From an uncultured Oscillibacter sp. (GTDB lineage: Bacteria > Bacillota > Clostridia > Oscillospirales > Oscillospiraceae), in the NCBI GenBank assembly GCA_947382875.1, contig CANDBG010000011.1:1-54031 (forward strand): a stretch of 54,031 nucleotides of DNA, given 5' to 3'. A program made the position numbers and the translations under genes. Below are positions 1 through 54,031 of the stretch, piece after piece (the stretch's first letter is position 1; each line of letters opens with the position of its first letter). Below the pieces are notes generated by a model. The model was not told where the DNA came from. It searched no databases and was given only the letters and a program-made list of their open reading frames with translations.

Positions 1-266
1 CCCCGGCCGGAGAAGACCTTCTCTGCGCTTCGGTCAGCGCTGCCGTCACCTTGGTGGAAGCAACCGTCAATGACGTGCTCGGCCTCGCCGCTGCCGTCAA
101 GGTGGACGAGCTTTCCGCTTCCGTCTCGCTCCGCCTGCCCGGCGGGCTGGACGATCTCGCGGAAAATACTTGTCAATCCATACTCACCGGCATGATGCTC
201 TATTTCACCATGCTCCATGACCGCTTCCCCCAAAACATCGAAGTCCTGGAGGCCGATGTTCCCTGA
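1..266 (+). CDS. prp: Ribosomal-processing cysteine protease Prp, 3' part
   Basis: The frame is open from the window edge, so the gene is cut at its 5' end. The first visible residues, PAGEDLLCASVSAAV, are the catalytic-cysteine segment of the Prp (YsxB) family, with Cys at nt 24-26. The partner histidine (GHA motif) would lie upstream. Prp removes the short N-terminal extension of ribosomal protein L27 in Firmicutes and related phyla. It sits 39 nt upstream of rpmA, whose product carries such an extension, in the usual order rplU-prp-rpmA-obg. A GTG/TTG around nt 51 could be mistaken for the start, but it lies inside the conserved domain. Confidence 0.9.
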   Translation, partial: PAGEDLLCASVSAAVTLVEATVNDVLGLAAAVKVDELSASVSLRLPGGLDDLAENTCQSILTGMMLYFTMLHDRFPQNIEVLEADVP

Positions 267-305
267 CGCCTCCGCCCTACTTTACAGAAAGGATGGTCCG
301 TTCCT

Positions 306-587
306 ATGATTCAGCTTGGTTTGCAGTTCTTCGCCCATAAAAAGGGCGGCGGCTCCACCAAAAACGGCCGCGATTCCAAGGCGAAACGCCTTGGTCCGAA
401 GCGTGCTGACGGTCAGTTTGTTCTGGCCGGCAATATCCTCGTCCGCCAGCGCGGCACCCACATTCACCCCGGTAAAAACGTGGGACGCGGAAGCGACGAT
501 ACCCTCTTTGCAACTGCCAGCGGCAGAGTCCGCTTTGAGCATTTGGGTAAAGACCGGAAGCAGGTCTCTGTTTACGAGGCAGAGTGA
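306..587 (+). CDS. rpmA: 50S ribosomal protein L27 with Prp-cleaved N-terminal extension
   Basis: A 93-residue L27 of the large ribosomal subunit. The N-terminus reads MIQLGLQFF followed by AHKKGGGS. This matches the extended L27 of Firmicutes, where Prp cuts after the FF pair to expose the tail that reaches the peptidyl-transferase centre. The body carries the L27 signature around [15 protein letters not shown]. The ATG is preceded by an AAGGA-type ribosome binding site at about nt 289-293. It lies between prp and obg, and a rho-independent terminator follows the stop codon directly, so obg may depend on readthrough or its own promoter. Confidence 0.97.
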
Positions 588-594
588 GCCGTGA

Positions 595-621
595 GGCCCG
601 GAGAAATCCGGGCCTTTTTTT
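595..621 (+). terminator. Rho-independent terminator after rpmA
   Basis: A seven-base-pair GC stem (GGCCCGG, loop AGAAAT, CCGGGCC) is followed by seven T residues, 7 nt after the rpmA stop codon. Confidence 0.85.
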
Positions 622-633
622 CGCTCGCGGGGT

Positions 634-681
634 GCAGGGGGAACGGTTCCCCCTGCCGGGGTCCAGGGGCAGAGCCCCTGG
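634..681 (+). repeat. Two adjacent GC-rich palindromes ahead of obg
   Basis: Two perfect or near-perfect hairpins follow each other. The first is at 634-656 (arms GCAGGGGG and CCCCCTGC). The second is at 663-681 (arms CCAGGGGC and GCCCCTGG). The second ends right at the obg Shine-Dalgarno AAGGAGG (683-689). They have no T tract. They could be REP-like elements or could limit obg translation. No other copy was seen in this window. Confidence 0.5.
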
Positions 682-694
682 AAAGGAGGCATAA

Positions 695-1969
695 ATGGCT
701 TTTATCGATAAAGCGCGCATATCCGTCCGCGCCGGGAGCGGCGGGAATGGTGCCGTCTCGTTTCATCGCGAAAAATACGTCGCCGCCGGAGGTCCCGACG
801 GCGGTGACGGCGGACGCGGCGGCTCCATCATCCTCCAGGTTGACGATAACCTCTCTACCTTGATGGACTTCCGCTATAAACGCAAATATACCGCCGGAAC
901 CGGGATGGACGGTCAGGGGAAACGCAAATTCGGCAAAAATGGACAGGACCTTGTTATCAAAGTCCCGCGCGGAACCCTCGTCCGGGATGCCGAAACCAAC
1001 GAAATTATTCAGGATATGAGCAGCAGTGAACCATACGTCCTTTGCCGCGGCGGCCGCGGTGGCTGGGGCAACAGTCACTTTGCTACGCCGACCCGTCAGG
1101 TGCCGCGGTTCGCCAAGGCCGGCCTGCCCGGCGAAAGTCATGATGTCATCCTTGAACTCAAGCTCCTCGCGGACGTCGGCCTGATCGGCTTCCCTAACGT
1201 CGGAAAATCCACCCTGCTCTCCGTGGTCAGCAAAGCTCAGCCTAAAATCGCAAATTACCACTTTACTACCTTGTTCCCAAACCTCGGCGTCGTGTGGGTC
1301 GACGACGGCGTCAGCTTCGTCATGGCCGATATCCCCGGCATCATCGAGGGCGCCAGTGAGGGCGCGGGCCTTGGTCATGACTTCCTCCGGCACATCGACC
1401 GCTGTCGTCTGCTCGTGCATCTCGTGGACGTTTCCGGCAGTGAAGGACGGGACCCTGTGGCCGATTTCGACGCCATTAACGCCGAATTGCAGCAGTACAG
1501 CCCCGCGCTGGCCCAGCGGCCTCAGATCGTCGCCGCCAACAAAACCGATATCCTGGAAAATCCTGAAAACCTTGAACGGCTCCGCGCTCATGTGGAGGCC
1601 CTCGGGTTTCCGCTCCTGGAACTTTCCGCCGCTGCCCACCAAGGCACCCGCGAACTCGTGCAGCAAATCGCACAACGGCTGCCTGCGCTGCCGCCGGTGC
1701 GGGTCTTTGAGCCGGAGTACGTCCCGAAGCCTCCCGCGCCCGGCGACGCCGCTTCTCTCGATATTCAGCATGAGGACGGCGTTTGGCTCGTTGAGGGGGC
1801 CTGGCTTCAGCGGCTTATGGCAAATGTCAACTTCTCCGACTATGAAAGCCGGATGTGGTTCGACAAGGTTCTGCGGGATGCGGGCGTCTTCAAGCGTCTG
1901 GAAGAACTGGGCATTGCTGACGGCGATACCCTTTCCCTGGACGGTTACGAATTTGAATACCAAACCTGA
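695..1969 (+). CDS. obg: GTPase Obg (CgtA), ribosome-assembly GTPase
   Basis: A 424-residue protein with the three Obg parts. The glycine-rich Obg fold covers roughly residues 1-158. The G domain has a P-loop GFPNVGKST at 165-173, a switch region DIPGIIEGASEGAGLGHDFL and an NKTD motif. The C-terminal OCT domain follows from about residue 345. Obg proteins bind the 50S subunit late in assembly and link GTP/ppGpp level to growth and, in Bacillus, to sporulation. Length is normal for Firmicutes. The ATG has an AAGGAGG site 5 nt upstream. It closes the rplU-prp-rpmA-obg cluster. Confidence 0.97.
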   Translation: MAFIDKARISVRAGSGGNGAVSFHREKYVAAGGPDGGDGGRGGSIILQVDDNLSTLMDFRYKRKYTAGTGMDGQGKRKFGKNGQDLVIKVPRGTLVRDAETNEIIQDMSSSEPYVLCRGGRGGWGNSHFATPTRQVPRFAKAGLPGESHDVILELKLLADVGLIGFPNVGKSTLLSVVSKAQPKIANYHFTTLFPNLGVVWVDDGVSFVMADIPGIIEGASEGAGLGHDFLRHIDRCRLLVHLVDVSGSEGRDPVADFDAINAELQQYSPALAQRPQIVAANKTDILENPENLERLRAHVEALGFPLLELSAAAHQGTRELVQQIAQRLPALPPVRVFEPEYVPKPPAPGDAASLDIQHEDGVWLVEGAWLQRLMANVNFSDYESRMWFDKVLRDAGVFKRLEELGIADGDTLSLDGYEFEYQT

Positions 1970-1982
1970 CCGCAAACATCAC

Positions 1983-2022
1983 AAAAACGGACGGCCTTTT
2001 CCGTAAAGACCGTCCGTTTTTT
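1983..2022. terminator. Bidirectional terminator between obg and the GGDEF gene
   Basis: Twelve-nucleotide arms (AAAAACGGACGG and CCGTCCGTTTTT) enclose a 15-nt loop and serve both converging genes. The plus strand ends in six T residues. The A run at the left arm gives a U tract on the minus strand. Confidence 0.85.
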
Positions 2023-2034
2023 ACTCTTTTTCGC

Positions 2035-2952
2035 TTATTTCTCCCGCCACTGTTCCATGGTGTCGTTGCACCAGATCACGCGGTTTCGACCATAGCGTTT
2101 CGCGTCGTACAGCATCGTGTCCGCAATTTTCAGATACGTTTGATAGACGTCGCCGTTCTTCGGCTGTACCGTGATTCCGCCCACGCTGATCGTTACCCAT
2201 TTCATATCCGGCGGCGAATGTACGATGTGCAGGTCTTCCACCGCCTGACGAATGCCTTTCAAATGATCAAAGGAAGTCTGCGCATCGCCGCCCTGGATGA
2301 TTGCTACAAATTCTTCCCCGCCGTACCGCGCCACAAAATCCGTCGTACGCCGCAGGTTCGCGGCCAAAACCCCCGCTACCGCTGAAATTACTTTGTCGCC
2401 CGCCGGGTGCCCATATGTGTCGTTGTACACCTTGAAGCGGTCAATATCAAACATACATACCGAAAAGGGTATTTTCAGGCGGATCGCATCGTTCCATTTC
2501 TGAATGCACTGCTTGTCGTAATGCCGGCGGTTCGCAAGGTTCGTCAGCTCATCGACCATCGCCTCTTTCTCAATCTGCGAACGATAACGGTAGAGCTTTA
2601 CATGGGTATTCACACGCGCCTTGACCACCAACGGGTTGAACGGTTTCGTTATATAATCCACCGCTCCCATGATCAAGCCCTGCACCTCGTGCTCCACATC
2701 CGTCAGGCTCGTGATCAGTATGACCGGCGTGCGACGCGTAAGCTCGAATTCCTGTAATTCCTTCAAGACCGTGAAACCATCCGTGCCCGGCATGATTACA
2801 TCCAGCAGTATCAATGAAAATTCCCCGGTTTTCGCTTTCGCTAACCCTTCCTCCGCGGTGTGCGCGGTGGAAACATCATAGTCTTCCTTGATTATGGAAC
2901 GCAGAACATCTGCCTGAACTAAACTGTCGTCGATAATCAATATCTTTTCCAT
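2035..2952 (-). CDS. Response regulator with GGDEF diguanylate cyclase output
   Basis: A 305-residue protein. Residues 1-120 form a receiver domain with acidic pair D8-D9, phospho-acceptor D51 (LILLDVIMPG), T81/S82 and K103. Residues 130-300 form a GGDEF domain with an intact GGEEF active site at 211-215. An RxxD allosteric I-site (R202-D205) lies 5 residues before it. The enzyme should make cyclic di-GMP from two GTP when phosphorylated and be feedback-inhibited. The start MEKILIIDDS was chosen because AAAGGAG lies just upstream. An in-frame extension of 69 residues further upstream crosses the promoter and has no ribosome site. No histidine kinase is adjacent, so its partner is elsewhere. 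Confidence 0.92.
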   Translation of the reverse strand: MEKILIIDDSLVQADVLRSIIKEDYDVSTAHTAEEGLAKAKTGEFSLILLDVIMPGTDGFTVLKELQEFELTRRTPVILITSLTDVEHEVQGLIMGAVDYITKPFNPLVVKARVNTHVKLYRYRSQIEKEAMVDELTNLANRRHYDKQCIQKWNDAIRLKIPFSVCMFDIDRFKVYNDTYGHPAGDKVISAVAGVLAANLRRTTDFVARYGGEEFVAIIQGGDAQTSFDHLKGIRQAVEDLHIVHSPPDMKWVTISVGGITVQPKNGDVYQTYLKIADTMLYDAKRYGRNRVIWCNDTMEQWREK

Positions 2953-3027
2953 ATGTACTCCTTTCGCCCAGCACCGCAAAACGGAACCGGCTCTCGGTTG
3001 GCTGATCAAGTCACAGCATACGCCTCG

Positions 3028-3056
3028 ATCATATAACATAAATCCAAAAATAGCAA
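3028..3056 (-). promoter_or_regulatory. Sigma-A promoter of the GGDEF response regulator
   Basis: On the minus strand, TTGCTA (3056-3051), a 17-nt spacer and TATGAT (3033-3028) lie about 75 nt upstream of the start codon. Confidence 0.6.
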
Positions 3057-3220
3057 GTCTTTTTTGCCGACATTTGACGACAATTATAAAAAACGGAAGA
3101 ATTTTTAGAATATTTTCCCATCCGGGACATCGCTCCGGCCGCGCGCACCGGCTGGACAAACGCTCTTATCCAGCCAATGCACTGTTATTTTTTTCCAATC
3201 TTCCGCGGAGCCTCCCCCGT

Positions 3221-4741
3221 TTACGCCTCCTCTCCGGCTGCGCACAGCCTCGCACCTGCCAGGGCCATGGCAAAGACAAACCAGAAAATGCACATAACAC
3301 GCGGGTAATTCCACAGATAATCCGCCAGGCCGCACACCATCGCGCCGCACAGCGCCGCCGCCGCCCCACAGGTCAGCGTACGGGCCTCGGAGCTGCCGCT
3401 GTGCCGAACCACGTGCGCCGCCCGTTTGATGTTCCAAAGCATCGCGCTCACAAAACCCAGCAGACCTAAAATTCCTGCTTCAATCCAGACTTGCAGGTAA
3501 ATGTTATGCGCGTGGACGAAGGGTGCATGGCCCCAGTACAGCTTGTACCGCTTTACAAACGACTGTACCGCCGCCGTACCAAGCCCTGCGCCCGCTACCG
3601 GCGACTTTTTGATGATTTTTATGGCCGTCTCGTAGAGCGGAATCCGACTCGCCGTCGATGTGTCTTCCATGTTCGTGATGGTCAGAATGCGGTTCCAGAT
3701 GCTCGCGGGCAGGAAGGGGACCGCCGCTATGCACAGCAGAATAAACAGCGGAATCAGTTTCGGCTTCCACAAAAACACCATGACCGCCATCGCACACGCA
3801 AACCCAATCCAGCTTGCGCGGCCATACGTCATGCCCAAAGCGATGACGCCTAACGCCATAGCCCCGAACGCCGCCAGCTTTCCCAGACCGCTCCGGCTGC
3901 ACAGAACCAACGCAATCGTCAGCGGCAGAAGCATCATCAGCACTTCCGCGTAGGCGTTGGGGTTGTCAAAAAAGGACATCACACGGCTCGGCATATCTGC
4001 GTTTACCTTCAAATCAACATAGGATTTGTTTACTTCCAGGCCCTGCATCCGCTGCATGATCGCGTACAGCGACGACACCGCCACGCAAACGCTTCCGCCT
4101 GCCGCCAGACGCTTCATGTCCCGCGCGGTATGCACAGCGCTTACCGTCACCAGGACGCACAGCGCCGCTGCAATGTGGTACACCAGAAACCGCGGGGACT
4201 GCGACCGGGTGTAGGAAAACACAACCCCCAGGAAAATTGCGCCAAACAGTACCAGCGGGTAAAAGCCGATGGTTTTCACATCGAAGCGGTATGCCTCCCG
4301 GCGCATCGCTCCCGCACAGAACACCAGCAGCAAAAAGACAAACGCCATCAGCGTATAGGCGTTGTTCCAATACTCATAGGGAATGCACCATAACAGCATG
4401 ATCAGCCACGACTGCACAACCGCGGTTTCCTCGCCCACCGCAAACACCAGACGTGCAAAAAAGCTGTCCTCAAAGGTTGGCTGCAAGGCCCGGTAGAGAC
4501 TTTGCAGCAGCAAAATCGGGAGGTTTATCAGAAACGACACAATGCGGCACAGAAGGCTGTCCGCCCACCCTTTGGCGACGCGTCCCTCCCGGCACAGAGG
4601 CCGCAGGAGCGCACTTGTGTCAATCTGTTCGCTGCACCATCCGCCAAGGCGTTCAAACAACCGGTGCAGGCCGCTTTCCTCCCAGGCGGCGCAGAGCGTC
4701 CGCCAGAGATGATACAGGTAACTTTCACGGTAAAGGGTCAT
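3221..4741 (-). CDS. O-antigen ligase / polymerase-like membrane protein
   Basis: A 506-residue polytopic membrane protein with about a dozen hydrophobic segments and a long loop before the last helices. It resembles the O-antigen ligase/Wzy superfamily (WaaL-like), with the loop segment DTSTASRIPLYETAIKIIKK followed by GAGLGTA and a His-containing FVHAHNIYLQVWIEAG motif. In Gram-positives, members join or polymerise cell-surface glycans on the outer membrane face. The start at 4741 (MTLYRESYLY) was chosen because the family-like sequence begins there. The open frame runs further upstream but overlaps the preceding glycosyltransferase gene and looks non-coding. The 23-nt gap to that gene suggests co-transcription. 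The exact substrate is unknown. Confidence 0.8.
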   Translation of the reverse strand: MTLYRESYLYHLWRTLCAAWEESGLHRLFERLGGWCSEQIDTSALLRPLCREGRVAKGWADSLLCRIVSFLINLPILLLQSLYRALQPTFEDSFFARLVFAVGEETAVVQSWLIMLLWCIPYEYWNNAYTLMAFVFLLLVFCAGAMRREAYRFDVKTIGFYPLVLFGAIFLGVVFSYTRSQSPRFLVYHIAAALCVLVTVSAVHTARDMKRLAAGGSVCVAVSSLYAIMQRMQGLEVNKSYVDLKVNADMPSRVMSFFDNPNAYAEVLMMLLPLTIALVLCSRSGLGKLAAFGAMALGVIALGMTYGRASWIGFACAMAVMVFLWKPKLIPLFILLCIAAVPFLPASIWNRILTITNMEDTSTASRIPLYETAIKIIKKSPVAGAGLGTAAVQSFVKRYKLYWGHAPFVHAHNIYLQVWIEAGILGLLGFVSAMLWNIKRAAHVVRHSGSSEARTLTCGAAAALCGAMVCGLADYLWNYPRVMCIFWFVFAMALAGARLCAAGEEA

Positions 4742-4764
4742 ATGGGTCCTCGATTCTTTTCTTC

Positions 4765-5778
4765 TTAAATCCGGTTTTTTATCCGGTATAACCACGTCAG
4801 CGCCCGGAAGTGTTTTCCCCGCACGAGGTTCACAACCAGCTGCTTGTTTTTGCCCAGGCCCTCGGGCCGGAGCTTCTGAATCGCTTCCGCCATGTCCGGA
4901 CGGCGGCAAAGCGTCTCTATGGCCGCCTGACGCTCCCGCAGAGACGCCGGGTTTCCTTTGGCGTACTCGTTGCCAATCGCAATCAGAAGGCCCGCCCAAC
5001 TGGAATTCTCCCGCCACTGGGGACGGGCGTCCGTCAGATTGTAGCGTTGGACAATCTCCGTTTTTCGCTCCATGAAGCGGTCGAAAACCTGCTGGAAATC
5101 CTTCATGTATTTATGCGTTGCGGAATTCGGATTCAGCAGGTAGCGGTACAGCGGCTCCTCTGTTACCACCAGCTTTTCGGCGTTGCAGAAGTATTCCATG
5201 AGGAATATTTCGTCCTCCAGATAGGCCCCCTCGAATCGAATCGCTGCGTTTCGGAGAATCTTCGTTGAAAACAGAAACCGCCAGATGAATCCGTTGAATA
5301 CCGGTACGCGAAGACGTTCGCCCAGGAGAGGGCAGACGATGGATTCCCGAATTTGCTCCCGGCTGTAGACGCCCGCCGGAAGCAGCGGCTCCGGCGACGT
5401 CCCCGCCGCGGATACGTTCCAATGCGCACAGCCGGCGGTGTCCGCGCCGCTTTGCGTCCGGAGCTCCCACAGCGTTTCCAGGGCGCGGGGTTCCAGCTGA
5501 TCGTCGGCGTCCAGAAACGCGATGCAGTCGCCTTTGGCGTTGTCCAGGCCCCGGTTGCGGGCTTCGCTGACGCCCTGGTTCTTTGGCTGACGAAAGACCC
5601 GTATGCGTTCATCCGCTTCCGCAAACCTGGCGCACAGCGTTGGAGAAGCGTCGGTACAACCGTCGTCAATCAACAGGAGTTCCCAGTCCTGGAACGTCTG
5701 GCGCGTTACGCTTTCTACGCATTGAACAAGAAATTTTTCCGCCTGATAGACAGGCACAATTACCGATATGCCCGGCAT
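4765..5778 (-). CDS. Family 2 glycosyltransferase
   Basis: A 337-residue GT2 (GT-A fold) enzyme. The N-terminus ISVIVPVYQAEKFL, the segment LLIDDGCTDASP and the metal/nucleotide motif LDADD at about residue 97 are typical of transferases that move a sugar from a nucleotide donor to a surface glycan or lipid carrier. The C-terminal half is divergent and would set acceptor choice. The ATG at 5778 is preceded by GGGAGG. A GTG five codons upstream overlaps the recR stop and is less likely. It lies between recR and the ligase-like gene, which suggests both envelope genes work on one glycan. Confidence 0.88.
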   Translation of the reverse strand: MPGISVIVPVYQAEKFLVQCVESVTRQTFQDWELLLIDDGCTDASPTLCARFAEADERIRVFRQPKNQGVSEARNRGLDNAKGDCIAFLDADDQLEPRALETLWELRTQSGADTAGCAHWNVSAAGTSPEPLLPAGVYSREQIRESIVCPLLGERLRVPVFNGFIWRFLFSTKILRNAAIRFEGAYLEDEIFLMEYFCNAEKLVVTEEPLYRYLLNPNSATHKYMKDFQQVFDRFMERKTEIVQRYNLTDARPQWRENSSWAGLLIAIGNEYAKGNPASLRERQAAIETLCRRPDMAEAIQKLRPEGLGKNKQLVVNLVRGKHFRALTWLYRIKNRI

Positions 5779-5789
5779 ATTAACCTCCC

Positions 5790-6389
5790 TCACATATCCC
5801 GACGGCCTTCCAGAGCGCGCATCAGCGTTGCGTCGTCGGCGTACTCCAAATGGCTCCCCACCGGAATTCCGTATGCCAGACGCGTCACGCGTACGCGGAA
5901 GGGCTTCAGCAAACGCGCAATGTACATGGCGGTTGCTTCGCCCTCGGTATCGGGGTTGGTGGCCATGATGACCTCCTCGACGCCCCCTTTGGCAACCCGT
6001 TCCACCAGCGGCTTGACCGCAATGTCGTCCGGGCCGACGTGGTTCATGGGAGAAATGACGCCGTGCAGGACATGGTACTGTCCATGGTATTCCCGGCTGC
6101 GCTCAATCGCCACCACATCCCGCGGGTCCGCTACGACGCAGATGGTCTGCGCGTCCCGCTTGGGAGACGCGCAGATCGGGCACAAGCCGCCGCTGGTGAA
6201 ATTCTGACAGACCGGACAGCAGGTAATGCTGTGTTTTGCGTCAAGGATGGCCTCCGAAAATGCCTGGACATCCGCCTCCGGCAGTCCCAGGACGAAGAAC
6301 GCCAGCCGCTGCGCCGATTTGCCTCCGATTCCGGGCAGACGCGCAAACTGTTCCACCAGTTTTTCCAGGGGCGCGGGAAAATACTCCAT
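5790..6389 (-). CDS. recR: Recombination mediator RecR
   Basis: A 199-residue RecR, the usual length. It has an N-terminal helix-hairpin-helix (FARLPGIGGKSAQRLAF), a four-cysteine zinc site (C58, C61, C70, C73) and a Toprim domain from about residue 80 with ADPRDVVAIE and NPDTEGEATA. RecR forms a ring clamp with RecO and helps load RecA at gaps. In most Firmicutes recR follows dnaX and yaaK. Here it lies between rpe and a glycosyltransferase, so the usual order is broken. An AAGGAG site precedes the ATG. Confidence 0.96.
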   Translation of the reverse strand: MEYFPAPLEKLVEQFARLPGIGGKSAQRLAFFVLGLPEADVQAFSEAILDAKHSITCCPVCQNFTSGGLCPICASPKRDAQTICVVADPRDVVAIERSREYHGQYHVLHGVISPMNHVGPDDIAVKPLVERVAKGGVEEVIMATNPDTEGEATAMYIARLLKPFRVRVTRLAYGIPVGSHLEYADDATLMRALEGRRDM

Positions 6390-6444
6390 AATGGATCAGG
6401 CTCCTTTTTCTGGTTTTTTCCGGAAGCGCCTTACAGGTTCCGGT

Positions 6445-7098
6445 TCAGGCCATGCAGTTCCGAAGGGCGGCAATCCGTTCGGGAATGTTCTCCGCTTTAT
6501 ACACCGCACTGCCTGCAACCAGCACGTTCGCGCCCGCCTCCACGCACATCCGGCACGTGTTCAGGTCGACGCCCCCATCCACTTCCAGCTCGCAGCGGGG
6601 GTTTTTCGCGTCGATCATGGCCCGCAGAGCCTTTACTTTCGGCATCATGTCCGGCATGAATTTCTGTCCGCCGAAGCCCGGTTCCACTGTCATGACCAGG
6701 ATAATATCCACCAGCTCCAGAAACGGTGTGACCGCCTCCGCAGGGGTCGCCGGTTTCAGCACAACGCCCGCCCGCTTGCCTTTGGCATGGATTTTCCGCA
6801 GGGCCTCCAGAAGGTTTTCTTCGGTATCCGATTCCACATGAACCGTTACCAGATCGGCCCCGGCGTCGCAGAACTGCTCCACGTACCGCACCGGCTGCGT
6901 GATCATCAGATGTACGTCCAGCGGCAGCGGCGTGGTGGGCCGCAGGGACTGCACCACCGGGATACCAATGGAAATGTTTGGCACGAATACTCCGTCCATT
7001 ATGTCGACGTGCACGTAATCGGCGGTGGAGATGCGCTGAATATCCCGCTGTAAATTTGCAAAATCCGCAGCAAGAATCGACGGGGCAATTTTTATCAT
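6445..7098 (-). CDS. rpe: Ribulose-phosphate 3-epimerase
   Basis: A 217-residue TIM-barrel enzyme that interconverts ribulose-5-phosphate and xylulose-5-phosphate in the pentose phosphate pathway. The start MIKIAPSILAADFANL has a strong AAAGGAGG site. Metal and catalytic residues are visible at H30 and D32 (HVDIMDG), H63 (DVHLMI) and in the C-terminal ELEVDGGVD. MTVEPGFGGQKF is the phosphate loop region. In many Firmicutes rpe sits with rsgA and thiN. Here thiN is about 34 kb away and rpe is followed by recR after a 55-nt gap. A promoter at 7305-7333 implies a leader of about 200 nt. Confidence 0.96.
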   Translation of the reverse strand: MIKIAPSILAADFANLQRDIQRISTADYVHVDIMDGVFVPNISIGIPVVQSLRPTTPLPLDVHLMITQPVRYVEQFCDAGADLVTVHVESDTEENLLEALRKIHAKGKRAGVVLKPATPAEAVTPFLELVDIILVMTVEPGFGGQKFMPDMMPKVKALRAMIDAKNPRCELEVDGGVDLNTCRMCVEAGANVLVAGSAVYKAENIPERIAALRNCMA

Positions 7099-7298
7099 GA
7101 AAAGTCCTCCTTTTTGGCTTGTCCGGCCGAAGAAACGTCCGGACATGGCGTACAAACGCGGTAGCACCGTCTCCGGGTTCCGCATAGGCTGAAGCAGGCG
7201 GTTGGGCCGGAACGCCAACACCGCGCAGCGTCCGCCCCCGGGAAGGCGCAGCCGCTTTTTTGAATAGAGGGAGCCGGCGGGTACGCCGGCTCCCGTTT
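7099..7298 (-). promoter_or_regulatory. Structured 5' leader of rpe
   Basis: About 200 nt lie between the predicted rpe start of transcription and the ATG. Right at the 5' end is a very stable hairpin (arms GGGAGCCGGCG and CGCCGGCTCCC, 7270-7295). Further down are a short CGGT-GCT-ACCG hairpin and a TGTCCGG/CCGGACA hairpin just before the ribosome site. No known riboswitch or T-box consensus was recognised. Between this and the rrf2 promoter (7334-7482) nothing else was seen. Confidence 0.45.
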
Positions 7299-7304
7299 GG
7301 CTTT

Positions 7305-7333
7305 AGTCTACCAAACATTGCCCTTAAAATCAA
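7305..7333 (-). promoter_or_regulatory. Sigma-A promoter of rpe
   Basis: On the minus strand, TTGATT (7333-7328), a 17-nt spacer and TAGACT (7310-7305). Confidence 0.6.
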
Positions 7334-7482
7334 GTCACTTTTTTCCGGCGGCCTTCCAAGAACTTCGATAGACCTGCCTGAGATTTCCGGCTGCACGTTT
7401 GGAACCGTCTGGGATTTCCGTCAAAACAGAGGACTTGTTTTTGGGATAACCTCTAAAAATGCGCAGGAATCTCCGGAAAAGA

Positions 7483-7510
7483 TTGACAAATTTGCACATT
7501 GTTGTATAAT
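7483..7510 (+). promoter_or_regulatory. Strong sigma-A promoter of the rrf2-to-fprA unit
   Basis: Consensus TTGACA (7483-7488), a 16-nt spacer and consensus TATAAT (7505-7510). Rrf2-family regulators usually bind over their own promoter. The AT-rich stretch around the -10 is the likely operator, but no clear dyad was identified. Confidence 0.85.
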
Positions 7511-7545
7511 GGACGAAAAAGGTACATATTCAGGAGGTGGGTCTC

Positions 7546-7932
7546 TTGCTGGTCACACGGGAAATGGATTATGCCCTCCGCATCCTCCGGGCCTTGCATC
7601 AGCACGGCCAGCTCTCCGCCTCCGCCGTCGCGGAACGGGAACATATGCATAAAGCCGTAACGCTCAAGATTCTCAGACGGCTCCATGCCGCCGGAATCGT
7701 CGGCAGCCGGCGCGGCTCCGGCGGCGGCTACCTCTTGGCCCAAAACTGCGAAGCCCTTACTTTGTATGATTTGTTTTCCGCACTTGGGGAAACCATAGTC
7801 ATAAACCGCTGTCAGCAGCCCGGCTACCGCTGCGAACATCCCGGAAGCTGCAACCTCCGCCGGGAGTTCAGCCGTGTACAGTCGGTGCTGGACGGCGAGC
7901 TTCGCCGCACACCCCTCAGCGATCTCTTTTAG
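7546..7932 (+). CDS. Rrf2-family transcriptional regulator with three conserved cysteines
   Basis: A 128-residue Rrf2 protein. The winged helix-turn-helix covers about residues 1-65 (MDYALRILRAL, then VTLKILRRLHAAGIV and the wing SRRGSGGGYLL). Three cysteines follow at C89, C96 and C102 (C-x6-C-x5-C), the arrangement that holds an Fe-S cluster in IscR and NsrR. It is therefore a likely sensor of O2, NO or Fe-S status. The TTG at 7546 was chosen because AGGAGG (7532-7537) is 8 nt upstream; the GTG at 7537 lies inside that site. It heads a co-directional run ending in fprA. Confidence 0.9.
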   Translation: MLVTREMDYALRILRALHQHGQLSASAVAEREHMHKAVTLKILRRLHAAGIVGSRRGSGGGYLLAQNCEALTLYDLFSALGETIVINRCQQPGYRCEHPGSCNLRREFSRVQSVLDGELRRTPLSDLF

Positions 7933-8000
7933 CGCTCACCCAGGGGCCGTCCGGCCCTGCAAGCAAAATACGTTCATAAAATCAGAAGGAGGCACAACGT

Positions 8001-9911
8001 ATGCTGTATCAAACCACACAGGCCCATGAAGAACTCCGGGCAAAGGTTCGGGAATTTGCCGAACGGGAAGTCAAACCGATTGCATTCATGCTGGACAAGA
8101 ACAATGAATTCCCTCACGAAGCCGTGAAAAAAATGGGCGAAATGGGCCTTTTGGGAATTCCCTATGAGAAAAAGTATGGCGGCGCCGGGCTGGACGCCCT
8201 CAGCTACGCCATCGCCGTAGAAGAACTCGCCCGCATCGACGGCGGCACCGGCGTCATTCTCTCCGCGCATACCTCTCTGGGCACATACCCGATTGCCGCC
8301 TTCGGCACCGAGGAACAAAAGAAAAAATACCTGCCGGACCTGTGCAGCGGCAAAAAGCTGGGCGCGTTTGGCCTGACGGAACCAAATGCCGGTTCTGACG
8401 CCGGCGGCACCGAGACCGTCGCCGAGGACCAGGGCGACCACTACCTCCTCAACGGTGAGAAAATCTTCATCACTAACGGCGGCGAGGCCAGCACGTATGT
8501 TGTGTTTGCCGTCACAACGCCCGGCATCGGCACCCGCGGCATCAGCGCGTTTATCGTGGAAAAGGGCTGGGAGGGCTTCACCTTTGAGGAGCATTATGAC
8601 AAGATGGGGATCCGCTCCTCCGCCACCTGCCAGCTGAATTTCAACAACGTCAAGGTTCCGAAGGAAAACCTTTTGGGCAAAGAGGGCCAGGGGTTCAAAA
8701 TCGCCATGGCAACCCTCGACGGCGGACGAATCGGTATCGCCGCTCAGGCGCTGGGCATTGCACAGGGCGCGTTTGAAGCCGCAGTGGAATACTCGAAAGA
8801 GCGTGTACAGTTCGGACACCCGATTTGCCAGCAGCAGACCATCGCGTTCAAAATTGCCGATATGGCAACAAAACTCCGCTGCGCCCGGATGCTGGTTTAC
8901 AGCGCCGCCGAGCTGAAACAGGAACATGTCCCCTATGGCATGGAATCCGCCATGGCGAAGCAGTACGCCTCCGACATTGCCCTGGAAGTCACCAACGATG
9001 CCCTGCAAATATTCGGCGGCAACGGCTACCTCAAGGGTATGGAAGTCGAACGTTTCTACCGTGACGCCAAGATTACCACCATTTACGAGGGCACTAACGA
9101 AATTCAGCGCGTCGTCATTGCCTCCCACATTCTGGGCAAGGCCGGCAAAGCCGACAACGCCGCTCCCACACAGGCCAAAGGTCCCGAAACCGGCGCACGG
9201 AAGCGTCAGATTTTCAAGGACGGCTCCGCTAAGGAGCAGGTTGACGCTCTGGTTGCCAGCCTCAAAAAAGACGGCCACGACTTTACCGTCGGCATTCCAA
9301 TCGACACGCCGATCACCCAGGCGGAACGTGTTGTGAGCGCAGGACAGGGCATCGGCGCAAAGGAAAATATGAAGCTCATTGAGGACCTCGCCAGAGCTGC
9401 GGGCGCGGCGGTTGGTTCCAGCCGTCCGGTAGCCGAGACGCTGAAGTATGTTCCCCTCGACCGCTACGTTGGTATGTCCGGCCAGAAGTTCAAGGGCAAC
9501 CTCTATATTGCCTGCGGCATCTCCGGCGCGATTCAGCACCTCAAGGGCATCAAGGACGCCGCCTGCATCGTGGCGATCAACAAAAACCCCAACGCGAAGA
9601 TTTTCAAGAACTGTGACTACGGCATCGTGGGCGACGTGATGGAAATTCTGCCGCTGCTTACCGCTGCCCTCGACACCGGCGAAAAGGCCCCCGCTCCTCC
9701 GATGGTCAAGATGAAACGCGCCGTACCCAAGAAGGTCACGCCGCCCCGGAAGCTCTATATCTGCAACGGATGCGGTCATGAGTATGACGTCCTTGTCGGA
9801 GACCCCGAAAATGAGGTCAAGCCCGGCACTGCGTTCAAGGACCTCCCCGAAGGCTGGACCTGCCCCCACTGCGGCGAACCGGTTGAGAGCTTCATCGAAA
9901 TCGAGGTGTAA
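8001..9911 (+). CDS. Fusion: acyl-CoA dehydrogenase + ETF-alpha FAD domain + rubredoxin
   Basis: A 636-residue three-part protein. Residues 1-380 are an acyl-CoA dehydrogenase of the short-chain/butyryl type, with GLTEPNAGSDAGG, ITNGGEA, the C-terminal IFGGNGYLKGMEVERFYRDA and the catalytic-base motif IYEGTNEIQ (E363). Residues about 440-557 match the FAD-binding C-terminal domain of ETF alpha (VVSAGQGIG, GSSRPVAE, LYIACGISGAIQH, INKNPNAKIFKNCDYGIVGD). Residues 585-636 are a rubredoxin with C588, C591, C621 and C624 and the PGT.F.DLP.GW.CP.CG pattern. The ETF-alpha N-terminal domain and ETF beta are missing. The chain can in principle pass electrons from acyl-CoA through two flavins to a one-electron Fe site, or the reverse. 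An AGAAGGAGG site precedes the ATG. The order of electron flow is inference. Confidence 0.93.
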   Translation: MLYQTTQAHEELRAKVREFAEREVKPIAFMLDKNNEFPHEAVKKMGEMGLLGIPYEKKYGGAGLDALSYAIAVEELARIDGGTGVILSAHTSLGTYPIAAFGTEEQKKKYLPDLCSGKKLGAFGLTEPNAGSDAGGTETVAEDQGDHYLLNGEKIFITNGGEASTYVVFAVTTPGIGTRGISAFIVEKGWEGFTFEEHYDKMGIRSSATCQLNFNNVKVPKENLLGKEGQGFKIAMATLDGGRIGIAAQALGIAQGAFEAAVEYSKERVQFGHPICQQQTIAFKIADMATKLRCARMLVYSAAELKQEHVPYGMESAMAKQYASDIALEVTNDALQIFGGNGYLKGMEVERFYRDAKITTIYEGTNEIQRVVIASHILGKAGKADNAAPTQAKGPETGARKRQIFKDGSAKEQVDALVASLKKDGHDFTVGIPIDTPITQAERVVSAGQGIGAKENMKLIEDLARAAGAAVGSSRPVAETLKYVPLDRYVGMSGQKFKGNLYIACGISGAIQHLKGIKDAACIVAINKNPNAKIFKNCDYGIVGDVMEILPLLTAALDTGEKAPAPPMVKMKRAVPKKVTPPRKLYICNGCGHEYDVLVGDPENEVKPGTAFKDLPEGWTCPHCGEPVESFIEIEV

Positions 9912-9916
9912 GCCGC

Positions 9917-10789
9917 ATGGTCACAAAAGAGCAAATCCTTGCAGTTTTGGAACCGTCCAGAATTCCCTGCGTCCGTATTGCCCCTGAACCGGGCCGGACG
10001 CCCTCCCCTACAGACAGCAAATTCGGCGGGGAATACTACCTCCCCGCCGGGGTGGAACCGTCGGATTTGGAATTCCTGGCCCAGATCAATCTGGCGCAGG
10101 TCCCGCCCCTGGACGGCTTTCCGGAAACCGGTTTGCTGCAATTCTTCCTCTGCACCGAAGACGAAGCCTTTGAGAACTTCCTGGACGAAGGCTCGGCGTA
10201 TTTTTCCGACAGCGGCTTCTTTCAAGTGCGCTGGTATCCGGAGGCTCCGGCGGACGGTCCCGGTCGGGAAAATGCACTCCCGGAGAAACGCTGGAATATG
10301 GACAAGGTTTCCGGCGGAATGTGCTTCCTGCCGGATGAGCAGGGCGCGACCATTGCCTTGGGCGAATCCGGCGTGTTCTTTGACCTTGGCTTCGAGTACC
10401 TGGAAGATGCCTTGACGGCTCTTTTCCAGAACGATTTCGACGAAGACGATTATGACGATGAGGACGAAGAGGACGAGAATGAAGACGAAGACACGGAAAA
10501 CGCCTACGACCTGAGCGGCTGCGAGGATACCGACCGGTTCTGCCGCGATTTTGGCAACTGGGGGTTTCAGTTCGGCGGACATCCCGCGCTGCGGCAAGGG
10601 GAGGTCCGTCTGGAGGACGAGGCGTTTGAGGCGTATTCGGAGCTGCTGTTTCAGTACGACCTGACCTCTGTGGACGCGCAGTCGCCCCAGTATCTGGAAG
10701 CGGATACCTTTGGATTTTTCATCAAGCCCGAAGACCTCGCCGCCCGCCGCTTTGACGATCTCCTGATGGTTCACCATAATTGCTTTTAA
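9917..10789 (+). CDS. YwqG-like DUF1963 protein
   Basis: A 290-residue protein that fits the DUF1963/YwqG family. An N-terminal SKFGGEYYLPAG is followed by FLAQINLAQVP and ETGLLQFFL. A C-terminal GGHPALRQGEVR and LLFQYDL repeat the family pattern. Residues about 173-195 are an unusually acidic insert made almost only of Asp and Glu. The function of the family is unknown. It begins 5 nt after the fusion gene's stop codon, so it is very likely on the same mRNA. Whether it has a role in the redox unit cannot be told from sequence. Confidence 0.8.
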   Translation: MVTKEQILAVLEPSRIPCVRIAPEPGRTPSPTDSKFGGEYYLPAGVEPSDLEFLAQINLAQVPPLDGFPETGLLQFFLCTEDEAFENFLDEGSAYFSDSGFFQVRWYPEAPADGPGRENALPEKRWNMDKVSGGMCFLPDEQGATIALGESGVFFDLGFEYLEDALTALFQNDFDEDDYDDEDEEDENEDEDTENAYDLSGCEDTDRFCRDFGNWGFQFGGHPALRQGEVRLEDEAFEAYSELLFQYDLTSVDAQSPQYLEADTFGFFIKPEDLAARRFDDLLMVHHNCF

Positions 10790-10807
10790 GGGAGGGATTT
10801 CTTTCCT

Positions 10808-11458
10808 ATGAGCTTTGCGGATGAGATACGAATCCAAGCTAAAAGCAAGGAAGAACTCGCACAAGAGGAAACTCAACGGCAAAAGCAAAGGGAGGAAGAA
10901 TATCGGCAAACCGCTATTAATAGTTTTGAAAGAATCAAGTCCGCCCTGAAACAGCATATTTCAGAGGCTGCGCAAAAGGGACAATTTACCCAAAACAGTC
11001 AATATGGTAAGATTATACAGGACACGATTATTCTTGAAAGTACCTTTAGGGACCGGGAAGGTCCGACTATTAGTTATCTTTTAGACTATTGTATTCTGAA
11101 AAAGGCGGAAGTATTGAAACATCGGAACAGAAAATTTTGGGGGAAATATGAAGATTTGTGGCGGCTCTCCATAAAGGCAAAATACGATTGGTTTGGAGAT
11201 GTTCTTCAAAAAGCAATTGCCGATTTGCAGCAGGAAGGTATCAAGGCTTCTTTTACACTGGAATGGCAAATTGGCCGATGGAACACTGCTGTAAAAACCC
11301 AGATATATCATTTCCCCTTAGAGCAGCTGATTACCGGGTTTCAAACGGAAGTATGGCTTGATGCAAATCTACGCAAATCCAATTCAGAGGGCAGGGTTTT
11401 TCTGGACACATACAATGATGAAACAAAAATCTCCTGCACCTATCAATTCAGCTTTTAA
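10808..11458 (+). CDS. Unknown AT-rich protein with charged N-terminal coiled coil
   Basis: A 216-residue protein that I do not recognise. Residues about 10-45 are rich in Lys, Glu, Gln and Arg with heptad-like spacing and probably form a coiled coil. The rest looks like a mixed soluble domain rich in aromatic residues, with no signal peptide or membrane segment. Its base composition is clearly more AT-rich than both neighbours, which suggests recent gain. It has a GGGAGGG ribosome site, starts 18 nt after the DUF1963 gene and ends 23 nt before fprA, so it is co-transcribed. Confidence 0.7.
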   Translation: MSFADEIRIQAKSKEELAQEETQRQKQREEEYRQTAINSFERIKSALKQHISEAAQKGQFTQNSQYGKIIQDTIILESTFRDREGPTISYLLDYCILKKAEVLKHRNRKFWGKYEDLWRLSIKAKYDWFGDVLQKAIADLQQEGIKASFTLEWQIGRWNTAVKTQIYHFPLEQLITGFQTEVWLDANLRKSNSEGRVFLDTYNDETKISCTYQFSF

Positions 11459-11481
11459 CAACAATAAAGGAGGCAGCTTCT

Positions 11482-12699
11482 ATGTATAATTACCGTCAAG
11501 TAACCAACGACCTCTACTGGGTCGGGGCAAACGATCACCGTCTGGCCCTCTTTGAGAACATCCACCCCCTCTATCACGGCGTCAGCTATAACGCGTACGT
11601 CCTCCTGGACGAACAATCCGTCCTCTTTGACACCGCCGACTGGTCCGTCAGCCGGGAGTTCCTGGCAAACGTCAAGGCCGTGCTGAACGGCCGCCCCCTG
11701 GATTACATGGTCATCAACCATGTCGAGCCGGACCATGCCGCCTCCATTGAGGAAATCCTCCTCCGCTGGCCCGACGTCAAAATCATCACCACCCCCAAGG
11801 CCGTGACGCTCCTCAACCAGTTCGGCTTTGACCTGGACCCCAACCGGGTCGACGAGGTCAAGGAGGGCGATACCCGCTGTTTCGGCAAGCATACGATTGC
11901 CTTCGTATACGCCCCCATGGTCCACTGGCCCGAGGCAATGGTTTCCTTTGACACCACCAACGGCGTTCTCTTTTCCGCCGACGCCTTCGGCTCCTTCCGC
12001 GCCCTCGACGGCAAGCTCTTTGCCGATGAATTCGACTTTGACCGCGAGTGGATTGACGACGCCCGCCGTTATTATACCAATATCGTCGGCAAGTACGGCC
12101 CCCAGGTGGTGGCGCTGCTGAACAAGGCCGCGACCGTTGTCGGACTTGATAATATTAAAATGCTCTGCCCGCTTCATGGTCCAGTCTGGCGGAAGGACCT
12201 GGGCTATATCATCGACAAATACACCCACTGGGCGACCTACGAGCCGGAGGAAAAAGGCGTCATGATCGTTTACGCCTCTATGTACGGCAGCACCGAAAAT
12301 GCTGCGGAAGTCCTGGCCGCCAAGCTTGCCGAACGCGGCGTGACCAATACGCGGCTGTATGATGTGTCCAGCACTCACGTCAGCTATCTGATTTCCGACC
12401 TGTTCAAGTACAGCCATATGGTGCTTGCGTCCGTAACCTACAATTTGGGCATTTTCCCGCCGATGCATAATTTCCTGATGGACATGAAAGCGCTGAACCT
12501 CCAAAAGCGTACTGTGGCCCTGCTGGAAAACGGTTCCTGGGCGCCGCGCTCCGGAGCGTTGATGCGTGAGGCTTTGGAGCAGCTGAAGCATATCGACATC
12601 CTTGACGACGGTTTGTCCATTGCCTCCTCCCTCCGGGAACAGAACATCAGCGAAATGGACGCCCTCGCTGACGCAATTGCCGCCAGTATTAACAAATAA
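11482..12699 (+). CDS. fprA: A-type flavoprotein FprA (flavodiiron O2/NO reductase)
   Basis: A 405-residue flavodiiron protein. The metallo-beta-lactamase-like domain (about 1-255) has the full set of diiron ligands: H80, E82, D84, H148, D167 and H232 (HVEPDH, MVHWPE, SADAFG, LHGPVW). The flavodoxin domain (258-405) has the FMN loop YASMYGSTENAA. These enzymes reduce O2 to water and/or NO to N2O in anaerobes and take electrons from rubredoxin. It is the last gene of the rrf2 unit, whose second gene encodes a rubredoxin domain, and a terminator follows directly. An AAAGGAGG site precedes the ATG. Whether O2 or NO is preferred cannot be read from sequence. Confidence 0.95.
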   Translation: MYNYRQVTNDLYWVGANDHRLALFENIHPLYHGVSYNAYVLLDEQSVLFDTADWSVSREFLANVKAVLNGRPLDYMVINHVEPDHAASIEEILLRWPDVKIITTPKAVTLLNQFGFDLDPNRVDEVKEGDTRCFGKHTIAFVYAPMVHWPEAMVSFDTTNGVLFSADAFGSFRALDGKLFADEFDFDREWIDDARRYYTNIVGKYGPQVVALLNKAATVVGLDNIKMLCPLHGPVWRKDLGYIIDKYTHWATYEPEEKGVMIVYASMYGSTENAAEVLAAKLAERGVTNTRLYDVSSTHVSYLISDLFKYSHMVLASVTYNLGIFPPMHNFLMDMKALNLQKRTVALLENGSWAPRSGALMREALEQLKHIDILDDGLSIASSLREQNISEMDALADAIAASINK

Positions 12700-12709
12700 G
12701 GCGTATGCT

Positions 12710-12744
12710 GGAGAAAAACGGACCGTTTCCGGTCCGTTTTCTCC
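12710..12744. terminator. Bidirectional terminator after fprA
   Basis: A near-perfect palindrome (GGAGAAAAACGGACCG paired with CGGTCCGTTTTCTCC) lies between the converging fprA and YlbJ-like genes. Confidence 0.85.
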
Positions 12745-12761
12745 TTTCCCTGTACGGGGCG

Positions 12762-13682
12762 TCACAGGACGTAAAACGACACCGCAAACGCCAATACAAA
12801 TGAAAAAATTCCTTGCAGAATCTTACCGCACACATAGGGACGCAGACGCAAACCGCTGCCGTCCAGCACGGAGGCCGTCTGACATAAGATGGAAATTCCT
12901 CCGAAGCCCGCACACGCTGAAGCGATCACAAAGCCCAGCCGGTTCGCCGAAAGCAGCGGCGTCAGCGAAAACAGCTCCAATAGTCCAACCAGAAACGGTC
13001 CTGCCGGGGCTTCCAGGCCGGAGAGCGGACTGGCCAGTATGTAAAAAAACACGATAAACCCGCAGATTGGAACCATCGACATGGCCGCGCCCTGTACCGC
13101 TTTCACAAACGCCGCTGCAAAGGAAATCTCCTGTGGTCCGTTGGAAAACCGCGGGGGGCTTTGACGCGTTTTCGGGTTCGTTCCGCGGACGCAGAGGCCC
13201 GTCAGCAGCGCCGACAGCACGTGAATCAGCCACAGCCATACCCCCGTACGGACGCTGCCAAACAATCCGCTGCCCAGCACGCTGATTAGAAAAACCGGAT
13301 TCGAATTGTTGCAGAACGCTAACAGACGTTCCGCTTCCGCCGTGGTCAGGAGCTTTTTTTCGTACAGATTGACCGCCGTACGCGCTCCAACCGGATAGCC
13401 CCCCGCCAGCCCCAACAGCAGCGCTGTGCTGGCGGTTCCGGGCAGGCTGAACAGCGTCATGAAGCCCGCGAAATGCGGCGAAATCCATTCCCCAAAACCC
13501 AGTGAAATCAGCAGTCCCGACACCACCATGAACGGATACAGCGCCGGTATGACCGCATTTGCACACAGCGTCAGAGCTTCCTCCGCCGCCGTACGAATGC
13601 GTTCCGCGTCCGCCAGAAACCATACCAGAACCCCGCATAACACCAGACAGGCGTCTGTGCGCCAGCGCTTTTTCATCTTCAT
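12762..13682 (-). CDS. YlbJ-like sporulation integral membrane protein
   Basis: A roughly 306-residue polytopic membrane protein. It carries the YlbJ signature: a glycine-rich helix LAGGYPVGARTAVNLYE, then a segment with AEAERLLAFCNNSNPVFL. In Bacillus, YlbJ is made under sigma-E and is needed for normal spore formation. The family has the nucleoside-transporter gate fold. It is shorter than typical 400-residue YlbJ. The start is uncertain: ATG 13682 and ATG 13676 are both possible and neither has a strong ribosome site; the open frame runs to 13778. It is divergent from yqfC, another sporulation gene, with 94 nt between. Confidence 0.82.
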   Translation of the reverse strand: MKMKKRWRTDACLVLCGVLVWFLADAERIRTAAEEALTLCANAVIPALYPFMVVSGLLISLGFGEWISPHFAGFMTLFSLPGTASTALLLGLAGGYPVGARTAVNLYEKKLLTTAEAERLLAFCNNSNPVFLISVLGSGLFGSVRTGVWLWLIHVLSALLTGLCVRGTNPKTRQSPPRFSNGPQEISFAAAFVKAVQGAAMSMVPICGFIVFFYILASPLSGLEAPAGPFLVGLLELFSLTPLLSANRLGFVIASACAGFGGISILCQTASVLDGSGLRLRPYVCGKILQGIFSFVLAFAVSFYVL

Positions 13683-13776
13683 CACCCGTATCACTTCTAT
13701 GCATCCGAAACGCCCCTCATGCGTGGACAGGCAATTTCCGGGCACCTGCCGCATATAGCTTGTTTGAGGTGAGTGC

Positions 13777-14079
13777 ATGGAACGTAACCGAAAAGCGCAT
13801 GACGGCGGTCCGCTGGGCGCGATTGCCGAACTCTTCGATCTGCCCGCCGATGTCGTGGCGGGACTTCCGCGCCTGGAAATGGTGGGCGGACGACAACTTT
13901 ATCTGGAACATCATACCGGCCTTCTGGCGTACAGCGACACGCAGATTGACGCCAATACGTCCGCGGGCGTGCTGCGGGTACGGGGCGAACGCCTGACCCT
14001 GATGGCAATGACCGCCGGGGAACTGCGGATCGGCGGCAAAATCGACGCCGTGGAATGGGTGGGGGCCGGACCATGCTGA
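13777..14079 (+). CDS. yqfC: YqfC-family sporulation protein
   Basis: A 100-residue protein of the YabP/YqfC family (GLPRLEMVGGRQLYLEHH, then a beta-rich half). It is usually controlled by sigma-E and found directly before yqfD, as here. The ATG has a TGAGGTG site. Its stop overlaps the start of yqfD by a few bases, which implies coupled translation. The role in spore formation is known only from genetics in relatives. Confidence 0.9.
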   Translation: MERNRKAHDGGPLGAIAELFDLPADVVAGLPRLEMVGGRQLYLEHHTGLLAYSDTQIDANTSAGVLRVRGERLTLMAMTAGELRIGGKIDAVEWVGAGPC

Positions 14080-15278
14080 CGGGTATCATTCACGCGGTTC
14101 AGGGACAGGTTCGTATCCGGGCGGAATGCGCCTTTCCGGAGCGCGTCCTGAACCTCTGCGGGGCGCGGGACCTCGCCTTCTGGGATCTGAAATGGGAATC
14201 TCCAACCGCCTTTACCTGCCGTATTTCCCGGAGGGATTGGCGCATTCTGCGCGAAACCGGACAGCATCTGGATTGTACGTTTTCCGTCGTCGGACTGGAG
14301 GGCATCCCTTATTTTCTCTTTCGTTTTCGTCACCGGCAGGCCCTTGTTACCGGCTTGTTTGTCTGCGCCCTTGGGCTCTTTTTGAGTTCCTTCTTTGTTT
14401 GGGATTTCAGCGTCGAAGGAAATGTTAACGTACCAACTGAAAAAATCCTGCGTGCTTTGGAGGAAAATGGCGTCAGCCGCGGAGTCTTCGGCCTTACGCT
14501 GAATGGCGAGGACATTCGCAACCATGTCCTTCTGGATATTCCGGAGCTGAGCTGGATTTCAGTGAATGTCTCCGGCTGCCGCGCCAGCGTTTCCGTCCGG
14601 GAACGGATTCCCGCGCCGGAATTGATTGATAAACGCGTCCCGACAAACATCGTCGCCCGACGCGCCGGACTCGTGCGCAGCGTGCAGACCATGGGCGGCG
14701 TCGCCTGCGTGCTGCCCGGAACCGCCGTCACCGAAGGACAACTCCTTATCTCCGGCGTCGAGGACACCGGGACATTTGGCGCCCGCGTTTTGGCTGGCCT
14801 TGGTACCGTTCAGGCGCGTACCTGGTACACTTTACGCACAACCGTTCCGCTGACCGCCCCGCAAAAACAGTTCACCGGACAGGAAAAAACAGGCTTCTCT
14901 CTAGTTTTTGGAACGCGCCGTATAAAATTCTTCTCAAACAGTAGCATTACACAGGGAAACTATGATAAAATAACAGACAGATTCCCTCTCTCGCTGTTTG
15001 GGATTCCGCTGCCGCTTACTATCGTGCGGGAGCGTTGGCGGTTTTATGAAATCATCCCCACAGCCCAGAACTCTGCCCAGATTGAAAAAACAATGGAAGC
15101 CGTTCTCACGGAACAGCTTCACCATATGGTTGACCCGTTTGGTTCCGTACGCTCTACGCTCTGCTCCTCCCGGCAGAAAGGAGACAATCTTATCGTTACC
15201 CTTTCCGCAGAGTGTGAGGAACAAATCGGTCTTTCCATACCTATTTATTCAGATCATACAGATAACCCAGGCAGTTAA
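14073..15278 (+). CDS. yqfD: Sporulation protein YqfD
   Basis: A 401-residue YqfD-family protein. A cytosolic N-terminal part of about 90 residues is followed by one membrane segment (TGLFVCALGLFLSSFFVW) and a large extracytoplasmic region that opens with a POTRA-like start (FSVEGNVNVPTEKILRALEENG). In Bacillus it is a mother-cell sigma-E product needed for efficient sporulation. ATG 14073 was chosen because it overlaps the yqfC stop and has GGTGGGGG upstream; an ATG at 14055 in the same frame is possible. phoH follows after 30 nt. Confidence 0.92.
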   Translation: MLTGIIHAVQGQVRIRAECAFPERVLNLCGARDLAFWDLKWESPTAFTCRISRRDWRILRETGQHLDCTFSVVGLEGIPYFLFRFRHRQALVTGLFVCALGLFLSSFFVWDFSVEGNVNVPTEKILRALEENGVSRGVFGLTLNGEDIRNHVLLDIPELSWISVNVSGCRASVSVRERIPAPELIDKRVPTNIVARRAGLVRSVQTMGGVACVLPGTAVTEGQLLISGVEDTGTFGARVLAGLGTVQARTWYTLRTTVPLTAPQKQFTGQEKTGFSLVFGTRRIKFFSNSSITQGNYDKITDRFPLSLFGIPLPLTIVRERWRFYEIIPTAQNSAQIEKTMEAVLTEQLHHMVDPFGSVRSTLCSSRQKGDNLIVTLSAECEEQIGLSIPIYSDHTDNPGS

Positions 15279-15308
15279 TGCCTGAATTGTACAAAAGGGG
15301 TAAGCAAA

Positions 15309-16286
15309 TTGGAACAACGTATCAGTATCGAACGTCTGGAACAGGCCGTCAATATCTTTGGGTCCTTTGACGAAAATATCCGGCTTCTCGAACAGGAATT
15401 TTCCGTCTCTGTCGTCAATCGTGACGGGGAACTTCGCGTCGAGGGAGAACCCGAAAATACCATGTTAGCCTGTAAGTCGATTCAAGCTCTCCTTACTCTC
15501 TCCTCCCGCGGAGAGGCAATTGGAGAACAGAATGTCCGCTATGTGATCAATATGGTCCGCGCCGGCAAAGAACACAAAATCGCGGAACTGACCGGCGATG
15601 TGCTTTGCATTTCCGCCAAGGGACGCCCGATTAAACCGAAAACCGTCGGGCAGAAGGACTATATTGCTTCCGTTCTCAAAAATACCGTCACCATCGGCGT
15701 CGGGCCGGCTGGTACCGGAAAAACCTATCTTGCCGTCGCCGCCGCGGTGATGGCTTTCCGCGATAAACAGGTCAACCGCATTATCCTTACGCGGCCTGCC
15801 GTCGAGGCAGGTGAACGCTTGGGCTTTTTGCCGGGAGATTTGCAGTCCAAAGTGGACCCGTACCTTCGTCCGCTTTATGACGCCCTCTTTGATATGCTTG
15901 GTGCGGAAACTTATCAGAAATATCTGGAACGCGGCAATATTGAAGTCGCGCCCCTCGCATATATGCGCGGGCGTACCCTTGACGACAGCTTTATTATCCT
16001 GGATGAAGCCCAGAATACCAGCCGGGAACAAATGAAAATGTTCCTGACGCGTCTGGGCTTCGGCTCCAAAATCGTTATTACCGGCGATGCAACTCAAATT
16101 GACCTTCCGGACGGAAAAACCTCCGGACTTCGAGAGGCTATGCGCGTCCTGCGTAATGTTGAGGGTATCGGTATTTGTGAGCTGACCAATGCCGATGTCG
16201 TTCGTCATGTGATGGTGCAGCGGATTGTTCAGGCCTATGAGGATTATGAAAATCGTAAGGGCCGTGACAAGGGGAAATGGAAATGA
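15309..16286 (+). CDS. phoH: PhoH-like ATPase
   Basis: A 325-residue PhoH protein. An N-terminal KH-like RNA-binding part (about 1-110) precedes an ATPase related to superfamily 1 helicases. Walker A is GPAGTGKT at 132-139, Walker B is FIILDEAQN, and VITGDATQIDLP is the coupling motif. PhoH is tied by gene order to the RNase YbeY and is thought to act in RNA metabolism. Translation starts at a TTG with AAAAGGGG upstream. The gene order yqfC-yqfD-phoH-ybeY matches Bacillus apart from one inserted gene. Confidence 0.95.
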   Translation: MEQRISIERLEQAVNIFGSFDENIRLLEQEFSVSVVNRDGELRVEGEPENTMLACKSIQALLTLSSRGEAIGEQNVRYVINMVRAGKEHKIAELTGDVLCISAKGRPIKPKTVGQKDYIASVLKNTVTIGVGPAGTGKTYLAVAAAVMAFRDKQVNRIILTRPAVEAGERLGFLPGDLQSKVDPYLRPLYDALFDMLGAETYQKYLERGNIEVAPLAYMRGRTLDDSFIILDEAQNTSREQMKMFLTRLGFGSKIVITGDATQIDLPDGKTSGLREAMRVLRNVEGIGICELTNADVVRHVMVQRIVQAYEDYENRKGRDKGKWK

Positions 16287-16678
16287 GCGGGGATGTTTTC
16301 TTGATTAAAACGCCATCAAATCAGGAAGCCGACTTGCTGCAAATTGTTGATACTGTTCCTTTGCCTTGCTGGCGTGAACTGCGTCAGATGCTTTATTCCC
16401 ATTTCCCGGATCTGCGTTCCGGTTATGCCCGGCTTGATGACGGTATCCATTTTCCGGTTCTCTCTTCTCCTGATTATGCTCTGGAATTTAATCTCGCCGC
16501 CGAAAACGAGGACGAACCTTTGACCGTTATTATGTTTAATTGTCTTGGCGTTGGAAATCGCTGGGCTTACCCATTGAAGTTCCTTTGCGGCTTGCTGGAC
16601 GCGCGGATCGTTGACTGCGGCAGCTTCGAATTCTGGGACTGGAATCATTTGCCCGATTGGATTGCTGAGGGGCTGTAA
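16283..16678 (+). CDS. Unknown small protein between phoH and ybeY
   Basis: A 131-residue soluble protein that I do not recognise. It has no signal peptide or membrane helix, and it contains LDDGIHFPVLSSPDYALEFN and a tryptophan-rich end (FEFWDWNHLPDW). The ATG at 16283 overlaps the phoH stop as ATGA, so translation is coupled to phoH. An ATG two codons upstream is also possible. ybeY follows after 18 nt. It breaks the usual adjacency of phoH and ybeY. Confidence 0.7.
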   Translation: MSGDVFLIKTPSNQEADLLQIVDTVPLPCWRELRQMLYSHFPDLRSGYARLDDGIHFPVLSSPDYALEFNLAAENEDEPLTVIMFNCLGVGNRWAYPLKFLCGLLDARIVDCGSFEFWDWNHLPDWIAEGL

Positions 16679-16696
16679 TTAGAAAGGAGAGAGCGT

Positions 16697-17191
16697 ATGG
16701 CAAAGCAGCATTATTTGCCTGTTACCGTAGATGTGCCGGGCGTCAGCGGCGCCCAGAGAGCCTTTATTCGTAAGGTGATTCGTACCGCTCTCCGCTTGGA
16801 AAATGTTTCGTTTCCCTGCGAGATTGATGTCAGACTTACAAACGACGCAACGATACATGAAATCAATCTTGATATGCGAAAGGTTGACTGTTCAACGGAC
16901 GTTTTGAGTTTCCCTGCTTTTGACCTTCACCCCGGTGAATTGCCCGATTTGTCCGATGCGGACCCGGGGTCCGGTCTCGTTCCGTTGGGAGATATGGTCA
17001 TTTCTATGGAACATGTTGCCGCGCAGGCGGAGGAGTTCGGTCACTCGAACAAACGGGAACTCGCTTATTTGGTTGTGCATTCTGTGCTGCATTTGCTCGG
17101 TTATGATCATTTAGATGAAGGTCCATTAAAGGCTCAAATGCGCACCAGAGAGGAAGCTATTTTGGCGGAATTGGGTATTTCGCGGGAATAG
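16697..17191 (+). CDS. ybeY: Endoribonuclease YbeY
   Basis: A 164-residue YbeY with the zinc-binding H-x3-H-x5-H motif at H128, H132 and H138 (HSVLHLLGYDH). The conserved RKVDCSTDVLSFP and PLGDMVIS stretches are present. YbeY is a single-strand RNase that matures 16S rRNA ends and takes part in ribosome quality control. GAAAGGAGAG precedes the ATG. After it comes a 353-nt intergenic region that holds a copy of the dispersed repeat described below. dgkA, cdd and era, which often follow, are absent. Confidence 0.95.
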   Translation: MAKQHYLPVTVDVPGVSGAQRAFIRKVIRTALRLENVSFPCEIDVRLTNDATIHEINLDMRKVDCSTDVLSFPAFDLHPGELPDLSDADPGSGLVPLGDMVISMEHVAAQAEEFGHSNKRELAYLVVHSVLHLLGYDHLDEGPLKAQMRTREEAILAELGISRE

Positions 17192-17254
17192 TTCCCGTAC
17201 CCCACACCCTCGCCCCCTTGTGCCTCCGTCCCCTGAACCAGCTCCCGCGCCCAC

Positions 17255-17482
17255 CGCAGCAGCGGCAGCGGAGTCAGACGCAGAGGCAAGTCGAATTGGA
17301 CTTCTCGTTTTCCCTCCACCAAGCCAAAAGTTTCCGCCAGTCCAAACAAGCGCTCTTTTCTCTTTGGACCGTGAACGGCCCGTTTCTCTTTTCTCTCGCG
17401 AGAGAAAAGAGAAATGGGGGGGTTCCAATTGGACCAGCCATTTCCAATGGCTGATCACCGTCCGCGCCGCGAGGCGCGTCCT
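17255..17482 (+). repeat. Dispersed intergenic repeat, copy A
   Basis: About 228 bp, strongly similar to copy B (40073-40293, inverted) and copy C (48407-48600). All copies share an opening GCAGCGGCAG-GGAGT-AGACGCAGAG, a core CAAGCGCTCTTTTCT-TTTGGACCGTGAACGGCCCG, and a long palindrome TTTCTCTTTTCTCT/AGAGAAAAGAGAAA followed by ATGGGGGG. Copies A and B also share a GC-rich tail (CCGCGCCGCGAGGCGCGTCC). Short reading frames on both strands are artefacts of the repeat. No transposase or clear terminal inverted repeats were seen. Confidence 0.85.
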
Positions 17483-17544
17483 CCCAGAGTTGGAATAACC
17501 TCGGAAAAGCCCTTCGGCATAGATTGTAACGAGGTGATTCATTT

Positions 17545-17859
17545 ATGGGATTGATACAAGATGGCGTGATCGCTTTTCTCGCCGCAGTCGGCTTGACAAC
17601 ACTCGTTTGGATTGTCGGCGGGGCCGTCGTACACGCCGGACGCCCCACGATACCCGGTTTGCGTCTCGTCTTACCCCTGCGGGGCGACGCCCTTGCAATG
17701 GAAGCCGATGTCCGTGAGCTGCGCCGTGTCCAGGGCCGTCTGCCTGGCTCCAAAATTGTCCTGGAAGATCACGGCCTTACCCACGACGCCCGCTGCCTCG
17801 CACAATACCTCGCGGACCGGGAACCTGACGCCGTACTCGAAACCGTTGAAGATCGTTAA
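17545..17859 (+). CDS. Small membrane-anchored protein upstream of recD2
   Basis: A 104-residue protein with one N-terminal membrane segment (about 7-30, VIAFLAAVGLTTLVWIVGGA) and a charged cytosolic or external tail of about 70 residues. The tail LRLVLPLRGDALAMEADVRE and DHGLTHDARCLAQYL suggests a compact domain. I do not recognise a characterised family. A GAGGTGATT ribosome site lies 7 nt before the ATG. It ends 45 nt before recD2 and may share its mRNA. Confidence 0.75.
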   Translation: MGLIQDGVIAFLAAVGLTTLVWIVGGAVVHAGRPTIPGLRLVLPLRGDALAMEADVRELRRVQGRLPGSKIVLEDHGLTHDARCLAQYLADREPDAVLETVEDR

Positions 17860-17904
17860 AAAAACATGCAGTGAACCCAAACCGTTTTTGGAAAGAGGAC
17901 GTTT

Positions 17905-20121
17905 ATGGAAGAATTAACCTGCCGCGGCGGTACCGTACATAGCCTGATCTTTCAAAACCCGGAGAACGGCTACACCGTTCTCCGCCTTCTCTGCGAGGAG
18001 GGCGACGCTATTACCGTCGTCGGCTGCATCCCCTGCGTCGCGCCTGGTGAACGACTTGTCGTCTCCGGCGTCTGGGAACAACACCCGCAGCATGGGCAAC
18101 AGCTCCGCGCCGTTGAACTGGAACGCAGTCTCCCGGAGGCCGAAGAGGAAATTTACAGCTACCTTTCCTCCGGTATCTGCAAGGGTGTCGGACCCGTTAC
18201 CGCCCGTAATATCGTTGACCGCTTCGGCCTCAATACCTTCGATATCCTGGAACGGGAACCGGAACGCCTCGCCTCCGTTCGGGGCGTTACCGCCCGGAAA
18301 GCCCAGGAAATCGCCGACGGCTTCCGCCGTCATATGGGGCTGCGGCGTCTCATGGCTTTCCTCGCCCAGTTCGAACTGCCGCCCGTCCTCGCCATGCAGC
18401 TCCGGCAGCGCTACGGCGATTCCGCCCTCGATATGGTGCGCGAAAACCCCTACCTGCTCTCGCAGGACGACTGCGGCGTCGCGTTCTCCATTACCGACGA
18501 AATTGCCATGAGTATGGGCTTCGCCGCCGCCTGCTCGCAAAGGCTTCAGGCTGCCGTTACCTTTGAGCTTGCACACAACGAACGAAATGGTCATGTTTTT
18601 CTGCCCCGCAGCAAGCTCATTTCCGCTACGGCTCAGCTCCTGGAATGTGACCCCGAACTGCCCGAAGCCGCCCTTGATGCCTTAATCGAAAACCGGCAAA
18701 TCGTGCAGGAGCGCGTCGCAAACGTCGACGCCTGCTACCTGCGCCGTCTCTGGGAGGCCGAAGTCTCCGCCCTCGAACGCCTGGAGGGCCTCCTCGACGC
18801 CCAGAGCGACGCCAGCGTACAGGCCGTGCAGACCGTGGACGAACTGGAACGCAGACAGGGCATCACTTACGCTCCCCGCCAGCGGGAGGCTGTCGAGCTG
18901 GCCGCCCGGCAAAACGTCCTGATTCTTACCGGCGGGCCGGGTACCGGCAAAACAACCACCGTCCGGGGCATTGTATCGCTTTTCCAAAAAATGGGGCTTT
19001 CCATCGTCCTTGCCGCCCCTACCGGACGCGCCGCCAAGCGTATGAGCGAGCTGACCGGCATCGAGGCCCAGACCGTTCACAGGCTCCTTGGCATGAGCTG
19101 GAATGAAACTTCCCGGCAGGTGACGTACGCAAAAACGGAAAAGGAACCCCTGGAAACAAACGCAGTCATTGTCGACGAAATGTCCATGGTCGATTTGTCC
19201 CTCTTTTCAGCTCTGCTGCGCGCCCTGCGGCCCGGGACCCGCCTCGTTCTCGTCGGCGACGCCGATCAGCTTCCATCCGTCGGGGCAGGGAACGTGTTTT
19301 CTGACCTGATTCGCAGCAAACGCATTCCAACCGTCTTCCTTCGCGATATCTTTCGGCAGGCGGAACAGTCCGCTATTATCCGGAATGCACACGCCGTCAA
19401 CCAGGGACAGCCTCCCCAGCTCGCCAACAATCAGGGGGACTTCTTCTTCCTTTGCCGGCGGGACCCGGAACGCACCGTCTCAACGGTTGTAGAGCTCTGT
19501 CAAACCCGTCTGCCGGACAAAATGGGCATTCCCGCCGGACAAATCCAGGTCCTGACGCCTACCCGCAAGGGACCAAGCGGCTCCATGAACCTGAACCAAC
19601 GCTTGCAGGAGGCCCTCAACCCTCCGGAAAAGGGGAAGCGTGAGTTTCTTTGGGGCGAGCGGCTGTTCCGCGAGGGGGATCGTATTATGCAAACCCGGAA
19701 TGACTACGATGTGATGTGGGAAAAAGCCGACGGAAGCGTCGGAACCGGAATGTTCAACGGCGATGTGGGACGCATTACCCGCATTGACCCTTCCGGCGAG
19801 TGGTTTGAGGTCGATTTCGACGGTCGAATCGCCGTTTACGGCGTGGAGCAGCTCAACGAACTTGATCTGGCATATGCCCAGACCGTCCACAAGGCCCAGG
19901 GCAGCGAATACCGCGCCGTCGTGCTGGCCGCGATGCCCGCCGCACCGTCGCTTATGGTGCGTGGCGTGCTCTATACCGCCCTTACCCGCGCACGGGAACT
20001 GCTCATTGCCGTCGGGGATGACGCCGCCATCCGGTCCATGGCCGAAAATGACCGCCAGCAGCGCCGGTATTCCGGTTTGCGCTGGCGTTTGGCGCGGAAC
20101 GCCGCTGCATCCCAATCTTAA
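17905..20121 (+). CDS. recD2: ATP-dependent RecD2-like DNA helicase
   Basis: A 738-residue superfamily 1B helicase of the RecD2 type, the form found without RecBC. An N-terminal domain of about 200 residues includes the helix-hairpin-helix region (SSGICKGVGPVTARNIVDRFG). The motor domains follow, with Walker A GGPGTGKTTT at about 345, a DE motif IVDEMSMVD, LVGDADQLPSVGAG and the C-terminal YAQTVHKAQGSEYRAVV. RecD2 unwinds 5'-overhang DNA and helps replication past damage. GAAAGAGGACG precedes the ATG. A terminator follows at 20132. Confidence 0.95.
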   Translation: MEELTCRGGTVHSLIFQNPENGYTVLRLLCEEGDAITVVGCIPCVAPGERLVVSGVWEQHPQHGQQLRAVELERSLPEAEEEIYSYLSSGICKGVGPVTARNIVDRFGLNTFDILEREPERLASVRGVTARKAQEIADGFRRHMGLRRLMAFLAQFELPPVLAMQLRQRYGDSALDMVRENPYLLSQDDCGVAFSITDEIAMSMGFAAACSQRLQAAVTFELAHNERNGHVFLPRSKLISATAQLLECDPELPEAALDALIENRQIVQERVANVDACYLRRLWEAEVSALERLEGLLDAQSDASVQAVQTVDELERRQGITYAPRQREAVELAARQNVLILTGGPGTGKTTTVRGIVSLFQKMGLSIVLAAPTGRAAKRMSELTGIEAQTVHRLLGMSWNETSRQVTYAKTEKEPLETNAVIVDEMSMVDLSLFSALLRALRPGTRLVLVGDADQLPSVGAGNVFSDLIRSKRIPTVFLRDIFRQAEQSAIIRNAHAVNQGQPPQLANNQGDFFFLCRRDPERTVSTVVELCQTRLPDKMGIPAGQIQVLTPTRKGPSGSMNLNQRLQEALNPPEKGKREFLWGERLFREGDRIMQTRNDYDVMWEKADGSVGTGMFNGDVGRITRIDPSGEWFEVDFDGRIAVYGVEQLNELDLAYAQTVHKAQGSEYRAVVLAAMPAAPSLMVRGVLYTALTRARELLIAVGDDAAIRSMAENDRQQRRYSGLRWRLARNAAASQS

Positions 20122-20131
20122 CGCAGCAAAA

Positions 20132-20164
20132 GAACCGCCCCTGTTTTGGGGGGCGGTTCCTGTT
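20132..20164. terminator. Terminator between recD2 and the PBP gene
   Basis: Ten-base-pair arms GAACCGCCCC and GGGGCGGTTC flank an 8-nt loop, followed by a partly T-rich stretch. It lies between two converging genes. Confidence 0.75.
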
Positions 20165-20180
20165 TTCTGCTTTCGGGGGA

Positions 20181-22874
20181 TTATCCGTTGTTGTTCCACA
20201 TTCCTTCCCACCAGCTGCCGTCGTCGGGCGAAGCTGGAGGCGGGTCCGGTTCCGCTGGCGCTGTCGGTTCCGTCGGAGCCGGAGGCTCGTCGTCCGGTAC
20301 CGGCGTGACCGTTGGCGGCGGGTTTGCAGCGGGCGGTTCCGCTGTTCCCGGATTGCTTGGCTGTGTTGGCGGCGCTACTGTCGGCGGAGGCGTAACCGGG
20401 TCCTGCGGCTGATTCGGGTCTGCGTCCGGGTTCTCCGGGTCTGCGTCCGGATTTTCCGGGTCGGTCGGGTCCTCAAGTCCTTCGCCCGTGTGGGCCGGGC
20501 ACCCTTCTTCTGCTTTGTTCACGTTCCGCAGCAAATAGCCGTCGTCCGATGCCGATACGCCATAGTCCGGACGATCATAGTCGAGATAGGCGTGATCCGC
20601 CACCGATTCCTCCGGGCACGTCTCGCCCGCCAGACAATGGCCCTCCACACAATATTTTACTACTGTATGAAGGCTGCAGTACTCCGATGGCCCGGACCCC
20701 GCTGCCGCCAGATACGATGCCGCACGGTTGCCGCGGGGGTCGGCGCTGCACGCGGAGGTCGGTTTCAGACCGCTGTCCCGACAGACGGTAATCGTCTCCA
20801 GGCCGGTGGCGGGACGTTCAAACTCCTTGTTCGGCAAGCCCTCGTGCACCTGCTCCATGACCTTTTTCCACATCGTTACAGCGGGATTGCCCTGGTAGTT
20901 AATCTTTGCGTTGTACTTGTATCCGGTCCAGACCGCCGCAACATAATAGGGTGTAAAGCCGACGAAATACCGGTCATAGTTATCGCTGGTGGTACCTGTT
21001 TTTCCCGCAACCGTCATGTTGCTCATGCGGGCCGGACGCCCGTTGCCGTTCTCAATGACGTTTTGCAGCATATTCGTCATCAGATACGCCGTATTTTCCT
21101 TCATGGCGGCATGGCTTTCGCTCTCGTTGTCCAGCACCACTTCTTCGATGCCCGCCGCGTTGATGCGCGTCACGCGGACATAGGTCCGGGGTGAGTTGTA
21201 TATACCGTGGTTCATGAACGGTACATACGCCGCCGCCATTTCCATCGTATTCAGGCCGCGGGTCAGGCCGCCCATGCCCAGAGAGGCTAAAGAAGCGTCC
21301 TCCGGTTCCAGGTTCAGGTTCAGATTTTCCTTCGCGAAAGCGTACGCAGTCTCGATACCAACCGATTGCAGCGCGCGGACCGCAATGGTGTTGATGGACT
21401 CCTGAAGGCCGTAGCGTACAGAGGTGAAGCCGCTGTAACCGGCGGGGGTATTTTTCGGCCAGGGGTTGTTGTTCAAAAGCTGTACCGGGTAATTGTCAAA
21501 GGCGCTGCCCGGCGTGATCGTGCCCGCGTCCAGCGCGGGGGCGTAGGCCGTCAGGGGCTTGATTGACGAACCTACCTGCCGGCGGTCCATGGCGTAGCTC
21601 ATAATCAGGTTTCCCGTCTTTTCGCCGATATCCCCCACGGTCGCAACCACGTTGCCGGTGGTTGGTTCGATAATCGTGATGCCGGAACGGATGAGCTGGC
21701 CGTCCCGACTGGTCACATCCAGATTGCTCCGGTCCTCGTAGACTGATTCCGCAATGTTCTGAATGCGCGGGTCCAGGGTCGTGTAAATGTGATACCCGCT
21801 GTTGTAGATGCGCAGACGGGCTTCCTCAATGCCGATGCCAAAATGTTCCGCCAGGTCCGCCGAAACGTCCCGGATCACCTGGTCCACAAACCACGAGTTG
21901 ATTTCGACTGCGCCCGTCGTCTCCTCCACGATCTCTTTTGCAGATGTAGAGCCGTCGGAGAATTGCAGGACCTCCGCTTTAGCGGCGGCGGCTTCCGCCT
22001 CCGTGATGAACGTCTGACCGGTCCGCGGGTCAATGACGGAAGCCATCTTGTCCAGAATGTCCTTCTGACGGTTCTTGTTCAGCTCCCGGGGCGTGACCGT
22101 GGAACCATCCTTCCGGGTGATGGTGATGTTATACATCGGGCCGTACATCGAAGGGTTATTCGTAATGGCAATCAAACTGGCGCATTCGGCAAGACTGAGT
22201 TCCGAAACGTCCTTGCCGAAATAAAACTGCGCCGCCGTCTGGACGCCGTAACAGCCCTTCCCCAGGTAAATCGTATTAAGGTACAGTTCCAAAATGTCCT
22301 CTTTTTCGTAATTCTTTTCAAATTCCAGCGCACGGAAAATCTCCCGGATTTTCCGGTTGATATACGGCTGCTTGTCCTTGGTCATGTTTTTCAGCACCTG
22401 CTGCGTAATTGTCGAGCCGCCCATGCTGCTGTCGCCGCCCGCCAATTCCATCACAGCGCGGGCGGTCCGTTTCCAGTCCACGCCCTGATGGCTGAAAAAC
22501 CGTTCGTCCTCAATGGCTACCGCCGCCTGCCACAGATAGTCGGGAATCTGGTCAAAATCCACCAGAATCCGGTTCTCCGTGCCGTGGACGCTCTGGAATT
22601 CCACCCATTCGCCGGTTTCCTGGTCCTGGTAATAGATGAACGAGCTCAGGTTCATCGTGTAGTCCTCCGCCCGGACTTCCAGGGACGGCGCTAAGGTGGT
22701 ATCAACATATTTTTTGAAAAAATTGAGCATCAATGCCGCCGTGCAAACCCCGATGAGCAGCAAAGTCCAGATGGTGAGGAAAAAACCTTTCAGGATGCGC
22801 AGAAACGGATTTCTGCGGCGTTTTCTGCGGCGTACTGGCTTTTCCGGCGGCTGCGTCGTTCTTTCTCGGTCCAA
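20181..22874 (-). CDS. Class A penicillin-binding protein (transglycosylase/transpeptidase)
   Basis: An 897-residue bifunctional PBP. A basic cytoplasmic tail and one membrane segment (about 28-50) precede the GT51 glycosyltransferase domain, with E122 in EDERFFSHQG and STITQQVLKN. The transpeptidase domain has S436-x-x-K439 (SSIKPL), SIN, and KTGTT. The last 100 or so residues are a low-complexity Pro/Asp/Glu tail with the repeat DPENPDA. The start is a TTG at 22874 with AAGGAGG 8 nt upstream. The open frame extends 93 codons further, but that part covers the promoter region and looks non-coding. It builds and cross-links peptidoglycan. Confidence 0.94.
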   Translation of the reverse strand: MDRERTTQPPEKPVRRRKRRRNPFLRILKGFFLTIWTLLLIGVCTAALMLNFFKKYVDTTLAPSLEVRAEDYTMNLSSFIYYQDQETGEWVEFQSVHGTENRILVDFDQIPDYLWQAAVAIEDERFFSHQGVDWKRTARAVMELAGGDSSMGGSTITQQVLKNMTKDKQPYINRKIREIFRALEFEKNYEKEDILELYLNTIYLGKGCYGVQTAAQFYFGKDVSELSLAECASLIAITNNPSMYGPMYNITITRKDGSTVTPRELNKNRQKDILDKMASVIDPRTGQTFITEAEAAAAKAEVLQFSDGSTSAKEIVEETTGAVEINSWFVDQVIRDVSADLAEHFGIGIEEARLRIYNSGYHIYTTLDPRIQNIAESVYEDRSNLDVTSRDGQLIRSGITIIEPTTGNVVATVGDIGEKTGNLIMSYAMDRRQVGSSIKPLTAYAPALDAGTITPGSAFDNYPVQLLNNNPWPKNTPAGYSGFTSVRYGLQESINTIAVRALQSVGIETAYAFAKENLNLNLEPEDASLASLGMGGLTRGLNTMEMAAAYVPFMNHGIYNSPRTYVRVTRINAAGIEEVVLDNESESHAAMKENTAYLMTNMLQNVIENGNGRPARMSNMTVAGKTGTTSDNYDRYFVGFTPYYVAAVWTGYKYNAKINYQGNPAVTMWKKVMEQVHEGLPNKEFERPATGLETITVCRDSGLKPTSACSADPRGNRAASYLAAAGSGPSEYCSLHTVVKYCVEGHCLAGETCPEESVADHAYLDYDRPDYGVSASDDGYLLRNVNKAEEGCPAHTGEGLEDPTDPENPDADPENPDADPNQPQDPVTPPPTVAPPTQPSNPGTAEPPAANPPPTVTPVPDDEPPAPTEPTAPAEPDPPPASPDDGSWWEGMWNNNG

Positions 22875-22948
22875 ATTTTGGCGCCTCCTTATGGTTGGAA
22901 TTTGGTCTTTCCCCTTGGATTCTCGGGAAAAAGCTTTGAAATTCTTAC

Positions 22949-22978
22949 AATATATTCTATTATAGCACCGCCTGTCAA
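22949..22978 (-). promoter_or_regulatory. Candidate promoter of the PBP gene
   Basis: On the minus strand, TTGACA (22978-22973) is followed after 18 nt by TATATT (22954-22949). A better TATAAT (22964-22959) lies only 8 nt from TTGACA, so which boxes are used is unclear. The 22875-23200 interval holds this and the divergent DUF1292 promoter only. Confidence 0.4.
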
Positions 22979-23097
22979 CATTGAAAATGTCGGATTTTTT
23001 CGAAAAAAAGTACCGGAAACGTATGGTTTTCAGGATTCTGGACAGGCTAGTTCCAGCCACAGGGCGCAAGTTTTTATCTTTTTCATGAATTCTGCTC

Positions 23098-23126
23098 TTG
23101 CATTTCTGCGACGTTTCGTGTACAAT
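23098..23126 (+). promoter_or_regulatory. Sigma-A promoter of the DUF1292 gene
   Basis: TTGCAT (23098-23103), a 17-nt spacer and TACAAT (23121-23126). Confidence 0.65.
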
Positions 23127-23200
23127 AGCCTCGAAGACGCCGGAGAATCTCAAAAATGAATGCCCCCAATGGCGTCAGTACAGCGGCAAGGAGGTCCGTG

Positions 23201-23479
23201 ATGAGCGACGAATACGGTCCCACGTTTCTCACTGTTACCGATGACGAGGGAAACGAGATTGTTTTGGAGTTTGTGGACGCCCTGGAACACAATGGTCAAG
23301 TGTATCAAGCCTTTTTCCCCGCCGAAGCCGAGGACGCCGAGGAAAATCCGGACAGCGGTCTGGTGATCCTGAAGGTTCTCCATGAGAACGGCGAAGACCT
23401 GCTGTCCACGCTGGATTCGGACGAGGAACTGGAAACCGTTTATGATTTATTTATGGAAACCCTTTTCGACGAGGAATAA
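23201..23479 (+). CDS. DUF1292 (YrzB-like) protein
   Basis: A 92-residue, very acidic protein of the DUF1292 family (FLTVTDDEGNEIVLEFVDAL, then YQAFFPAE and a C-terminal ELETVYDLFMETLFDEE). The family is common in Firmicutes and its function is unknown. The ATG at 23201 has AAGGAGG upstream. An ATG at 23156 in the same frame has no ribosome site and lies close to the predicted transcription start. Directly downstream is a structured region and a probable 6S RNA. Confidence 0.88.
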   Translation: MSDEYGPTFLTVTDDEGNEIVLEFVDALEHNGQVYQAFFPAEAEDAEENPDSGLVILKVLHENGEDLLSTLDSDEELETVYDLFMETLFDEE

Positions 23480-23499
23480 CCGAAACGCCCACATCCCGC

Positions 23500-23639
23500 C
23501 CCCATCCGCTCCAAGCGCAGCACGGAAAAACGCGTCCCCTGGGGTCCCCGCCGCGCTGGCGCGGTGGGGAAGCGCCGGAGGAAACGGAGCGGAATGAATG
23601 TCCGGCAAAGCCGGACGCAATGGAGCGCAGTTTTCGACG
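23500..23639 (+). other. GC-rich structured intergenic stretch before the 6S RNA
   Basis: It contains nested inverted repeats: CCGCTCC (about 23504) against GGAGCGG (about 23585), a TCCCCGCCGCG/CGCGGTGGGGA hairpin with a CTGG loop, and GTCCGGC-AAA-GCCGGAC. No coding frame with a ribosome site was found. It may hold the terminator of the DUF1292 gene and the promoter of the RNA gene, but neither is clear. Confidence 0.4.
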
Positions 23640-23839
23640 GCGCGCCCTGCGGGGTTCGTGATAGATCTTTTTTTAACCCACATTTCGTTATAAGGGATGC
23701 CAGATCAATGCATGGTTCGCAGGCCTCCCGGCTGCCGTTCGCGGCTGGAAGTTGGAAGCGATAAAGTGTGTTGGAGGCAACCCACCTGTCCTAAGAAGGT
23801 GCAGGTTATAACGGGTCTACACGGCTCATGCGGGGCGCG
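23640..23839 (+). ncRNA. ssrS: Probable 6S RNA
   Basis: A 200-nt segment without a coding gene whose ends form a 10-bp closing stem (CGCGCCCTGC with GCGGGGCGCG, one G-U pair), followed by TTTTC. The inner sequence is consistent with 6S RNA of clostridia as I remember it: GGGATGCC, then GCAGGCCTC on the 5' side, and CAACCCACCTGTCC-TAAG, GGTCTACACGGCTCATGCGGGG on the 3' side. 6S RNA folds like an open promoter and sequesters sigma-A RNA polymerase in stationary phase. A covariance-model search would settle it. No clear promoter was found upstream. Confidence 0.6.
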
Positions 23840-23947
23840 TTTTCAGTTTCTTTTCAGCTGCGGCCGGTATCCTTACCGCCGCAGATGTTTTTCTTTTCGC
23901 CCCTTCGCCCCCTTTCCCTAAAAATCGTAATCCATCGCATTTTCCAC

Positions 23948-23976
23948 TTGCACATTTGCCTCCTATCCGTTATAAT
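23948..23976 (+). promoter_or_regulatory. Sigma-A promoter of the foldase gene
   Basis: TTGCAC (23948-23953), a 17-nt spacer and TATAAT (23971-23976), about 60 nt before the ATG. Confidence 0.75.
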
Positions 23977-24039
23977 AGGCAAGTGCGTATATTCTGCAAA
24001 TACGGGTATCCGAATACTTGAGAGGACTGAAACATCAAC

Positions 24040-25692
24040 ATGAGCGCATCAAGAGAAAAGCAAAACCGTCAGGCCCAGCCCGCACAGGCCGGCCCCAAGA
24101 CTGCACGCGAAGCCCAGCAGCTTAAAGATCAAAAACGCAGCAACCTCCTTTACGGCGTTATCGCCGCTGCGTTTTTGATCGTCGTCATTCTTTCTGTGAT
24201 CTGGCGTACGAACCTGATTCCCAAAATGTCCCCCGCTGCTACCATCGACGGCCAGAACTACAACGCCGGCGAAGTCTCTTACTACTACCAGAACGCTTAC
24301 CGTAATTTCGTCAATCAATATTCCTATTTCGTCAGCTACCTTGGCCTTGATACCAACCTTCCCCTGAAGGGTCAGGAAATCAGCAGCGCAACCGCGCAGA
24401 TGCTTGGGATTGACACCAGCAATTTCGGGGGTGAAGACACTCCCGAACCCGCTGACAGCGAAAACGCTGACGCTCCTGCCGAGGGTGAGGAAACCGAAGA
24501 CACCGGCACTGGTATGACCTGGCACGATTTTTTCCTGGATCAGGCTTTGGACAACATGTCCACCATTCAGGCCGGTTTGAAAGCCGCCGAGGCCGAGGGC
24601 TATGTCTTCTCTGACAGCCTCCAGGTCCAGCATGACGAAGCCATGGAATCCCTTCGCTCCATGGCAGCCGCCAGCGGCGTCTCTGTGTCCCAGTATCTCG
24701 CTTCCAGCTTCGGCGGCGGCATTACGGAAAAAATTTACAGCGATCAGCTGATGAGAACCCTGCGTTATTCCGATTATGCAAACGCTTATGTGGAGGATCT
24801 TCAGTACTCCGACAGCGAGCTGAAAGCCGTTTATGACGAGAACCCCAACACCTACAATCATGTCTCCTACGAGTCCGTTTCCTTCTCCGGCGCGGCGGAA
24901 TCCACCACCGACGACGAGGGCAGCACCGTTGAGCCTACCGAGGAAGAATCCGCCGCTGCCCTGAGCGCCGCGCAGGACAAGGCGAATGCCGTTCTTTCCG
25001 GCTTCCAGGACGGCGGAAACCTTGAGACCCTTGCCAATGAACAAGAGGGCACATACGCTGAGAACGAAAGCGGCGACTATTCCGCTGGTACAACCTTGAG
25101 CGAGTGGCTGTTCGATTCTTCCCGCAAGGCCGGCGACGCCGAGGTTCTGACCGAGGGCTCCACTGTTTACGTTGTGGTCTTCCACGACCGCTTCCGCGAC
25201 GAGTATGCCACCGTGAACGTCCGTCACATTCTGATTGGCAAAGCTGCAGCCACCCTCACCGAGGAGGACGAGGGCTACGCGGAAGAGCAGGAGCAGCTTA
25301 CCGCCGATGCTCACGCCAAGGCCGAGGAAGTTCTGGCGCAGTGGCAGTCCGGCGAGGCAACCGAGGATTCCTTTGCCGCTCTCGCCCTCACCGAATCCAC
25401 CGACCCCGGCTCCCGCTTCAATGGCGGACTCTATCGCCGCGTGTCCCAGGGCCAGATGGTGGAGACCTTCAACGACTGGTGTTTTGACGCCTCCCGCAAA
25501 CCTGGCGACACCGGTCTGGTGGACACCGATTATGGTACGCATGTGATGTATTACGTGGGAACTGATCTTCCCCGCTGGCAGGCCCAGATCGCACAGGTTC
25601 TGGAAAACGAGGACTACACCGAATGGGAATCTGCGTTCACCGAAAACAACAATGTGGAACGTCATGACTTCGGCATGAAATTCGTTGGTTGA
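24040..25692 (+). CDS. Membrane-anchored parvulin-type foldase (PrsA/SurA-like)
   Basis: A 550-residue protein with a basic cytosolic start, one membrane segment (about 36-57, LYGVIAAAFLIVVILSVIW) and a long acidic external region. A SurA/PrsA-like chaperone domain covers about 65-290. A PPIC rotamase-like domain begins near residue 390 (VNVRHILIGK) and ends with GLVDTDYGTHVMYYVG. An Asp/Glu/Thr-rich insert lies at about 130-160. It probably helps secreted proteins fold at the outer membrane face. Unlike PrsA, it lacks a lipobox cysteine. It has its own promoter and terminator. Confidence 0.88.
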   Translation: MSASREKQNRQAQPAQAGPKTAREAQQLKDQKRSNLLYGVIAAAFLIVVILSVIWRTNLIPKMSPAATIDGQNYNAGEVSYYYQNAYRNFVNQYSYFVSYLGLDTNLPLKGQEISSATAQMLGIDTSNFGGEDTPEPADSENADAPAEGEETEDTGTGMTWHDFFLDQALDNMSTIQAGLKAAEAEGYVFSDSLQVQHDEAMESLRSMAAASGVSVSQYLASSFGGGITEKIYSDQLMRTLRYSDYANAYVEDLQYSDSELKAVYDENPNTYNHVSYESVSFSGAAESTTDDEGSTVEPTEEESAAALSAAQDKANAVLSGFQDGGNLETLANEQEGTYAENESGDYSAGTTLSEWLFDSSRKAGDAEVLTEGSTVYVVVFHDRFRDEYATVNVRHILIGKAAATLTEEDEGYAEEQEQLTADAHAKAEEVLAQWQSGEATEDSFAALALTESTDPGSRFNGGLYRRVSQGQMVETFNDWCFDASRKPGDTGLVDTDYGTHVMYYVGTDLPRWQAQIAQVLENEDYTEWESAFTENNNVERHDFGMKFVG

Positions 25693-25706
25693 TTTCCCGT
25701 AATTCC

Positions 25707-25735
25707 GGGGCTGGCTTCCGAGCCGGCCCCTTTTT
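25707..25735 (+). terminator. Terminator of the foldase gene
   Basis: Arms GGGGCTGGCT and AGCCGGCCCC with a TCCG loop are followed by five T residues, 14 nt after the stop codon. Confidence 0.85.
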
Positions 25736-25779
25736 CTTACACATTTTCAATACTGTTTCAGAAAAGAGGCTGACATACC

Positions 25780-26469
25780 ATGCTGATCGGGACCCTTGTC
25801 AACACCGGCACCGTGATTGCCGGTTCGGTCATTGGCCTGTTTCTAGGCAACCTTCTCCCGGAACGCCTTCGGGATACGGTGATGAAGGGCCTGGGGCTTT
25901 GCACGCTGTTTATTGGCATTACCGGGATGTTAGGGGGCGAAAATCCCCTGATTTTGATTCTTTCCGTCGCCGCGGGCGCGGTGGTCGGCGAGCTTTGCGA
26001 CCTGGACGGACATCTGAACCGTTTTGCGGAGCGTCTGGAAGAAAAATTCCAAAAAAAGGGAGGAAAGACATCTCTTGCCGAGGGCTTTGTGACCGCTTCC
26101 CTGGTGTTTTGCGTCGGGGCCATGACCATCGTCGGCGCACTGAACGACGGCCTGACCGGAAATCATGATATGCTCTTCACCAAGGCCGCCCTGGACTTTG
26201 TTTCGTCCATGATTTTCGCATCGTCGCTGGGCATCGGCGTCCTGATGGCGGCGGTTTCCGTGTTTGTTCTGGAGGGCGGAATTGCATGTCTGGCAAGTCT
26301 TGTAGCGCCGGTTCTCCAACAGAACGCCGCCATTATTCCTGAAATGACCGTTGTAGGCTCTGTACTGATTATGGGGCTGGGAATCAATCTGCTGGGAATT
26401 GCCAAGTTAAAGGTCATGAATTACATCCCCGCAATTTTTCTGCCGATTCTCCTGTGTCAATTCATGTAA
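25780..26469 (+). CDS. DUF554 (YdfK-like) membrane protein
   Basis: A 229-residue protein with about seven hydrophobic segments. The N-terminus MLIGTLVNTGTVIAGSVIG and the central FCVGAMTIVGALNDGLTG are diagnostic of DUF554/YdfK. The C-terminal half has further glycine-rich helices. It may be a transporter, but no substrate is known. AGAGG precedes the ATG. The SMI1-LRR gene starts 24 nt after its stop and may be co-transcribed. Confidence 0.9.
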   Translation: MLIGTLVNTGTVIAGSVIGLFLGNLLPERLRDTVMKGLGLCTLFIGITGMLGGENPLILILSVAAGAVVGELCDLDGHLNRFAERLEEKFQKKGGKTSLAEGFVTASLVFCVGAMTIVGALNDGLTGNHDMLFTKAALDFVSSMIFASSLGIGVLMAAVSVFVLEGGIACLASLVAPVLQQNAAIIPEMTVVGSVLIMGLGINLLGIAKLKVMNYIPAIFLPILLCQFM

Positions 26470-26493
26470 CGGTCTGTGGAAAGGAGCGTTTTT

Positions 26494-28104
26494 ATGTACT
26501 CACCCGACGAACAAATTCAACGTGTCTGCCAAAAGCTGAAGGCCATGCAACAGTGTTTTCCTACGCTGATTGGTCTGGACCCGCCGGTTTCTCTGGAATG
26601 GTTAGCATCCTTTGAAGCGGCCTGCGGCGTGACGCTGCCCCTGGACTACGCCAGAGTCATTACGGAGACCGCGGACGGCGGTTATCTGCCCGCCTTCCTG
26701 ACGCAGCGTTACTGGAGGAGTTTCCACATTCTGCACAGCACCCACAAAAACCTGCGTCAGACGTTCCCGCTCACGGGGAGCTTCACCCGGGACGACGGCG
26801 CATTTGACTTCCAGAGCCTTCCGGGACACTGGCTGCTGATGGGCGGTCCGGATTTAGGCTGGTCGCTGATTCTCAGCGGACCCTTCCGCGGCGAGGTATG
26901 GACGATGGGGAATTTTGGAGCGGTCCGGGCCCCGGCCTGTACATTTTCCCAGTGGTTAGAGCTGGCTCTTGATGGAACTATAGGCGATTATCTGCAGTTC
27001 TGCCTGACAGGCAAGGAAGGTTCTGCACCGCTTTTTCAGCGGTTTCTGGACCTCCTGCGGCGTGGTCCGGTCTGGTCGGAGGATCCGGTTTTCAAATGTG
27101 CGCACTGGCTGGACCGCCATCGGAAACCTCTCCCGAAAGGCGGCGCAAAAGAAAATGCACCGGAATTTCACTATGAAAGTCCCAGCCGCAACAGCGGCAA
27201 ATTTGCGTATAACTGTTTAATGTCTGCGCTCCGGCCGCTGCCGGAGGAATGTGACCCGGGCCTTGCGGAGCTGAGAGCGGCACAAGCCTCCCGTTTCTGG
27301 CGCTGGGGGCGGCGTGACGACGGCTGGATGTCTTCCCGGGACCTGCGGGCGCAGCTGGACAAAAACCGGGTTCATTGGGAGGACCCGGCGGAAATGCGTC
27401 GATTGAACGAGCTGGCGCGAGCAGTCCTGGCGAGCGGCCCGGAGGCGGTTTCTGTGTCTCCGGAGGAAGCGCCGCTTCTGGCCCAGGCGGTTCGTCTGAC
27501 GGAGAAAAAGTATTTCAACCAGCTGGACAGCGGCATTCGCGATCTTTGTTTTCTGGAAGGTCTGACGAACTTACGTCAAGTTGATTTCCGCCGGAATGAT
27601 ATTGAAGATTTAACAATTTTCGCCAGCCTGCCGCAATACAAGCGGCTGGGTTTATCGTTTAATTTGATTTCCGACCTCTCGCCGTTAGCGAAGCTGGAAC
27701 AGCTTTCAGCGTTATCGCTCACAGGAAACCGGGTGGTATCCCTGGAACCGCTTCGGGAACTGCACAACCTGCACGAATTGGACCTGCGCGGAAATCCGTT
27801 GGAACCGGGCGCACTGGCGTGTTTACGGAAGTGCAAGCGTTTAGGGATCATAAATTTGACCAACACCGGCATCACGGATATCCGTGATTTGGAATACTGC
27901 CGCGCCTGGAATCTGGATTTATATGGAAATCCGAATCTTTGCGGTCTGGAGGTTCTCCCAACGATGAAAAACCTCTCCTGCCTATACTTGGACACCCAGA
28001 CCGCCCAACGTTACGATATCCCGGGCATGATGCCCCGTTTTACGGAACATGCCGAACTGGGGGGAATTACTCGCTACGTCTGGCCGGAAAAATATTACGA
28101 ATAG
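26494..28104 (+). CDS. SMI1/KNR4 domain protein with C-terminal leucine-rich repeats
   Basis: A 536-residue protein. An SMI1/KNR4-like domain lies in the first 150 residues (SLEWLASFEAACGVTLPLDYARVI). A middle part of about 200 residues is unassigned, and six or so leucine-rich repeats cover about 350-510 (LRQVDFRRNDIEDL, LGLSFNLISDLSPL, LSLTGNRVVSLEPL, LDLRGNPLEPG). SMI1/KNR4 proteins in bacteria are often immunity proteins against polymorphic toxins; LRRs mediate binding. No toxin gene is adjacent, so immunity is only a possibility. ATG 26494 has AAAGGAGCG upstream. Two hairpins follow the stop. Confidence 0.82.
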   Translation: MYSPDEQIQRVCQKLKAMQQCFPTLIGLDPPVSLEWLASFEAACGVTLPLDYARVITETADGGYLPAFLTQRYWRSFHILHSTHKNLRQTFPLTGSFTRDDGAFDFQSLPGHWLLMGGPDLGWSLILSGPFRGEVWTMGNFGAVRAPACTFSQWLELALDGTIGDYLQFCLTGKEGSAPLFQRFLDLLRRGPVWSEDPVFKCAHWLDRHRKPLPKGGAKENAPEFHYESPSRNSGKFAYNCLMSALRPLPEECDPGLAELRAAQASRFWRWGRRDDGWMSSRDLRAQLDKNRVHWEDPAEMRRLNELARAVLASGPEAVSVSPEEAPLLAQAVRLTEKKYFNQLDSGIRDLCFLEGLTNLRQVDFRRNDIEDLTIFASLPQYKRLGLSFNLISDLSPLAKLEQLSALSLTGNRVVSLEPLRELHNLHELDLRGNPLEPGALACLRKCKRLGIINLTNTGITDIRDLEYCRAWNLDLYGNPNLCGLEVLPTMKNLSCLYLDTQTAQRYDIPGMMPRFTEHAELGGITRYVWPEKYYE

Positions 28105-28109
28105 TGAGA

Positions 28110-28168
28110 CCCCTTTTTCTCGAAAAAGGGGCAAAAAGGACCTACTTTTTCTCGAGAGAAAAAGTAGG
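28110..28168. repeat. Tandem T/A-rich palindromes
   Basis: Two related hairpins lie back to back after the stop of the LRR gene. The first (28110-28131) has arms CCCCTTTTT and AAAAAGGGG. The second (28141-28168) has arms CCTACTTTTTCTC and GAGAAAAAGTAGG. Each is followed by GCAAAAAG. They could act as terminators for the converging genes, and they resemble the palindrome inside the dispersed 225-bp repeat. Confidence 0.7.
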
Positions 28169-28180
28169 CAAAAAGAGCTT

Positions 28181-28942
28181 TCACTGATTGGATTCCAGCC
28201 CGCGGAACAATACCGTCCCATCCGGAAGTGTGAAGTCGTTCAGGGTTGGCTCTGCGTCATCCAGCGTCGGCGCACCCATACGGTAGACGGTTTCCTCTCC
28301 CTGCAGACGTTCCGCCGCGATAAGCAAGCCCGTTTCGACGCTCACCCAGAAACGCATCGTATAGCCTTCCTGTTCCGCGGTTTCCACGTAGATACAGCGG
28401 ATATTGAGCAAGGTACGGTAATCCGCGGTCAGGATGTCCTCGGGCGGAAGCTGCAAAATATCCTCATAAGTCGGCATAAACTGTTCGGTATCCGACGGCA
28501 GTTTTCCCGCCGGAGCGGCATACACGTTGTCGTCGCCATCGTACCAGATATAGATGTTCTGCCCGTCGGTGATGGTATTCCGCGCCGGGCCGTTCGGGTA
28601 GGTACGGCTTGTACGGGTCCAGTTGCCGCTGACGACGGCTTCAATTTCATAGATTCCGCTTCCGCCGTTCCAGATTTGTTCTACAGTGACGGTACGGCGG
28701 TAACGTTCCGGACGGTACAGGCTTTCAATGGCAGCCTGTACCGTTTCCGGCGTAATCTCCACAACGGTCAGCGCGTTATTTGCAAAGGGGTTCTCCGTCG
28801 CCGCCTGACTGGTTCCCGCGCCCGGCGTTGGAAGGGTGATATGAGAACTCCGCCGTATGCTTCCGCTGATCATGAGACCCATGGCCGCCAGTCCCAGGAG
28901 CACAAACCCCAAGGTAATCCAGTTCAAATTTCGTTTGTCCAT
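28181..28942 (-). CDS. Unknown membrane-anchored extracytoplasmic protein
   Basis: A 253-residue protein with an N-terminal membrane segment (about 8-26, WITLGFVLLGLAAMGLMISG) and an external domain of about 220 residues. The external part is beta-rich (YRRTVTVEQIWNGGSGIYEI, TITDGQNIYIWYDGDDN, MRFWVSVETGLLIAAERLQG). This layout resembles proteins of the outer-lipoprotein-carrier or sigma-regulator fold, but I cannot assign a family. GGGAGG precedes the ATG. It starts 15 nt after the mnaA gene and is likely in the same envelope operon. Confidence 0.75.
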   Translation of the reverse strand: MDKRNLNWITLGFVLLGLAAMGLMISGSIRRSSHITLPTPGAGTSQAATENPFANNALTVVEITPETVQAAIESLYRPERYRRTVTVEQIWNGGSGIYEIEAVVSGNWTRTSRTYPNGPARNTITDGQNIYIWYDGDDNVYAAPAGKLPSDTEQFMPTYEDILQLPPEDILTADYRTLLNIRCIYVETAEQEGYTMRFWVSVETGLLIAAERLQGEETVYRMGAPTLDDAEPTLNDFTLPDGTVLFRGLESNQ

Positions 28943-28957
28943 ACGCCTCCCATGCTG

Positions 28958-30100
28958 TCAGGCCAGATAGTCCTCCGGGGGGTCCGGACGCAGACCATAA
29001 CGCCATTCAATGGCATCGGCGATTCTCCGGCAGGCGTTTCCGTCGCCGTAGGGGTTGACGGCCCGCGCCATGGCTTCATAGGCGCTGCGGTCCGACAAGA
29101 GGCGTTCGGTCATGGTGACGATATCATCCTGCACAACCCCCGCCAGCTTTACGGTCCCGGCGGCAACGGCTTCCGGACGTTCCGTCTCCCGCCGCAGGAC
29201 CAAAACCGGTTTTCCCAGTGCCGGGGCCTCCTCCTGCAATCCGCCGGAATCCGTCAGGACAAGGTAACAACGGGCCATAAGGTTATGCATTTCGTCAGCG
29301 GGCAGCGGGTCGATCAAATGCACCCGCGGTGCGCCTCGCAGATACTGATCCACGGCTTCCCGCACCACCGGGCTTAAATGCACCGGATAAACCAGCTCCA
29401 CATCTTGACGGCTCTCTGCAATCTGCCGCAGAGCCAGCAGGATGTTTTTCATTGGTTCGCCATAGTTTTCCCGCCGGTGGCACGTAACCAGTAGCACTTT
29501 TTTTTCGTTATACGGCAGTGCATTCAGCGTTTCGGTAGAAAAATGGTAATCTTCCCGAACGGTTGTTTTCAGCGCGTCAATCACCGTATTTCCCGTGATA
29601 AACAGGTCACGGGTATGGCCCTCTTTGATGAGGTTTTCCCGGTTTCCCGCCGTCGGACAGAAGTGCATATCCGCAAGGCTGGAGGTCAGCACACGGTTCA
29701 TTTCCTCCGGGAACGGAGAAAATTTGTCATAGGTCCGCAGTCCCGCCTCCACGTGCCCCACCGCGACCTGATGGTAAAACGCCGACAGAGCCCCCGCGAA
29801 GGTGGTGGAGGTGTCGCCATGAACGAGAATCAGGTCCGGTTTCAGCTGCTCAACGGCCTCATCCATGCCAAGAAGGCACTTGCTGGTAATACCGGAAAGC
29901 GTCTGACGGGGCGTCATGATATTGAGGTCACAATCCGGCTGCACACCGAATACGTTCAAAACCGAATCCAGCATCTGCCGGTGCTGGGCTGTGACGCAGC
30001 AAAGGCTTGCGATGCCCGGCCGAGACGCCAGCTCCTTCACCAGCGGACACATTTTGATGGCCTCTGGCCGGGTTCCGAATACGCTCATAACCCGCAGCAT
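28958..30100 (-). CDS. mnaA: UDP-N-acetylglucosamine 2-epimerase (non-hydrolysing)
   Basis: A 380-residue enzyme that interconverts UDP-GlcNAc and UDP-ManNAc. Visible motifs are SVFGTRPEAIKMCPLV at the start, LVHGDTSTTFAGAL, VGHVEAGLRT, FPEEMNR, TCHRREN and LTDSGGLQEEAP. UDP-ManNAc feeds teichoic-acid linkage units and other surface glycans. That fits the tagO-like gene directly upstream (4-nt gap) and the tagA-like gene at 48670. The start at 30100 (MLRVMSVFG) has GGAGGAGG upstream. The open frame further upstream overlaps the tagO-like gene. Confidence 0.94.
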   Translation of the reverse strand: MLRVMSVFGTRPEAIKMCPLVKELASRPGIASLCCVTAQHRQMLDSVLNVFGVQPDCDLNIMTPRQTLSGITSKCLLGMDEAVEQLKPDLILVHGDTSTTFAGALSAFYHQVAVGHVEAGLRTYDKFSPFPEEMNRVLTSSLADMHFCPTAGNRENLIKEGHTRDLFITGNTVIDALKTTVREDYHFSTETLNALPYNEKKVLLVTCHRRENYGEPMKNILLALRQIAESRQDVELVYPVHLSPVVREAVDQYLRGAPRVHLIDPLPADEMHNLMARCYLVLTDSGGLQEEAPALGKPVLVLRRETERPEAVAAGTVKLAGVVQDDIVTMTERLLSDRSAYEAMARAVNPYGDGNACRRIADAIEWRYGLRPDPPEDYLA

Positions 30101-30104
30101 AAAG

Positions 30105-31238
30105 TCAATCCTCCTCCTCCGCCCCCTGGGACGGCTCCGTTTCCTGGCCATCAGAAGACGCCTCCGCTTCTCCCGGCTCCTGCAGGTGTATTTCCTTAGG
30201 GAATACAACCCGCGCCGCCACAAAGGCGACGATACAAAGAGCCGCAAGAAAGAGCATCGCTTTTTGTTCGCCTCCCGTGGTCAGCACCACGGCGGAGAGT
30301 CCCAGAATCGCGGAAATGACGTATAGCGTTGCAACAGCCTGTTTCTGGTTCAGGCCCATATCGATCAGACGGTGATGGATGTGACCGCGGTCGGCGTGCA
30401 TCGGACTTTGTCCGTGGGCAATGCGGCGGATGAAAGCGAAGGTTGTGTCAAAAATCGGCAGGCCCAGAATCAGAAAGGGTACGGCGAAGGAAATCACCGC
30501 GTAGAACTTGAACAGGCCCTGAATGGACATGGTTGCCAGGATATAGCCCAAAAACGTCGCGCCGGTATCGCCCATGAACATCTTGGCAGGGTTCAGGTTA
30601 TAGGGCATGAACCCCACGCAGGCCCCTACCAGCGCCGCCATGAAAATGGCGACCTGGGCTTCAGACGCCAAAAGCGCAATCACCAGCATAGTCGTTGCGG
30701 AAATGGCCGAAACGCCGTTTGCAAGACCATCCAGGCCGTCGATCAGGTTCACGGAATTGGTAATGGCGACAATCCAGAGCACTGTAAAGGGAATGGAAAG
30801 CGCTCCCAGTACCCAGTAGGGGTTGTCGGAAAAAATATTCGGGTTGGAAAATGCCTGAATTACAACGCCGTTCATAGCAGGAATCAGCGCCGCAATAATC
30901 TGCACCACAAATTTCAGCATGGCGGGCAGCGCCATGATATCGTCGACCACGCCCAAAACCACGATAATGACCGCTCCCAGGAGAATGCTTTGCAGCTGGG
31001 CATTTCCGCGGATATCCACCAGCAGCAGAATGCTCACCATAAAGCCGATGAAAATTGCCAGACCTCCCAAGCGCGGAATCGGGACCTTATGCATCCGGCG
31101 GCTGTCCTTTGGCACATCCACCGCGCCGATTTTATAGGCGAACGTCTTCACCACCGGCGTCATTAAAAAGCTGACGATCAGCGCCGCCAGCAGCGCCAGA
31201 ACCACATATCCAATCAGCTGTGTTTCGATTACCACCAT
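30105..31238 (-). CDS. tagO: WecA/TagO-type undecaprenyl-phosphate GlcNAc-1-phosphate transferase
   Basis: A 377-residue polytopic protein with about eleven membrane segments of the MraY/WecA family. Family motifs are RRMHKVPIPRLGGLAIF, the DD pair in VLGVVDDIMALP, NSVNLIDGLDGLANG and the histidine loop HADRGHIHHRLIDMG. The enzyme loads GlcNAc-1-phosphate on undecaprenyl phosphate, the first step of teichoic acid or other wall glycan synthesis. An acidic tail of about 25 residues closes the protein. mnaA follows with a 4-nt gap and trpS precedes it by 13 nt. Confidence 0.9.
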   Translation of the reverse strand: MVVIETQLIGYVVLALLAALIVSFLMTPVVKTFAYKIGAVDVPKDSRRMHKVPIPRLGGLAIFIGFMVSILLLVDIRGNAQLQSILLGAVIIVVLGVVDDIMALPAMLKFVVQIIAALIPAMNGVVIQAFSNPNIFSDNPYWVLGALSIPFTVLWIVAITNSVNLIDGLDGLANGVSAISATTMLVIALLASEAQVAIFMAALVGACVGFMPYNLNPAKMFMGDTGATFLGYILATMSIQGLFKFYAVISFAVPFLILGLPIFDTTFAFIRRIAHGQSPMHADRGHIHHRLIDMGLNQKQAVATLYVISAILGLSAVVLTTGGEQKAMLFLAALCIVAFVAARVVFPKEIHLQEPGEAEASSDGQETEPSQGAEEED

Positions 31239-31251
31239 AGATTGTTACTCC

Positions 31252-32253
31252 TCACCGGGACAGCAGGCCGACTTTTTTATATACTTTGCCAAGCGTCCGG
31301 TTTGCAACGGAAGCGGCCCGCTCCGCGCCGGAACGGTACACGGTTTCCAAGTATGCCTTGTCCGACAGAAGACGCTCCGTCTCCTCCCGAATCGGGCGCA
31401 GCAGTTCCACCACCGCCTCGCCTACGGTCTTTTTGAAATCACCGTAGCCTTTACCGGCAAATTCGGCCTCTGCATCCTCGTAGGTTTTTCCGGTTGTGGC
31501 GGCATAAATCTGGATCAGGTTCGATACGCCGGGTTTTTCTTCAGGGGCGTAGCGGACCGGATTTACGGTATCGCTGTCGGTGACGGCCCGCTTGAACTTG
31601 CGCATGATGTCCTCCGGCTTCTCCATCAGGAACACGCATCCCTCGGGAACGGATTTGCTCATCTTGGCTTCCGGAGCGCTTAACCCCTTGATTCTGGCTC
31701 CGACCTTGGCGATGTATGGCTCGGGGACCTTGAACACATCGCCGTAAATGCCGTTGAAGCGGGCTGCAATGTCCCGGCAAATCTCCACATGCTGTCTCTG
31801 GTCATCTCCAACCGGCACCAGGTCCGCCTGATACAGCAGGATATCCGCCGCCATCAGGGCAGGATATGTGAAAAGGCCCGCATTGATATTGTCGGCATTT
31901 TTCGCCGACTTATCCTTAAACTGCGTCATGCGGGACAACTCGCCGAACATGGTGTAGCAGTCCAGCACCCAGCCCAATTGACTGTGTGCGGGCACATGAG
32001 ACTGAACAAAAAGCACACACTTCTCCGGGTCCAGGCCACAGGCGATATATTGAGCGATTTGGGTGAGGGTCCGCTTCCGCAGGGCCGCCGGTTCCTGCCG
32101 CACCGTAATGGTGTGCAGGTCTGCCATAAAGAAGTAGCAGTCAAATTCCTCAATCATCTCCGGCCAGTGGCGCAGGGGGCCCAGATAGTTCCCCAAATGC
32201 AAATCGCCGGAGGGCTGGATTCCGCTCAGGATTCTTTTCTTCGTATTTTCCAT
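31252..32253 (-). CDS. trpS: Tryptophanyl-tRNA synthetase
   Basis: A 333-residue class I synthetase. The N-terminus SGIQPSGDLHLGNYLG holds the HIGH-like HLGN (19-22), and AKMSKS is the second ATP motif. GDDQRQHVEICRDIA is typical for TrpRS. The start at 32253 (MENTKKRIL) has a GAGG site; the open frame extends 14 codons more. The promoter at 32308-32336 leaves a leader of only about 50 nt, so a T-box, common for trpS in Firmicutes, is not present. It is the first gene of a run with tagO, mnaA and the 28181 gene. Confidence 0.96.
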   Translation of the reverse strand: MENTKKRILSGIQPSGDLHLGNYLGPLRHWPEMIEEFDCYFFMADLHTITVRQEPAALRKRTLTQIAQYIACGLDPEKCVLFVQSHVPAHSQLGWVLDCYTMFGELSRMTQFKDKSAKNADNINAGLFTYPALMAADILLYQADLVPVGDDQRQHVEICRDIAARFNGIYGDVFKVPEPYIAKVGARIKGLSAPEAKMSKSVPEGCVFLMEKPEDIMRKFKRAVTDSDTVNPVRYAPEEKPGVSNLIQIYAATTGKTYEDAEAEFAGKGYGDFKKTVGEAVVELLRPIREETERLLSDKAYLETVYRSGAERAASVANRTLGKVYKKVGLLSR

Positions 32254-32307
32254 TTTGTATACCTCAATCTTCTGTCCCGGCCATCCGGAACACACTAATA
32301 CTCTGTT

Positions 32308-32336
32308 ATCCTAGCACAAACGGAAGAAAAGTGCAA
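32308..32336 (-). promoter_or_regulatory. Sigma-A promoter of the trpS-tagO-mnaA run
   Basis: On the minus strand, TTGCAC (32336-32331), a 17-nt spacer and TAGGAT (32313-32308). Confidence 0.7.
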
Positions 32337-32394
32337 TCCACGTTTTTCATGGAGACCTGCAAATTTCCTGTTTCATCCGTTTCGCAGGAGTGCC

Positions 32395-32454
32395 AAAACC
32401 GCCGGCGCATCCCCGAAAGACGGTCCACGTCTTCCGGCGCGCCGGCGGCTTTTT
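32395..32454 (-). terminator. Terminator after ftsK/spoIIIE
   Basis: Ten-nucleotide GC arms (CCGCCGGCGC and GCGCCGGCGG) enclose an inner AAGACG/CGTCTT hairpin. On the minus strand the stem is followed by TTTT. T residues also follow on the plus strand. It lies between ftsK and the trpS promoter. Confidence 0.7.
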
Positions 32455-35122
32455 ATGGTATTTCCTCCTCGACAGGCGGTTCCGGCTCTTTTGCGCCGCC
32501 CATTTGCATCTCCTGCCACTGGGCGCGGGTGATGAGAACGTCCCGGGCCTTGGAGCCGACGTAGGGTCCGATAAAGCCCTGTTGTTCCATCTGGTCAATC
32601 AGACGCCCCGCCCGGTTATAGTGAATCCGCAGACGGCGCATCAGCATCGACACCGACGCGCTTCCAGCCTCCAGCACCACTTCCACTGCCGCAGGGAGCA
32701 GCTCGTCATGAATCTCCTTGTCCGAATCCGCCGACGGGTTCTTACCGCTCCCGCCGCCCTTCTCCTGGACGGATTCTTCAATCTTGGCGATCACTTCGTC
32801 GGAATAATGCGCCTCGCCCGACTGCTTCACAAAACCCACAACCCGCTCGATTTCCTCCGGCGAGATGAAACAGCCCTGTACGCGGGTACGCCCGGCCCCC
32901 AGGGGCGCGTACAGCATATCGCCCCGTCCCACCAGTTTTTCCGCGCCGGTTTCGTCCAGGATGATGCGCGAGTCCACCGACGATGCCACCGCAAAGGCAA
33001 TCCGGCTGGGGATGTTGCCCTTGATGACGCCGGTAATCACGTCCGTGGAGGGACGCTGCGTGGCAATTACCAGATGGATGCCCGCGGCGCGTCCCATCTG
33101 CGCCACACGGTAGATGGAGTCCTCGACCTCTTTTCCGGCCACGATCATCAGGTCCGCCAGCTCGTCGATGACCACCACAACCGCCGCCAGATGCTCCAAG
33201 TCTTCCCGGGCGTCGGCCAGACGGTTGTATTCTTCCAGCTTCTTTACGCCCAGTTCCTTGAAGGTCGAATACCGCCGGTTCATTTCGTAAACGGCCCATT
33301 GCAGCGCGCCGGCGGCTTTTTTGGCGTCCGTCACAACTGGGATCAGCAAATGCGGAATCCCGTTGTACGGAGCCAGTTCCACCTGTTTCGGGTCCACCAT
33401 GATAAACCGCACTTCATCCGGTGTGGACTTATAGAGCAGGCTGATAATCAGCGAGTTCGTGCAGACGGATTTACCGGAACCCGTTGTGCCTGCAATCAGG
33501 ACGTGCGGCAGGGAATTGATATCCCCGACGATGTTTCGTCCGCCGATGTCCCGGCCTATGGCAAAAGCCGTTTGCGACGGGTGCTCGATAAACTCCCGGG
33601 ATTCGATCACATCCCGGATTAAAACCGGCGTTACCTGCTTGTTTGGCACCTCAATGCCAACCACCGAACTCTTATCCGGCACCGGTGCAATACGCACTCC
33701 CGACGCGCCTAACGCCAAGGCAATGTCGTCGGAAAGATTGGTGATTTTCGAGAGCTTCACGCCCCGGCTCAATACAAATTCATAGCGCGTAATGGACGGC
33801 CCGTGAATGACGTCGCCGGGCGTTGCGTCCACATTGAAGCTCGACAGCGTTTCCGCCAGGCGCCGGGCGTTGTTCCGCAGCTCCGCGCCTGCTTCGATGT
33901 GATTCTCTCCCCGGTTTTCCTTCAGCAAATCCACCGGCGGGAACAGATAATCGCCGTCGCCAGTGGCCAGCTTCCGCTGGATTTCCGCTGCTACTGCCGC
34001 TGTCTGCGCCGCCACTTCCCGGGCGGTCTCGGCCTTGCTGCCCCGGAAGCCCGCCGGTTCCGGCAGAATCACCGCTTCCGGTTTCGGTTCAGGCGCAGGC
34101 TCTGGAGCGGGGGGCGGCGGTTCCGGCGCCGGGAGCGGACTTGCTGGTTCCGGCATGGAGATTTCCGGAATCACACGATCTATTATCACTGGCTCCGGCT
34201 CGTGCGCGGACGCCTCCGGCATGACCACTTCCGATTCCCGGCGTGTGCGTGTGGTGTCCGCGAGGGGCGGGTAGGGCGGTAAACGCTCGGCTTTCTCGAC
34301 GGGCGGTTCCGCCTTGGGCGGCTCCGGCGGAGGCGCTAACACCTGATCCGGCGTCCGCTGCTGGTCCGACTTATGACGGAAAAAGCTGGTAAACTTTCCG
34401 GATTCTTTCGGAGCCGGTCCCGGCTTTTCCTCACCGTCCAGAGGAATATCAATCCGCGTTTTTGCGCTTTCACGGCGCTTGGACGCCTCCGCCTGGGCCG
34501 TACGGCCCCCACGGGGTTCCTCATCTTCCTCATAGTCGTACTCGTATTGCGGACGCTGACGGTGTTTTTCCGCCAGCAGAGCCAGCGCCAGACGCAGGGC
34601 AATCAGCAGCAGCGTCACAAAAAGCACGGTAAAGAGAATCACCGACGCCAGCTTCGAGAAAACAGCGACGCACGCGTTTGCCAGTACGCCCGAAATGGCT
34701 CCGCCGGATTTCAGCGCAAGGCCGTCGGTCCAGATACTGCCCAGCATGGCGAAAAATGACGGCGCATAGAGTTCCTTGCAGAAAACCATATGCACCAACG
34801 CCCCGAACAGTACCGGCAGCAGCAGCGCACATGTCACGCGTAATTGTACCGGACGGCCGCGGTGGAACAGTAAAATCAAGCCCGCCAGCAGCAGCGAAGG
34901 CCCGGCAATCCAGTAGCCGTAGCCAAACAGACCCTTGATCAGCTTTGCAAGCCAGTCGATGAACAGGGCGCTGATACCCAGATAGCTGACCAGTATGCAC
35001 AGCGTCAGCACAAAAAGGATGCCGGCCCCTACTTCCCGGCGAATGGGTTGCTTTTGCGGGGCCTTTCTTGCACCGCCGGACTTCGGCTTTCCGGCGGGTT
35101 TCTTTCGCGGTGAGGACGCCAC
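32453..35122 (-). CDS. ftsK: DNA translocase FtsK/SpoIIIE
   Basis: An 889-residue translocase. A basic start and four or five membrane segments (about 30-185) are followed by a Pro/Glu/Ala-rich linker (to about 360). The motor has IAGTTGSGKSV, FIMVDPKQVEL and VIDELADLMIVAG. A C-terminal gamma winged helix (about 820-880, SMLMRRLRIHYNRAGRLIDQMEQ) reads orientation sequences on DNA. It pumps chromosome through the division or sporulation septum. In a sporulating host this is likely the SpoIIIE role. It starts with a GTG that has AGGAGG upstream. uppP lies 41 nt upstream. Confidence 0.95.
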   Translation of the reverse strand: MASSPRKKPAGKPKSGGARKAPQKQPIRREVGAGILFVLTLCILVSYLGISALFIDWLAKLIKGLFGYGYWIAGPSLLLAGLILLFHRGRPVQLRVTCALLLPVLFGALVHMVFCKELYAPSFFAMLGSIWTDGLALKSGGAISGVLANACVAVFSKLASVILFTVLFVTLLLIALRLALALLAEKHRQRPQYEYDYEEDEEPRGGRTAQAEASKRRESAKTRIDIPLDGEEKPGPAPKESGKFTSFFRHKSDQQRTPDQVLAPPPEPPKAEPPVEKAERLPPYPPLADTTRTRRESEVVMPEASAHEPEPVIIDRVIPEISMPEPASPLPAPEPPPPAPEPAPEPKPEAVILPEPAGFRGSKAETAREVAAQTAAVAAEIQRKLATGDGDYLFPPVDLLKENRGENHIEAGAELRNNARRLAETLSSFNVDATPGDVIHGPSITRYEFVLSRGVKLSKITNLSDDIALALGASGVRIAPVPDKSSVVGIEVPNKQVTPVLIRDVIESREFIEHPSQTAFAIGRDIGGRNIVGDINSLPHVLIAGTTGSGKSVCTNSLIISLLYKSTPDEVRFIMVDPKQVELAPYNGIPHLLIPVVTDAKKAAGALQWAVYEMNRRYSTFKELGVKKLEEYNRLADAREDLEHLAAVVVVIDELADLMIVAGKEVEDSIYRVAQMGRAAGIHLVIATQRPSTDVITGVIKGNIPSRIAFAVASSVDSRIILDETGAEKLVGRGDMLYAPLGAGRTRVQGCFISPEEIERVVGFVKQSGEAHYSDEVIAKIEESVQEKGGGSGKNPSADSDKEIHDELLPAAVEVVLEAGSASVSMLMRRLRIHYNRAGRLIDQMEQQGFIGPYVGSKARDVLITRAQWQEMQMGGAKEPEPPVEEEIP

Positions 35123-35163
35123 AGTATGTACCTCCTGAATCGTTTGAAATCAATAAAATGCGC

Positions 35164-36000
35164 TTATTTCTGCGTGAAAATCAACGCCATTGTCACCAGC
35201 CCGGCAAACCAGCAGTAATAGGCGAAGAAGCCAAATTTTCCCTTTCCGGCAACAAATTTCAGCAGCCGGATACAGGCGTAGCCCACCACCGCCGATACCG
35301 CGACGCCCGCCAGATATACCGGCACTTCTTCCCATAAAATACCAGCTTCCAGCGCGTCCTTCAGGCTTAAAATGTTTGCGCCCAGAATGGCCGGAATCGA
35401 CAGCAGAAACGAATACCGGACGGCAAATTTCCGTTCAAAGCCCACAAAACAGCCTGCCGTAATGGTGGTGCCGGAACGGGAGATGCCCGGACAGGTGGCG
35501 ATAGCCTGCCCGACGCCAACCATTAACGCGTCCAGCATGGAGGCGGATTTCTCCGTTTTGCGGCCCCGTTTTACGTGGTCGCTGGCGAACAGCAGACAAC
35601 CCGTCACCAGCAGCGCCCCCGCCACAAAATACATATTGTCGCCCAGACTCGACACGGTGTCCTTTACCTTCAGCACCGCAAACAGCGGCAGCGTACCGAC
35701 GATAATCAGAAGAATCAGCCGACGGGCCGGGGGAACCGGAACCGGCGTCGACCGGCGGGCCAGGTCGCGGACGCCGAGGAAGAATTCGGTAATCATGTCC
35801 AGAATGTCGTCCCAGTAGGCCGCAAACACTGCCGCCAACGTGCCCAAATGCAGCAGTACGTCAAAAAATTCCGGTACCGCTGATGCATTGGAGATGTTCA
35901 GCAAATGCTCTGCAATTGCCAGGTGTCCGGAGCTGGATACCGGAAGAAATTCCGTTACGCCTTGCAGCGCGCCCAGCAGTATGGAGGAAAGCAGCGTCAA
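35164..36000 (-). CDS. uppP: Undecaprenyl-diphosphate phosphatase
   Basis: A 278-residue membrane enzyme of the UppP/BacA family with about eight helices. The two active-site motifs are present: GVTEFLPVSSSGHLAI at the start and PGISRSGTTITAG in the middle. It recycles undecaprenyl diphosphate to the monophosphate carrier used in peptidoglycan and teichoic acid synthesis, and it can confer bacitracin resistance when abundant. Length is normal. It may share an mRNA with ftsK downstream. The 302-nt gap to spoIIAA holds divergent promoters but no gene. Confidence 0.96.
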   Translation of the reverse strand: MTLLSSILLGALQGVTEFLPVSSSGHLAIAEHLLNISNASAVPEFFDVLLHLGTLAAVFAAYWDDILDMITEFFLGVRDLARRSTPVPVPPARRLILLIIVGTLPLFAVLKVKDTVSSLGDNMYFVAGALLVTGCLLFASDHVKRGRKTEKSASMLDALMVGVGQAIATCPGISRSGTTITAGCFVGFERKFAVRYSFLLSIPAILGANILSLKDALEAGILWEEVPVYLAGVAVSAVVGYACIRLLKFVAGKGKFGFFAYYCWFAGLVTMALIFTQK

Positions 36001-36058
36001 AGAACCTCACGCTCCTGTTTTAATTTCCGTTTGCCTGTCCAGACAAACTTATCTTTAT

Positions 36059-36067
36059 AGTATAGCA
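36059..36067 (-). promoter_or_regulatory. Extended -10 upstream of uppP
   Basis: On the minus strand TGCTATACT is an extended -10 about 60 nt before the ATG. No clear -35 is visible. No sigma-H site for the divergent sigF operon was found with confidence. Confidence 0.45.
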
Positions 36068-36302
36068 CAGACAGGCTGTAAATTCCAGTCATTTTCTTTT
36101 TTTCCGGAAAAAGGGTGCAATGTGCGGAACAACCTCAGATACCTCCCTATGTTTTTTGCGCGAAAATGCAAAAAACAACCAAGAATTCGACAAAAATCCT
36201 TGGCTGAAAATGCTATGATACCCAAAAAGGCAACCAACGGAGCCGGTACGCCCGGACAAGCCCGGCCCGCAGGCCGTCACCTGGAAAAAGGGGGAATCTT
36301 GA

Positions 36303-36608
36303 ATGGAAATTCGGTCGAAAAGCGCGGATCGCAACCTGCTTTTGGAGCTTTGCGGCGAGCTGGACCATCATGGCGCCCGCAGCGCCCTGCGGGAACTGGA
36401 AATGGCCTTGGACGCCGCCCTTCCGCGAAAGCTGGTGCTGGATTTGGAGAACATCACCTTCATGGACAGCAGCGGTATTGCCCTGATCTTACGGGCGCAG
36501 CAGCGGATGCAGCTGCTGGATGGAAGTCTTCTGGTGCGGAACATCCCGCCCCAGGCCAGACGGGTTCTGGACGCCGCCGGCGTCAGCCGGTTAGTGACGA
36601 TCAAGTGA
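36303..36608 (+). CDS. spoIIAA: Anti-sigma F factor antagonist SpoIIAA
   Basis: A 101-residue STAS-domain protein. The phosphorylated serine lies in FMDSSGIALI (S57). In its unphosphorylated form it binds SpoIIAB and frees sigma-F in the forespore. The next genes are spoIIAB and sigF, the classic tricistronic operon. The ATG has GGGGGAATC upstream. The sequence is shorter at the N-terminus than in Bacillus by a few residues only. Confidence 0.95.
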   Translation: MEIRSKSADRNLLLELCGELDHHGARSALRELEMALDAALPRKLVLDLENITFMDSSGIALILRAQQRMQLLDGSLLVRNIPPQARRVLDAAGVSRLVTIK

Positions 36609-36622
36609 GGAGGTCTTACATA

Positions 36623-37072
36623 ATGAAAACCAAGGCAGTCAACGAAGTGACGCTGGAGTTCCCCAGCCAGAGCCGGAATGAGAGCTTTGCGCGGTCCGCC
36701 GCCGCCTGCTTCGCCGCCCAGATGGACCCGACGCTCAATGAGCTGGAAGACATTAAAACCGCCGTCAGCGAGGCGGTTACAAATGCAATTGTACACGCTT
36801 ACCCGGATTCCATTGGAAAAGTCCGGCTGAAAATCCGGGCCTGTCCGGGGAACGTGCTGGAACTGATTATCAAAGACCATGGGCGGGGCATTCCGGACGT
36901 GGACAAGGCCCGGCAGCCAATGTACACCACCGGCGGGCAGGAGCGCAGCGGTATGGGCTTCACCATCATGGAAAGCTTTATGGACAAAGTTCTGGTCCGG
37001 TCGACGGTGGGCCGCGGGACAACGGTCATTCTGAAGAAAAAGCTGGCGTCCCGCGTGCAAGCGTCCAAATGA
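36623..37072 (+). CDS. spoIIAB: Anti-sigma F factor and serine kinase SpoIIAB
   Basis: A 149-residue GHKL-type kinase. The N box is EAVTNAIVHAY, followed by IIKDHGRGIPD and a C-terminal SGMGFTIMESFMD. It holds sigma-F inactive and phosphorylates SpoIIAA. The ATG at 36623 has GAGGAGG upstream, 14 nt after the spoIIAA stop. The same frame is open far upstream but that part lies over spoIIAA in another frame. The stop overlaps the sigF start as ATGA. Confidence 0.96.
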   Translation: MKTKAVNEVTLEFPSQSRNESFARSAAACFAAQMDPTLNELEDIKTAVSEAVTNAIVHAYPDSIGKVRLKIRACPGNVLELIIKDHGRGIPDVDKARQPMYTTGGQERSGMGFTIMESFMDKVLVRSTVGRGTTVILKKKLASRVQASK

Positions 37073-37773
37073 GCGCCGCGCTGGAACTGCTCCGGGCCGC
37101 CCAGCAGGGCGACCGTGACGCCTGCGAACAGGCCGTGATCGAAAACAACGGCCTGATTTGGAGCGTCGTCCGGCGCTACTACGGACGGGGCGTGGAGCCG
37201 GATGACCTGTATCAATTGGGGTGTCTGGGTTTTTTGAAGGCGGTACAGGGCTTTGATTTTAATTATGGCACCTGCTTTTCCACCTACGCCGTACCGAAGA
37301 TTGCGGGAGAAATCCGCCGGTTTCTCCGGGACGACGGGGCATTGAAGGTTGGCCGCAGTATCCGGGAGCAGGCGCAGACCTTGTACAGCGCACGGGAGCG
37401 TCTGCGCCACACCCTGGGACGGGAACCGGCGCTGTCGGAACTTGCGGAGGCCACGGGTCTGACGCCGGAAGAAATCGCCCAGACAGACCTGGCGACCAAT
37501 GCGCCGGAGTCCTTGCAGCAGGAGACCGCTGACGGCCTGACGCTGGAAGGCGCTCTCGGCACCGACGCGCCGGAGGAAAGCCTTGTGGAGCGCATTGCAC
37601 TGCGGGAAGCCATTGATCAGCTTCCGGAAAAGGAACGCATGACGGTTCTTTTGCGCTACTTCAAGGGTCTGACCCAGGAGCAGACGGCCCGGGTTCTTGG
37701 CGTGTCCCAGGTACAAATCTCGCGGCTGGAGCGGCGGGGATTGCAGCGTCTTCGGGATGCGTTTGAGGCTTGA
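37069..37773 (+). CDS. sigF: RNA polymerase sigma factor SigF (forespore)
   Basis: A 234-residue sigma-70 family factor. Region 2 includes DLYQLGCLGFLKAVQGFDF and FSTYAVPKIAGEIRRFLRDDG. Region 3 covers ARERLRHTLGREPALSELAE and region 4 ends with the helix-turn-helix EQTARVLGVSQVQISRLERRGL. Sigma-F starts forespore gene expression after asymmetric division. Translation is coupled to spoIIAB. The last 113 nt overlap the end of the converging TIGR03915 gene. Confidence 0.96.
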   Translation: MSAALELLRAAQQGDRDACEQAVIENNGLIWSVVRRYYGRGVEPDDLYQLGCLGFLKAVQGFDFNYGTCFSTYAVPKIAGEIRRFLRDDGALKVGRSIREQAQTLYSARERLRHTLGREPALSELAEATGLTPEEIAQTDLATNAPESLQQETADGLTLEGALGTDAPEESLVERIALREAIDQLPEKERMTVLLRYFKGLTQEQTARVLGVSQVQISRLERRGLQRLRDAFEA

Positions 37774-38515
37774 AATAGTCTTCGTCCTGGAATTCCGTCA
37801 TGGTGTTCCAGTAGCGCTTGGGCATGTTCGTCATGCGGCAGCGGGGGTTATAGCGCTCCTTGATGGCAATGGTGTCGTAAAAACGCTTCCAGAGGATGCG
37901 GTAACGGGCTTCCGCCTCGTCAGGGGGCGCCATTTGGAAGTGTTCCAAAGGCTGAATAACCGCATGACCGCCGGCGTAGAACAGGGCCTCCTTGTGGGTA
38001 CGGTCGTAGAGGAAAAAGCGTTCGTTTTGATACCGGGCGCAGAAGTGGCTTTTCAGAAGGGGCAGCACCCGGTTTTTCGGTTCGATTTCGCCGCCCAGAA
38101 CGCCGCCCAGTTCCGAAAAGCGTACGAAGCCCTTGAGCAGGTGTACTTCGCCATGCAGGTGTTGGACCGCCCGCACAACAGGATACAGGGTTTTGTCGGA
38201 ACGGTCTTGCAGAAATGCCGGACCATCCCGCAGGAGCTTTGCAACGAAATAATACAAGTGCAGTTCCTTTTCCGGCAGACAGGTGAGAAAGCCATGCCAG
38301 AGCAATTTGCCCGCTCCCGGCGCACAGGCGGAGACCTTCCGCAGTACCCGCGCGGAATGACTTCGGTCCGTTTCCACCGTACGCGATGCAAACAGGGTAA
38401 ACGCCTTTTCCCCGCCGCACTCGATTGCGGCGGGGATTTCTTTATATTGATAAATGTCGAAAATACAGCAGAGAAAGCCCTCGAAACTGCCGTCATAGTG
38501 ATAAACTGCTTCCAT
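37661..38515 (-). CDS. TIGR03915-type DNA metabolism protein (DUF4130)
   Basis: A 284-residue protein of the TIGR03915/DUF4130 family, which occurs next to a radical-SAM partner (TIGR03916) and in some bacteria fused to a uracil-DNA-glycosylase-like domain. The start VYHYDGSFEGFLCCIFDIY, the centre PLLKSHFCARYQNERFFLYDRTH and the end YNPRCRMTNMPKRYWNTMTEF fit the family. The biochemical role is not established. GGAGG precedes the ATG at 38515. About 40 C-terminal residues run past the usual end and lie antisense over the sigF 3' end. Confidence 0.88.
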   Translation of the reverse strand: MEAVYHYDGSFEGFLCCIFDIYQYKEIPAAIECGGEKAFTLFASRTVETDRSHSARVLRKVSACAPGAGKLLWHGFLTCLPEKELHLYYFVAKLLRDGPAFLQDRSDKTLYPVVRAVQHLHGEVHLLKGFVRFSELGGVLGGEIEPKNRVLPLLKSHFCARYQNERFFLYDRTHKEALFYAGGHAVIQPLEHFQMAPPDEAEARYRILWKRFYDTIAIKERYNPRCRMTNMPKRYWNTMTEFQDEDYFKPQTHPEDAAIPAAPAARFVPGTRQEPGPSAPGSDP

Positions 38516-38531
38516 AAAAAACCTCCGGATC

Positions 38532-39803
38532 TTACGCCGTGACTGGATCAAACAGAGAAAGCTGCTCGAAATCCGGTTCCGGCAGCAGGGGCTTTTCCGC
38601 GGCGATGAGGCCCCGCAGAAGACTGTCGGGTGTAAAGTGCAGGCCGTCGGCCATGCGTCCGGAGGCGGTGAGGAAGTACTGCGCCCTTTTCATTACGACG
38701 CCTAATTTTTGCAGCTGATTCGTATGAAGCGGTCCCACCCGCCGGGCGGAGAGAATCCGCTTTGCCGACGTGACGCCTACGCCGGGAATCCGCAGAAGAG
38801 CTTCGTAATCCGCCGTGTTGATCTCCACGGGAAAGAAATCAAGGTGCGCCAGCGCCCAGCTGCATTTGGGGTCTACGCGGGTGTCAAAATCGGGGTGGGA
38901 TTCGTCAAGGAGTTCTTCGGCCCGAAAACCGTAGAATCGCAGAAGCCAATCCGCTTGATAAAGCCGGTGTTCCCGCAGCAAAGGCGGTTTGACGTCCTTT
39001 GCCGGGAGCAGGGCGTGTTCCACAACGGGTATATATGCGGAGTAAAAGACGCGCTTGAGCTGGTAGCGGTCATACAGGCCCTGGCTCAACCGGAGAATAT
39101 GGAAATCCGTGTCGGCGGTAGCGCCGACAATCAACTGCGTACTTTGTCCGGCGGGCGCGAAGCGCGGCGCGTGACGGTACTTGACCAATTCCTCCCGGCT
39201 CTGACGGTTCCGGCATTGAATCTGACGCATCGGGGTTAAGATGGAATGCTTGCTTTTGTCCGGTGCAAGGCGTTTGAGCCCGGCTTCGGAGGGAAGTTCG
39301 ATGTTAACGCTCAGGCGGTCGGCCAGGAAGCCCAGGCGTTCAATCAGCTCCGGCGACGCGCCGGGGATTGCTTTGGCGTGGATGTAGCCGTTAAAGCGGT
39401 AGCGTTCCCGCAGAAGCGCGAGGGTTTTGATCATTAGCTCGGTCGTGTCGTCCGGGCTGCGGAAGACGCCGGAGGAGAGAAACAAACCCTCGACGTAATT
39501 GCGGCGGTAAAAGCTGATGGTGAGGTCCGCCAATTCTTCGGGGGTAAAGGCGGCGCGTTTTGCGTCGTTGCTGCGCCGGTTGACGCAATATTTGCAGTCG
39601 TAAATGCAACGGTTTGTGAGCAGGACTTTGAGCAGGGTGACGCAGCGGCCGTCGGAGGAAAAAGAGTGGCAGCATCCGGCGGGAGCGGAAGAAGTGCTGC
39701 CGATGGCGCCTTTTTTGGGGCTTCGCTTTGCGCCGCTGGATGTGCAGGCTGCATCGTATTTGGCGGCGGCGGTAAGGATGGTCAATTTCTCCAGAGTATC
39801 CAT
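38532..39803 (-). CDS. TIGR03916-type radical SAM protein, putative DNA repair/modification
   Basis: A 423-residue radical SAM enzyme. The [4Fe-4S] cysteines are C66, C70 and C73 (CIYDCKYC). SAM-domain features include GLFLSSGVFRSPDDT and the later AKAIPGASPELIERLG. A helix-hairpin-helix (LLRIPGVGVTSAKRILSARR) near residue 340 indicates DNA binding. The family is annotated as a putative DNA modification or repair enzyme and is paired with the DUF4130 gene that follows after 16 nt. The start overlaps the end of the 57-residue gene upstream by 22 nt. Substrate unknown. Confidence 0.92.
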   Translation of the reverse strand: MDTLEKLTILTAAAKYDAACTSSGAKRSPKKGAIGSTSSAPAGCCHSFSSDGRCVTLLKVLLTNRCIYDCKYCVNRRSNDAKRAAFTPEELADLTISFYRRNYVEGLFLSSGVFRSPDDTTELMIKTLALLRERYRFNGYIHAKAIPGASPELIERLGFLADRLSVNIELPSEAGLKRLAPDKSKHSILTPMRQIQCRNRQSREELVKYRHAPRFAPAGQSTQLIVGATADTDFHILRLSQGLYDRYQLKRVFYSAYIPVVEHALLPAKDVKPPLLREHRLYQADWLLRFYGFRAEELLDESHPDFDTRVDPKCSWALAHLDFFPVEINTADYEALLRIPGVGVTSAKRILSARRVGPLHTNQLQKLGVVMKRAQYFLTASGRMADGLHFTPDSLLRGLIAAEKPLLPEPDFEQLSLFDPVTA

Positions 39804-39955
39804 AATTTTTCCTTCAATTCGTTCAGGAGCGACGTCTTTTCCTGGAAAACGATATGTTCTTTAGACGAATGTTCGATAAAGTCCACAAAGCGAAAAAGCT
39901 GCGCAGTGACGACGGCTACGCCTGTAAAGGTGAAAAAGAGCGTCCAATTTGACAT
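39782..39955 (-). CDS. 57-residue membrane protein leading the radical-SAM operon
   Basis: A short gene with a perfect AAGGAGG site 8 nt before ATG 39955. The product has one membrane segment (about 4-24, WTLFFTFTGVAVVTAQLFRFV) and a charged tail (KTSLLNELKEKLWILWRN). I do not recognise a family. Its stop lies inside the radical-SAM gene, so translation is coupled. The strong promoter at 40014-40042 supports a real gene. The long open frame upstream of this ATG crosses that promoter and is not coding. Confidence 0.7.
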   Translation of the reverse strand: MSNWTLFFTFTGVAVVTAQLFRFVDFIEHSSKEHIVFQEKTSLLNELKEKLWILWRN

Positions 39956-40013
39956 GGAAAATACCTCCTTGCCGACAAGCAACAAATGCTCGTCGTTCTT
40001 GTGTTCGATACTC

Positions 40014-40042
40014 ATTATAACTCGAACGCCGTTTCTTGTCAA
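40014..40042 (-). promoter_or_regulatory. Consensus sigma-A promoter with LexA-like element
   Basis: On the minus strand, TTGACA (40042-40037), a 17-nt spacer and TATAAT (40019-40014), all consensus. The spacer contains GAAAC-GGC-GTTCG, both half-sites of the Firmicute LexA box but with a 3-nt instead of 4-nt centre. Confidence 0.85.
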
Positions 40043-40072
40043 GAGGAATTTTTTCATTCCTTTCAGAAATGC

Positions 40073-40293
40073 AGGACGCGCCTCGCGGCGCGGGCGCAAA
40101 ATCGCCATTTGAAATGGCTGGTCCAATTCGAACCCCCCATTTTCTTTTCTCTCGCCAGAGAAAAGAAAACGGGCCGTTCACGGTCCAAAAGAAAAGAGCG
40201 CTTGTTAGGCTTGGTGGAAAACTCTGGACTGGTGGAAGTCAAACGAGAGGTCCTTGTCGACTTGTCTCTGCGTCTAACTCCGCTGCCGCTGCT
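40073..40293 (-). repeat. Dispersed intergenic repeat, copy B (inverted)
   Basis: About 221 bp, the reverse-complement match to copies A and C, including the CAAGCGCTCTTTTCT core, the GGACCGTGAACGGCCCG stretch, the AGAGAAAAGA palindrome and the GC-rich tail shared with copy A. It lies just upstream of the radical-SAM operon promoter. Confidence 0.85.
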
Positions 40294-40349
40294 ATGGTGC
40301 GCGAAATAGCGCGGTGGAGTCAGGCGATTGAAATAACTTGGAGAAAACT

Positions 40350-40403
40350 AAATCGGAAAATCAAATCGACGTGCCTCTGCGTCAAACTCCGTTGCTGCGG
40401 TGC
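40350..40403 (-). repeat. Degenerate 5' fragment of the dispersed repeat
   Basis: About 54 bp matching only the start of the repeat (CAGCAACGGAGTTTGACGCA and following), in the same orientation as copy B and about 57 nt from it. It shows several changes from the consensus, so it looks older. Confidence 0.65.
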
Positions 40404-40471
40404 TCGAAAAAGTCTGCTGCAACCAAATGCACAAACGGGGTTGCGCAGTCGGGTGAGCGGAAAGATTTCTA

Positions 40472-40500
40472 TTGTCAGATTTGATTTTTTGTGCTATAAT
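40472..40500 (+). promoter_or_regulatory. Sigma-A promoter of the 40550 gene
   Basis: TTGTCA (40472-40477), a 17-nt spacer and TATAAT (40495-40500). Confidence 0.75.
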
Positions 40501-40549
40501 TTGACTTGGAACAGCAAACAAGAACTTCTGTAAATCTGGGAGGTTTTGT

Positions 40550-40930
40550 ATGATAAAAGACGAAATAACGGAATGGCTGGATGAAATTCTGGAAGAAATA
40601 TCAGAAATGGAAATTCCAAATGAAATAGCTGCCTTTGGCTTCAACTTATACGACGATGGCGGCCACAACTGGTCGATGGAGTTGATTGGCACATCAGAAT
40701 TTGACATTAACAATCCAGACTGGCTATGTCGTGAAGTTACAGACTTTGACACCAGAGAAGACCCCTTCCAATGGCATCAAGAAGGAGAATGGCAAGAAAT
40801 ACAAAGAGTAATGAGCGAAACAATAAAAGAATATTTGTCCACGGGTGAATACGCTAATATTTTAAAAAATAAATTTGGAATTGGCATCGGTTTTGTTGAT
40901 GGAGACGTTGAAATTCTCTACAAAAAATAA
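40550..40930 (+). CDS. Unknown acidic AT-rich protein
   Basis: A 126-residue soluble acidic protein that I do not recognise. It has no signal or membrane segment. NLYDDGGHNWSMELIG and WLCREVTDFDTREDPFQW are distinctive and rich in aromatic and acidic residues, a style common among immunity proteins, but that is only an impression. Its composition is more AT-rich than the neighbours and it lies between repeat copies and a long palindrome, which suggests acquisition. A GGGAGG site and a good promoter support expression. Confidence 0.75.
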   Translation: MIKDEITEWLDEILEEISEMEIPNEIAAFGFNLYDDGGHNWSMELIGTSEFDINNPDWLCREVTDFDTREDPFQWHQEGEWQEIQRVMSETIKEYLSTGEYANILKNKFGIGIGFVDGDVEILYKK

Positions 40931-40963
40931 AGAAATCTTTCACACAAAAACCCAAGAATAATA

Positions 40964-41000
40964 AAGAGGAGCGACAGCACAACGGGCTGTTGCTCCTCTT
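40964..41000. repeat. 15-bp hairpin after the 40550 gene
   Basis: Arms AAGAGGAGCGACAGC and GCTGTTGCTCCTCTT (one G-T pair) with a 7-nt loop. It may stop transcription, though the T run is within the arm and no U tract follows. Confidence 0.6.
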
Positions 41001-41012
41001 GGCTGCCGAAAT

Positions 41013-41088
41013 AGCGGAACGGGCAGAGGTGGTCAAGGCCGGGCGAAGCCCGTTCATTTTAGCCTTGACGACCTCTGTTCGTTCTGCT
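41013..41088. repeat. Long compound palindrome of 76 nt
   Basis: Nested arms: AGCGGAAC with GTTCTGCT, then CAGAGGTGGTCAAGGC with GCCTTGACGACCTCTG. A CGGGC-GAA-GCCCG hairpin lies inside. It can form a long cruciform and looks like the end of a mobile element or a structured RNA. Its origin is unknown. Confidence 0.6.
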
Positions 41089-41175
41089 ACCCTCCGAAAA
41101 ACGCAGATGTCCCGATGAAAACGCTTGACAACCCTGTGTATAATAAAAGAAAAAACCCTTGAAAGGAGACCCTGT

Positions 41176-41808
41176 ATGAAGCGAGCATTTATATTTGCGG
41201 CCGGTACATTTTACGGAATGCGGAAGCATCCCGCTCCTGACGACATAGTTATCGCCGCCGACGCAGGCGCGCAAAACTGCGCTTTAGCCGGTATCACGCC
41301 CGATCTGCTGCTTGGCGATTTTGATTCGATGAAAACGCCGGAAAACGCAGGAATTCCGCTGATTCGACTCCCCGTAGAAAAAGACGACACCGACACTATG
41401 GCCGCCGCCCGGGCCGCTCTGGACCAGCATTGCGAAGAAATTTACATCTATGGCGGCACTGGCGGCAAGCGTCTGGACCATACCCTTGCCAATTTACAAA
41501 CACTCTTGTTTATCCGCCGGCGTGGGGCCAGGGGCTTTCTCTACGGTGATCACTTTATCTGGACGGTCATAGAAAACGAGTCCCTGCAAATTCCGCAGAC
41601 AGTTCCCTGGGGCTTATTTTCAGCCTTTTGCCTGAGCAGTCAGGCGGAGGGCGTCGACGAAACCGGGTTTCAATACCCTTTACAAAATGCGGTGCTGACC
41701 CCGGATTTCCCTCTCGGAGTCAGCAACCACATCATAGAGCCGGAAGCACAAATTCGCGTGCGTTCAGGCGCGTTGGCGGTAGGCTGGGAGCTTCCTCCAA
41801 TTTGCTAA
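41176..41808 (+). CDS. thiN: Thiamine diphosphokinase
   Basis: A 210-residue enzyme that makes thiamine diphosphate from thiamine and ATP. Visible features are IVIAADAGAQNCALAGI, PDLLLGDFDSMKTP, LPVEKDDTDTMAA and GGTGGKRLDHTLANLQTL, with a C-terminal beta domain. The start MKRAFIFAAG at 41176 has AAAGGAGA upstream. A TTGACA (41125) and a TATAAT (41139) lie upstream but only 8 nt apart. Its usual partner rpe is 34 kb away. The stop overlaps the converging next gene by 4 nt. Confidence 0.93.
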   Translation: MKRAFIFAAGTFYGMRKHPAPDDIVIAADAGAQNCALAGITPDLLLGDFDSMKTPENAGIPLIRLPVEKDDTDTMAAARAALDQHCEEIYIYGGTGGKRLDHTLANLQTLLFIRRRGARGFLYGDHFIWTVIENESLQIPQTVPWGLFSAFCLSSQAEGVDETGFQYPLQNAVLTPDFPLGVSNHIIEPEAQIRVRSGALAVGWELPPIC

Positions 41809-42242
41809 AGTACCGCCTGAATCAGTTCGCGGTAAAACCAGGCCGGAAATAAATATGGTCCTTTTTCCGCCGGTTCCGGAAACGCCCGCGGGTTCTCCCG
41901 CCACGTTTCTACAGCGGCGGCTACGTCCTCCGTCTCCGCCCCCAGCAGACCTCCAGGCAGAAACATTACGCCGTCACAATCCCGCAAGCCCGTCAGCCCC
42001 AGAACGACGGCCTGTTTGATTCCCCTCCCCGGAAACGCGCTGCACAACGCAGCAAAATGGAAATCCCTGGCTCGCCGCATGATCTCCGGGTATGGCGTTA
42101 CCACTACCACTGCCTCGAACAACCGCGACGGTACAGCCGCCAGTGCCTGAAGAATCATACAGCAATCCTCCGGCTGGTGCAGCCGGTCACGGCGGGCATT
42201 CCCCGGCGTCACGACGGCACAGCCTAATTTTAATTTATTCAT
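41805..42242 (-). CDS. Divergent nucleotidyltransferase-like (MobA/MocA fold) protein
   Basis: A 145-residue protein with the layout of MobA/MocA nucleotidyltransferases (start KLKLGCAVVTPG, then a Rossmann-like half, a central DGVMFLPGG, and the tail EPAEKGPYLFPAWFYREL, which resembles the P-x-FP region of MocA-type enzymes). The usual nucleotide-binding LAAG-x-S-x-RMG and the catalytic DQP are missing or altered. It may have lost enzyme activity or use another substrate. No molybdenum cofactor genes are close. Family assignment is tentative. Confidence 0.5.
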   Translation of the reverse strand: MNKLKLGCAVVTPGNARRDRLHQPEDCCMILQALAAVPSRLFEAVVVVTPYPEIMRRARDFHFAALCSAFPGRGIKQAVVLGLTGLRDCDGVMFLPGGLLGAETEDVAAAVETWRENPRAFPEPAEKGPYLFPAWFYRELIQAVL

Positions 42243-42343
42243 GATGCATTTTCTCCTGCTGTGAAAATCGGGTTTCATGCCCGTTTCCGGCGTTAGTATG
42301 CCCGCTGTGTCAATGGCTCTTGTAAATTGTTCATGAAAAATTC

Positions 42344-42372
42344 TTGCATTTTCTCACAGGATTTAGTATCAT
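42344..42372 (+). promoter_or_regulatory. Sigma-A promoter of the DtxR-family gene
   Basis: TTGCAT (42344-42349), a 17-nt spacer and TATCAT (42367-42372). Confidence 0.65.
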
Positions 42373-42401
42373 CAAAAATAACACGGAAGGAGGCGGCAGC
42401 C

Positions 42402-42776
42402 TTGGTGATTCATGAGTCCGCGGAGGACTACCTGGAATCCATTTTGATTTTACAGGAACAAATCGGTCAGGTACGCTCCATTGACATTGTGAACCGTTTA
42501 GGTTTTTCCAAGCCCAGCGTCAGCATTGCGATGAAGAAGCTGCGGGAAAGCGGATACATCTCCATGGCCGGCGACGGCACCATTACGCTGAATGAAAGCG
42601 GTCTGGAAATTGCCAGCCGGATCTATGGACGCCACAAAACGATTACTAAACTTTTTGAGCTTTTAGGCGTGTCGCCGGAACAGGCCGCGGCAGACGCGTG
42701 TAAAGTGGAACACGATTTGAGCGATGAAACCTTCGGCTGCATTTGCGATTTTATCCGCCGCGGCGGACGCGCATAA
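42402..42776 (+). CDS. DtxR/MntR-family metal-dependent regulator
   Basis: A 124-residue regulator. A winged helix (ESAEDYLESILILQEQ, then NRLGFSKPSVSIAMKKLRESGYI) is followed by the metal-binding and dimer domain (GRHKTITKLFELLGV, ACKVEHDLSDETFGCI). It lacks the C-terminal SH3-like part, as in MntR. It likely represses metal uptake when Fe or Mn is abundant. The start is a TTG with GGAAGGAGG 8 nt upstream; the in-frame ATG at 42327 lies ahead of the promoter -10. No transporter gene is adjacent. Confidence 0.88.
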   Translation: MVIHESAEDYLESILILQEQIGQVRSIDIVNRLGFSKPSVSIAMKKLRESGYISMAGDGTITLNESGLEIASRIYGRHKTITKLFELLGVSPEQAAADACKVEHDLSDETFGCICDFIRRGGRA

Positions 42777-42873
42777 TCCAAAAGATAGGCTTCACAGCAC
42801 ATCTTTTTAACTGTTGTTTTTGCAGATTTCAATTTGGTTCCGGGTTTCCCGTTAAACATATAGGGGGTACACA

Positions 42874-43257
42874 TTGAGAATCGAACATATCGCAATGTTT
42901 GTAAATGATCTCGAAAATGCAAAGGATTTTTTTGTTAAATACTTTCACGCATCGGCCAATACGGGTTACCACAACAAATCCACGAATTTCCGCTCTTATT
43001 TTCTAACCTTCGATAATGGGGCGAGAATTGAGCTGATGAACCATCCTGATATGCAGGATGCGGAAAAGGGGATTCGAAGAACGGGGCTGATTCATATAGC
43101 ATTCAGTGTTGGGTCAAAGGAAAAAGTGGATGAACTTACACAGCGGCTCAAGATTGATGGATATGAAATTTTATCCGGTCCGAGAATAACCGGCGATGGA
43201 TATTATGAAAGCTGCATTGTGGGAGTGGAAGGAAATCAGATAGAAATCACGATTTAG
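42874..43257 (+). CDS. VOC-family (glyoxalase-like) protein
   Basis: A 127-residue vicinal-oxygen-chelate protein with two beta-alpha-beta-beta-beta units (RIEHIAMFVNDLENAKDFF, then GLIHIAFSVGSKEKVDELTQRL and IVGVEGNQIEI). The metal ligands H5, E55, H74 and the C-terminal E123 are plausible. Members include glyoxalase I and antibiotic-binding proteins; the substrate here is unknown. It begins with TTG after GGGGG. It is more AT-rich than its neighbours. Confidence 0.85.
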   Translation: MRIEHIAMFVNDLENAKDFFVKYFHASANTGYHNKSTNFRSYFLTFDNGARIELMNHPDMQDAEKGIRRTGLIHIAFSVGSKEKVDELTQRLKIDGYEILSGPRITGDGYYESCIVGVEGNQIEITI

Positions 43258-43418
43258 AGCTGGACTTTCGCGGCCTCCCTCTGCCCACGAATGTCTGGGA
43301 TGGAAAGGGCGGTCGTTTCCGCCATTCAACGTTGGACAATTTGCATTCGGTTGCAGACCATGAGGAACGGTATTGAAAAAGGGCGGGCGAACACATCGCG
43401 CCTCTGCCGCGTTTTTTG

Positions 43419-43447
43419 TTTACAATTGCGAAAATCTGTGATAGGAT
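43419..43447 (+). promoter_or_regulatory. Sigma-A promoter of the aldo/keto reductase gene
   Basis: TTTACA (43419-43424), a 17-nt spacer and TAGGAT (43442-43447), with a GGAGG site before the ATG at 43482. Confidence 0.65.
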
Positions 43448-43481
43448 GTTTTTGTAAATTGGAAAATGTGGAGGTAAGCAC

Positions 43482-44504
43482 ATGGAAAAAATCAGACTGG
43501 GCCGTACAGAATTGATGGTTACGAAAACCGCGTTCGGCGCGCTTCCGATTCAGCGTATCTCAAAAGAAGACGCCGTGCGTCTCGTTCGCCGCGCTTATGA
43601 CGCAGGCATCAACTATTTTGATACCGCAAATATGTACACCGACAGCGAAGAAAAATTAGGCATTGCCTTCGAGGGCATTCGACAGAATGTGGTGATCTCC
43701 ACAAAAAGCGGCGGCGCAGACCGGAAAACCGTACAGGCGCACATTGAAAACAGTCTGCGAATGCTGAAAACCGATTACATTGATCTGCTCCAATTCCATA
43801 ACCCTGCCAAAGCGCCTGACCCCAAAGACCCGGAAAGTCCCTACGCCGCCGCCCTGGAAATGAAAAAGAAGGGTTACGTCCGTCATATCGGCATTACAAA
43901 CCACCGTCTTCATGTGGCGAAGGAAGCCATTGCGTCCGGCAATTTTGAGACGCTGCAATTCCCCTTCTGCTACCTCGCTACGGACCGTGATATTGAACTG
44001 GTGGAAGCCTGCAAGGCCGCCGATATGGGCTTTATTGCCATGAAAGGACTCTCCGGCGGCATTCTGAATAACGCGGCCGCCTGCTATGCGTTCATGCAGC
44101 AATATGAAAACGTTGTGCCGATTTGGGGCATTCAGCGCGAGGAGGAACTTGATCAGTGGATTCAGCTGACGGAGAAAAATGCTGCCATGACGCCGGAACT
44201 GCAAGCCGTCATTGACGCCGACCGCAAGGAGTTGGCCGGTACGTTCTGCCGCGGCTGCGGCTACTGCCTCCCCTGTGCCGCCGGAATCGAAATCCCTATG
44301 GCCGCACGTATGATTCCTTTGATGAACCGTTCGCCGTATCAGCCGTACTTGTCCGATGAGTGGTATGCAAAAATGCACCGGATTGAAGAATGCATTCACT
44401 GCGACGCCTGCAAAAGCCGCTGTCCCTACGGTCTTGATACCCCCGCGCTTCTGGCTGAAATGCTCAAGGGCTACGACGCATTTTATGCCGCGCATCATTC
44501 CTGA
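43482..44504 (+). CDS. Aldo/keto reductase with C-terminal Fe-S motifs
   Basis: A 340-residue protein. The barrel has the AKR pattern: INYFDTANMYTDSEEKLG, with D and Y of the tetrad, VVISTKSGG for the lysine and DYIDLLQFHNP for the histidine. From residue 256 it adds two cysteine clusters, C256-x2-C259-x2-C262-x2-C265 and C304-x2-C307-x2-C310-x3-C314 (CIHCDACKSRCPYGL), likely [4Fe-4S] sites. This class is common in anaerobes and is annotated as ferredoxin-like AKR; the substrate is unknown. It has its own promoter and GGAGG site. Confidence 0.92.
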   Translation: MEKIRLGRTELMVTKTAFGALPIQRISKEDAVRLVRRAYDAGINYFDTANMYTDSEEKLGIAFEGIRQNVVISTKSGGADRKTVQAHIENSLRMLKTDYIDLLQFHNPAKAPDPKDPESPYAAALEMKKKGYVRHIGITNHRLHVAKEAIASGNFETLQFPFCYLATDRDIELVEACKAADMGFIAMKGLSGGILNNAAACYAFMQQYENVVPIWGIQREEELDQWIQLTEKNAAMTPELQAVIDADRKELAGTFCRGCGYCLPCAAGIEIPMAARMIPLMNRSPYQPYLSDEWYAKMHRIEECIHCDACKSRCPYGLDTPALLAEMLKGYDAFYAAHHS

Positions 44505-44526
44505 TTCTCAGCAAAACGGCAAATTT

Positions 44527-44559
44527 TTCGCGCCTGACGGTTCTGCCGTCAGGCGCGAA
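44527..44559. terminator. Hairpin between converging genes
   Basis: Fourteen-base arms TTCGCGCCTGACGG and CCGTCAGGCGCGAA with a 5-nt loop. There is no clear U tract on either strand, so termination is probable but not certain. Confidence 0.55.
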
Positions 44560-44560
44560 T

Positions 44561-45160
44561 TCATGTTATGACTTCAATCCCAAGTATCGCCGCCACGACC
44601 GCCGCCTGGGTACTGTGTATCTTTGCGCCGCGCAGCTCCCGACATGTTTCTGAAAGAATAATTTTGTCCAGAACGCAATCGGACAAGTCTATCCCTTTCA
44701 GCTCGGACTTGAAGAAGTCTGCGCCGGTGAAGTCCACTTTCGTCAGCTGCATCTTTGTAAAACGCGCCTCTTGAAACGTGGATTCTGCAAAGTCGCTTTC
44801 CGTAATCTCGTCCCGCTCCCAGACGCTGCTGGTAAAGTTTATGTAACGCAGCAGCGCGCCGCTGATTACGCATTCCTTAAAACGGCTTCTGCGAAAATCA
44901 CTGCCGTCACATTTGCTGCCGGTCAGCTGCGACGCCTTCCAGTAGCTTCCGGGAAACCGGCAGAATTGAAAGGCACAATCTGCAAATTTACAGCCGTAAA
45001 ACGCCGCAGAGCTGAAATCGCAGTCTGTAAAAATGCATTTGTGAAAGGTCGTCTTTTGAAACGTCAGCTCGGATAAGTCCAGATCCTCCGCGCGGCTGTG
45101 TTCCAGATGCTGCCCTGTGAGGACCCCTTCTTCCCTCGCGGCGGTCAGAATGTCCGTCAT
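44561..45160 (-). CDS. Pentapeptide repeat protein
   Basis: A 199-residue protein made of pentapeptide repeats of the form A(D/N)LxF from about residue 25 to 175 (LTFQKTTFHKCIFTDCDFS, SDFAESTFQEARFTK, VDFTGADFFKSELKG). Such proteins fold as a right-handed square beta-helix. Some mimic DNA and protect gyrase from quinolones, but most have no known role. The start overlaps the stop of the upstream aldolase gene by 4 nt, so they are co-translated. Confidence 0.9.
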   Translation of the reverse strand: MTDILTAAREEGVLTGQHLEHSRAEDLDLSELTFQKTTFHKCIFTDCDFSSAAFYGCKFADCAFQFCRFPGSYWKASQLTGSKCDGSDFRRSRFKECVISGALLRYINFTSSVWERDEITESDFAESTFQEARFTKMQLTKVDFTGADFFKSELKGIDLSDCVLDKIILSETCRELRGAKIHSTQAAVVAAILGIEVIT

Positions 45161-45927
45161 GCCCGGAATGTGTCTACCATTGCTCGGTATGCGTTGATCA
45201 GCGTCAGCGCGTCCAGACCCATCGTAATGCTGTCAAAGCCTTCTGCCGCCCGCTTTTTCGCGTCCTCTGCGCTGCCGCAGAATATGAACGATAATTTGCC
45301 GTTTTTCCTGCACGCGTCAAGAATCCGCGTCAGCGCCTCTTTCATTGCTTCACTCTCAAATGCCATCGGGCATCCTAACGCGATCGACAGATCAAACGGT
45401 CCTACAAAAATACCGTCCACGCCCTTGATTGCCGTGATTTCCTCTATGTGTTCCAGACATTCCGCCGTTTCACACTGCGGAAGCAGCAGCGTTTCCCGGT
45501 TGCACCGTGCGAAATAGACCTCCGTGCCCTGCTGCGATTCCAAGTCGTAACCCCAGCCGCCGTCCCGCGTGGGACAAAAACCCCGATTCCCAACAGGCTG
45601 AAATTTGGCGTATTCCACCAGCTTCTGCACTTCCTCTACTGTCTTTATCGCCGGGATGATCAGGCCCTTTGCGCCGTAGTCCAGCGACTGCAATACTACG
45701 CTTCGCGTAATTTCGTTGATTCGTACCAGAGGCGTCAGACCTGCCGCGTCCGCCGCCATGATCGACGCCGCGACAACGCCTGGATATGCCATACAATGCT
45801 CTGTATCAATCAACACATAATCCAAGCCGGTCTGCCCCAGACACTCCACCGCCTGTGCGCTGTTTAACTGCGCAAATGTCCCTATGCTCGGTTCCCCTTT
45901 TGCATACTTCTCTAAAATTCGATTCAT
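45157..45927 (-). CDS. HpcH/HpaI-family aldolase
   Basis: A 256-residue class II aldolase of the HpaI type. Motifs are GTFAQLNSAQAVE, DYVLIDTEHC, PLVRINE and the metal-binding IFVGPFDLSIALG with an upstream glutamine/glutamate pair. Enzymes of this family cleave or form 2-keto acids such as 4-hydroxy-2-keto-heptanedioate or 2-keto-3-deoxy-rhamnonate. The natural substrate cannot be told. GAGTC precedes the ATG only weakly (AGGAGTC). It is followed by the pentapeptide gene and preceded by a HAD phosphatase 12 nt upstream. Confidence 0.9.
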   Translation of the reverse strand: MNRILEKYAKGEPSIGTFAQLNSAQAVECLGQTGLDYVLIDTEHCMAYPGVVAASIMAADAAGLTPLVRINEITRSVVLQSLDYGAKGLIIPAIKTVEEVQKLVEYAKFQPVGNRGFCPTRDGGWGYDLESQQGTEVYFARCNRETLLLPQCETAECLEHIEEITAIKGVDGIFVGPFDLSIALGCPMAFESEAMKEALTRILDACRKNGKLSFIFCGSAEDAKKRAAEGFDSITMGLDALTLINAYRAMVDTFRA

Positions 45928-45939
45928 CTTTTTGACTCC

Positions 45940-46581
45940 TCACTTTTCTTTTGTTTGCCACAAAAGTTCTTCAAAACTTTGAATATATACGTCGCAAAAA
46001 TTACGCATCTCTTCTTCGTCCTGCGCGAAATATCGGTCATACACCCCGATCACACGCATCTTCGCGGCCCGCGCTCCGCGACACGCCGACAAGCTGTCGT
46101 CAAATATCGTGCAGTCCTCCGGACGTGCCCCCGCTGCCGCTGCCGCCGCACGCCAGATCTCCGGGTTCTTCTTCTCCATCCCTAATTCTTGCGCAAAAGT
46201 TACCCGGTCGAAATATTTCAATAAACCCAAATGCTCCAGCGCCAGGTGGCAGTGCTCCGGTACGCTGGATGTCACAACAGCCATCGTGCGGCCCTCGGCC
46301 TTGCACTGCTTCAGGTACGCCCGTACGCCCGGCTTTACCCCTACGTGTGCGTAGGCATCCTTTGCCAGCTCCATCCATTCCGCCATGATTTCTTCGCAGG
46401 ATTCCTCCAAATGACAAAATTCTTTCGTAAATTTTGCCGCAAGCGGGAAAATCGTGTGCGATACCCCTTCGTAATAGGCGTGGGTGTACGCGAGACCGCG
46501 CCGCGCCAGAAATTCCCGGTCTACGTTCTTCCATACCCCGTTGGAATCAATCAGCGTGCCGTCCATGTCAAATAAAAACAT
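45940..46581 (-). CDS. HAD-family phosphatase
   Basis: A 213-residue HAD hydrolase of the phosphoglycolate phosphatase-like group. Motif I is FLFDMDGTLIDSNG, motif II is VVTSS, the lysine is in EKKNPEIW and motif IV is IFDDSLSACRGARAAKM. A helical cap covers about 17-90. It could remove phosphate from sugar phosphates. It lies between the 3-methyladenine glycosylase and aldolase genes with 3- and 12-nt gaps, so all four minus-strand genes probably form one operon. Confidence 0.9.
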   Translation of the reverse strand: MFLFDMDGTLIDSNGVWKNVDREFLARRGLAYTHAYYEGVSHTIFPLAAKFTKEFCHLEESCEEIMAEWMELAKDAYAHVGVKPGVRAYLKQCKAEGRTMAVVTSSVPEHCHLALEHLGLLKYFDRVTFAQELGMEKKNPEIWRAAAAAAGARPEDCTIFDDSLSACRGARAAKMRVIGVYDRYFAQDEEEMRNFCDVYIQSFEELLWQTKEK

Positions 46582-46584
46582 GGC

Positions 46585-47202
46585 TTATCCCTCCTTTTCC
46601 AGCCAGAAACGCCAGGGAAAATCTTTCGCTTCCTCTGCGTAGTCCACCCCTATCCGCGGCCCCGTTTTTCTTACCTCTTTCGGCATGGCAGGCATCGTTA
46701 TTCCTATGTCTTCCAGAGAGTCGCACACAAATAATGTGCCGCCGGTTAAGTCCAGACCGTTTTCCGCCTTCGTCAGCGATAACGCACGACACACTTTTCC
46801 CGGCCCGTTCAGAAAATTTTTCTTCCGATACTCCGTCGCCGGCTTGTCCCCGTACCGCAGACGATACATCGTCTCTTCCCCCGCCAGGGGACGGATCCCC
46901 CGGATTAAAACCGCTGCCGGCTCCCCTTCCGGCTCCGTTACAAAGTTCAGACAATTATATATCCCGTATATCAAATATATATACGCATGACCCGGCGGCT
47001 TGTATAAGGTCTCTGTACGTGCTGTCCTGCGGTTGTTGTACGCGTGACATGCTTTGTCACACCGTCCTATATACGCCTCTGTCTCCGTGATGCGTCCCGC
47101 CAGAAGCTCCTCCCCGATTCGACGCACCAGCACTTTGCCTAATAATTGCTGTGCCGCTTCAACCGTATTCTGGTTATAGAATTCCCGCGAAAGCCTTGCC
47201 AT
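46585..47202 (-). CDS. DNA-3-methyladenine glycosylase (AAG type)
   Basis: A 205-residue AAG/MPG-family glycosylase that excises alkylated and deaminated purines. The catalytic glutamate is E42 in TETEAYIG. FYNQNTVEAAQQLLGKVLV, HAYIYLIYGIYNCLNFVT and LNGPGKVCRAL are family stretches. The enzyme is monofunctional and starts base-excision repair. It heads the minus-strand run to 44561. A promoter was not identified between it and the divergent EamA gene, a 131-nt gap. Confidence 0.94.
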   Translation of the reverse strand: MARLSREFYNQNTVEAAQQLLGKVLVRRIGEELLAGRITETEAYIGRCDKACHAYNNRRTARTETLYKPPGHAYIYLIYGIYNCLNFVTEPEGEPAAVLIRGIRPLAGEETMYRLRYGDKPATEYRKKNFLNGPGKVCRALSLTKAENGLDLTGGTLFVCDSLEDIGITMPAMPKEVRKTGPRIGVDYAEEAKDFPWRFWLEKEG

Positions 47203-47333
47203 TTTTTCACCTCAGTGCTAAAATATCTTTTTATGCGGTCAATGTGCCGCCCTGATTTCGCCGTTTTGCGGCTATTGTACCATGAATGATGGCGGGACGC
47301 AACCCTTACCCTCCCGCCAGGAGAGGATGCTTT

Positions 47334-48242
47334 ATGAAAGTAAATCGTGTTCGTCAAAATGTCCTGCCACTCATTACCGCCCTGATCTGGGGCACTGCTT
47401 TCGTCGCCCAGAGCGTCGGCGCAGAGTATATGGGTCCCTTTACTTTTAATACCCTTCGCGCCGTGATCGCTTTCTTTTTTCTGCTCGCTCTTTGTGTTTT
47501 GCGCAGGTCCGTGAGACGGAAAGTTTTGGATGAAACAACGCCCTCCTCCCGTCGGGATTTGTTTATTGGAGGCGCTTGCTGCGGCGGCGCTCTCGCAATT
47601 GCCAGCTTCTTTCAGCAGAAGGGGATTGAAACCACTACCGCCGGTAAAGCCGGTTTTATTACCGCTCTTTATATCGTCCTTGTGCCAGTGATTGGCCTCT
47701 TTCTCCATAAAAGAGTGCCAAAAGCGGTCTGGGGCAGTGTTGTGCTTGCCGTCGGAGGTCTTTATTGCCTCTGTATTAAAGAGGATTTTTCGATTACCAG
47801 CGGCGATTTCTATTTGCTGATCTGCGCCCTATGCTTTGCTGTTCAGATTCTCGTGATCGATTACTTTTCTTGTAAGGTCGATGGTATTGAGCTTTCTTGC
47901 GTCCAGTTTTTCGTTATGTCTGTTATCTCCGCTCTTGGCATGTTCACTGAACAGCTGCCAGCGCCGGAGCTGCTGCTCAATTGTTTGTGGCCGGTGCTTT
48001 ATGTCGGCGTCTTTTCCAGCGGCGTCGCATACACTTTGCAAATCCTGGCACAGAAGGATTCTGACCCGACGGTCGTTTCTTTGCTTATGAGTATGGAGGC
48101 CGTTTTTGCTACCATTTCCGGCGCGATTATCCTGGGCGACCGGATGAGCGGTAAGGAGTATTTTGGCTGCGCACTTATGCTGGCTGCCGTTATTCTGGCC
48201 CAACTCCCGGACCCCAAAGCGAAGGCAGTTGAAGAAACATAA
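47334..48242 (+). CDS. EamA/DMT-family transporter
   Basis: A 302-residue membrane protein with ten helices in two EamA repeats. The first repeat contains ALIWGTAFVAQSVGAEYMGPFTF and the second GVFSSGVAYTLQILAQKDSDPTVVSLLMSMEAVFATISGAIILG. Members export metabolites or amino acids; the substrate is unknown. The ATG at 47334 has AGGAGAGG upstream; an in-frame ATG 16 codons earlier lacks a site. A 427-nt intergenic region follows that holds repeat copy C and the tagA promoter. Confidence 0.92.
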   Translation: MKVNRVRQNVLPLITALIWGTAFVAQSVGAEYMGPFTFNTLRAVIAFFFLLALCVLRRSVRRKVLDETTPSSRRDLFIGGACCGGALAIASFFQQKGIETTTAGKAGFITALYIVLVPVIGLFLHKRVPKAVWGSVVLAVGGLYCLCIKEDFSITSGDFYLLICALCFAVQILVIDYFSCKVDGIELSCVQFFVMSVISALGMFTEQLPAPELLLNCLWPVLYVGVFSSGVAYTLQILAQKDSDPTVVSLLMSMEAVFATISGAIILGDRMSGKEYFGCALMLAAVILAQLPDPKAKAVEET

Positions 48243-48406
48243 AAATGTCTTCCTGCCGGCCCAGACATTCGCAAAAGCGGATACATCGGTTCGCCCCTAC
48301 AATCAAATTTCCGATAGGGACGTTCCCACAGCAACCTGCGTCCCCTTTACGTCCCCATATCTCCGCGTTCCCGCATCCCCACGCACCAGGCCCCCGATAA
48401 ATGCCC

Positions 48407-48600
48407 GCAGCAGCGGCAGTGGAGTTAGACGCAGAGGCAAGTCGATTCGGACCTCTCGTTTCATCTCCACTAGTCCAAAATATTCCACCAGTCCAAACAA
48501 GCGCTCTTTTCTCTTTGGACCGTGAACGGCCCGTTTCTCTTTTCTCTGGCGAGAGAAAAGAGAAATGGGGGGTTTAAAATGCACCAGCCGTGCAAATTGG
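48407..48600 (+). repeat. Dispersed intergenic repeat, copy C
   Basis: About 194 bp matching copies A and B from GCAGCAGCGGCAGTGGAGTT to the palindrome and ATGGGGGG, then it diverges and lacks the GC-rich tail. It lies directly upstream of the tagA-tmk promoter. The stretch 48243-48406 shows no gene. Confidence 0.85.
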
Positions 48601-48607
48601 CTATCTA

Positions 48608-48636
48608 TGGACAAAAGTATATTTTTATGTTATGAT
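48608..48636 (+). promoter_or_regulatory. Sigma-A promoter of tagA-tmk
   Basis: TGGACA (48608-48613), a 17-nt spacer and TATGAT (48631-48636), about 30 nt before the GTG start. Confidence 0.7.
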
Positions 48637-48669
48637 GGGCGGGAATCCTAAGAAAATGGAGGCGGTTTT

Positions 48670-49389
48670 GTGCGAATAGATGTTCTGGGTGTGGGGTTCG
48701 ATAACCTGACGATGACAGAGGCGTTGGACCAGGGGATGTCTTTCCTTGACAGCCCCGGAAGTCATTACGTCGTTACCCCAAACCCTGAAATCGTGGAGCT
48801 GTGCCGTGAAAACCCGGAGGCAAAACAGGCCGTCAATAGCGCGGACCTTGTTCTTCCGGACGGAATCGGCATCATTAAAGGCGCAGCTATACTCGGAACG
48901 CCCCTCCGAGATCGTGTGCCCGGGATTGAATTCGCCGCCGGACTCATGACCCGGATGGCCAAACAAAACCGCTCCCTCTTTCTCCTCGGCGCAAAACCCG
49001 GCGTCGCTGACGCCGCCGCAAAAGTCCTGAAAGAACGCTACTTCGGCCTTAAAATCGCCGGTACGCACGACGGCTACTTCCAGGACGATGCCCCTGTCGT
49101 CGAAGAAATCCGCAGCAGCGGCGCCGATGTCGTTTTCGTCTGCCTTGGCGCACCAAAACAAGAGTTCTGGATGCGGACGCACGGCCCTGCTACCGGTGCG
49201 CACCTCCTCTGCGGCCTCGGCGGAAGCCTGGATGTCTTCGCCGGCAACGTCAAACGCGCTCCCAAATTCTGGTGCGAGCATGGGCTTGAATGGTTCTACC
49301 GTTTGTGTACAAACCCTTCCCGTTTGGGCCGTATGATGAAACTTCCCCTCTTCCTTATCCACGTCAAACAGGAGAAACGTAAAAAATGA
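48670..49389 (+). CDS. tagA: WecG/TagA/CpsF-family glycosyltransferase
   Basis: A 239-residue GT26 enzyme. The family segments are YVVTPNPEIVELCREN, DLVLPDGIGIIKGA, RVPGIEFAAGLM, LLGAKPGVADAA and VFVCLGAPKQEFWM, with an RxxR-like C-terminal basic end. TagA adds ManNAc to the GlcNAc-lipid made by TagO in teichoic acid linkage units, consistent with tagO and mnaA at 28958-31238. Translation starts at GTG 48670 with GGAGG 8 nt upstream. The stop overlaps the tmk start as ATGA. Confidence 0.92.
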   Translation: MRIDVLGVGFDNLTMTEALDQGMSFLDSPGSHYVVTPNPEIVELCRENPEAKQAVNSADLVLPDGIGIIKGAAILGTPLRDRVPGIEFAAGLMTRMAKQNRSLFLLGAKPGVADAAAKVLKERYFGLKIAGTHDGYFQDDAPVVEEIRSSGADVVFVCLGAPKQEFWMRTHGPATGAHLLCGLGGSLDVFAGNVKRAPKFWCEHGLEWFYRLCTNPSRLGRMMKLPLFLIHVKQEKRKK

Positions 49390-50063
49390 ACGGTAAACTC
49401 ATTGTTTTTGAAGGAACCGACGGCTCCGGTAAGGCAACCCAGGCAAAGCGCCTCTTTCAACGCCTGCTTCAGCGCGGCCTCCCTTGCCGCGATATCGATT
49501 TCCCGCGCTACGGCAACCCTTTTGCCGTCCCCGCCGACCACTACCTCCATGGGGCCTTGGGCGATCATCCCGGAGATGTCAACGCTTACGCTTCTTCCGT
49601 CTTCTTCGCCGTCGACCGCTTCGCTTCCTATAAACAGGACTGGGGCGCGCTCTATGAATATGGCGGCATCATTGTTGCAAACCGGTACACTACCTCCAAT
49701 GCCGTCCATCAGGCGTCGAAGCTGCCGGAGGCCGAACGGCAGGAATACCTTGACTGGCTCTTCGATCTCGAATATCATCGCCTCGGGCTTCCAGCGCCCG
49801 ATCTGGTGTTGTACCTCGATATGCCTACCGCCGTCTCTGAAAAAATGCTCCGGCGACGGGAAGAAATTACCGGATCTTCCGCCGATATCCATGAGCAGGA
49901 CAGCGATTACCTCCGCCGCTGCCGCGACGCCGCACGCGAAATTGTACGGCAATATGGCTGGACCGTTGTCGACTGCGCCGACGGTGACGTTCCCCGCTCT
50001 CCCGACGACATTCATCAGGAAGTGGCCGCAATCGCCGCGGACGTTTTAGGCTTGTCCCTCTGA
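49386..50063 (+). CDS. tmk: Thymidylate kinase (dTMP kinase)
   Basis: A 225-residue kinase that makes dTDP from dTMP. The P-loop is FEGTDGSGKATQ (8-19). DFPRYGNPF, FAVDRFASYKQDW and ANRYTTSNAVHQASKLP are motifs of the thymidylate kinase family, in the longer variant found in clostridia and archaea. LDMPTAVSEKMLRRRE is the lid region. It is translationally coupled to tagA and ends at a terminator. Confidence 0.93.
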   Translation: MNGKLIVFEGTDGSGKATQAKRLFQRLLQRGLPCRDIDFPRYGNPFAVPADHYLHGALGDHPGDVNAYASSVFFAVDRFASYKQDWGALYEYGGIIVANRYTTSNAVHQASKLPEAERQEYLDWLFDLEYHRLGLPAPDLVLYLDMPTAVSEKMLRRREEITGSSADIHEQDSDYLRRCRDAAREIVRQYGWTVVDCADGDVPRSPDDIHQEVAAIAADVLGLSL

Positions 50064-50070
50064 CCGCCCG

Positions 50071-50100
50071 AAAAGCGGGACGCTTTTGCGTCCCACTTTT
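50071..50100. terminator. Bidirectional terminator between tmk and the cysteine-rich gene
   Basis: Arms AAAAGCGGGACGC and GCGTCCCACTTTT with a TTTT loop serve both converging genes. The minus strand gives a perfect stem with one G-U pair. Confidence 0.8.
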
Positions 50101-50115
50101 CCCCGCCTGTGACTC

Positions 50116-50337
50116 TTAGCAGCAGGTGTCGTTGCTGCATCCGCAGGAGCAGCCGTTCCCGCAGCCGCAGTTACAGCCGTTTCCACAGCCGCAGTTGTTT
50201 CTGCTGCCGCAGCAGCAACAGCAGCAATTGTTGCTGCCGCTGCTTCCGCAGCCGCTTCCACAGCAGCAGCACAGCAGAATAATAATCAGGACGATCCACA
50301 GGCAGGAGTTTTCGTTGTTACCATTGTTGAACCACAT
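50116..50337 (-). CDS. Cysteine-rich membrane-anchored small protein
   Basis: A 73-residue protein with 22 cysteines, about 30%. It starts MWFNNGNNENS, has one hydrophobic segment (CLWIVLIIILL, 12-22) and then a tail of Cys, Gly, Asn and Ser with runs CCCC and CCCCCC and repeats of the form NGC-x-CGCG. AGAGGTG precedes the ATG at 50337. A CATAAGATA motif 31 nt upstream fits a sigma-K/sigma-E -10. A spore coat or metal-binding role is possible; I do not recognise a family. A shadow frame on the other strand is an artefact of the TGC repeats. Confidence 0.8.
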   Translation of the reverse strand: MWFNNGNNENSCLWIVLIIILLCCCCGSGCGSSGSNNCCCCCCGSRNNCGCGNGCNCGCGNGCSCGCSNDTCC

Positions 50338-50367
50338 AAATATGTCACCTCTCGCTTTGTTGTACCC

Positions 50368-50376
50368 TATCTTATG
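50368..50376 (-). promoter_or_regulatory. Sigma-K-like -10 of the cysteine-rich gene
   Basis: On the minus strand CATAAGATA matches the sigma-K -10 pattern CATA-NNN-TA. The expected start of transcription would be about 23 nt before the ATG. The -35 (AC) is not clear. Confidence 0.45.
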
Positions 50377-50462
50377 CGCCCGGCTTCTCTTTGGAGCCTG
50401 ACCGCTTCCCTGAATCTGATTTCTTTTTTGCGTTCCCCGCATCACACAAGGAGGTTTTCCCC

Positions 50463-51629
50463 ATGGCTGACCATCGAAACGGCGACACCGCCAGCTGGGA
50501 CAGTGAACAAGTCCGACGCGCGCAGCCTTCCAGAAGACGGCCCCGCCGGAAACGGCACAGCGCCGCGTTCTTCTTCCTGAAGCTGATTCTCCATATCCTG
50601 TTCGTTGTGCTGGCTTCCGCCCTGCTGGCCGAAATCGGATGGCTCCTCTTTTCCGATTTCTGCTCCCTCAACAGCGGCAGCCTGAAAGCGGAAGAAGGTA
50701 TTTCCATCCAGGTCACTGCCGAAGACACCATTCACTCCATTTCCGAAAAGCTGCACGACGCCGGCTTGATCGATTACCCCTGGTTCTTCCGCCTTTACGC
50801 CGACTTCGCCCACGCAGAAGAGGAAATCGGCATCGGCTCATACACCCTTAACAACGATATGGATTATCATGCCTTGATTGCCGGTATGCACAGCAGCTCC
50901 GGCAGCATGAATGAAGATACCGTCCGCGTCACCATCCCGGAGGGTTATACCGTTGCGCAGACCATCTCCCTGCTGGCGAAAAACGGCGTTAATACCGAAA
51001 CCGCTCTGCTCGAAGCCGCAAAAACTGCAAACTTCGATTACAACTTCATCGACAACGAATCCGAAGACATCAGCCGTCTTGAGGGCTACCTTTTCCCTGA
51101 CACTTACGATTTCTACGTCAACGAAAAGCCCGCTAATGCCCTGAACCGACTGATCTCCAACTTCAACAGCAAGCTCGATGATGAACTTCTCGCCGCCGCA
51201 GAAGCCCGGGGCTACAACCTTCACAAAATCATTACCATTGCGTCCCTCATTGAAAAGGAAACCGATGGCTCCGATCAGGGACGTATTGCCTCTGTCATCT
51301 ACAACCGTCTCGACGGCCCCGGTGACAAAGCCGGAACCTACGGTCTCCTGCAAGTCGACGCCGCCCTCCTTTACGGTCTCCCTGACCACACCGGGCCGAT
51401 TACCCAGGCCGATAAGGAATCGGATTCCCCGTACAACCTTTATAAAAAGGCCGGCTTGCCGCCTACGCCAATTGCAAACCCTGGCCTTGCCGCTATTGAA
51501 GCCGCCTTGCAGCCCGAACCTACCGATTACTACTATTACGCCTTGGGCAAGGACAGTCAGCACCACTTCTTTACTAATTACACCGATCACGTCAACTTTA
51601 TCAACAGCAGTGAGTATTATGGGAACTAA
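50463..51629 (+). CDS. mltG: Endolytic transglycosylase MltG
   Basis: A 388-residue YceG-like enzyme. A basic cytosolic start (RRRPRRKRHSAAFF) and one membrane segment (about 37-60) are followed by a LysM-like part (ITIPEGYTVAQTISLLAKNGV) and the catalytic domain with E264 in SLIEKETDG, then VIYNRLD, LLQVDAALLYGLP and SPYNLYKKAGLPPTPIANPG. It cuts nascent glycan strands and sets their length. AAGGAGG lies 8 nt before the ATG. It overlaps the next gene by 11 nt. Confidence 0.95.
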   Translation: MADHRNGDTASWDSEQVRRAQPSRRRPRRKRHSAAFFFLKLILHILFVVLASALLAEIGWLLFSDFCSLNSGSLKAEEGISIQVTAEDTIHSISEKLHDAGLIDYPWFFRLYADFAHAEEEIGIGSYTLNNDMDYHALIAGMHSSSGSMNEDTVRVTIPEGYTVAQTISLLAKNGVNTETALLEAAKTANFDYNFIDNESEDISRLEGYLFPDTYDFYVNEKPANALNRLISNFNSKLDDELLAAAEARGYNLHKIITIASLIEKETDGSDQGRIASVIYNRLDGPGDKAGTYGLLQVDAALLYGLPDHTGPITQADKESDSPYNLYKKAGLPPTPIANPGLAAIEAALQPEPTDYYYYALGKDSQHHFFTNYTDHVNFINSSEYYGN

Positions 51630-52833
51630 ACCGGAACTGCTCGCCCCGGCGGGCGATATGGAACGTCTTCGTATGGCTGTGCTTTACGGCGCGGATGCCG
51701 TGTATCTGGCGGGATCCAGCTTTGGAATGCGGGCCTTTGCGGGGAATTTTACCCCCGAGGAACTGCGTGAGGCCGTGGTTTTTGCGCATGAGCGCGGTGT
51801 GAGGGTTCACTGCACGGTGAACACTATGCCCCGGAACGACGAGGCGGACCGTCTGCCCGCCTATCTGGAATTGCTCGACGACACCGGCGTTGATGCTGTG
51901 ATCGTCGCCGACCTGGGCGCTTTTGTTCTGGCCGGAAAACACGCCCCGCATGTGGAACGCCATATCTCCACCCAGGCCGGTATTACAAACTATGCCGCCG
52001 CCCAGGCTTGGTATGACGCTGGCGCGGCCCGTGTGATTCTCGCCCGGGAATTAAGCCTGGAGGAAATCCGGACCATTCGCGACAAAACGCCTCCCGGCTT
52101 GCAGATCGAGGCGTTCGTTCATGGAGCGATGTGCGTCAGCTACTCCGGGCGGTGCCTTCTGAGCAACTATATGACCGGACGGGATTCCAGCCGCGGCGCT
52201 TGTGCGCAGCCCTGCCGTTATCGATATGCGCTGATGGAGGAAAAGCGTCCCGGTGAATTCTTCCCTGTGGAGGAAGACGATGCCGGCACCTATATTATGA
52301 ATTCCCGGGATATGTGTATGATCGATCACCTGCCGGACCTCCTGGATCTGGACAGTCTCAAAATCGAGGGCCGCGCCAAAACCGCATACTATGCCGCGGT
52401 CATTACGGGCGCGTACCGTCACTGCCTGGACGCGGCGGCGGCGGGACTGCCTCCGGACCCGGTCTGGCGGGATGAGGTGAATCATGTCAGCCACCGGCCT
52501 TATGCAACCGGCTTTTTCTACGGTCAGCCGGGACAGTATTACGCCAATTCCCGTTATATCCGGGAATGGCAGGTGGCCGCCGTCGTGACGGACTGCGATG
52601 CCGACGGAAACGCCATTCTGTCTTTACGAAACAAGTTCCGCGTCGGCGACGCCGTGGAGCTGGTTGGACCGGACCTGCGGCCCTTTGCCCTGACCGTGCC
52701 GGAAATGTACGATATGGATAATCAGCCGCTGCCGGAGCCGCGTACGCCGCAAATGTTGTTCCGGATGCGTCTTCCGTGCCCTGTACCTGCGTATACCATG
52801 GTGCGGCGGGCCGTAAGTTTGTCCGCGACCTGA
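51619..52833 (+). CDS. U32-family protein, TrhP/YrrO-like tRNA hydroxylation factor
   Basis: A 404-residue member of peptidase family U32. The start KPELLAPAGDMERLRMAVLYGADAVYL and the cysteine-rich core (GRCLLSNYMTGRDSSRGACAQPCRYRY) are typical of YrrO/TrhP, which helps form 5-hydroxyuridine at tRNA position 34 from prephenate in Bacillus and E. coli. Peptidase activity is unlikely. In Bacillus, yrrN-yrrO follow mltG (yrrL), as here, though yrrM is missing. The ATG at 51619 lies inside the mltG end; upstream in-frame codons are antisense-like noise over mltG. Confidence 0.9.
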   Translation: MGTKPELLAPAGDMERLRMAVLYGADAVYLAGSSFGMRAFAGNFTPEELREAVVFAHERGVRVHCTVNTMPRNDEADRLPAYLELLDDTGVDAVIVADLGAFVLAGKHAPHVERHISTQAGITNYAAAQAWYDAGAARVILARELSLEEIRTIRDKTPPGLQIEAFVHGAMCVSYSGRCLLSNYMTGRDSSRGACAQPCRYRYALMEEKRPGEFFPVEEDDAGTYIMNSRDMCMIDHLPDLLDLDSLKIEGRAKTAYYAAVITGAYRHCLDAAAAGLPPDPVWRDEVNHVSHRPYATGFFYGQPGQYYANSRYIREWQVAAVVTDCDADGNAILSLRNKFRVGDAVELVGPDLRPFALTVPEMYDMDNQPLPEPRTPQMLFRMRLPCPVPAYTMVRRAVSLSAT

Positions 52834-52873
52834 TTTTTTCATTACTGAGCGTATAAATAAACCATAGCATTCC

Positions 52874-52911
52874 AAAACGGACAGCCTTTTTTGAAAGACT
52901 GTCCGTTTTTT
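52874..52911. terminator. Bidirectional terminator after the U32 gene
   Basis: Arms AAAACGGACAG and CTGTCCGTTTT with a 14-nt loop, followed by further T residues, between two converging genes. The stem resembles the terminator after obg. Confidence 0.85.
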
Positions 52912-52920
52912 TCACGGTTT

Positions 52921-53622
52921 TCAGGAAACCGACGTGATATTTACCATTTCTTCGATAGTGGTTCCTCCTGTGCATTCCAGTACGATTTCCAAATGCCCCA
53001 TCATACTTTCAGGGATGTCCATGGCAAACAACGCAAATTCCCGCCCGTACGTTATGCTCTGTACCGCCAGTTGTTCTCTTTGATCAAAGGTTTCCGTTCC
53101 GGTGGGGGTCAGGTAAAGGGCTATGGCGTCTACTTCCGTTTCCAGTCCGTTTTGAAAACTCGCCACTAGCAGCACCCTGGAACCAGCTTCAAAGCTGCAC
53201 CAGCCGTCTCCTAAATCCGGACGCAGCGGCGTGCCGTCCTCCGTGAACCAGTAAACGCCGGTCAGGATGGGGGTATCCGGGACGCGTTTGGCCTTGAGAG
53301 CCATATAAAAGCCAATCGACACCAACGCCGACAGCATCAAAATTCCCAGGGCAATCGCCGCAAATTTCCATGCCGACGATTTTCTGCATGCATCCGGCGC
53401 CTCCTTTTCTTCCGGGAGCTTCACGCCCAACTCATCCGCTTCTTCCGGGAACTCCACACCCAACACATCCGCTAAAACTGCCAGATTTTCCGGACTGGGC
53501 TCCGATGTTCCCAACTCCCATTTCGACACCGCCTGACGGCTGACCTCCAATTTCTCCGCCAAGTCCTCCTGGGTCATGCCAAGGGCGTCACGGGCCGTTT
53601 TGATCGTTTCTGCAACATTCAT
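52921..53622 (-). CDS. XRE-family regulator with membrane segment and external domain
   Basis: A 233-residue protein. An XRE helix-turn-helix (ETIKTARDALGMTQEDLAEKL, then VSRQAVSKWELGTSEPS) fills 1-60. An acidic linker has a short internal duplication (GVEFPEE and GVKLPEE). One membrane segment lies at about 88-110 and a 120-residue beta-rich external domain follows. It could sense an outside signal and act on DNA near the membrane. The ligand is unknown. AGGAGG precedes the ATG. Confidence 0.87.
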   Translation of the reverse strand: MNVAETIKTARDALGMTQEDLAEKLEVSRQAVSKWELGTSEPSPENLAVLADVLGVEFPEEADELGVKLPEEKEAPDACRKSSAWKFAAIALGILMLSALVSIGFYMALKAKRVPDTPILTGVYWFTEDGTPLRPDLGDGWCSFEAGSRVLLVASFQNGLETEVDAIALYLTPTGTETFDQREQLAVQSITYGREFALFAMDIPESMMGHLEIVLECTGGTTIEEMVNITSVS

Positions 53623-53755
53623 GCATCATTCCTCCTTTGTTGTGAACCCAGTATAGCAGGTTGCGCCGGTTGCTTCCACCAACCGCTCCGCAACTTTCCC
53701 GGTTGCGCGGCGTTTTCTACGCCTTTTTGCCCGTTTCTTCCGGGAAACCGGACGC

Positions 53756-53790
53756 AAAAAACAGACGTGCAGAACCTGCACGCCTGTTTT
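53756..53790 (-). terminator. Terminator of the NlpC/P60 gene
   Basis: On the minus strand AAAACAGGCGTGCAG, a GTT loop and CTGCACGTCTGTTTTTT form a strong stem with a U tract. The region 53640-53755 between it and the XRE gene also holds GGTTGC and CCGGGAAA repeats and no gene. Confidence 0.85.
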
Positions 53791-53804
53791 GCTTTCCGGA
53801 CTAA

Positions 53805-54031
53805 TCAGCCGACATGAATGCCGCCGACAAAGAACTGGGTATAATAGGCTGTCGCCAGATCGCTGTAAATGACGCCCTTGCTGCGGGTGGAAGACGAATG
53901 AATAATCTGTCCATTGCCCACGTAAATGCCAACGTGAGAACAAGCCTTGCCTGCGTTGCGGGCGGGGTCGTTGAAGAACACAAGATCGCCGGGCTGAAGC
54001 TCGCTGATGCTGTATACCCGCGTGCCCAGGC
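53805..54031 (-). CDS. NlpC/P60-family peptidase, C-terminal part
   Basis: The frame is open to the window edge, so only the last 75 codons are seen. ELQPGDLVFFNDPA, then SHVGIYVGNGQIIHSSS and the end YYTQFFVGGIHVG are the C-terminal half of an NlpC/P60 domain. It includes the catalytic histidine (SHVGIYVG) and the third polar residue (H of IIHSS). The catalytic cysteine lies outside. These enzymes cut D-gamma-Glu-diamino-acid bonds in peptidoglycan. Confidence 0.92.
   Translation of the reverse strand, partial: LGTRVYSISELQPGDLVFFNDPARNAGKACSHVGIYVGNGQIIHSSSTRSKGVIYSDLATAYYTQFFVGGIHVG

What the first reader, a model, noticed from the sequence alone, without database searches (positions are those of the whole stretch)
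7483..12744. Candidate acyl-CoA to O2/NO reduction system: Rrf2 sensor, dehydrogenase-ETF-rubredoxin fusion and FprA in one unit
A consensus promoter, five co-directional genes with gaps of 68, 5, 18 and 23 nt, and a terminator define one unit. Flavodiiron proteins are known to take electrons from rubredoxin, and the fusion supplies a rubredoxin domain. The Rrf2 protein has three cysteines spaced as in Fe-S sensors such as NsrR. The simplest reading is that acyl-CoA (for example butyryl-CoA) serves as reductant for O2 or NO removal when the Fe-S sensor is damaged. This would give a strict anaerobe an NADH-independent detoxification route. The flow of electrons is inferred, not shown.
Basis: partly seen in the sequence, partly recalled or inferred. 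Interest (0 to 1): 0.8.

Follow-up and report, generated by a model that had tools for sequence, protein, structure and literature searches.

The report
Butyryl-CoA-powered oxygen removal operon
This gut-type Oscillospiraceae genome carries an operon for a recently described enzyme pair that lets strict anaerobes use a fermentation intermediate, butyryl-CoA, to turn oxygen into water, together with its likely iron-sulfur regulator; the system is already in print, and what is added here is a predicted control site on the DNA.

Summary
In detail: Rrf2 gene, acyl-CoA dehydrogenase/EtfA-half/rubredoxin fusion, DUF1963 gene, orphan gene and class A flavodiiron gene lie head to tail with gaps of 68, 5, 18 and 23 nt, behind a 12/12 sigma-70 promoter and before a strong hairpin. 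Fusion plus flavodiiron protein is butyryl-CoA oxygen oxidoreductase (BOOR), described for Fusobacterium nucleatum in 2024; a July 2026 preprint already links it to an Rrf2 factor, naming Oscillospiraceae. So: a new member of a known kind. In relatives the flavodiiron gene directly follows the fusion (44 of 44 and 76 of 76 loci where visible); Rrf2 is adjacent only in a subset. New here: (1) a conserved operator-like site abutting the -10 box (window 7511-7525, not 7483-7510), within two mismatches at 18 of 23 promoters of this Rrf2 subtype; (2) of 11 genomes without adjacent rrf2, the two with a site at the fusion gene have a distal rrf2, the other nine have no close one; (3) three rubredoxin-less fusions lack the flavodiiron neighbour; (4) the orphan gene looks like a recent AT-rich insertion.

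The parts
7483..7510 (+). sigma-70 promoter TTGACA-16 nt-TATAAT
   Evidence: 12 of 12; a 16-nt spacer in 22 of 22 promoters of this rrf2 subtype in which -35/-10 was found, window included
7511..7525 (.). predicted Rrf2 operator core GGACGAAAAAGGTAC abutting the -10 box (clade consensus GTACYAAAAWRGTAC)
   Evidence: two mismatches to the clade consensus; binding not tested
7546..7932 (+). Rrf2-family regulator (BOOR-associated); D8, C89, C96, C102
   Evidence: TTG start chosen by Shine-Dalgarno spacing and by alignment with relatives
8001..9911 (+). BCR-type fusion: acyl-CoA dehydrogenase + EtfA FAD-binding half + rubredoxin, 636 aa
8016..9131 (+). acyl-CoA dehydrogenase part (residues 6-377); catalytic-base position E363 invariant in 30 of 30 aligned fusions
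   Evidence: role of the Glu recalled from the family
9312..9554 (+). ETF_alpha FAD-binding domain (residues 438-518)
9756..9893 (+). rubredoxin domain (residues 586-631; C588, C591, C621, C624 invariant in 30 of 30)
9917..10789 (+). DUF1963 protein, accessory; the same gene sits at this place in three of 80 named loci
10808..11458 (+). orphan protein, 41% G+C against 57-61% in the other four genes; probable recent insertion into the operon
11482..12699 (+). class A flavodiiron protein, BOOR partner; H80-x-E82-x-D84-H85, H148, D167, H232 present
   Evidence: ligand roles recalled
12710..12744 (+). intrinsic terminator hairpin

Best explanation
A BOOR operon. The fusion (BCR) oxidises butyryl-CoA (or a close short-chain acyl-CoA) to crotonyl-CoA; electrons pass from its dehydrogenase FAD to the EtfA-half FAD and the rubredoxin iron, then to the FMN and diiron site of the flavodiiron protein, which reduces O2 to water. 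The Rrf2 protein, probably carrying an iron-sulfur cluster, sits on a site directly downstream of the -10 box and represses the whole operon, its own gene included; oxidation or loss of the cluster releases it. Shown here: genes, domains, ligand residues, conserved pairing, conserved site. Shown elsewhere for the homologous pair: butyryl-CoA-dependent O2 reduction without NO reduction. Inferred: the activity in this organism, the cluster, repression, the signal, and the order of cofactors.
For: Same architecture and partner as BOOR. The flavodiiron gene directly follows, co-directional, in 44 of 44 rubredoxin-bearing fusions among 48 non-window sampled loci (of the other four, one ends at the contig end and three lack rubredoxin), and in 76 of 76 named loci with room, of 80 (gaps up to 879 nt). 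The three rubredoxin-less fusions have no flavodiiron neighbour, though one of them has only 0.6 kb of downstream sequence. Catalytic Glu and four rubredoxin Cys are invariant in 30 of 30. The genome has 3-hydroxyacyl-CoA dehydrogenase-bcd-etfB-like and HpaB-family-bcd-etfB-like clusters, so a probable butyryl-CoA source. Regulator: adjacent in 31 of 80 named loci. Operator-like site: 1.48 bits per column against 0.64 in the spacer, 79% against 43% pairwise identity, over 21 loci. Sites with at most 1 mismatch occur in 16 of 81 searched upstream regions (15 with adjacent rrf2 plus L127) and in none of 909,283 background nt. Where rrf2 is not adjacent, a site at the fusion gene goes with a distal rrf2 (2 of 2) and its absence with no close rrf2 (9 of 9), 11 genomes chosen from 49. 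Independent precedent for the Rrf2 link: PMC13404960 (passages).
Against: No expression, binding or enzyme data for this organism. In the window two genes separate the partners. Rrf2 is absent near most fusions outside the clade. Five of 23 subtype rrf2 promoters have no site within three mismatches. The window's own Rrf2 departs from its kin (loop two residues shorter than in 22 of 22 subtype relatives; Arg at the fourth-ligand position where 35 of 38 have Cys or His) and its site has two mismatches, so its regulation could be weakened. The motif was defined on the same promoters in which it was counted, and these are related; its dyad symmetry is modest. The two distal rrf2 genes have no such site of their own, and one of the two matching fusion-gene sites (L126) has three mismatches, a level also reached 28 times in the background. 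F. nucleatum sequences were not at hand for a direct comparison.
Confidence: 0.78

Rival explanations
1. The unit serves nitric oxide removal: Rrf2 is an NsrR-like NO sensor and the flavodiiron protein an NO reductase fed by the fusion.
For: The Rrf2 has D8, as in NsrR (comparison from PMC13404960). One family genome (G091, L228) has a related Rrf2 next to a 62%-identical flavodiiron gene and a prismane/CO-dehydrogenase-family (probably hybrid-cluster) gene, with no fusion found. Many flavodiiron proteins reduce NO.
Against: The characterised BOOR showed no NO reductase activity (PMC12288474). The proteins miss the NCBIfam cut-offs for NsrR (28 of 182 bits) and for NorV (224.2 of 635).
Confidence: 0.12
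2. The fusion works mainly as an acyl-CoA reductase or dehydrogenase in fermentation, and the flavodiiron neighbour is a safety valve rather than its main partner.
For: The dehydrogenase part scores well against acryloyl-CoA reductase (488.8 bits, below the 640 cut-off), and a rubredoxin-less fusion lies between what look like hbd and CoA-transferase genes (L099; names by eye).
Against: Each of the 44 + 76 rubredoxin-bearing fusions with visible downstream sequence has the flavodiiron gene next (the two sets overlap); the genome has separate bcd-etfB-like clusters.
Confidence: 0.07
3. Rrf2 is a bystander in the operon and does not control it.
For: It is absent next to most fusions outside the clade; the window copy has an atypical ligand loop.
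Against: Conserved site at the promoter, and the correlation of site and regulator in genomes where rrf2 is distal.
Confidence: 0.2

Closest known systems
Butyryl-CoA oxygen oxidoreductase (BOOR: BCR + FDP) of Fusobacterium nucleatum (Bystrom and Wolthers 2024, known to me only through passages of PMC12288474, PMC12630350 and PMC13404960)
   Same: Bcd + EtfA C-terminal half + rubredoxin fusion; class A flavodiiron partner in the same operon
   Different: Window has rrf2 in front and two extra genes between the partners; activity not tested; direct sequence comparison not made
Rrf2 factor C0FN14 next to BOOR in Roseburia inulinivorans and gut Clostridia (PMC13404960, passages)
   Same: Rrf2 protein with D8 and three Cys next to BCR/FDP; Oscillospiraceae named there
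   Different: Window copy has CX6CX5C and Arg at the fourth position; five operator-type words searched for in that text gave no occurrence
IscR type 1 operator ATASYYGACTRWWWYAGTCRRSTAT (PMC3899308, passages)
   Same: Best relatives' sites match the 13-nt core with one mismatch (L120, L126, L143) at a promoter-overlapping position
   Different: The window site has 4 mismatches in that core and 10 in 25; the protein is not an IscR by NCBIfam cut-off
Anaerobic NO reductase flavorubredoxin NorV
   Same: Flavodiiron core and diiron ligands
   Different: No fused rubredoxin on the flavodiiron protein; below the equivalog cut-off

Membership tests
BOOR | BCR architecture: acyl-CoA dehydrogenase + EtfA FAD half + rubredoxin | tested here: met
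   catalytic Glu and four Cys
BOOR | class A flavodiiron protein encoded with BCR | tested here: met
   same unit but 1573 nt downstream of the matched end of the fusion
BOOR | sequence orthology to the F. nucleatum pair | not tested
BOOR | butyryl-CoA-dependent O2 reduction, no NO reduction, alpha4-beta4 complex | not testable with these tools
   needs purified proteins
Rrf2 (Pfam PF02082) | Rrf2 winged helix over the cut-off | tested here: met
   89.6 bits against 30; just under the NCBIfam superfamily cut-off (72.8 of 73.3)
BOOR-associated Rrf2 (C0FN14 type) | D8 and three Cys next to BOOR | tested here: met
   D8, C89, C96, C102; identity to C0FN14 itself not tested
Fe-S Rrf2 sensor | cluster bound in vivo | not testable with these tools
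   needs spectroscopy; loop and fourth position atypical in the window copy
NsrR | NCBIfam equivalog cut-off (NF008240) | tested here: not met
   28 of 182 bits
IscR | NCBIfam equivalog cut-off (TIGR02010) | tested here: not met
   42.4 of 207.55 bits
NorV flavorubredoxin | NCBIfam equivalog cut-off (NF008887) | tested here: not met
   224.2 of 635 bits

The most novel reading that the evidence does not exclude
In the Oscillibacter/Flintibacter-like clade a dedicated Rrf2 repressor controls essentially one target operon, BOOR, through its own operator (consensus GTACYAAAAWRGTAC) locked to the -10 box of a near-perfect promoter with a fixed 16-nt spacer. Breathing O2 at the expense of butyryl-CoA is thus switched by a private one-operon iron-sulfur switch that can move away from its target while the site stays; in the window that switch may be loosening.
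Probability: 0.5. Interest if true: 0.45.

Novelty: new member of a known kind. Interest (0 to 1): 0.35.

Why it matters
BOOR would let butyrate-forming gut anaerobes spend butyryl-CoA, not NADH, on O2 removal, and so links oxygen leakage in the gut to butyrate output. A preprint proposed Rrf2 control; in its main text I found no binding site named (five words searched). The site predicted here makes that proposal testable with one DNA fragment. The pairing counts and the rubredoxin-less fusions support the rubredoxin as the link between fusion and flavodiiron protein.

Tried and rejected
Own-genome check for a separate EtfA: only the fusion matches ETF_alpha. But both complete bcd genes (C10, C93) are followed by an etfB-like gene that runs off the contig end, and two further bcd-like matches are cut at contig ends. 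The absence is therefore taken as an assembly break (87.5% complete genome), not as biology. RnfC search: only partial matches, the best at a contig start and below the cut-off, not used.

Wider regulon: a 20-genome pattern search with up to 2 mismatches gave 32 sites; the reversed-pattern control gave 27. Of the 32, 21 have at most 1 mismatch. By their letters 19 of these are the operon sites read, one precedes a second rrf2 (L204), and one (L188) has no Rrf2 in its 3-kb locus. The control is not split by mismatch number. The other 11 sites are taken as noise; no wider regulon is claimed.

Recognition helix against operator type: another Rrf2 group ('FAYKIL' helix) shows CTTGACAAAATTTATCAAG-like sites over the -35 box (read by eye), but L068 breaks a simple rule, so no coupling is claimed. 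Dyad symmetry of the window-type site is only modest (53-56% complementary at its centre, and for arms up to 10 another centre scores higher, 58%). Five window-type loci (L103-L105, L109, L125) have no site within 3 mismatches of the 15-mer; L104, L105 and L109 show a variant after the -10 box.

Structure prediction of the fusion from 30 rows: mean pLDDT 71.4, pTM 0.49; too weak to place domains, so no fold search was run. PHROGs on P0003 and P0004: nothing.

Full report
WHAT IS THERE. The five genes, gaps, promoter and terminator are as described. The fusion is a complete short-chain acyl-CoA dehydrogenase (best solved matches: acyl-CoA dehydrogenases 5ol2 chain C, 5lnx and 4l1f, and butyryl-CoA dehydrogenase 1buc), followed by the FAD-binding half of EtfA and a rubredoxin. 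In 30 of 30 aligned fusions (29 of the 80 named loci plus the window) the Glu of IYEGTNE (E363) and the four rubredoxin Cys are invariant. The best solved matches of the flavodiiron protein are flavorubredoxins, a nitric oxide reductase (1ycf) and a rubredoxin:oxygen oxidoreductase (1e5d), over both domains, with the H-x-E-x-D-H, H, D and H ligands present (ligand roles recalled).

WHAT IS KNOWN. A fusion of butyryl-CoA dehydrogenase, EtfA C-terminus and rubredoxin, bicistronic with a flavodiiron gene, was characterised in Fusobacterium nucleatum as butyryl-CoA oxygen oxidoreductase (BOOR). [quoted passage not shown] the review says many Firmicutes, butyrogenic gut ones included, encode it (PMC12288474, passages seen; the 2024 primary paper is not held). 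A preprint of July 2026 (PMC13404960, passages) reports an Rrf2 factor next to BOOR. Of 149 neighbourhoods, 123 have the fusion and 115 the flavodiiron protein; Oscillospiraceae are named; it proposes repression relieved by oxidation of the cluster. Its main text holds none of the words operator, palindrom-, binding site, promoter or inverted repeat. Both the enzyme and the regulator link are therefore in print.

CONSERVATION. At E <= 1e-165 the fusion query matches in 17 of 150 genomes of the window's family (one match lacks rubredoxin, one is cut by a contig end) and in 32 of 391 of its class (one genome's only match, and the second copy of another genome, lack rubredoxin), the window included in each. 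The one same-genus genome listed (G082, 98% complete) has none. In 48 non-window loci the flavodiiron gene directly follows in 44 of 44 rubredoxin-bearing fusions whose downstream side is visible. L033 ends at the contig end. L032, L098 and L099 lack rubredoxin and have no flavodiiron neighbour (L032 has only about 0.6 kb downstream). In 80 named loci (Oscillibacter, Dysosmobacter, Flintibacter, Lawsonibacter, Clostridium and others; the best 80 of 259) it follows in 76 of 76 with room; four end within 7 nt. Rrf2 is adjacent in 31 of 80 named loci (three of the others have less than 500 nt upstream), 22 of them of the window's subtype, and in 7 of 48 sampled loci, once divergent. In 150 family genomes the closest Rrf2 relatives (E at most 2e-20) are the window, G068, G133, G146, and one each in G111 (contig C10) and G091. 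The first four adjoin a fusion, which in G133 is cut by the contig end. The G111 C10 copy precedes a prismane/CO-dehydrogenase-family gene, and G091's precedes a flavodiiron and a prismane-family gene.

THE CONTROL SITE. Among 23 rrf2 genes of the window's subtype (22 named loci and the window), 22 have a -35/-10 pair at a fixed 16-nt spacing (L125 has none in 150 nt). Directly after the -10 box, 18 of the 23 have GTACYAAAAWRGTAC within two mismatches (15 within one; the window, L106 and L114 with two), and L104, L105 and L109 a variant. Over 21 loci (L103 dropped, incomplete slice; L125 has no promoter) this 15-mer carries 1.48 bits per column, against 0.64 in the spacer and 0.56 further downstream; mean Rrf2 identity is 68%. 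Sites with at most one mismatch: 16 of the 81 upstream regions searched (the sixteenth is L127, without adjacent rrf2), 0 in 909,283 nt of the same loci elsewhere, where two mismatches occur 3 times and three 28 times. The motif was derived from these promoters, so the fairer test is elsewhere. Of 11 genomes (chosen from the 49 named loci without adjacent rrf2), the two whose fusion promoter has the site (L126, three mismatches, after TATAAT; L127, one) have a 64-65% identical rrf2 on another contig. The nine without the site have none (one has a 29% match). The chance of this split is 1 in 55. L143, L152 and L153 also show weaker sites and were not tested for a distal rrf2. Against: the two distal rrf2 genes have no site of their own. 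Some relatives' sites resemble the IscR type 1 core, down to one mismatch in 13, but the window's has four.

THE WINDOW COPY. Its Rrf2 reads C89-X6-C96-X5-C102-XX-R. The 22 subtype relatives read CX6CX7CXXC, and over all 38 aligned Rrf2 proteins 35 have Cys or His at the last position by the regex used; of the other three, L142 and L162 seem to be misread by it, and the third is the window. DUF1963 at this place recurs in L116, L125 and L126; six others (L124, L127, L128, L131-L133) have 543-682-nt gaps there. The orphan gene has 41% G+C against 57-61% for the other four genes and no match in 100 other family genomes. This fits insertions at a tolerant spot of the operon.

SUBSTRATE SUPPLY. 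A 3-hydroxyacyl-CoA dehydrogenase-bcd-etfB-like cluster and a HpaB-family gene (4-hydroxybutyryl-CoA dehydratase-like by recall)-bcd-etfB-like cluster lie at contig ends, so crotonyl-/butyryl-CoA metabolism is probably present.

VERDICT. A BOOR operon with its Rrf2 factor: new member of a known kind. O2 removal with butyryl-CoA is the likely job, NO removal unlikely; the added piece is a testable operator.

Noticed in passing
window 10808-11458: Orphan 216-aa gene, 41% G+C in a 56% G+C window, no Pfam or PHROG match, no match in 100 other genomes of the family: probable recent insertion between BOOR partners.
   Followed up: partly
L032, L098, L099: Acyl-CoA dehydrogenase/EtfA-half fusions without rubredoxin and without a flavodiiron neighbour; L099 lies between what look (by eye) like hbd and CoA-transferase genes. 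They could be a separate fermentation enzyme.
   Followed up: partly
L228 (G091) 1539-5441, strand -: Related Rrf2 followed by a flavodiiron gene 62% identical to the window's and a prismane/CO-dehydrogenase-family gene, with no fusion found: possible NO-type variant of the cluster.
   Followed up: partly
L229 (G111) 3550-5874, strand -: Second Rrf2 of the same group directly upstream of a prismane/CO-dehydrogenase-family gene.
   Followed up: partly
L031 (G111), upstream of rrf2, towards the fusion: Repeated palindromes CTTGATAAATTTTATCAAG between a divergent rrf2 and the fusion; similar sites over the -35 box in L022, L025, L033, L170: apparently a second operator class (by eye).
   Followed up: no
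L204 (G550:C6:29990): Second rrf2 of the window's subtype with the same operator-like site (one mismatch) in its promoter; no fusion recognised by eye among the complete ORFs of the 3-kb locus, not searched further.
   Followed up: partly
G000 contigs C10, C93, C25, C50: bcd or etfB-like genes run off the ends of four contigs, so the assembly seems broken at similar bcd-etf copies; absence of EtfA in this genome is not reliable.
   Followed up: yes
window 7974-9869 (-) and 11455-12765 (-): Long antisense open frames (631 and 436 aa) over the fusion and flavodiiron genes; probably shadows of high third-position G+C.
   Followed up: no
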